From: Chloroflexota bacterium
GTDB taxonomy: Bacteria; Chloroflexota; Limnocylindria; Limnocylindrales; CSP1-4
Reading direction: 5' to 3'
Length of the DNA: 25,888 nt
Assembly: GCA_021789355.1 (NCBI GenBank)
Contig: JAJYJR010000015.1
Span: 1 to 25,888, forward strand
In this document: positions 1-25,888 of the stretch, piece by piece
Layout of the letters: each line of letters starts with the position of its first letter
Numbering within the stretch: position 1 is the first letter of the stretch
Program-made: the position numbers and the translations under genes
Notes under the pieces: model-generated
Told to the model about the DNA's origin: nothing
Seen by the model: the letters and a program-made list of their open reading frames with translations, nothing else
Database searches by the model: none

Positions 1-71
1 ACAACTCGGTCCCACCGTCGCGGATCTCCCAGCCCGCGAGGAAGCGACGGTGCAGGGTGCCCCAGTTCAGT

Positions 72-126
72 TGGTGCCGAAGCCGGGAGTTGAACCCGGA
101 CGAGGTTGCCCTCAACGGTTTTTGAG
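72..126 (-). repeat. Detached 3' half of tRNA-Leu(CAA): attachment-site (att) core
   Basis: Read on the minus strand, this gives an anticodon loop CTCAAAA (anticodon CAA), a variable arm GAGGGCAACCTC, a T-arm CCGGG-TTCAACT-CCCGG, and an acceptor 3' strand CTTCGGC followed by A and CCA. The preceding bases (127-190) contain no D-arm, no matching anticodon-stem strand and no GCCGAAG 5' acceptor strand, so this is not a complete tRNA gene. Tyrosine integrases commonly use the anticodon-loop-to-CCA segment of tRNA genes as attB and leave such a duplicate at the distal end of the element. With the CCA end pointing left, the element should lie to the right and the intact tRNA-Leu beyond the right edge. 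Confidence 0.8.
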
Positions 127-221
127 TGCGGGCGGTAGGGTCCGTGGACGTCCGCCGATGACCCGCTTTCGTGCTCACGAAGGGGTCACAGCGAGGTTCG
201 CAGACCGGGTCGGATCGCCCC

Positions 222-253
222 GATTGCTACCCTGTTGCTACCACGATGCTACC
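222..253. repeat. Three 11-bp-phased TTGCTACC-type direct repeats
   Basis: TTGCTACC occurs at 224-231 and 235-242, and ATGCTACC at 246-253. The starts are spaced exactly 11 bp apart, about one helical turn, and lie roughly 100 bp inside the tRNA-derived att core. Short phased repeats next to an attachment core are typical of arm-type integrase or excisionase binding sites. The repeats are seen directly; the assignment is inference, because no integrase gene is in view. Confidence 0.55.
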
Positions 254-346
254 GCTCGGAGGACGGTCGCTCAGCCGTCGAGAGCGGGGCGAACAGCTGG
301 CGCACACGGCCAGCAGCACGAGCAGGATGGCGACGAGCCGCCGCAC
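227..346 (-). CDS. Small secreted or lipoprotein-like peptide, 39 aa
   Basis: The GTG start at 346 is preceded by a strong Shine-Dalgarno (AAGGAGGG, 5 nt spacing). The translation begins MRRLVAILLVLLAVCASC, a positively charged N-terminus followed by a hydrophobic stretch ending at Cys residues. It could be a short signal peptide or a lipobox-like sequence. A 21-residue polar tail follows, and the stop lies inside the TTGCTACC repeats. No family is recognised. It may be a small secreted peptide, an entericidin-like lipoprotein, or the truncated start of a gene interrupted at the element end. The ribosome-binding site and signal-like start are the only support. Confidence 0.45.
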   Translation of the reverse strand: MRRLVAILLVLLAVCASCSPRSRRLSDRPPSGSIVVATG

Positions 347-413
347 TCAGCCCTCCTTGCGCCTCAGGGCGCGATGCAACGGAACCTTCTTACCAACGCG
401 TGCAAAACGGCAT

Positions 414-445
414 GGCCCGGGCGAGAAGTGGCTCCCGCCCGGGCC
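414..445 (-). terminator. Hairpin after the PKD/Ig surface-protein gene
   Basis: A perfect 10-bp inverted repeat, GGCCCGGGCG (414-423) and CGCCCGGGCC (436-445), encloses a 12-nt loop. It lies 33 nt past the stop codon of the minus-strand gene ending at 479. On that strand the stem is followed after a few bases by GTTTTG, a weak T tract, so it is a plausible intrinsic terminator. Confidence 0.6.
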
Positions 446-478
446 AAGAATCCACGAGCCCGCCTCGCGGGCCGCGGG

Positions 479-2496
479 CTACTTGCCGATGGTGAACGAG
501 ATGGACGCCGCGCTTCCCACGTAGAAGGCGGAATCCGCAACGGTTGGACTGTAGGTCGCGCTCAGCGCGTAGGTGCCAACGTGCTGGGCGAGCTTCAGCG
601 TGGTGGTCGCGATCCCGCTCGGGTTGGTGGTCGCGCGGATGGTCTGGGCGCCGACCACGAACGTGATGACCTTGCCCGCGAGGGCCGTACCGGTGGCGTC
701 CGTCAGGGTGGCCGAGAGGGTCACCGTCTTGTTGGGCAGGCCCGAGAGGGCGCCGGTGTACGTCACCGCGGTCGCCGTCTGGACGAGGGTGATCGAACCG
801 CCTGCGCTGGCGGCAGAGTAGAGGGTGTCACCGGCGAAGCTGACCCCAGTCAAGTAGGTGCCTGCCGCCAGTTCCGGCGTGTAGGCCAGCGTGGCGCTGC
901 CGGAGGCGTCGGTGGTCGAAGACCCGATGTACGCGCCGTTCACCGAGAACTTCACCGCGCGTCCCGCGACCGCCTGCCCGAACTCGTCGGTCAGCGACGC
1001 GCGCAGTGTCGTCGGGGTGTCGAAGGTGCCGCCGGTCGGGGCGGCGTACGAGGCGGTCACATTGCGCTTGTTGACCGTCACCGGGGTGCTAGCCGAAGCG
1101 CACGCCCTCCACTGATCACAGGAGGTGAGCGTCGCGGTGTAGACGCCCGGTGCCACGTAGCTGTGGACGGTGCTCGCGCCGCCGCTGGCGGACGGTGACC
1201 CGTCCCCGAAGTCCCAGCTGTAGGAGAGCGTGGACTGGTCGTTCGCCCCCGGATCGACCGCGGTCCCGCTCAGGATGATCGGCTGACCCCACGCACCTCC
1301 CACCGCAGGCCCGGCATTGACCACCGCGGCAGGTTGTTCACCGTCACGGAGAACGTGGTGGTGGTGGTGAGTCCGGTCGCGTCGGTGGCGGTCAGGAGGC
1401 CACTGTAGGTGCCCGGGCCTTGGAAGGTGTGCTGCGGGAACTCACCGTAGGCGACCCCGCCATCGGAGAAGTTCCACTGCAAGGTGGGGAAGCCGCAGAT
1501 CGAGGTGGAGCCCGAGCCATTGAAGCTGATGGGGCTGCCTTCGTTGCCGGTGTAGGGTCCTCCGGCGTTGGCCAGCGGCGGGATGTTGTTCTTCTGCACG
1601 GTGCCCAGATCGAACGTGGTGCCGGACCCGGTCATGGCGATGCTGCCCGTCGAGGTCCCCATGTCGATGATCGGCTTGTCAAAGGACGCATCCACCTCGG
1701 GAATGGGAAACGCAGTCACGACGGCGCCAACGTCGAAGACAAGGCTCGTATCGACACTCAGGCCGTCCGTCGTCGAGAGCCCGCCCAGCGCATAGCTCAG
1801 GTCGTTGCCCGCGGGGACGCTGCAGGGGATGGCGAGGGCATCGCTGATGGGCGACTCACCGAGCAGCAGCGGCGCGCTGCCGCCCGGCGTCCCGGAGAAG
1901 GTGGCCGTGCGGAGGGTGGCGATGCCCTGCGGGGTGATCGTGACGGTGGCGGCGAGGCTGAGCTTCACGTATGGCCCGGGCGCCGGATACGAGTCAAAGA
2001 GGGTGACCTGACCGCTGGACAGTTTGCAGGTCTCGGTGGCGGTGTCCGACATCAGGTCGCACGGCCCGGTCATGGAGAAGGTGGGCGATCCGAGGCTCAG
2101 GGAGATGAGGCCCCACGCCACCTGCAGGTTGTCGAGCTTGTACTGGATCGTCAGCGAGCTCGTGGGCGTCCGTCCGTAGGCGTCGATCAGGGTGAGTGTC
2201 TGGCCCTGCCGGACGAGGCTCGGGTCGTACGTAGTGGACAGCGAGGCGGGCTGCGTCCAGCTCGCCGTGATCTCGGCAGTGCCCGACGCACTGGTGCCAA
2301 GCGCACTCGTGACGTCGAAGGGAACCGAGGCCAACGTGGCGTTCCCCGACAGGCTGGTCGGGCTCGACTGTGTGCTCGAGGCCGCGAGCACCGTGGTCGG
2401 TGCGACGACGGTCATGAGCGCGACGATGGACAGGGCGGTGAGCGCCCGGGCCGGGCGGTGACGCCAGCGTGCCCGGGACGAAGGCAACGGATGCAC
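479..2496 (-). pseudogene. Secreted PKD / Ig-like repeat surface protein, apparent single-base frameshift
   Basis: The GTG at 2496 is chosen because GGAGGA lies 5 nt upstream and the product starts with a signal peptide (basic residues, then a hydrophobic stretch ending VLAASS). A beta-rich region of unknown type follows to about residue 300. A PKD domain occupies about 303-388 (PPLANAGGPYTG, GPGTYSGLLTATD). The frame breaks near 1320-1335, and in the next frame the protein continues with a second PKD domain (SYSWDFGDGSP, PGVYTATLTSCD) and two Ig-like repeats ending at 479. Restoring one base gives 673 codons and the expected inter-PKD linker NNLPAVVNAGP. There is no sortase motif or C-terminal anchor. 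The protein is probably an extracellular adhesion or matrix protein. The break may be a real mutation or an assembly error. Confidence 0.75.
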
Positions 2497-3338
2497 AGCG
2501 GTCCTCCAGAGAATAGGGGCCACGGACCTGCCGGGGCCGCGCGCCGCCGTGGGCGAGGCGACGGCACGGGCTGTCCAGACGATCCGGGCGCAGTGGTGTT
2601 GTCGCGCGAGGGACGCAGGGACGCCCTGATGGGGCGCCGAGGGACGCGAGGGCGCGAGAACCCACGAGGGAGCCAGAAGCCCGATCCGGCTCCGCGTCGT
2701 TGTCCGCCCTGCCATGCCAGTCATCGACAGCGAGCGGGCGGAAGTCAGCCGCCAGAGACGTGGCGGCGGTCTAGCGGGACGACAACACGATGCAGCAGGC
2801 TGAGCGTCGCGACGGTCCGGTTGTGGTCCTCCCTACGGGAAGGGGTGGGCTTCCCAGCGTCGCGATCCAGATCCAGCGGCGGGACGCGCACCGCTGTCGA
2901 TACCCCCCTTCGTTGGATACACAGTGTGGCGTGCGGGGGCCGTGCCCTGTCAAGGGACCTGTTCACGAAGTGGTGTGCGACCGCACCGCAACGGCGCCCG
3001 TTGGTGGACTTCTCCCCAAGGCGGTGCCAGCGGGCACCGGATGGTGTGACATCCCGTACCAACCCGCTTGACTTCTCCGGCCACGGGGTGCATACCCGGA
3101 CGCACTGACGGGAGGCGATGACGCGCTGTCCATACCCGGCCGCCGGGACCGCGCTGAGCCACTGGCGAGACCGACCCGTCGCTCCGCGTGGTCGTCTGAG
3201 CGGGACCGGGCCGGGTGAGGTCCCGGACCGCGCTCGGTGGGCGGCGGAGCCCGTCCGGGGGAGAGAGGAGTGGTGTCCGGCAACCCACACGCCCTCCTGC
3301 GCGCGTCCCATCCATCAACGGACTGCACGAGGTATTCG
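2497..3338. other. 842-bp divergent intergenic region without a convincing gene
   Basis: This lies between the divergently transcribed surface-protein gene (start 2496) and the secreted-protein gene (start 3339). The open frames here have no signal-supported starts, ribosome-binding sites or recognisable domains. I see a TATTCT -10-like box on the minus strand (2515-2510) just before the GTG at 2496. There is also a small hairpin GGGAAG...CTTCCC around 2838-2856. No riboswitch or tRNA was recognised. It probably holds both promoters. Confidence 0.5.
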
Positions 3339-4574
3339 ATGAAACGCTTCTTCGCGGCCGTGACGGCCGCACTGCTGCTGGCCGGGCTGCTGTCCGGCGC
3401 CGCGCTCGCGTCCTCCAAGACCACCAACCTGTGGAGCGTCTGGAACATCAACGCGGGCGGCGCCGCGTACGTACCGACGAATGCCCCCGCGACGGCCACG
3501 AGTCTCGCCAACTTCACCTTCCCCGAGTCGCCCACCACGGCGCTCCTCACCACCTCCCAGACGCCGAGCCTGCTCGGGGACCTGACCGGCAAGACGATCA
3601 CGGCCACCTTCACGATCACGGCCTCGCAAGAAGCCGCCTTCACCTACTCCGGTGCAGGTTCGTCAGGCGATTGCGGCACCCCGGCGTCCGTGCGTCTGTA
3701 CTTCGAGGCCAACACGAACGGCAAGTTCACCTACGACACGGCGGGCTACTCGAAGTACTGGTGGTCCCACGCCGTGGCTTCCACGAACGTGGATGCCTAC
3801 ACGCTGGCGGGCGGCACCTTCACCCTCACCGTGCCGCTGGACGTCAACGACTGGTCCGACTGGGGCGGGGAGCCCGCCAACAGCATCCCGACGTACTTTG
3901 CCAACGCGGTCGCCAACGTGGACGGCATCGGCCTCTCCTTCGGGGGCGGCTGCTTCTACGCCAACGGCGTGGGCCTGTCGGCAGGCAGCGCGTCGTTCAC
4001 GCTGACGTCGTATTCGCTGCTGTCGTTCGACGTGAACTACTTCACGGTTAGCGGCGATGCCACGTACAACACCGGCGGCGGGTTCTGCCGGTCGGCCGCG
4101 CCACGCACCTCGGTGCCGCTGGCTGGCGGTGGCACGGCCTCTCAGGCCGTGACCAGCAGCGGTGCGGTGACCCTGACCACCACGGGCGTCACCACGTACG
4201 CCGACAACGGGTTCTACGTGGCGGTCGGCACGCTCGGCGCGTTGGCAGCGAGCGGGTACACCGTCACGGCCAGCGGCACGCCCGTCGCGACCAACGTCTA
4301 CTTCGACACCGGCGGCGACGGCAGCTTCTTCGCGTGGGACGCCAACGGTTGTCTCACCGGCCTGAACGGCGACACCTACGCGAGCATGGGTTCGCTGACG
4401 GTCACCGGCACGACGTCCATGTATGTGCTGGGCGGCCTCGACGCTGGCACCAGCACCTACACGCTCTCGCAGCTCGCGAGTGGGACCGTCCCCGGGTTTT
4501 CCAGCACCACTCCGGTGGCAGTCTGGGTCGGCTTCGTCGGCAACGGCAGCGCGACGATCACCGCCGCCCCGTAG
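3339..4574 (+). CDS. Secreted protein of unknown function, 411 aa
   Basis: The ATG at 3339 has GAGGT 5 nt upstream and starts a classical signal peptide: MKRFF, a hydrophobic core, and an ALASS cleavage region near residue 24. The mature part is Thr-, Ser-, Ala- and Gly-rich, predicted mostly beta, with a few Cys (SSGDCGTP, GGCFYANG, GGGFCRS, ANGCLTG) that could form disulfides. I recognise no catalytic motif, no PKD repeat and no membrane anchor, so I assign only secretion. It is divergent from the PKD/Ig surface-protein gene and of similar composition, so both may belong to one exported or cell-surface module. It is followed by a strong GC hairpin at 4630-4658. Confidence 0.85.
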   Translation: MKRFFAAVTAALLLAGLLSGAALASSKTTNLWSVWNINAGGAAYVPTNAPATATSLANFTFPESPTTALLTTSQTPSLLGDLTGKTITATFTITASQEAAFTYSGAGSSGDCGTPASVRLYFEANTNGKFTYDTAGYSKYWWSHAVASTNVDAYTLAGGTFTLTVPLDVNDWSDWGGEPANSIPTYFANAVANVDGIGLSFGGGCFYANGVGLSAGSASFTLTSYSLLSFDVNYFTVSGDATYNTGGGFCRSAAPRTSVPLAGGGTASQAVTSSGAVTLTTTGVTTYADNGFYVAVGTLGALAASGYTVTASGTPVATNVYFDTGGDGSFFAWDANGCLTGLNGDTYASMGSLTVTGTTSMYVLGGLDAGTSTYTLSQLASGTVPGFSSTTPVAVWVGFVGNGSATITAAP

Positions 4575-4629
4575 GGCCACAAGGGCGGCGTGGGCAACGC
4601 CCTACGCGCCCACTCAGGGAGCGAACAGG

Positions 4630-4658
4630 AACCGGGGCCTCCCCACGGGGCCCCGGTT
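4630..4658 (+). terminator. GC-rich hairpin terminator after the secreted-protein gene
   Basis: A perfect 10-bp inverted repeat, AACCGGGGCC (4630-4639) and GGCCCCGGTT (4649-4658), with a 9-nt loop, lies 56 nt after the stop at 4574. There is no T run, so termination would rely on the stem or on Rho. Confidence 0.6.
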
Positions 4659-4809
4659 CGTCAGGTGGCGCCGAGGGCCCCCCGTTCGCATTCGCCGCAT
4701 CGTCAGGTTGACCGTCGTGAGATCGAGGCCCCGCTGCGTGCAGTCCTGCCGACGCTGTCAGACTCGGCCGACCCGTCGACTTGACGTCTCGCGTACTCGG
4801 GCCGCGATC

Positions 4810-4838
4810 CTGACTGCTGACGATCCCTCCCGTACAAA
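4810..4838 (+). promoter_or_regulatory. Sigma70-like promoter for riboswitch A
   Basis: A -35-like CTGACT (4810-4815), a 17-nt spacer and a -10-like TACAAA (4833-4838) place the predicted transcription start near 4845. That is two bases before the first paired base of the riboswitch. The hexamers match consensus only partly (4 of 6 each), but the position relative to the RNA supports the call. Confidence 0.55.
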
Positions 4839-4846
4839 TGAGGTGT

Positions 4847-4940
4847 CCATCACGAGCGCGCGAGAGCCCCGGCTCGATGACCGCGCAGCAACCGGTCGGT
4901 CCCCCTCAGGCCGACGCGGTGCTCCGGCCGGGTTCGATGG
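4847..4940 (+). ncRNA. SAM riboswitch (SAM-I/IV type), copy A
   Basis: P1 pairs CCATC (4847-4851) with GATGG (4936-4940). The P2 element carries the diagnostic GAGCCCCGGCTC hairpin and the downstream GATGACC and GCAGCAACC core. P3 pairs GTCGG (4895-4899) with CCGAC (4911-4915), and the core closes with GGTGCTCC. The order and conserved core match the SAM-I / SAM-IV superfamily as I know it. A second copy at 8253-8346 has the same 94-nt length and a 42-nt identical core, while P1 and P3 differ by paired, compensating changes. The downstream ORF lacks a clear ribosome-binding site, so whether it controls translation or transcription is unclear. Confidence 0.75.
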
Positions 4941-5212
4941 GATCGGATGTCGCCCCCAGAGCTTCTCCCGCCGCCGCGGGGTCTCGCGGCTCGGCGTGTC
5001 GACTCCGCCTGTCAGAGAGACTGGACAATGACGGGCTGCCCGTCCTCGACGTTTATGCTGCCCTGCGCATGGAGCGGGTGGAGCTGACCGCGCATCTAAC
5101 GCTCGCCGATCCTGCGGCCGAGATCCGGGCCACCGAGCGCACTGACGTCGCGGCAGTGGCCGCCTTCTGGGCCGCCTGTGTGAGCCAAGTCCCCGGAGCA
5201 CGTCAGGGATGA
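4937..5212 (+). CDS. Small unknown protein downstream of riboswitch A (start uncertain)
   Basis: The open frame has plausible coding character in its second half, with third positions mostly G or C and a product such as VYAALRMERVELTAHLTLADP. The first in-frame start after the riboswitch core is ATG 4937, which sits inside the 3' strand of P1 and has no Shine-Dalgarno. ATG 5069 is an alternative, giving about 47 aa. No family is recognised. It ends 42 nt before the OLD-family nuclease gene, so the two could be co-transcribed from the riboswitch promoter. It may be a decayed remnant; the reading frame itself is not certain. Confidence 0.35.
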   Translation: MGSDVAPRASPAAAGSRGSACRLRLSERLDNDGLPVLDVYAALRMERVELTAHLTLADPAAEIRATERTDVAAVAAFWAACVSQVPGARQG

Positions 5213-5242
5213 GTCACCGGTAAGAGGCTGCGGTCGGCGCCC

Positions 5243-5248
5243 TACACT
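5243..5248 (+). promoter_or_regulatory. -10 box (TACACT) for probable leaderless start of the OLD nuclease gene
   Basis: TACACT ends 6 nt before the ATG at 5255, the spacing expected if transcription starts at the A of ATG. The gene has no Shine-Dalgarno, which fits leaderless translation. No good -35 hexamer is visible. Confidence 0.4.
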
Positions 5249-5254
5249 GCCCCT

Positions 5255-7270
5255 ATGCGTCTGGAACGGTTGATCCTGCATCGCTTCCGCTGCTTCTACG
5301 ACGCGGAACTGACGTTCGGGCAGGCGACCCTCCTGATCGGGCCCAACAACGCTGGCAAGTCCACCCTCATCGACGCGATCCGCTGCCTGTACCTCGACAA
5401 GGACGGTCTCGGACGTTCCTTTACCTACGCCACATCCGCAGCCCGGGTCGGAGACGGGACGCCGCGCACAGCGGGCAGCGTCTCCACACCGAAGGCCGAG
5501 GAGATGCCGTTCGTCGTGGGGGAGTACGGCGACCTCAACCCGCACGAACGCGAGGTCTGGGAACCCTACATGGACGGCGAGCGGCTGCGCTTCGGTACGC
5601 TGTTCACCGGACCTGACGGGGGTGCAGAGCGCTGCCTCGTGATGGGCGCGAACTCGGTGATGGGTCGCGCGTGGAGCGGGGTCGAGACTGTGGATGCCGC
5701 CGACTCCGGCAAAGACCGCGACATCGTCGAGGCATTCCATCGTACCGGCTTGGCGCGCCGCGACCGGCACGGCGTGTGGGTCCGCTGGCAGGTCCTCGGC
5801 GGGCTGCTCTCGGCGCTCTATCGACTTGAAGGAGAGGACGACCTCTCACTGTCGCCACTGCGCGACTTTCCCGATCCCGGATGGATCGTCGCCGTCCCGG
5901 GTCCGGAAGCCCCCCAACCGTCGGCCGCAGACCTGCTGCGTCCGCTGATTCAAGGCCGGGCGCTCTCATACCTTGAGGATGAGCCGGAGAGCCTGTCGGA
6001 GCTCGACGAAGATGGCGTGCCCCGCGCGACATTCAGTGCAGGCGGTTTCGGCGAGTATCTGCGACATCTGCCGAAGGCGGTCGACTACGCGGTCGAGGAC
6101 GTCGAGTCCCGGTTCGATGCCTCACTGCGGCGGTACCTCGGGCAGGGCGCCAGCCTTGGAGCAGAATTCCGGCGTCTGCTGACGGCAATGGGTCAGCGGT
6201 CCGGCTGGGACGTTGCTCGACGGGCGATCGATGCTCTGCTTGACGATCTTGACGTTCGCGTGGCAGAGCCGTTCGAGCCTTCGGAGGGAGTACCAGAATC
6301 GCCGGGCGAGCCGCTTGAGCGGCTCGGCGCGGGGGCTCAGCGAGCCGCAGCACTCGCCGTCCTCGACCTGTATGGCGATCCAGACCTTGTCAGTCTTCAA
6401 CGCTCGGTCCTCCTCCTTGTTGAGGAGCCCGAGGTCGGGCTGCATCCGAGTCTGCAGCGCCGTGTGGCGCAGCAGCTGATCAGTCTGCCGACCTTCGGAG
6501 TGCAGACGATCGTCGTCTCCCACGCCCCGCTCTTTGTAGACGCCGTGCCGCCCGATGGCATCCGCCTCGTCCGGCCCCGCACCGAAGAACTACACCTACC
6601 GGATGGTCGCACGGCGCGCGTTCGGAACCACGCCATTTCGGTGCCATCCGACCTGACCGAGGTGGCCGCGTTGGTGGGCGCCTCCCCAGCGGATGTCCTG
6701 CTCGCCAGCCAGTTCGTGGTTGTCGAAGGCGCCTCGGATGCCGCGATCCTGAAGACGTGGGCCGAGCGCTTTGGCTTGCGGCCTGACCTGCAGGGGATCC
6801 GCTTCTACCCCGCGGGAGGCTCGGCGCTCACGGTGCAGGTGGCCCGGCTGCTTGACCTCGTCTATCGCGACGCGGCGGTGTTCGTGGTCATGGACAACGG
6901 GCACGACACCGAGAAGCAGCGCCTCGAACTTGTCCAGCGGTTCGGCGGACGGGTGGATGCACGCCTGCTGAGCGTCAATGAGATCGAGGGGTTCTTCATG
7001 CCCGCCGCCGTCCAGCGCTGGCTCGTCAGCAACGGTGCCAGCGACGCTGACCTAGCGGCCGCTGCCGAGCTGCTCGAACGCGACCCCAACCGCAAGCGCG
7101 CGCTGCGGACCATCTCCGAGAAGGTGCTGAGCCGCGACTACCGGGTCGTCGAGGATGGCGTGGCCATCGCGCGGCACATGAGCGAGGGCGATGTGCCGTC
7201 CGACGTCGCGGCACTGTTCATGAGCCTGTCCCATCCGAGGCGTCAGGGGACCACCGCGTCGGCGCCCTGA
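5255..7270 (+). CDS. OLD-family ATPase-TOPRIM nuclease (overcoming-lysogenization-defect type)
   Basis: This 671-aa protein has an N-terminal ABC/SMC-type ATPase with Walker A GPNNAGKST (29-37). A signature and Walker B segment follows at about residues 386-397 (LLVEEPEVGLHP), then an H-loop VVSHAP near 420. The C-terminal part is a TOPRIM domain, with VVVEGASD near 488 supplying the catalytic Glu, VMDNGHD (D547, D551) the acidic cluster, and NEIEGFF typical of OLD proteins. OLD nucleases are ATP-controlled DNA nucleases with roles in anti-phage defence. No UvrD-like GajB partner lies downstream, so it is not a canonical Gabija pair. It begins 42 nt after the riboswitch-A ORF but may also have its own leaderless promoter. 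Confidence 0.9.
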   Translation: MRLERLILHRFRCFYDAELTFGQATLLIGPNNAGKSTLIDAIRCLYLDKDGLGRSFTYATSAARVGDGTPRTAGSVSTPKAEEMPFVVGEYGDLNPHEREVWEPYMDGERLRFGTLFTGPDGGAERCLVMGANSVMGRAWSGVETVDAADSGKDRDIVEAFHRTGLARRDRHGVWVRWQVLGGLLSALYRLEGEDDLSLSPLRDFPDPGWIVAVPGPEAPQPSAADLLRPLIQGRALSYLEDEPESLSELDEDGVPRATFSAGGFGEYLRHLPKAVDYAVEDVESRFDASLRRYLGQGASLGAEFRRLLTAMGQRSGWDVARRAIDALLDDLDVRVAEPFEPSEGVPESPGEPLERLGAGAQRAAALAVLDLYGDPDLVSLQRSVLLLVEEPEVGLHPSLQRRVAQQLISLPTFGVQTIVVSHAPLFVDAVPPDGIRLVRPRTEELHLPDGRTARVRNHAISVPSDLTEVAALVGASPADVLLASQFVVVEGASDAAILKTWAERFGLRPDLQGIRFYPAGGSALTVQVARLLDLVYRDAAVFVVMDNGHDTEKQRLELVQRFGGRVDARLLSVNEIEGFFMPAAVQRWLVSNGASDADLAAAAELLERDPNRKRALRTISEKVLSRDYRVVEDGVAIARHMSEGDVPSDVAALFMSLSHPRRQGTTASAP

Positions 7271-7412
7271 TCCGAACCGCGTGCCGGAACTGGCCTACAC
7301 CCGGTTCATCGAGGCGAAGTTCCCGAGAGCGGGCCGCGTGTCGGAGGCCAACCTCGGACCTGACGGTTTCGCGCTGGTGCAGGCGCGGCTCACCTGACAG
7401 GCAGAGGTCGGT

Positions 7413-7547
7413 TCAGTCCTGTTCGCGCCAATCTCCGTCACCGGGGCGCTCGAACGTCACGAAACCATGGTCCACGCCGAGCCACTGAGCCCACTGCGTG
7501 GGTCGCCGGGCATGGGCCTCCAGCCGCAGTTCTCTCGCCACCACCAT
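7413..7547 (-). CDS. Small unknown protein, 44 aa
   Basis: The frame encodes a protein-like sequence starting MVVARELRLEAHARRPTQWA and ending at TGA 7413-7415. CGGAGG directly abuts the ATG at 7547, so initiation may instead use the in-frame GTG at 7541 (GGAGG with 6-nt spacing), giving 42 aa. It lies 29 nt downstream of the QxK nuclease-like gene on the same strand, an operon-like arrangement. Such a partner could be an accessory or immunity factor, but no family is recognised. Confidence 0.45.
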   Translation of the reverse strand: MVVARELRLEAHARRPTQWAQWLGVDHGFVTFERPGDGDWREQD

Positions 7548-7576
7548 CCTCCGACCACCAACTCCGGGGCCCCCAT

Positions 7577-8071
7577 TCAGGCATGCTCAGCTGGCGAGGC
7601 TTCGGGCTCGGCCTGCAGGTAGTCCCAGCGGTCGCGGTACCGCTCCAGCCAGCCGTCCGGGTATCCCGGCACCTCGGATCCGTGCCGCCGCCTGAGCGAG
7701 CGCACCGGGTTGTCCTTACCGCCTCTGGCGAGGAAGGCCCGGTGCGAGGCGGCAAGGAAGTCGGCCACCACCGTGGAGGGCACGATGTACACCTCCGGGC
7801 TGGTGGGCACGAGATCGACGAAGGCGTAGAAGAGCCGGGGGTGGACGAACTCCGGCAGTTCGTTCTTGTCCCCGAGGACCCAGTTACCCGCCCGCGTGGT
7901 GGTCTTGACCTGCACCATCGAGCCCATGCTCATCTTGGGATCGAACACGACCAGATCCGCGATGGGCGCGCCGGTCGGCGCGGGCGCGGCGAGCAGGTCC
8001 CGCCTCAGCAACTGGTACAGGATGTAGGTCTCGCCTGCGGCCCCGATGAGGACCGATCCCTTGGCTGGCAT
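7577..8071 (-). CDS. PD-(D/E)XK-superfamily nuclease-like protein (QxK variant), 164 aa
   Basis: The ATG at 8071 was chosen over the longer open frame because GGAGA lies 7 nt upstream and the conserved fold starts there; the longer version would read through non-protein-like Arg/Pro-rich sequence. The pattern fits the restriction-endonuclease-like core: helix Glu (E14 in GAAGETYILYQLL), a strand Asp (D39 in IADLVVFD) and Q54-V-K56 (MVQVKTTT). QxK replaces ExK in several families of the superfamily, so a nuclease or a resolvase-like DNA-binding role is likely but unproven. It is divergent from riboswitch B and shares its 180-bp upstream region. The 44-aa ORF follows 29 nt downstream. Confidence 0.7.
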   Translation of the reverse strand: MPAKGSVLIGAAGETYILYQLLRRDLLAAPAPTGAPIADLVVFDPKMSMGSMVQVKTTTRAGNWVLGDKNELPEFVHPRLFYAFVDLVPTSPEVYIVPSTVVADFLAASHRAFLARGGKDNPVRSLRRRHGSEVPGYPDGWLERYRDRWDYLQAEPEASPAEHA

Positions 8072-8221
8072 CGAACCGTCTCCGCGCGCTGGAAGTGGAC
8101 GCTCGAAGCGTAGGCCAAGGAGGGATAGCCAAGTGCGCGGAGGGACGGCCGAAGCGACACGTCCCGGACCGCGAACCGGAGCCGGGCGCCGCGGCCGCCG
8201 GGCCGCTGCGCAGGGGCGGCG

Positions 8222-8227
8222 TATCCT
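8222..8227 (+). promoter_or_regulatory. Possible -10 box upstream of riboswitch B
   Basis: TATCCT lies about 26 nt before the start of riboswitch B and would place transcription initiation near 8234. No matching -35 hexamer is visible in this GC-rich stretch. Confidence 0.3.
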
Positions 8228-8252
8228 CGTCCCGGCATCCGCGTGATGCCGC

Positions 8253-8346
8253 CTATCCAGAGCGCGCGAGAGCCCCGGCTCGATGACCGCGCAGCAACCG
8301 GCGATCGCCCTCAGGATCGTCACGGTGCTCCCGCCGGGTTCGATAG
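8253..8346 (+). ncRNA. SAM riboswitch (SAM-I/IV type), copy B
   Basis: P1 pairs CTATC (8253-8257) with GATAG (8342-8346). The core 8260-8301 is identical to 4854-4895 of copy A, including the AGCCCCGGCT hairpin and GCAGCAACC. P3 pairs CGATC (8302-8306) with GATCG (8315-8319), and GGTGCTCC closes the core. The P3 loop contains CCCTC (8308-8312), complementary to GAGGG (8353-8357) directly before the ATG at 8358. SAM-IV-type RNAs form such a P3-loop/3'-tail pseudoknot. The AGGAGA Shine-Dalgarno overlaps the 3' strand of P1. Both features predict that SAM binding hides the ribosome-binding region of the next gene. Confidence 0.8.
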
Positions 8347-8357
8347 GAGACCGAGGG

Positions 8358-8669
8358 ATGGCCACCTGTCAGGACGGCTGGCACGTCGTGGAGAGCGGCG
8401 GCCAGCGAGTCTGCGTGCGCCCGCTGGGACGCCTCCGGGATGCGCCCGGGACCTGCGTCTACCGTATCGGCCCGGTGCCTGACGACCTGCAGTGCCGCAC
8501 CATCTGGTGCTACGCCGACGGGGGTGTGCCGTGGACGTGTGTCGCCTGCGGCGGGTCCATCGACGTCCCGGAGGACCGGGCGCGCCTGCCCGAACCGGTG
8601 TTCGCGGCCCTGCCCGGGGACCGGGACAGCCTCCCCGAGCAGGGCCGAGTCGAGGCGGTGGTCGCCTAG
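8358..8669 (+). CDS. Cys-rich small protein under riboswitch B, 103 aa
   Basis: The ATG at 8358 lies 11 nt after the end of riboswitch P1 and has AGGAGA 7 nt upstream. The product has seven Cys (4, 19, 33, 46, 51, 61, 64), including CVAC (61-64), suggesting a zinc-binding knuckle or a metal-binding fold. It has no signal peptide or membrane segment, and I recognise no family. It stands alone: the next gene is on the opposite strand, so it appears to be the sole target of the riboswitch. SAM riboswitches normally control methionine or SAM biosynthesis and transport; nothing here shows such a function. Confidence 0.65.
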   Translation: MATCQDGWHVVESGGQRVCVRPLGRLRDAPGTCVYRIGPVPDDLQCRTIWCYADGGVPWTCVACGGSIDVPEDRARLPEPVFAALPGDRDSLPEQGRVEAVVA

Positions 8670-8750
8670 CCGCGCAGCTGTTCCATGCCCTCTGGGACGC
8701 AAGGCGGTCAGGCGGATGACACGAGCGGTCGCGCGCGCCGGGGCCTGACA

Positions 8751-9761
8751 TCAGGCGCCGGGACCGTAGGCCTGCCACTCAGCCGGGCCGCCCCGCATCA
8801 CGAGGCCGCCCCCCGGCCGCTGGCGCTCCTCAGGCATCAGCGTGAACTGGATGGCCTGAAGGTCGGCTCTGCTCTGCCCGAACACGAACCGACGTGCCTT
8901 CGACCACTGGCGATAGTGGTACGGCCACGACGGAAGCCAGATGCGAACGCCGGGGATGCTCTCCTCTTCCCAGACGTACCCGTCGGGCACGTTGTGACCC
9001 ATCACAAGCATGGTCTCGGAGTTCAGGGGGACAGAGACCTCGGCATCGTGGGTCGCGAAACCGACCCCGAGGAACTCCGGGTGGTTCCTCGCAGGCCATA
9101 CAGTCACGGGATCGTCTCCGACGATGTAGTGCGGGAAGGTCGATCTCTTCAGCAACCACCATCCCGTGGCCGTGATGTACGGCGTGACCGCCCGCATCAT
9201 ATCCACCACCGTGCCGAGCGTTGACTCCTCGGGTGCCCGAACAGCGAACTTCTTCGCACGAAGGCCCTCCAGCAGCTCAATCCGGGCCGCCTCCAGTTCC
9301 TCGTCGGTCCCGTCCATCCCTGCGGCGCGCGCTCGCTCCGCGAAACCCTCGGAGCGGGAAAGGTTCATGTCGAGCATCACCGACGCGCCAAACTCCAGCA
9401 TCTCCCGGGCGGCGAGACGGTGCGAGGGGACGCGGCCGTACAGGAGCGCAAGGTACGTGGCCAGCGCCATGCGTGATGCAACGTCCACGGCGAACCGAGG
9501 GCCGGTCTCGTCGCATAGGTCGCGCATAACCGGTGCCGCTGCTCCCTCAATCCTCGCGAACAACTTCTCCAGCGCGTCATCCGGACCCTGCTCTGTAGTG
9601 ATCGTGTAGTAGTTGCCGATGACAGCTGTGTCCTTGATCTGCCGCATGAATATCTCGTCGGAGTGCTTGTCGTAGACCCAGATGCGGGCACCATCCAGCC
9701 CCGCGCCGAACAGGCGCTGGTGGAACTGAGGAAGATAGTGGTGCCGCCTAGACCGCGGCAT
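8751..9761 (-). CDS. DUF4238 domain protein, 336 aa
   Basis: The N-terminus RRHHYLPQFHQRLFG (from residue 5) matches the HHYxPxFxLRxF hallmark of the DUF4238 family. The length and later segments, such as the IVGDDPVTVWP stretch and the PLNSETMLVMG motif (a typical PLxxxxxL turn), also fit. The molecular function of the family is not established. Members occur widely in variable genomic regions and near defence genes. No Shine-Dalgarno is evident before the ATG at 9761; the HHY motif begins at residue 7, so this start is likely right. The gene is convergent with the Cys-rich protein gene and has no obvious operon partner. Confidence 0.85.
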   Translation of the reverse strand: MPRSRRHHYLPQFHQRLFGAGLDGARIWVYDKHSDEIFMRQIKDTAVIGNYYTITTEQGPDDALEKLFARIEGAAAPVMRDLCDETGPRFAVDVASRMALATYLALLYGRVPSHRLAAREMLEFGASVMLDMNLSRSEGFAERARAAGMDGTDEELEAARIELLEGLRAKKFAVRAPEESTLGTVVDMMRAVTPYITATGWWLLKRSTFPHYIVGDDPVTVWPARNHPEFLGVGFATHDAEVSVPLNSETMLVMGHNVPDGYVWEEESIPGVRIWLPSWPYHYRQWSKARRFVFGQSRADLQAIQFTLMPEERQRPGGGLVMRGGPAEWQAYGPGA

Positions 9762-9827
9762 CAGGCGGGCGTGGGTGAGGTGGGTGCCATCAGGGGAGCA
9801 CGTCCGGAGCAGCGCGCTGCGGCAGGC

Positions 9828-10862
9828 CTACGGCAGCAGATCAACACCGTCCGCCGCCACTTGCCGCCAGTATGTCGCCTGATCTGGCTGGACGAAGGTT
9901 CGTGACGCATCGAGCAGGAGGCCCACAGCCGTTTGCACCCGTTTGATGCCGTGCCGGAGTTCGGTCCAAGCCGCCGCTGGGCTCGTACCTCCCCTTCCCG
10001 CGAATGCCAACCCGTTGAGCCCGTCGAGTTGCTCCGCGTAGCCGATCACCAACTCGGAGACGGGATGGAGATACAGGGTGTCGGGAACGGTCTCCATGAC
10101 CTTCCCCATCACATCAAGGTCCGCCTTGAGTTGGCTGCGGTCGCTGCTGGTCATCGTGCCCCAGTGAGCCAGCCCTCCGGGCGGGGACGGAAGATCCATC
10201 ACAACCGAGGACACATCGTCGCGCCACCGGTCCACGGCGGATTGCAGCTGCGCAAGGATCGCCGCGCGTGCTTGGTCGCGCAGGCTCAGAGTCGGTTCCG
10301 GCGTCGGCGTCTCGAACGGGGGTCGGTCGAGAGTGCTTCCGTCCCACCTGACTTGCACCGTCGCCAGCGTCCGCTCCGCGATGGGCGCGGCGCGCGGAAA
10401 CGTGACGGGGGAGGCGGACGTCACCGGCAGGTACATGCTGGACAACGTCAGGGTGATGAGGCATCCGCGTGGGTACGATGCGGCCGCCCGGAACGTCACC
10501 CACCCGTCCTTCAGCTCGCCCTCTTTCACCCCATCGAACAGCATCGGGAAGACCGTTCCTGCATCGGCCTGTTGAAGCAGGCCGAAGTTGACGTACGGGG
10601 TATCGCAGGTCTCCCACTCGGCCGCCACCGAGGTCTTCGTCAGGGCCACATCCGCCGACAGACCGAGTCCGCGGTTGCCGATGAGCGGGGTGGCGCGCAG
10701 GTGGAAGGCGACGACGGGTTTGCCGTCAACCAGTGGCCGCACGCTTGTCTCGATCACTGTGACGGTGTAGTCGGGGGTCGGTGAAGGGGTAACGACTCGG
10801 TTAGGGCCGCCGCACCCAACCACGGTGAAGATGCTCATCGCGCAGAGACAAAGCCGACGCAT
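9828..10862 (-). CDS. Secreted lipoprotein-like unknown protein, 344 aa
   Basis: The ATG at 10862 has GGAGG 9 nt upstream. It begins a short lipoprotein-type signal peptide, MRRLCLCAMSIFTVVGCGG, with the lipobox Cys near residue 17; the longer open frame upstream is not needed. A Pro/Thr linker (TPSPTPDY) and a roughly 160-residue beta-rich region follow. A second Pro/Thr linker (PFETPTPEPTLS) comes next, and the C-terminal half is helical, ending at the TAG at 9828. No known domain is recognised. It is probably anchored outside the cytoplasmic membrane. It follows the DUF4352-like gene on the same strand, but a 196-bp gap separates them. Confidence 0.75.
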   Translation of the reverse strand: MRRLCLCAMSIFTVVGCGGPNRVVTPSPTPDYTVTVIETSVRPLVDGKPVVAFHLRATPLIGNRGLGLSADVALTKTSVAAEWETCDTPYVNFGLLQQADAGTVFPMLFDGVKEGELKDGWVTFRAAASYPRGCLITLTLSSMYLPVTSASPVTFPRAAPIAERTLATVQVRWDGSTLDRPPFETPTPEPTLSLRDQARAAILAQLQSAVDRWRDDVSSVVMDLPSPPGGLAHWGTMTSSDRSQLKADLDVMGKVMETVPDTLYLHPVSELVIGYAEQLDGLNGLAFAGRGGTSPAAAWTELRHGIKRVQTAVGLLLDASRTFVQPDQATYWRQVAADGVDLLP

Positions 10863-11058
10863 GCAGTGCAACCTCCCTCCGGCGTAGTCCGCGGCGATAC
10901 GCGTGAGCATCTTCTTCATGGACCGCCCCTCATCGGCCCGAGCGTCCGCCATCAGGTCGAGCCCGCCGCGATAGACCAGCTCGCGCGGCTAGTGTCGGTC
11001 GTACTCGACCGAGCCTCTTCGAGATCGGCCACGGTGGTCAGGGCATGCCGCCTCCCAG

Positions 11059-11775
11059 CTAGTACAAGCTCCGTACGCCCTGCAGGGCACCCGTGACCCG
11101 GTAGTCCAGCCAGAGGGGTTTCACCGACGTGGGCACATCGAAGCCGACCCAGCCCGCGACGTGCCGCCCCGACGTCAGCGTGCCGTACCCGAGCTCCGCG
11201 TCCCGGTGGCACCACGCCAGCGACTCGTTCCGCTGGTAGCCCGTCACGTCGTGGACGGCGAAGTCGCTCCCGCCGTACGTCCACGACCCAGCGCTCGCGC
11301 TGACCGCGACGGACACCTCGATGAACGCGGTGCCCTGTGGCGCCGTCACGTAGCCGCACGTCGTTGCTTTGGTGTACTTCGTCGGTGCGATGGTGGCGCT
11401 GCCCATGAAGTTCGTTGACGTGACCGACGTACCGATAGATCGGGCCGAGAAGGGGTCGGACGCCTGCGGAGTCGGAGCGGCGGTCTCGGACCGGGGCGGA
11501 GGGGTAGACGTCGGCAGGACGGTCTGCCTCGCCGTCGGGGGTTCCCAGCCGTTGCCAACCGGCTTGCCGCCAAGGTCGCTGTCGCAGGGGGCGACGTAGT
11601 AGGACCCGGGGCCGGTCGTGAAGTAGCACATGGGCGAGGGCGTCGGAGGCAGGAAGACAGCCTGCGGCAAGGAGGGCATTGGCGGTGGTGCCGTGACCGG
11701 CGGTGGTGCGTCACCAGCCGATGCGCAGGCGGCGACAAGCACCAGCCCGAATAGCAAGCCCGCGCTCGCCCGCAT
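11059..11775 (-). CDS. Secreted DUF4352-like protein, 238 aa
   Basis: The ATG at 11775 is supported by GGAGGAGGG about 6 nt upstream and starts a signal peptide (MRASAGLLFGLVLVAACASA). The ACAS segment could serve as a lipobox. A Pro-rich linker leads to a short Cys-containing segment and another Pro/Thr linker (PTSTPPPRSE). The C-terminal 110 residues have the immunoglobulin-like layout of DUF4352 proteins: an N-terminal strand, GTAFIEVSVAVS, then WVGFDVP near the end. DUF4352 modules are extracellular and common in Actinobacteria and Firmicutes; their roles are mostly undefined. The upstream 150 bp is shared with the divergent nuclease gene at 11926. Confidence 0.75.
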   Translation of the reverse strand: MRASAGLLFGLVLVAACASAGDAPPPVTAPPPMPSLPQAVFLPPTPSPMCYFTTGPGSYYVAPCDSDLGGKPVGNGWEPPTARQTVLPTSTPPPRSETAAPTPQASDPFSARSIGTSVTSTNFMGSATIAPTKYTKATTCGYVTAPQGTAFIEVSVAVSASAGSWTYGGSDFAVHDVTGYQRNESLAWCHRDAELGYGTLTSGRHVAGWVGFDVPTSVKPLWLDYRVTGALQGVRSLY

Positions 11776-11892
11776 TGCCGACCCTCCTCCCTCCATGTCC
11801 ATCACAGCGGGACGCTGTCGTTCAGGCATGTGCCAAACGGCCGGTTCCGAAGGCTCGTGTCGAACCCCCCTTTCCTCCGCAGCGTGCGCGGC

Positions 11893-11898
11893 TAGACT
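11893..11898 (+). promoter_or_regulatory. -10 box for the nuclease-HEPN operon
   Basis: TAGACT lies 27 nt before the GTG at 11926. A transcript starting near 11905 would include the perfect AAGGAGGT ribosome-binding site at 11914-11921. No clear -35 hexamer is visible. The same TAGACT hexamer occurs upstream of hsdR (13553-13558). Confidence 0.45.
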
Positions 11899-11925
11899 CC
11901 GTCGAGGATCGTGAAGGAGGTCAAC

Positions 11926-12852
11926 GTGACGTCGTACTACCGCGTCATGCTGGGCGCAGGGAGCGTGTACGCGAAGCAGTGCTTCGCCGGGGGCTTCATC
12001 GGTGCCGACTTCGAGATCAGGCAGGACCTGTCCCCTGACATATCCGATGAGTGGAAGGAATTCAACAAGAAGTACATCCCGATCTGGTTGGAGTCGCATC
12101 CGGGCAAGTCGAAGATCGCCGCCGGTCTCTCGTGCGGGTTCCTCTGGACCATCGCCACGGGCATCCAGAAGGGGGACAAGGTCCTCTCCCCAGACGGATC
12201 AGGTGCTTACCGTGTCGGGGAGGTGATCGGCGACTACTACCACATGGACGAGGGCTTCCTGCCGCACCGGCGGGCGGTGCACTGGCTCGATCAGTCGATC
12301 GACAAGGCTGACCTGAGCGCAGCCCTGAAGGGTTCGGCGGGCTCCATTGGCACGATCGCCAACGTGACGCAGCACGCGGAGGAGATCCAGTTGCTGCTGT
12401 CAGGAAGCACGCCGCCGCCGTTGGTCCCCGTCGATCAGGGGGTGGAGGACCCGGCGACCTTCGTGCTGGAGAAGCACCTCGAAGACTTCCTCGTCCAGAA
12501 CTGGGCACAGACCGAACTCGGCAAGACATTCGCGATCTTCGAGGAGGACGGGGAGAAGGTCGGCCAGCAGTATCAGACCGACACCGGACCGATCGACTTG
12601 CTCGCGGTGAGCAAGGACAAGAAGGAGCTGCTCGTCGTTGACTTGAAGAAGGGGCGGGCCAGCGACGCTGGTGTCGGGCAGCTGCTGCGGTACATGGGGT
12701 ACCTGCGCGAGGTGCTGGCGACGGAGCACCAGACGGTGAAGGGCGTGATCGTCGCGCAGGAGGATGACCTGCGGCTGAGGCGCGCGGTGTCCGTAGTCCC
12801 GAATGTCAACTTCTATCGGTACGCCGTGAGCTTCAAGCTCTTCAAGGCCTGA
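11926..12852 (+). CDS. EVE/PUA-like plus NucS-like (PD-(D/E)XK) endonuclease, 308 aa
   Basis: The GTG at 11926 is preceded by AAGGAGGT with 4-nt spacing; the earlier GTG at 11911 overlaps that site and is rejected. The N-terminal part (about 65-120) carries GDKVLSPDGSGAYRVGEVIGDYY and LPHRRAVHW. These resemble the PUA/EVE-like reader domains found in restriction enzymes that sense modified bases. A linker leads to a NucS/DUF91-like nuclease core: EKHLEDFLVQNW (182-193), D224 in GPIDLLA, D239-L-K241 in VVDLKKG, and QLLRYMGYL (252-260). Family knowledge suggests a modification-dependent restriction endonuclease; the specificity is unknown. The HEPN-like gene starts 24 nt downstream. Confidence 0.8.
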   Translation: MTSYYRVMLGAGSVYAKQCFAGGFIGADFEIRQDLSPDISDEWKEFNKKYIPIWLESHPGKSKIAAGLSCGFLWTIATGIQKGDKVLSPDGSGAYRVGEVIGDYYHMDEGFLPHRRAVHWLDQSIDKADLSAALKGSAGSIGTIANVTQHAEEIQLLLSGSTPPPLVPVDQGVEDPATFVLEKHLEDFLVQNWAQTELGKTFAIFEEDGEKVGQQYQTDTGPIDLLAVSKDKKELLVVDLKKGRASDAGVGQLLRYMGYLREVLATEHQTVKGVIVAQEDDLRLRRAVSVVPNVNFYRYAVSFKLFKA

Positions 12853-12876
12853 CGGTCAGCAGACAGGGGTGACACG

Positions 12877-13491
12877 ATGGCGTCTCCCTCAGGTCACGCC
12901 GCGGATGTGCGTGCGGCGAGAGACATCGGTCGTCTCCTCGCGGCGCGCCGTCATGCCGCAACAGTCAGGTTCGGTCTTCGGCTCGATGACCTTCTCCAGT
13001 TGATTGAGGCGCACCATGCCGTCGGCGGTCGCGAAGCGGGTAGGCGGCGACGCACCGACGCGCTGAACCGCGCCGCGCTGATCGTGCTCACCGATTGCTT
13101 CGAGGGCTTCGTACTCGACCTGTTTCAAGGGCGCTGGGCGACGCTGTACCCGAGTTCCGATCCAGCGCCGCTGCTCAGGCGCATGCACTTCAACAACCCG
13201 TGGCCAGACGACATCGACAGTCTCTTCGCGCTCGTCGGGATCGTGGATATCACGAAGAAGGCTGAGGGGCGGCCGACTGCCTCCTCGGCCGCACCCAGTC
13301 GGACGGCGTCCGAGCCGATGTTCGTCCGTGAACGCGGGAGCCACCAGATCCGGCAGGTAGTGGCGGAGATGATCGCTCTTCGCAACGTCGCCGTCCATGT
13401 CGGCGCGGCTGCAAAAGCCCGGTTGAGCGACGTCACGGCGTATCTGAACGAGGTCAGGTATCTCGCTGTCGAAATGAGTGGGCGACTCTGA
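12877..13491 (+). CDS. HEPN-superfamily RNase-like protein, 204 aa
   Basis: The ATG at 12877 has AGGGGTGA a few bases upstream. The protein is mostly helical. It carries the HEPN hallmark RNVAVH (R169, N170, H174) in MIALRNVAVHVG, plus an N-terminal helix with ALIVLTDCFEGFVLDLF. The layout resembles RiboL-PSP-HEPN and MAE_28990/MAE_18760-type HEPN proteins. The R-x4-H motif is the catalytic site of many HEPN RNases used in abortive infection and toxin-antitoxin systems. It follows the EVE-NucS-like nuclease by 24 nt and precedes a type I restriction system, so a defence role is likely. No MNT antitoxin partner is visible. Confidence 0.75.
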   Translation: MASPSGHAADVRAARDIGRLLAARRHAATVRFGLRLDDLLQLIEAHHAVGGREAGRRRRTDALNRAALIVLTDCFEGFVLDLFQGRWATLYPSSDPAPLLRRMHFNNPWPDDIDSLFALVGIVDITKKAEGRPTASSAAPSRTASEPMFVRERGSHQIRQVVAEMIALRNVAVHVGAAAKARLSDVTAYLNEVRYLAVEMSGRL

Positions 13492-13552
13492 TGCCCTACA
13501 AACCAGCCGTGTGGCCCAGTGGGGCGAGCGGCTTCCGGTCTTTCGCAGTCGA

Positions 13553-13558
13553 TAGACT
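13553..13558 (+). promoter_or_regulatory. -10 box for the hsdRSM operon
   Basis: TAGACT lies 5 nt before a GTG (13564) that begins a 30-codon leader frame. This spacing would give a leaderless transcript. No good -35 sequence is visible at 16-18 nt upstream. Confidence 0.4.
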
Positions 13559-13563
13559 GACGG

Positions 13564-13656
13564 GTGAGTGCAGAGGCGGTGCGGTTTCGGAGTGGGCGTG
13601 GGGCCAATGAGACTCGGGTCGCGGCACGGCGAAGTGGAGCGGCGCGGCTGCGGTAA
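13564..13656 (+). CDS. Possible 30-aa leader ORF ahead of hsdR
   Basis: The GTG at 13564 directly follows the TAGACT -10 box. The frame runs 30 codons to TAA at 13654-13656, ending 6 nt before the hsdR ATG and in the same frame. hsdR itself has no Shine-Dalgarno, so termination-reinitiation from this leader is a plausible route to its translation. The peptide is Arg-rich and unlike any family I know. It could equally be a chance frame; its position is the only evidence. Confidence 0.3.
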   Translation: MSAEAVRFRSGRGANETRVAARRSGAARLR

Positions 13657-13662
13657 CTGGCA

Positions 13663-16026
13663 ATGGGCCTGAGCGAGGCGGACACCCGCGCGAAGCTCAT
13701 CGACCCGGCCCTGCATGCACGCGGCTGGACGGAGGACCTGATCCGCCGGGAGGAGACGCTCGGAACCGTCGAGATCATCGACGGGCGTCCGCGACGGCGG
13801 ACACCGGGTCGAACCGACTACACACTCCGAGTGCGGCCATCAACCGGTGCGCAGGCCGTTGCCATCGCCGTCCTTGAAGCCAAGTCCGAGGACAAACACC
13901 CCGCCTACGGACTCGAACAAGCCAAGGGGTATGCCGTCTGCAAGCGGCTGAACTGCCAGTTCGTCCTTGCGACGAACGGTCATCTCTGGGTCGAGTTCGA
14001 CCGCTCGACGGGGATGACGACCATGATCCCCCGCCCAATGGCGGAATTCCCCTCTCCGGAGGAACTCCGTGCGCGGTACGAGCGGGCGACCGGGATCGAC
14101 CTCGGCTCAGCCGCTGCGAAACCGCTCGTCACGCCGTACCGCGGTGGGGAGACGTCGCGCCGGTACTACCAAGACGCGGCGATCCGAGCGGTGCTCGAAC
14201 GGCTCGCCCGCGGCGAGCGACGGGCGCTGTTGAGCCTCGCCACCGGAGCCGGGAAGACGTACATCGCGGTCCAGCTGCTGCGCAAGATCGCGGACGCCGG
14301 GCAGCTGCGCCGGGCGCTGTTCGTGTGCGACCGCGACGAGCTTCGCGCACAGGCGCTTACGGCGCTCCAGAACGTCTTCGGGGCAGACGTCGCGGCCGCG
14401 ACGGGGACGGACCCCCAGCTAAACGCGCGGATCGTCGTCGCTACGTACCAGACGCTCGACATCGACACCCCTGATGCCGACGCCGCCTTCCTCGAACAGC
14501 ACTACCCGCCCGACTACTTCAGCCACATCGTCATCGACGAATGCCACCGCTCGGCGTGGGGGAAGTGGTCGAAGGTGCTGACGCGCAACCCGAACGCCGT
14601 TCAGATCGGCCTCACCGCGACGCCCCGGGAGTTGGAGTACCCCGCGACGCAGGCGGCCCAAGCTGACGCCGAGGTAAGCGCGGACAACATCCGCCACTTC
14701 GGGGAACCGGCGTACGAGTACTCCGTCGGTCAGGGCATCGAGGATGGGTATCTTGCGGCCTGCGAGGTCGTCCGGCGCGACGTGTTCCTGCACGACAGTC
14801 CGCTTCCCGAGCGGGACACCGGGCTCGAACAGTCGGACCTGCGAGGCAAGCGGATCGCGGACGCGCGGACGGGGGAGTACCTAACCGCTGACGACGCCGA
14901 GGATCACTACGACGCGGGCCAATTCGAGGCGCGGCTGCTGCTGCCGGAGCGTGTTGACGCGATGTCGCGGGACCTGTTCGACCTGCTTCTCGCCACTGGC
15001 GGCCCTGAGCAGAAGACGATCATCTTCTGCGCCCGTGATGCTCACGCTGACGCGGTTGCCGCGGCCATGAACAACCGCTACGCCGGATGGTGCGCGGCGA
15101 ACGGCCGGAAGGCGGCCGACCCGTACGCCTTCAAATGCACGGCTGCCAGCGGCGGAGGCGACTTCGTGGCAGACCTCCGCGGTGCGTCGCGTCGCTACTT
15201 CGTGGCGACGACCGTGGACCTGCTTACGACCGGCGTGGACGTCCCCATCGTCCGCAACATCGTCTTCTTCAAGTACGTGCGCTCGCCGATCGCCTTCTAC
15301 CAGATGCTCGGACGCGGGACGCGGCTCGATCCGGCGTCCGGGAAGCTGATGTTCCGGGTCTACGACTACACGGCGGCGACACGCCTCTTCGGCGGGGCGT
15401 TCCGGACGCGCGCGACCATCGAGCGCACCGAGCCGACCGTCGAGGCCGAGCCGTCGGCCCGGATCATCCAAGTCCAAGGGATCGACGTGCGGCTCGCCGA
15501 CGCGGGCATCGCCATCGTCACGGGCACCGACGGCGCCACGGAACTTGTGACGCTGGAGGAATACAAGGAGCGCGTGGCGGCGTCGCTCCTGACACGCGCT
15601 CCGACCGTCGATGATTTCCGCCGCGCGTGGATCGTCCCGCCGGACCGACACGAGCTGATCGAGTGCCTGCCCGATGGCGGGCGTTCTGCATCGGTCGTCC
15701 GGCAGGTCGAGCAGATGGACGACTTCGATCTGTACGACGTGCTCGCCGAACTCGCGTACGGGTTGGAGCCGAAGACGCGCCTTGCCCGTGCCGAGGCGTT
15801 CGACTACAAGGCCCGGGGATGGCTGGACGCTCTGCCGATCGCCGCCGCCGCAACGCTTCGCGCCCTCGCTCGCCAGTTCGGCCGCGCTGGGACGGATGAG
15901 TTGGAGAACCCCGCTGTGCTCCAGACGCCCGCCGTCCGGGCCGCCGGGGGCCTGACGGCGCTGCGACTGCTGGGGACGCCTCGCGACATCCTGATGGCGA
16001 CCAAGGAGCGCCTGTTCGCGGCGTGA
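13663..16026 (+). CDS. hsdR: Type I restriction endonuclease subunit R (HsdR)
   Basis: HsdR is the ATP-driven translocase and nuclease of a type I restriction complex. At 787 aa it is in the normal range. The N-terminal PD-(D/E)XK nuclease has D52 (RTDYTL) and E72-A-K74 (VLEAKSE). The SF2 motor has Walker A ATGAGKT near 194-200, Walker B DECH near 290 and GLTATP near 315, followed by a helicase C lobe with GRGTRL. The start at LSEADTRAKLIDPAL matches relatives, although no Shine-Dalgarno is visible. The stop overlaps the hsdS start by GTGA, giving translational coupling within the hsdR-hsdS-hsdM operon. Confidence 0.95.
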   Translation: MGLSEADTRAKLIDPALHARGWTEDLIRREETLGTVEIIDGRPRRRTPGRTDYTLRVRPSTGAQAVAIAVLEAKSEDKHPAYGLEQAKGYAVCKRLNCQFVLATNGHLWVEFDRSTGMTTMIPRPMAEFPSPEELRARYERATGIDLGSAAAKPLVTPYRGGETSRRYYQDAAIRAVLERLARGERRALLSLATGAGKTYIAVQLLRKIADAGQLRRALFVCDRDELRAQALTALQNVFGADVAAATGTDPQLNARIVVATYQTLDIDTPDADAAFLEQHYPPDYFSHIVIDECHRSAWGKWSKVLTRNPNAVQIGLTATPRELEYPATQAAQADAEVSADNIRHFGEPAYEYSVGQGIEDGYLAACEVVRRDVFLHDSPLPERDTGLEQSDLRGKRIADARTGEYLTADDAEDHYDAGQFEARLLLPERVDAMSRDLFDLLLATGGPEQKTIIFCARDAHADAVAAAMNNRYAGWCAANGRKAADPYAFKCTAASGGGDFVADLRGASRRYFVATTVDLLTTGVDVPIVRNIVFFKYVRSPIAFYQMLGRGTRLDPASGKLMFRVYDYTAATRLFGGAFRTRATIERTEPTVEAEPSARIIQVQGIDVRLADAGIAIVTGTDGATELVTLEEYKERVAASLLTRAPTVDDFRRAWIVPPDRHELIECLPDGGRSASVVRQVEQMDDFDLYDVLAELAYGLEPKTRLARAEAFDYKARGWLDALPIAAAATLRALARQFGRAGTDELENPAVLQTPAVRAAGGLTALRLLGTPRDILMATKERLFAA

Positions 16027-17279
16027 GAACGGTCGCGCTCGGCGACGTGGCGCAGCTAGTCCGTGGAGTCACCTTCGACGGATCAGAGGCACACTCTGTG
16101 GAGGCCAACGGCCTCCTGCCGATCCTGCGGGCCGGGAATATCGGTGACAGGCTGCTTCTTGAAGACGATCTAGTCTGGGTTCCCGCTGCGCGAGTCGGGC
16201 CTGATCAACTCATGCGGGTGGGCGACATCGCAGTCTGCCTGTCGTCCGGAAGCCCCGCGGTCGTCGGGAAGTCCGCGATGCTGGACCGTCCCTTCCCCGG
16301 CTCGGTGGGGGCGTTCTGCGGGATCGTTCGGCCGCTCGACGACATCGACGCCACCTACTTGGCGTACTGGCTGCGATCCCCCTCCTATCGGGCATGGCGT
16401 GACTCGCAATCGCGTGGTGCGAACATCCAGAATCTGCGGATGTCACAACTCGCGCAGATCGAAGTGCCGTTGCCCCCGATAGCTACGCAGCGTCGCATGG
16501 CCGCCGCCCTGACGGAGCAACTGAACTCCACCGACCAAGCTCGCGAGGCTCTGAGACGTCACGCAAGCCTCACTGAAAGCCTCTGGGCAGCGATCCTCCG
16601 GCACGCGTTCCTCGAGGCTGCTGCCCATTCGCCGAGTGTTCCACTTGGCCAAGTTGTCGCGGAGGCTAGGCCGGGTTTCGCATCGGGATCCCGGAGTCAG
16701 AATGGGATTGTTCAGGTTCGCATGAACAATGTCACGCCGGAGGGCGGGTGGGACTGGTCGCAGGTCGTTCGAGTCCCCGACCGCGACGTCAAGGCGGACA
16801 TCTATCTGCTGAAACCCGGCGACTTACTTTTCAACAACACGAACAGCGTTGAGCTGGTAGGCAAGTCCGCGGTCTTCACGAGCTACGACGAGCCGGTGGT
16901 CTACAGCAATCACTTCACACGACTGCGGTTGACTAAAGACGCGGATACGCGGTATGTCTCGATGTGGCTTCGGGATACATGGCTGCAACGCGTGTTCTCC
17001 CGCATTTGCCAGCGTTGGGTCGGACAAGCAGCGGTGAGGACGGACGCCCTTCTTGCTCTCGAGTTGCCGCTTCCGGCCCCTGAGGTCCAGCGCCGCATCG
17101 CACGCTCCCTCGGGCGACAACTTGCTGAGGTAGATCGTCTGCGCATACAACTCCGAAGTTGTTTGCGAGTGGCCGACGAACTCGGCCCCGCGCTGGTCCG
17201 TCGGGCACTGCTAGAACGCGTCGCGAGGCCGGATACCGCATCAGCCGCAGACGACGTTACGGAGGTCGGCGACCGGTGA
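16023..17279 (+). CDS. hsdS: Type I restriction specificity subunit S (HsdS)
   Basis: HsdS carries two target-recognition domains that read the two halves of a bipartite DNA site. This 418-aa protein shows the two-fold repeat. The first half ends in IEVPLPPIATQRRMA followed by a helical spacer; the second ends in LELPLPAPEVQRRIA with a matching helix. Each half begins with the LGxV-type start (VALGDVAQLV, VPLGQVVAEA). Its GTG start overlaps the hsdR stop by 4 nt, and its TGA overlaps the hsdM GTG. Both domains look intact, so the system is probably specific for two half-sites; the actual sequence recognised cannot be inferred. Confidence 0.93.
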   Translation: MRTVALGDVAQLVRGVTFDGSEAHSVEANGLLPILRAGNIGDRLLLEDDLVWVPAARVGPDQLMRVGDIAVCLSSGSPAVVGKSAMLDRPFPGSVGAFCGIVRPLDDIDATYLAYWLRSPSYRAWRDSQSRGANIQNLRMSQLAQIEVPLPPIATQRRMAAALTEQLNSTDQAREALRRHASLTESLWAAILRHAFLEAAAHSPSVPLGQVVAEARPGFASGSRSQNGIVQVRMNNVTPEGGWDWSQVVRVPDRDVKADIYLLKPGDLLFNNTNSVELVGKSAVFTSYDEPVVYSNHFTRLRLTKDADTRYVSMWLRDTWLQRVFSRICQRWVGQAAVRTDALLALELPLPAPEVQRRIARSLGRQLAEVDRLRIQLRSCLRVADELGPALVRRALLERVARPDTASAADDVTEVGDR

Positions 17280-18856
17280 GCGCTGCATCCCGTCTGGCAA
17301 CTCCGTCATCCGTGAACGCCGCCATCAAGCAGATAGCCGATGTCATGCGGCGCGCGAACTACGCTGGCGCGCTCCAGTACGTTCCCGAACTCTCGTGGCT
17401 GCTGTTCTTGCGGATCCTCGACGAGCGCGAGGAACTTGAAGCCGACGAGGCGGCGGCTGTAGGCGTGGACTTCCACCGATCACTGGAACCACCGTACCGG
17501 TGGCGGGACTGGGCGGCGCCCACGGGTTCAAAGCGCCTCGAACTCAGCTGGGGCGCGATGGGGGCGTACCTGCCGTGGGTGAACGAGGATCTGCTCCCGT
17601 ACCTGCACGGCCTCCGGGACCGGTCCGGAGCGACCGCCCGCCAAGAGGTGATCAGCGAGGCCGTGTCCGCCGTCAGGCGCGTCGGAGTCGACACGGAACG
17701 GAACCTCCTCGACATCCTCGACCGTGTCGATGCGATCCGTCAGGAAGCCGTCGATCCCACTCACGTCTTTACCCTGTCGCAGGCGTACGAGGGCCTCCTG
17801 CAGAAGATGGGGGAGAAGAACAACGACGGCGGGCAGTTCTTCACCCCGCGCGAGGTCATCCGGGCGATGGTCCGGGCGATCAACCCGACGGTTGGCGAGA
17901 TCGTTTATGACCCGGGCTGCGGCACGGGCGGCTTCCTTGCCCAGTCGTTCGAGTGGATGCGCGATGCCCTCGGGACCGATGCGACTGCGGAGCAACTCCG
18001 GGTCCTGCGCGAGGAGACGTTCTTCGGTCGGGAGAAGGCCGACCTGATCTACCCGATCGCCCTCGCCAACCTCGTCCTGCATGGGATCGACCACCCGCAC
18101 ATCTGGCACGGCAACACGCTTACCGGGCAGGAGGCGTACGGGGGGCTGTTCGCCGGGGCACCCGCCCTGTACGACGTCGTGCTGATGAACCCTCCGTTCG
18201 GCGGCAAGGAAGGCAAGGAGGCCCAGACCGCGTTCGCGTACAAGACCGGGGCGACGCAGGTGCTCTTCCTCCAGCACGTCATCGCCTCGCTGAAGCAGGG
18301 CGGCCGCTGCGGCATGGTGATCGACGAGGGCGTGCTGTTCCGAACGAATGAGACTGCCTTCGTCCAGACGAAGCGCAAGCTGCTCGACGACTGCGACCTG
18401 TGGTGCATCGTGTCGCTCCCGGCCGGAGTGTTCGCGTCGGCGGGAGCCGGAGTGAAGACCAACCTGCTCTTCTTCACGAAGGGCGGGCCGACGGAGCAGG
18501 TCTGGTACTACGACCTGTCCGACGTGAAGGTGACCAAGAAGCAGCCACTGACGCTCGATCGCTTCAACGAGTTCTTCCGGCTCCTCCCCGAGCGAGCCGA
18601 CTCGAAGCACTCGTGGACAGTGAGCCGAGACGAGATCGAGGCCCGGAAGTTCGACCTGAAAGCCGTGAACCCCAACGCCAAGACCGAGGAGGACGACCGG
18701 ACGCCCGAAGAGCTGATCGACCTGATCGAGGCTAAGGGCCGGGAGGTGACCGAGGCGCTGGCCACGCTGAGGCAGCTGCTCGCTGAAGACGCACCCACGG
18801 TGTCGCCCGCACGGGGCAATGTGTCCCCGCTTGCGGACGCAGAGACGCCCAGATGA
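17276..18856 (+). CDS. hsdM: Type I restriction N6-adenine methyltransferase subunit M (HsdM)
   Basis: The GTG at 17276 overlaps the hsdS stop (GTGA), and the N-terminal helical domain begins with VNAAIKQIADVMRR; the longer open frame lies inside hsdS. At 526 aa the length is typical. The catalytic core has the SAM-binding motif DPGCGTGGFL (about 212-221) and the N6-adenine motif NPPFGG (about 305-310). GGQFFTPREVIRAMV just upstream is also characteristic. It methylates adenine using SAM and is required for both modification and restriction complexes. The order R-S-M is less common than M-S-R or R-M-S. No terminator is seen after it; a membrane protein gene follows 65 nt later. Confidence 0.95.
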   Translation: MSAASRLATPSSVNAAIKQIADVMRRANYAGALQYVPELSWLLFLRILDEREELEADEAAAVGVDFHRSLEPPYRWRDWAAPTGSKRLELSWGAMGAYLPWVNEDLLPYLHGLRDRSGATARQEVISEAVSAVRRVGVDTERNLLDILDRVDAIRQEAVDPTHVFTLSQAYEGLLQKMGEKNNDGGQFFTPREVIRAMVRAINPTVGEIVYDPGCGTGGFLAQSFEWMRDALGTDATAEQLRVLREETFFGREKADLIYPIALANLVLHGIDHPHIWHGNTLTGQEAYGGLFAGAPALYDVVLMNPPFGGKEGKEAQTAFAYKTGATQVLFLQHVIASLKQGGRCGMVIDEGVLFRTNETAFVQTKRKLLDDCDLWCIVSLPAGVFASAGAGVKTNLLFFTKGGPTEQVWYYDLSDVKVTKKQPLTLDRFNEFFRLLPERADSKHSWTVSRDEIEARKFDLKAVNPNAKTEEDDRTPEELIDLIEAKGREVTEALATLRQLLAEDAPTVSPARGNVSPLADAETPR

Positions 18857-18921
18857 CCAGTTGGGAGACCCACGTCCGACGACCCTGCTGTGGCAGTCAA
18901 CTGCGGTAGGCGAGTCACGAC

Positions 18922-19482
18922 GTGAAGGCCGCGCTGCTGAGCCTGTCGATCAGCCTCCAGATGGTCGGAGTAGTCACTGCCGCGATCGGCCTTCGACGCA
19001 CGTGGGCGGAGTTCCACCTTCCCGGCGAGACGTTCTACGATCCGGCAGTTGGGCGCGGCCGTCGGCTGGCGGCGTCGGTCCGGGCGGCATCAGCCCGTGT
19101 GCTGCGCGCTGTGTTCCGGCGTCCCGAGGGCGCCGAGGCGCATACAGGCGAGGGAGCAGTGGGTGCCGCAGCCGCCCTCGCGGGGCGGGGTCGAGCGGGA
19201 TGGCTGTCGCTGTCCCCGGTGATCAGCTCCCTGAGCGAACTGGATCGACGAACGAGGGAATTGCTCGACCGCGTGCAGGACGTGCAGGATGAATTGGGCG
19301 ACGAGAGCGCGGCCCGAGCGGCTGCCGACGCGGCGACCACGGCCAAGATCACCGATGTGGCCGCACGGCTGGACATGCAGTCCCGGCGGGTGGCGACAGG
19401 AGGCATCAGGCTCGAAGCACTCGGACTGTTCTGCGTAGCGCTGGGACTCCTGTGCCAGCTGCTGGCGTCGGTCACAGCGTAG
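18922..19482 (+). CDS. Two-TM membrane protein with central coiled coil, 186 aa
   Basis: The GTG at 18922 has only a weak ribosome-binding region. Residues 3-23 form a membrane helix (LLSLSISLQMVGVVTAAIGL) and 161-183 a second one (LGLFCVALGLLCQLLASV). Between them a basic segment and a roughly 60-residue helix (100-160: RTRELLDRVQDVQDELGDE and continuing) look like a coiled coil. No known domain is recognised. It follows the hsdRSM operon on the same strand and could be read through from it. Small membrane proteins near defence genes often act as effectors, but nothing here proves that. It is convergent with the small gene ending at 19499, only 16 nt away. Confidence 0.7.
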   Translation: MKAALLSLSISLQMVGVVTAAIGLRRTWAEFHLPGETFYDPAVGRGRRLAASVRAASARVLRAVFRRPEGAEAHTGEGAVGAAAALAGRGRAGWLSLSPVISSLSELDRRTRELLDRVQDVQDELGDESAARAAADAATTAKITDVAARLDMQSRRVATGGIRLEALGLFCVALGLLCQLLASVTA

Positions 19483-19498
19483 GCAGTCACGACCCGCG

Positions 19499-19783
19499 CT
19501 ACTTCTCCACGCGCGTCACGATCTCCCGCTCGTACGCGGGGTAGTAGCGTCCGATGACCGGCAGGTCGAAGGACGGCAGGATCGACTGCGGCGGCTCGCG
19601 CTCCAGCAGGAAGCGGAAGCTCGCCCTGACCAGAGCCTCCGGGCTGGACGCGCCCGGAGCGAGGCGGGCAAGGTCGGTGCGCGAGACCCGGACGCGGTAG
19701 TGGTGCTCGCGGCCCGCGCGAACCGTGACCGCACATGCCCAGCCATCGGCAGTCGGGGTGGCGACGACAGCGACGTGGTCCAC
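19499..19783 (-). CDS. Small conserved-looking unknown protein, 94 aa
   Basis: The GTG at 19783 has GGAGG within about 10 nt upstream. The protein starts VAVVATPTADGWACAVTVR, with strand-rich early residues, then HYRVRVSRTDLARLAPGAS and a helical segment FRFLLEREPPQSILPSFDLPVIGRYYPAYE. The layout suggests a small globular cytoplasmic protein. I do not recognise its family. It lies 12 nt after the stop of the 116-aa protein gene, so the two probably form an operon. Confidence 0.7.
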   Translation of the reverse strand: MDHVAVVATPTADGWACAVTVRAGREHHYRVRVSRTDLARLAPGASSPEALVRASFRFLLEREPPQSILPSFDLPVIGRYYPAYEREIVTRVEK

Positions 19784-19795
19784 GGCCTGCCTCCG

Positions 19796-20146
19796 CTACT
19801 GAACCGCCGTCCCCGGCGGCGAGTGCCACGCGTCCCGATGGACGTAGGAGACCACCAGTGCTCCCCGGGGCCGGAGGGCGGCCGCGCCAACCATGCCGAG
19901 CGCGAGCACACGGCCGACGCGGGGCTCGCCGACCGCCCAGCTGTGCGCCACTGGCAGGTATCCCGCGAGCGCCAGCGAGACCGCCTCCTCCGCATACAGC
20001 GCGGCGGCGTCCGTCTGGGTTCGTCCGGGGTACACGCGGACGACGACCGGGTCGACCCACGGGTCCAGTCGCGTCGCGTCGAAGGCGTCGCCGCTTCGAT
20101 CAGCGTCGAGGTATGGCCCGGCGCTGGGTTGCTTTCGGTCTTCCAT
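19796..20146 (-). CDS. Small unknown protein with a hydrophobic segment, 116 aa
   Basis: The ATG at 20146 has AGGTGA 4 nt upstream. The N-terminal half is polar, with many Asp. A segment AALYAEEAVSLALAGYLPVAHSWA precedes a hydrophobic stretch (about 76-100) interrupted by PRGALVVSYVHR. This pattern is common in small actinobacterial and Chloroflexota proteins in which a basic N-terminal region and LALG..LRPKGALTVTY form one fold, of unknown function. It is upstream of, and probably co-transcribed with, the 94-aa gene. Confidence 0.65.
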   Translation of the reverse strand: MEDRKQPSAGPYLDADRSGDAFDATRLDPWVDPVVVRVYPGRTQTDAAALYAEEAVSLALAGYLPVAHSWAVGEPRVGRVLALGMVGAAALRPRGALVVSYVHRDAWHSPPGTAVQ

Positions 20147-20289
20147 CGCTCACCTGACCTTCCCTCGGGCGTGCCACATGAGCTGGCACAGGGGCCTGCC
20201 AGCGTCACGAGACGGCCCGTGTCGCCCGGCGTGTCAATGCTGCGCCTGCGATCCGGGCTGGGGTAGAGGCCAGCGTGGTTGGAGGTCCC

Positions 20290-20586
20290 ATGAGCACGAA
20301 GACCGTCCGCTTCACAGACAAGGGCATCGCGTCCATTCCCAACGACAAGCCAGTGGTCTACAAGATCGAGACGGAGTCGGGCAGGAACAACTACACCGGG
20401 ATTGCGCAGCGCGGGCGGGTGCAGGACCGCCTTCGGGAGCACCTGCCGGGCGCCCGCGATCCGGTGCCGGGCGCCAAGGTGCACATCGAGCAGATGCCGA
20501 GCATCGACGAGGCGCGCGCCAAGGAGGCACGGATCCTCCGCCGCTCCTCGCCACCGCACAACAAGCAGGGCACTGGCAACCGGTAG
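20290..20586 (+). CDS. GIY-YIG nuclease-like small protein, 98 aa
   Basis: The ATG at 20290 follows GGAGG with 4-nt spacing. The sequence fits a minimal GIY-YIG fold: VYKI (23-26) in place of GIY and YTG (35-37) in place of YIG. The conserved Arg region is RVQDRLREH (43-51), the acidic helix is EARAKEARI (metal-binding Glu near 79), and Asn is at 91 in PPHNKQ. Such single-domain proteins may cut DNA or have lost activity; the divergent first motif leaves that open. It is convergent with a second GIY-YIG-like gene, with a 39-bp gap between the stops. Confidence 0.75.
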   Translation: MSTKTVRFTDKGIASIPNDKPVVYKIETESGRNNYTGIAQRGRVQDRLREHLPGARDPVPGAKVHIEQMPSIDEARAKEARILRRSSPPHNKQGTGNR

Positions 20587-20625
20587 GTCCACCGTCCGGG
20601 ACCGGGCATCCGCTCTCCGACCCGG

Positions 20626-21042
20626 TCAGCCACCGGCGTTCAAGATCTGCCCCATGCCGCCCGAGCGGGCCTGCGCGAGCGCCTCCTCCTCGGCCAACAC
20701 GCGGTGCGACTTGCGTCGGAGGTCGAGCGCCTCATGTTCGGACCCGAGCGTGAGCCCCGCTCGGCCGCAGATCTCCAGCGTGACGGACCCGCCTGCGGCG
20801 AGGTGGGAACGCATGCGCCCGTTCAGCCGCACGTTCGTGCGCTGCGACGGTCCGGGATTGCGGTAGCGGCCGAAGCGGCGTGGCAGGTCGTCGGTCTCGC
20901 CGACGTACACGGATGCGCCCTCGTCCAACAGACGGAACCGGTAGAGTCCCGGTCCCGACGGCAGCGCCGGGAACACCAGCCGCCCGTCTCGGTCGAGATT
21001 CACGGTCCCCAGCAGGACCCACTGGTCGAGCACGATCTCCAT
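20626..21042 (-). CDS. GIY-YIG nuclease-like protein, 138 aa
   Basis: The ATG at 21042 starts the conserved frame; longer versions run into the YccF-family gene. GLY (32-34) and YVG (46-48) form the two signature strands. Arg55/56 (DDLPRRFGRY) is in place of the catalytic Arg, and SEHEALDLRRK (from 101) carries the acidic helix. The family includes homing nucleases and repair enzymes such as UvrC. An N-terminal extension of about 28 residues (from MEIVLDQWVLLG) precedes the GIY motif. It is convergent with the 98-aa GIY-YIG protein, an unusual pairing, and lies 17 nt from the stop of the YccF-family gene upstream on the same strand, suggesting one transcript. Confidence 0.8.
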   Translation of the reverse strand: MEIVLDQWVLLGTVNLDRDGRLVFPALPSGPGLYRFRLLDEGASVYVGETDDLPRRFGRYRNPGPSQRTNVRLNGRMRSHLAAGGSVTLEICGRAGLTLGSEHEALDLRRKSHRVLAEEEALAQARSGGMGQILNAGG

Positions 21043-21059
21043 GACGGTACCGCCGTCCG

Positions 21060-21503
21060 TCAGGCGTAGCCGCGATGCAGGCTGAACACGAAGGGGATGC
21101 GGTTGACCAGCATCATGCCGAGCGGGATGCCGATGATCGTGAGCATGAGGACGTACGCCAGAGCCATCCAGAGCGCCGAGAGCCACCAGCCGATGAGCAC
21201 GAAGTAGGCCACCCGCAGCAGCGCGTTCGTCTGTGGGGTCGCCAGCCTGCGAGCGCGAGTCACGCCGTCCGCCCCGACGACCATCAGGTACTGCTCCCGG
21301 CGAGGACGCAGGGTGAGCACGGTCGGGATGCGGTTCACCAGCCAGAACGACAGCGGGATCCCCACGATCACGATGGCGGCGAGCCACGCCACGGCCATGG
21401 CGAACCCGGTCAGCCACCAGCCGACGAGGAAGTACCACACGACCCGTACGAGGATGTGGGGGCCGGTCTTGACCTCCATCACCGACACGTTGGCCACCGG
21501 CAT
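21060..21503 (-). CDS. YccF-domain inner-membrane protein (duplicated), 147 aa
   Basis: Two tandem halves (about 18-70 and 92-145) share VWYFLVGWWLTGFAMA... and IVGIPLSFWLVNRIP. The second reads VAYFVLIGWWLSALWMA... and IIGIPLGMMLVNRIP. This is the duplicated YccF/DUF307 membrane module with its GIPL...LVNRIP hallmark. The function is unknown; it is an integral inner-membrane protein. GGGAGG lies only 3 nt before the ATG at 21503, and an in-frame GTG 6 nt later has better spacing, so the start may be two codons later. It is upstream of the GIY-YIG-like gene at 20626 on the same strand. Confidence 0.88.
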   Translation of the reverse strand: MPVANVSVMEVKTGPHILVRVVWYFLVGWWLTGFAMAVAWLAAIVIVGIPLSFWLVNRIPTVLTLRPRREQYLMVVGADGVTRARRLATPQTNALLRVAYFVLIGWWLSALWMALAYVLMLTIIGIPLGMMLVNRIPFVFSLHRGYA

Positions 21504-21598
21504 GATCCTCCCGGGCGCTTGGCCCTTCGCTACCTGATTCCCCGCCTGTACCTGTGGCCCACGGGTCGCCCAGTGCTGGACCCGTGCGGCTTTGGATA

Positions 21599-21627
21599 TT
21601 GGACCAAATCGAGTGCCGCTGTACAGT
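21599..21627 (+). promoter_or_regulatory. Sigma70-type promoter for the zinc-ribbon membrane protein gene
   Basis: TTGGAC (21599-21604), a 17-nt spacer and TACAGT (21622-21627) form the best consensus-like promoter in the window. It would start transcription near 21634, about 80 nt upstream of the ATG at 21714. Confidence 0.6.
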
Positions 21628-21713
21628 GACTTGCGGAGGATGCCCGGTGCCCCCGGTTGAGGGGACGTGGCACGGAGGTGCGGCGCCGGGTCACCGCATG
21701 GAGGTGGTGGGAC

Positions 21714-22556
21714 ATGGCCGGTGAGTTCTGCCCGAACTGCGGCACCGCACGCATCGGTGCGTTTCGTTTCTGCCGAACCTGCCAGTACGACTTCGAGGCC
21801 GCCGCCCCGGCGGGCACGATGCAGCAGGCCGCCGCCAGCGTCGGTGCCCCGCCGCCGGGGCAGGGTCGCGGTGCTGCACCCGTCCCGGTCCCAGCGCCAA
21901 CCCCTGTGGTCCCCTCCGGCACGCCAGCCGCGCAGCCGTCCCCGTCGCGTGGAGGAGGCTTCGGCAAGTGGTGGGCGTCCCGATCGCGCCGCACTCGGTG
22001 GATCGTGGTCGCCGTGGTCGTGCTGCTCGCACTGGGCGTGGTAGGGGATCTGACGGGTTCCAACCGGTCGGCCGGTGCCTCTGGCGCCTCGTCCGGACCC
22101 TCGGCCGCCGTCGTGTCACAGGCGCCTGCAGCAGCTGCTCCCGCAACGCCCGCGGTCCCTGCGACCACGCCAGTGGCCGTGGCGGCGCCGCAGGTGACCC
22201 AGAACGAAGGCGGCGCACCAGCGCCTCCCGCACCCGGTGCCACCCCGACCATCCTCTTGAAGCTGAGCGGGAACGGCATCAACACGAGCAAGCCGTTCAG
22301 CGCCACGGGCGATAGTTTCACGATGACCTACGCGTACGACTGCACGTCATTCGGATACGCGGGCAACTTCGTGGTGGATGTCTACGGTACGAACGCGCTG
22401 GATCCGGCCCTGCCGGATGGCGCGGTCAATGAACTCGGCATGAAGGGAGGTCCCACCACGACCACCGTGTACCTCAACGGTCAGCCCGGCCCGTTTCACA
22501 TCGAGGTGAACTCGGAGTGCAGCTGGGGGGTCATCGTCTACGGCACGCCGAAGTAG
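21714..22556 (+). CDS. Zinc-ribbon, single-TM protein with extracytoplasmic domain, 280 aa
   Basis: The ATG at 21714 has GGAGG 9 nt upstream. An N-terminal zinc ribbon (C6, C9, C20, C23) is followed by a Pro/Ala-rich linker, a basic segment and one membrane helix (about 97-114: WIVVAVVVLLALGVVGDL). A long Ala/Pro-rich low-complexity stalk follows, and a C-terminal beta domain (about 180-280) has two Cys (YDCTSFGY, SECSWG). The topology would put the zinc ribbon in the cytoplasm and the beta domain outside. This architecture is common in high-GC bacteria and usually uncharacterised. Its own promoter lies at 21599-21627. Confidence 0.8.
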   Translation: MAGEFCPNCGTARIGAFRFCRTCQYDFEAAAPAGTMQQAAASVGAPPPGQGRGAAPVPVPAPTPVVPSGTPAAQPSPSRGGGFGKWWASRSRRTRWIVVAVVVLLALGVVGDLTGSNRSAGASGASSGPSAAVVSQAPAAAAPATPAVPATTPVAVAAPQVTQNEGGAPAPPAPGATPTILLKLSGNGINTSKPFSATGDSFTMTYAYDCTSFGYAGNFVVDVYGTNALDPALPDGAVNELGMKGGPTTTTVYLNGQPGPFHIEVNSECSWGVIVYGTPK

Positions 22557-22578
22557 CTGGCGGCCCGCGGCTGGACGA

Positions 22579-22995
22579 TCAGGTCCCGGGAGTCGCTGGA
22601 TCGTACAGCGTGAGTTCGAGGAACTCCCGCATCCCGACGAGTCGGTACGCCGTCCGCAGACCGGCAGGCAGGGCACCCCGGCCCACGACGCGCGGCCCGA
22701 CCGCGGCATACTCGCGGCCGCGGATGCGGACCCGGCACCCACCGGCCGCCAGCACGTTCTGACACCAGCGTGCGGCGGGCCCGTACGTGAGCGGGATGTA
22801 GCACCGCTCGCCCCGGCGATGGACCGCCAGTGGGGTCGCGTAGACGCGTCCGCTGCGACGGCCCACGGTGCGCACGAGCCCGATGGGGGAGTGGCGGCCT
22901 CCGGCCAGTCCGAGGCGCACCACCCACGGGTTGAGGTAGCGACGGGCCCACCCGTGGAGGCGTCGATGGCGCAGCGCGTCGGAGAGCGGGAGCAT
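22579..22995 (-). CDS. Deazaflavin (F420-type) nitroreductase/quinone reductase family protein, 138 aa
   Basis: The fold signatures of the Ddn/F420H2-dependent reductase family are visible: VRTVGRRSGR (41-50), the strand VYATPLAVHRRG, the WCQNV motif (77-81), GCRVRIRGRE (86-95) and a C-terminal hydrophobic strand near LELTLYDP. The length is typical. These split-barrel enzymes use reduced F420, or in some members FMN or fatty-acid ligands, so the cofactor here is inferred. The start at ATG 22995 lacks a clear Shine-Dalgarno, but a TAGGCT -10-like box ends 10 nt before it. It is convergent with the zinc-ribbon gene, 22 nt apart. Confidence 0.85.
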   Translation of the reverse strand: MLPLSDALRHRRLHGWARRYLNPWVVRLGLAGGRHSPIGLVRTVGRRSGRVYATPLAVHRRGERCYIPLTYGPAARWCQNVLAAGGCRVRIRGREYAAVGPRVVGRGALPAGLRTAYRLVGMREFLELTLYDPATPGT

Positions 22996-23258
22996 GCCGA
23001 CGAGAAGCCTAGCCGAGCAAGGGGACGGACCTCGTGCAGCGCCCCGGTGTCCGCCGGTTGTCGGCGCGGTCTCGCACCGACTCTCGCGGAGGAGTCGAGG
23101 GAAGGCTCCGTCGCTGACGGTCGGCTGGTCGGCTCGTCAGCCGAGATCGACGGCGGCACCCGGGGCTGAGCCCATCCGCGTGGTGGCGAGCACGACTTGG
23201 TCGCGGCTTATCCCGCGACCCGAGCCGCGCACGGTCGGCCTGCAAGTGGCCTGTGGGC

Positions 23259-23867
23259 TCACCAGACGAACGGAACCAGCCGCCTCGTCCTGCGCCGGTA
23301 CGACGCATACCCCGGCAGGTCCCGAACGAGCAGGCGCTCCTCGGCGGCGATGCGCCGCCCGTAGGCCCGGCCGAACAGCCCGCCCACGACGGCAACGACC
23401 GGAAGACTGCGCGAGGTGCAGCCGAACCCGGTCCACGTCAGGAGCGTGCCGAGATACCCGGGATGGCGGACCAGCCGGTACGGGCCATCCTCCACGACCC
23501 GCTGCTCCTCGCCGGTGCGCAGCGTCCGCGAGTAGGCCGCGCCGAGCGTCCGCATCGACCAGATCCGCACGCCCAGCCCGGACGCCTCCATCGCCAGCCC
23601 GAGGGGCGCGGTCCAGCGCGGCAGGCGAGGCAGGGGCAGGCGCCGCAGCACGAGCGGGAGGGCCGCGCCGAGGACGAACGCCCGGACGATGTCCCGGGTC
23701 GTGCCCCGATCGTCATCGGAGGCGTGCAGGCTGGCCGCACTGCCTCCCTCGCGGACCGTGGCCTCCAGCACGACGAACCCGGCGAGACCCGCGTATCCGG
23801 CGAGCAGCCAGCGGCCTCCGTCAGGTCTCGGCTCGTGTGACGGTGGACGTCTGGACATGGCGTCCAC
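23259..23867 (-). CDS. Isoprenylcysteine carboxyl methyltransferase (ICMT)-like membrane protein, 202 aa
   Basis: Hydrophobic helices occupy about 20-35, 62-75, 87-102 and 140-165. The signature of the ICMT/PEMT-like family is present: VVEDGPYRLVRHPGYLG (124-140) and AAEERLLVRDLPGYASYRRR (174-193). The GPY..VRHPxY motif and the EE(xx)L motif bind SAM and substrate in this family. Bacterial members methylate small molecules or lipids, and the substrate here is unknown. The frame begins at GTG 23867, but ATG 23858 is also possible: TATGCT ends about 9 nt before it, a leaderless-type arrangement. Confidence 0.88.
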   Translation of the reverse strand: MDAMSRRPPSHEPRPDGGRWLLAGYAGLAGFVVLEATVREGGSAASLHASDDDRGTTRDIVRAFVLGAALPLVLRRLPLPRLPRWTAPLGLAMEASGLGVRIWSMRTLGAAYSRTLRTGEEQRVVEDGPYRLVRHPGYLGTLLTWTGFGCTSRSLPVVAVVGGLFGRAYGRRIAAEERLLVRDLPGYASYRRRTRRLVPFVW

Positions 23868-24202
23868 AGCATAGGACGGCCGATCTGCGGGACCAGTTCG
23901 TCCTGCCGGTGGTGCTCGACGCGAGCACCATCATCGAGGACCTCCTGTACCGCACCGGTTCCGGAAGGTCCGTATCCTCGCTGCGGCTGGCGATGGTGCT
24001 CGGCGTGCGCAGACCGGTTGGCAAGACGAAGTTGGTGGCCGCGCTCCGCGCGCCTGAGACGGGCTCGACCTCGATGCCTCAGAGGCGCTCGGGCCGAGGT
24101 GATCCCCGGGGCGACGCGGCCACTCGACGGCTGGCACGAAGACGTCGGCCGTGTCATGGTGGGGTCGGCGTCGGTGCGCAGGAGCAAGGAGGGCGGCGGT
24201 GA
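23837..24202 (+). pseudogene. PIN-domain (VapC-like) remnant
   Basis: In one frame, about 23890-24040 encodes FVLPVVLDASTIIEDLLYRT and then SSLRLAMVLGV. This resembles the first strand and helix of a PIN RNase, with the acidic pair in LDASTIIED. The following residues turn Arg/Pro-rich and lose the later PIN acidic positions, while protein-like sequence (VIPGATRPLDGWHEDV) continues in another frame near 24100-24145. There is no antitoxin gene. A frameshifted or decayed toxin is the best reading; the boundaries are approximate. Confidence 0.35.
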
Positions 24203-24831
24203 ACAATCCGTGGGTTCGACTTCCGGATGCCCCACCGTATGTGCTCCCCGAGGACCTCCCCGGAGCGGTCCCGTTCCAGCTGCACTGTAGGATGCCCGAA
24301 CCGTGGCATGGCCCCATCACGCGAGCGACGGTCCTACTGCTTCTGCGCAACCCGGGACATCACCTGCAGGATCTCGAGGACTCAGGCAATCCGCAGCTCG
24401 TCGGCGTGTGGCGGCGGCAACTCAGTGGGGACCAGCCGTTCCAGTACGTGCTCCCCGAGTTGAGTTGGACGGGCGGCGCCCACTACTGGATCGCCCGCCT
24501 GCGCGTTCTAATCGAGACCGTGGGAGCCGAGCGGCTGTCGGATCGGTTCGCCGTGGCGCAGGCCATCCCGTACGCGTCAAGTTATGAGATCGCACCGATG
24601 GGATCCATCCCGAGCGCCGCGTACACCGGGGCCCTCGTCCGGGCGGCGCTCCAGCGGGGCGCCCTCGTCATCGTGGGTCGCGCGGCGCATCTGTGGGCGA
24701 ACCTCGTTCCCGAGCTGCTGGTGGAACCCACGGCGCCCGTGCTCTCCCAGCCCCGTGCCATGCCCACCCTGACGCCTGAGCGGCTCGGGGCTGCGCTGTT
24801 CGAACAGGTGGTGGATCGGCTGCGAGCCTGA
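24199..24831 (+). CDS. Conserved protein of unknown function, 210 aa
   Basis: The GTG at 24199 has a perfect AAGGAGGG with 5-nt spacing; the longer open frame starts without one. The layout matches a widespread uncharacterised bacterial family as I remember it. It includes ATVLLLLRNPG (a NPG turn after a hydrophobic strand), a Trp-Tyr segment GAHYWIARL, IPYASSYEIAP, then IPSAAYTGALVRAALQRGALVIVGR and SQPRAMPTLTPERLG. The NPG motif is loosely reminiscent of uracil-DNA-glycosylase folds, but the catalytic motif is not clear. It is a probable single-gene transcript, ending in a hairpin at 24830-24866. Confidence 0.75.
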   Translation: MNNPWVRLPDAPPYVLPEDLPGAVPFQLHCRMPEPWHGPITRATVLLLLRNPGHHLQDLEDSGNPQLVGVWRRQLSGDQPFQYVLPELSWTGGAHYWIARLRVLIETVGAERLSDRFAVAQAIPYASSYEIAPMGSIPSAAYTGALVRAALQRGALVIVGRAAHLWANLVPELLVEPTAPVLSQPRAMPTLTPERLGAALFEQVVDRLRA

Positions 24832-24866
24832 GCCACCAACATCTCGCTCCTCAACGTCGGTGGCTC
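24830..24866 (+). terminator. Hairpin overlapping the stop of the 210-aa unknown gene
   Basis: GAGCCACCAAC (24830-24840) and GTCGGTGGCTC (24856-24866) pair over 10 of 11 positions around a 15-nt loop. The stem begins in the stop codon. There is no T run, so terminator function is probable rather than certain. Confidence 0.45.
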
Positions 24867-25105
24867 ACCGCTGCTTTCGGCACCGACCCGCCGACGCTCA
24901 CGGCCGCGGTCGAGACGCATCGCGCTGTGTCCCGGGTGCCGCAGCCCCCCGCCTCTGCGAGCATCCCATGGTCGACGGCTTGCAGGTGACTCGCCGTCAC
25001 GTGGCACCGGGTGACCTACGAGTTGGTCGAGCCGCCCACGTAGCATGATCCACGGCCGTGGGCGGGTCCGAGTCGCCCCGGCGGCCAGCATCGCTCGCCA
25101 GAAAC

Positions 25106-25348
25106 TCAGGCTGTCTCGTCTCCGCCGGAGAGCCGGAACCGCGCCGCCAGCACCCGCAGGGCGGTCGCCTCGTCGGCGCCCACGGCTTCCTCCCACGGCT
25201 GGTACTCACGCGGTGCGCCGCGCACGTCGCGGGCGTAGACGCGCCACAGGTGGGCGTCGGGGTCGTACACCGGCGGAATGACCACCCAGCCGATGGGCAA
25301 GCTGGCGTACACCTCGGCCCATGCTGCGTCGCGGGCATCCTCGCTCAT
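25106..25348 (-). CDS. Small unknown protein, 80 aa
   Basis: The ATG at 25348 begins MSEDARDAAWAEVYASLPIG and the frame ends at 25106. It reads as a compact protein with WVVIPPVYDPDAHLWRVYARD and a helical C-terminus. No family or signal peptide is recognised, and the Shine-Dalgarno is weak. It starts 23 nt after the stop of the TfoX-N gene on the same strand, so the two are likely co-transcribed. Longer starts overlap that gene and give Arg/Pro-rich sequence, so they are rejected. Confidence 0.7.
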   Translation of the reverse strand: MSEDARDAAWAEVYASLPIGWVVIPPVYDPDAHLWRVYARDVRGAPREYQPWEEAVGADEATALRVLAARFRLSGGDETA

Positions 25349-25371
25349 GGGAATGGCCCGGTCATATCCGC

Positions 25372-25713
25372 CTACTTCTTTGCCGGGAGGGTGCGAGTGA
25401 ACGTCGCGGCCCGCTCCAGCCACCCCCGCAGCACCGACTCGTCGGCGAACACCCGCGGCCCGACGGCCATGTAGCCCTTCATCGGGCGACCCGCCATCGG
25501 TGCGAAGGGCGTCCCACCCAGTGCCGCCAGTTCGGAGCGGGCGTCCTCGGGGAGCCGCAGCATGAGTTGGTCGTTGAACGTCCCGCAGCAGAGGTTGCCG
25601 TTCACGAACGCAGCCGGGAACCCGAACATCTGGCGCCGGGTGACGTCGGGTCCGCTCGGGGCCACGCGGTCGAACAGCACCACGACCTCCCGCGGGGAGG
25701 GCCGGAACTGCAT
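25372..25713 (-). CDS. TfoX/Sxy N-terminal domain protein, 113 aa
   Basis: The ATG at 25713 has AAGGAGG 8 nt upstream. The TfoX N-domain pattern is clear: RQMFGFPAAFVNGNLCCG (27-44), MLRLPEDARSEL (51-62), PMAGRPMKGYMAVG (72-85), and a C-terminal WLERA helix. In gammaproteobacteria TfoX/Sxy controls competence. Stand-alone N-domains like this one are common in many bacteria with no proven role, so competence should not be assumed. It probably forms an operon with the 80-aa gene. Confidence 0.88.
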   Translation of the reverse strand: MQFRPSPREVVVLFDRVAPSGPDVTRRQMFGFPAAFVNGNLCCGTFNDQLMLRLPEDARSELAALGGTPFAPMAGRPMKGYMAVGPRVFADESVLRGWLERAATFTRTLPAKK

Positions 25714-25888
25714 CAGGATCCTCCTTGGCTCCTACGGTCCGCGATGTGCGGCGATCGGGGCCCGTCGCCGAGGGGCAGCCCTGTCGCTCCCGCGGGACGT
25801 CGGGACCCCGCGACGCGCCGCGCACATGCATGAGGGGGCCTCCAGCGCGCTCTTCAGGGCGAGCGCCTTGTCGAAGCCCTCCGCCACC

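Follow-up and report, generated by a model that had tools for sequence, protein, structure and literature searches.

A SAM-I-type riboswitch variant that probably controls translation of an unnamed cysteine-rich protein in a Chloroflexota bacterium, with a probably orphaned copy nearby

The window analyzed here is the whole stretch of 25,888 nucleotides from a Chloroflexota bacterium (assembly GCA_021789355.1, contig JAJYJR010000015.1, positions 1 to 25,888 of the forward strand). It contains two related RNAs, one upstream of a gene for an OLD-family nuclease and the other directly in front of a gene for a small protein of 103 aa. The features on which the analysis is built are the following:

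4844..4943, + strand: copy 1 of the SAM-clan riboswitch (RF00162, 40.2 bits), probably orphaned or in decay, without a GAGGG partner
5015..5212, + strand: coding-like fragment that shares its frame with ORF 4937-5212; the part of the ORF upstream of it is not coding-like
5255..7270, + strand: OLD-family ATPase/TOPRIM nuclease (PADLOC Old, E 9e-30; AAA_15; OLD-like_TOPRIM)
8250..8349, + strand: SAM-clan riboswitch copy 2, with P1 (8250-8257/8342-8349, including a G-A mismatch), a kink-turn-like loop in P2, P3 and PK-1 but no P4
8275..8278, + strand: loop-2 strand CCGG of PK-1, complementary to CCGG at 8334-8337 and identical in copy 1
8308..8312, + strand: P3 loop CCCUC, candidate PK-2-like strand against the ribosome-binding site, a 5-bp complement of 8353-8357
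8345..8349, + strand: Shine-Dalgarno sequence AGGAG, 8 nt ahead of the ATG; its leading AGG is paired in P1
8353..8357, + strand: GAGGG, candidate partner of the P3 loop, abutting the start codon
8358..8669, + strand: gene for the 103-aa protein of an unnamed family, with C4, H9, C61 and C64 invariant in 27 aligned rows

SAM-clan RNAs were identified with cmscan and the Rfam models in a 3.8-kb search. Copy 2 matched RF00162 (SAM-I) with 52.9 bits (E 1.5e-10), above the gathering score of 44.4 bits, and copy 1 remained below this cut-off, yet reached an E of 7e-7. RF00162 was the sole family listed for the two RNAs; SAM-IV and SAM-I/IV gave no row up to E 1 for either of them, and none was flagged as omitted. 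The covariance-model check proposed in an earlier, sequence-only reading of this DNA therefore upholds its claim of two SAM riboswitches: both RNAs are SAM-type aptamers and, judged by their nucleotides, are predicted to bind SAM. We assume that the published numbering of SAM-contact positions can be transferred onto the two copies. Using the positions given in the available part of PMC6890682 (6-8, 11-12, 44-47, 57-59, and 87) and the reference letters of the cmscan consensus, we found AUC, GA, CAAC, UGC, and A in copies 1 and 2 alike, so that all 13 positions are SAM-type. Position 10 in J1/2 is a C in copy 1. The alignment also places a kink-turn-like 3+6 internal loop in P2 and, in both copies, the CCGG/CCGG complement of PK-1, both recognized at the sequence level. 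At P4, 19 positions of the RF00162 model are skipped for 3 nt and the hairpin is absent; in copy 2, GUUC alone separates PK-1 from P1. SAM-I, as described in the available part of PMC7270179, has a P4 hairpin in its core and no further pseudoknot; a uridine at position 121 in the numbering of that paper is given there as another mark that sets it apart from SAM-IV. Since copy 2 does not correspond to this description, it represents a variant and not an orthodox SAM-I riboswitch.

The two copies share an identical core of exactly 42 nt (alignment columns 11-52), as had been claimed. A blastn comparison of 4501-5300 with 8051-8750 returned a single significant match, with 90% identity over 90 columns and confined to the riboswitch region; the remaining rows had E values of 0.068 or worse. 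Between the copies, P1 differs by a C-G to U-A change on both sides and a U-G to C-G change on one side; in P3, the changes U-A to G-U and G-C to A-U are two-sided, and U-G to U-A is one-sided. Pairing is kept in both copies at the inner six P1 pairs and the six comparable P3 pairs. At the two outermost P1 model positions, the copies share a G-A in one case and differ in the other, with C-G in copy 2 against U-U in copy 1. The earlier description of paired changes in P1 and P3 stands; its P3 register was slightly shifted, and the corrected pairs are still compensated.

With SAM-I (S box, RF00162), the RNAs share the ligand-contact nucleotides, P1, the P2 with its 3+6 loop, PK-1, and P3, but they differ from it in the absence of P4, in the candidate extra pseudoknot with the ribosome-binding site and in a target that is no known methionine/SAM gene. 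In work by Trausch from 2014, a PK-2-type pseudoknot is reportedly part of the SAM-I/IV (RF01725) switch, and copy 2 offers a candidate for such a pairing. According to the available parts of PMC6890682 and PMC2864571, however, SAM-I/IV has an unbroken P2 without internal loop, no PK-1 and a P4, whereas the copies have the P2 internal loop and the PK-1 complement and lack P4, which places them outside this class. The missing P4 and a P3 loop that can pair 3' of P1 in a PK-2-like manner recall SAM-IV (RF00634), as far as this is described in the available text of PMC6890682. Unlike SAM-IV, which has both P5 and PK-2, copy 2 leaves no room for P5, with just 3 nt between P1 and GAGGG; its PK-2-like complement is a candidate only, its P2 loop is SAM-I-sized, and no RF00634 row appeared up to E 1. 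The layout is a mosaic that combines the kink-turn-like P2 and PK-1 of SAM-I, the absence of P4 and a candidate SAM-IV-like second pseudoknot. A SAM-I riboswitch acting at the translational level has a precedent in SAM-I Xcc of Xanthomonas campestris (PMC7270179, available part), and the translation-level OFF control by SAM predicted here would be similar. SAM-I Xcc is described there with P4, a separate expression platform and a met operon as target, whereas in copy 2 the ribosome-binding site lies within P1 itself.

Copy 2 overlaps the ribosome-binding site of the 103-aa gene, and SAM should therefore turn translation off; the direction of this response is predicted from the sequence arrangement. 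In the isolated copy 2 aptamer, AGG of AGGAG is paired with a probability of 0.99 or more. When flanks are included (8240-8400), the plain minimum-energy fold lacks P1, which is compatible with a ligand-free state but no proof of one. The P3 loop CCCUC and GAGGG would form the candidate second pseudoknot, as in SAM-IV. This loop is also kept in copy 1 and is compatible with the leaders of the related proteins P0031, P0032, and P0059 but not P0007, and the residues RG precede the conserved start in six of the nine family rows that can be read upstream for at least two residues. The chance of a 5-bp complement between loop and ribosome-binding site alone is about 3-4% (831 and 553 per 20000). 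A promoter scan, which is uninformative for this lineage, found none, and a simple consensus scan of the + strand from 4560 to 8760 found no terminator-like site.

The product of the downstream gene is a lone small protein with seven cysteines, in agreement with the sequence-only reading, although we correct the gene start to 8358. Searches of Pfam, NCBIfam, PHROGs, and PADLOC assigned it to no family, and PADLOC listed nothing up to E 1 for the protein and three of its relatives. We assembled a small family of 41 relatives characterized by CX4H and CX2C motifs, the latter present in 38 of 42 rows. Judged from these residues, the protein is probably a small zinc-binding beta protein; its structure model has middling confidence (pLDDT 74.6).

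To follow the RNA into relatives, the residues upstream of their conserved starts were compared with the window's reading through copy 2, a comparison in which third codon positions are unseen. P0031 carries MTAQQPTDDPHVGTVLPPGAMGDRG ahead of the conserved start, matching the window's reading in frame and length (25 aa). Its visible leader covers 75 bases, from ATGAC onward only. The closest back-translation differs from copy 2 at 12 of 75 bases; 5000 shuffles reached 25 differences at best, with a median of 39. The letters are compatible with ATGAC, GCAACC, GGTGC, CCGG, CCCTC, and GAGGG; all six inner P3 pairs are possible, and in two of these pairs both bases must differ from those of copy 2. 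The P0032 residues are incompatible with ATGAC at its first base and with GCAACC at one A, and the P0059 leader fits from P3 onward with misfits at ATGAC and GCAACC. P0007, considered as a partial-leader carrier, was rejected, fitting at GAGGG only. Thus, among the four relatives with a long upstream reading, one fits throughout, two fit partly, and one misfits. Some relatives carry a homologous leader, which in P0031 is compatible with this riboswitch throughout its visible part. A lack of this RNA upstream of the 103-aa family elsewhere had been named as one point on which the idea would fall; within the reach of protein data this check did not refute it, with a compatible leader in P0031 over its visible part, altered or incomplete ones in P0032 and P0059, and no fit in P0007. 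A pattern search of genome contigs for the relatives' DNA gave no matches. The family alignment matched one stretch in genome contigs and 13 in viral contigs, none of them confirmed, the genome match resting on one peptide pattern only. In viral contigs the riboswitch pattern gave no match, and a looser pattern gave 14 loci, all 14 of which were scanned and none of which matched a SAM family. No match was obtained for P0004 against plasmids, for 8200-8700 against phages or for 4800-5000 against plasmids, and one Herpetosiphon plasmid scanned for RF00162 had none.

Copy 1 had been described as attached to a small ORF and the OLD gene, and its attachment to OLD is not supported. The RNA scores below the cut-off and has neither a GAGGG partner nor a credible adjacent start codon, and the 70 bases behind it hold no coding-like ORF; 311 bases separate its end from the OLD start. 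Codon log-odds per codon are +0.23 for 5015-5212 and -0.35 for 4937-5014, and neither Pfam nor NCBIfam placed the 5015-5212 fragment in a family. The OLD gene itself encodes both parts expected of the family, with the ABC-type ATPase represented by AAA_15 (64.5 bits) and the TOPRIM domain by OLD-like_TOPRIM at its cut-off of 23.2. Copy 1 is probably orphaned or decaying.

Taken together, we favor, with a probability of roughly 0.7, a model in which copy 2 is a SAM-OFF translational switch of the probably zinc-binding 103-aa protein and copy 1 is a gene-less duplicate. Copy 2 would bind SAM and set translation of the protein. When SAM is plentiful, the SAM-I-type core would fold, P1 would shut over AGGAG and the P3 loop would probably pair with GAGGG ahead of the start codon, such that ribosomes could not start; when SAM or methionine is scarce, P1 and the loop pairing would open and the protein would be made. 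Induction of the copy 2 gene at low SAM, as suggested earlier, is supported as an expectation by the position of copy 2 over the ribosome-binding site. The protein would be a lineage-specific part of a response to SAM/methionine limitation, most likely in Candidatus Limnocylindria (Chloroflexota), and copy 1 an RNA duplicate that lost its gene and its ribosome-binding-site partner.

Copy 1 might still be functional and govern the downstream transcript including OLD, via transcription attenuation or an unrecognized start codon. Its contact nucleotides are intact, it shares the strand with OLD, and 5015-5209 is coding-like, but the lack of a terminator-like site in the consensus scan, of the GAGGG partner and of a coding-like ORF close behind makes this unlikely. 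The two copies might instead be relics of a duplicated leader, in decay and functionless today; this would suit the weak, gene-less copy 1, the altered look of the P0032 and P0059 leaders and the misfit of P0007. We consider it distinctly improbable, since copy 2 exceeds the cut-off with its contact positions kept and its Shine-Dalgarno sequence well placed, and compensatory changes are seen both between the copies and in P0031. An aptamer that moved off SAM, as spermidine riboswitches did from SAM-I, would account for the odd gene and the missing P4, and the C at J1/2 position 10 of copy 1 could be read in the same way. Spermidine-sensing SAM-I variants do exist, but in the available part of PMC10853860 they are altered at nucleotides of J1/2 and of the P3 internal loop that matter for SAM binding; with all 13 listed contact positions unchanged in both copies, such a shift is very improbable here.

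The sequence-only reading had further raised the possibility of a sensor of SAM depletion, for instance through phage SAM-degrading enzymes, that induces a response; as a defence system, the riboswitches would turn on OLD and the small protein against the phage. The window does contain OLD, PDC-S02, a weak HEPN-like match and a type I restriction system, and the copy 2 gene should come on at low SAM. The case, however, comes down to this neighborhood, in which 8.6 kb lie between the end of the 103-aa gene and the start of the type I methylase gene. The protein and the three relatives compared are without PADLOC match, copy 1 lies under the Rfam cut-off and 311 bases from OLD with no coding-like start, and we found no paper in the open-licence literature on a SAM riboswitch and phage defence or SAM hydrolase. 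Methionine/SAM homeostasis explains the same facts, and we give the phage-sensor proposal very little credence. Copy 2 stands directly before the 103-aa gene, and its traces recur ahead of related genes, so that the locus looks more like SAM-dependent control of a new target by an RNA of unusual layout than like a phage alarm.

While SAM-clan riboswitches are known, the probable target family and the variant layout are new. A 2013 survey placed various Chloroflexi genes under SAM riboswitches and ascribed them to cysteine/methionine metabolism or transport; the 103-aa protein is not named in its available part (PMC3766115). We found no report of riboswitch control of this unnamed family in the open-licence literature. 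A metabolite-sensing RNA tied to it would provide a first handle on its function, i.e., something needed at low SAM. The compact design suggested here, between SAM-I and SAM-IV and with an aptamer masking the ribosome-binding site, bears on SAM-clan evolution. More tentatively, and with the odds rather against it, the RNA may represent a new SAM-clan architecture, with a P4-less SAM-I core, a P3 loop on the ribosome-binding region and the aptamer as expression platform. It would serve a previously unseen zinc-type family of Candidatus Limnocylindria with a role in the response to SAM depletion, possibly also when phage enzymes cause it.

The relative P0037 is labelled Candidatus Limnocylindrales. 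A tree of 40 family rows has weak resolution, with 5 of 37 inner branches starred, and the five rows labelled leader-bearing do not cluster in it; this label took in P0007, whose leader no longer fits.

Using the RF00162 covariance model (the SAM-I model, gathering score 44.4), we detected two SAM-clan riboswitches in the window, which has a G+C content of 68% over its 25,888 bases. We assign a probability of about 0.70 to the explanation that copy 2, a SAM-responsive RNA of mosaic layout, shuts off translation of the 103-aa protein encoded behind it. The relevant features are:

4844-4943, forward strand: SAM-clan riboswitch copy 1 (RF00162, 40.2 bits, below the gathering score)
5255-7270, forward strand: OLD, an ATPase/TOPRIM nuclease gene, beginning 311 bases past the copy 1 aptamer
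8250-8349, forward strand: SAM-clan riboswitch copy 2 (RF00162, 52.9 bits, above the gathering score)
8275-8278 and 8334-8337, forward strand: PK-1 strands, CCGG of loop 2 with CCGG, from sequence complementarity
8345-8349, forward strand: Shine-Dalgarno sequence AGGAG, 8 bases from the ATG, its AGG within the 3' strand of P1
8358-8669, forward strand: gene of the 103-aa protein, with coding-like codon use (+0.19 per codon)

The sequence-only reading had taken both RNAs for SAM riboswitches, and both indeed match RF00162, but copy 1 stays under the cut-off. Alignment confirmed the identical 42-base core common to both copies, and the compensated changes reported in P1 and P3 hold after correction of the pair register, three being two-sided and two one-sided. 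The 12 P1/P3 pairs compared are all paired in each copy; for the outermost P1 pair of the model, copy 2 has C-G and copy 1 U-U. The core pattern GCAACC-CCCTCA-GGTGC occurs at exactly two places in the window, the two copies, and nowhere in 100 shuffles. By blastn, the aptamers share 90% identity that is limited to the aptamer itself, with no other significant match between their surroundings. Both copies are real SAM-clan riboswitches.

All 13 SAM-contact positions given in PMC6890682, numbered by hand on the cmscan alignment, are SAM-type in both copies, in copy 1 despite its sub-cut-off score. PMC10853860 describes changes at such positions in spermidine-sensing SAM-I variants. Because the two copies, unlike these variants, carry no such changes, SAM is likely the ligand of both.

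In copy 2, the cmscan alignment skips P4, with three bases in place of 19 model positions, and only GUUC separates the second PK-1 strand from P1. P2 retains a kink-turn-like 3+6 loop, as in the SAM-I model. PMC7270179 distinguishes SAM-I from SAM-IV by P4, the P2 kink-turn, one uridine and the lack of an extra pseudoknot. Copy 2 thus resembles SAM-I in its P2 and SAM-IV in lacking P4, and its layout, as judged from sequence, is a mosaic of the two.

The AGG bases are paired with a probability of at least 0.99 in the fold of the isolated aptamer, and P1 is not formed in the ligand-free minimum-energy fold of 8240-8400. Bound ligand would keep P1 shut, cover the Shine-Dalgarno sequence and block translation. 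Another SAM-I riboswitch is shown as a translational OFF switch in PMC7270179. Copy 2 probably acts as an OFF switch at the level of translation, its target belonging to a new family of small proteins.

The P3 loop, for which the RF00162 consensus line shows no conservation, reads CCCUCA in both copies, though the stem below it differs. In copy 2, its CCCUC (8308-8312) is exactly complementary to GAGGG (8353-8357), immediately 5' of the ATG (8358). Shuffling the loop gave five such pairs in 831 of 20,000 trials, and random 8-mers did so in 553 of 20,000. This is not rare by chance; the case for pairing rests on conservation. The leaders of three relatives of the 103-aa protein (P0031, P0032, P0059) are compatible with both CCCUC and GAGGG, that of a fourth (P0007) with GAGGG and not CCCUC. 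Of 40 family rows examined, nine read at least two residues upstream, and six of these nine have R-G directly before the conserved start. GAGGG abutting an ATG is too close to act as a Shine-Dalgarno sequence, from which we reasonably infer a candidate pairing role with the P3 loop. Within 47 bases, copy 1 offers no GAGGG-type partner, the best being four pairs, CCCC/GGGG.

Codon scores were read against those of known genes in 65-codon windows (5th percentile +0.06 and median +0.33 in frame; 95th percentile +0.14 out of frame). Protein search yielded six relatives of the 103-aa protein and profile search 41 (42 rows with the window protein), including P0037, labelled Candidatus Limnocylindrales, a label that together with the high G+C content points to Chloroflexota. 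In an alignment (26 of the 41 relatives plus the window protein, 27 rows; the 15 omitted include truncated and altered ones), C4, H9, R25, T32, P41, W50, G56, W59, C61 and C64 are invariant. CX4H and CX2C suggest one zinc site; CX2C is missing in P0049, P0058, P0059 and P0060 (4 of 42 rows). The window protein matched no family in Pfam, NCBIfam, PHROGs or PADLOC, and the 27 aligned members gave chance-level matches only (best E 0.029 in NCBIfam, 0.012 in PHROGs). The window protein is modelled, with middling confidence, as a small beta structure, for which no clear structural relative was found. P0061 and P0062 each have an additional C-terminal domain of ~100 residues, similar in the two and without Pfam match. 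P0029, P0034, P0035, P0037, P0043 and P0047 have a common C-terminal extension, roughly PFL..VDPE..L...TRRRHATLAMRAYYARLEH, absent from the window protein.

Conservation of the RNA upstream of this family, which the sequence-only reading had set as a check, is borne out in part: among the four relatives read at least 18 residues upstream, a sample biased towards odd cases by gene callers starting inside the leader, one fits throughout, two partly and one not. P0031 reads MTAQQPTDDPHVGTVLPPGAMGDRG upstream, matching in frame and length the window's reading through copy 2. Its nearest back-translation differs from copy 2 at 12 of 75 bases (5000 shuffles: best 25, median 39), and over the visible part (ATGAC onward) its residues are compatible with all core strings tested. 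All six inner P3 pairs are possible, two necessarily differing from copy 2 on both sides, and the leader folds as a 10-pair hairpin with codons of our choosing. P0032 is almost as similar, with 14 of 75 bases differing (23 in the best shuffle). It is compatible at P3, GGTGC and GAGGG, but ATGAC and GCAACC each contain one base that its residues do not allow, and its aptamer may therefore be damaged. P0059 matches the leader beginning at P3 but is incompatible with ATGAC and with GCAACC; it has a G-C pair at a place that must be C-G in P0031 and P0032. The ATG within the core (GATGAC; 8283-8357, forward strand) shares the reading frame of the 103-aa gene, with 25 open codons between them, as in P0031; its use as an alternative start is possible but unlikely.

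That both copies are instead decaying remnants without present function appears improbable. Because the P0007 leader fits at GAGGG only and the P0031 leader is visible only from ATGAC onward, our confidence in SAM-dependent shut-off by copy 2 fell slightly and that in decay rose by a trace. The proposed attachment of copy 1 to OLD found no support, given its score, the gap and the lack of a coding-like start beside the RNA. ORF 4937-5212 begins inside P1 of copy 1; its first 26 codons are non-coding-like (-0.35 per codon), the portion from 5015 is coding-like (+0.23) without a start close to the RNA, and a 46-codon ORF at 4947 is non-coding-like (-0.12). No remnant of the 103-aa family was found downstream. 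Control of OLD by copy 1 is possible but unsupported, and an orphaned copy is the simplest reading.

The window also holds defence-type genes (OLD, PDC-S02, a weak HEPN-like match, HsdR, HsdS and HsdM), and the idea that the riboswitches sense phage-type SAM depletion is unsupported, as only neighbourhood links them to these genes. A 2013 survey (PMC3766115) ascribed Chloroflexi genes that follow SAM riboswitches without an evident explanation to cysteine and methionine metabolism or transport, which is the safer default in this window as well.

At 11911-12852 (forward strand) lies a strong match (476 bits) to PDC-S02, a candidate defence family in PADLOC, with a NucS-like domain at the C-terminus; a weak, sub-cut-off RiboL-PSP-HEPN match follows at 12877-13491. 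Two small neighbouring genes on opposite strands (20290-20586, forward; 20629-21027, reverse) give weak sub-cut-off GIY-YIG matches. Divergent from copy 2, a 164-aa gene (7580-8071, reverse strand) matches no Pfam, NCBIfam or PADLOC family. The window contains three riboswitch aptamers of two classes, the third being a c-di-GMP-II-GAG riboswitch (3102-3185, forward strand; RF03169, 76.4 bits, gathering score 40) ~150 bases 5' of a secreted-looking protein that starts near 3339.
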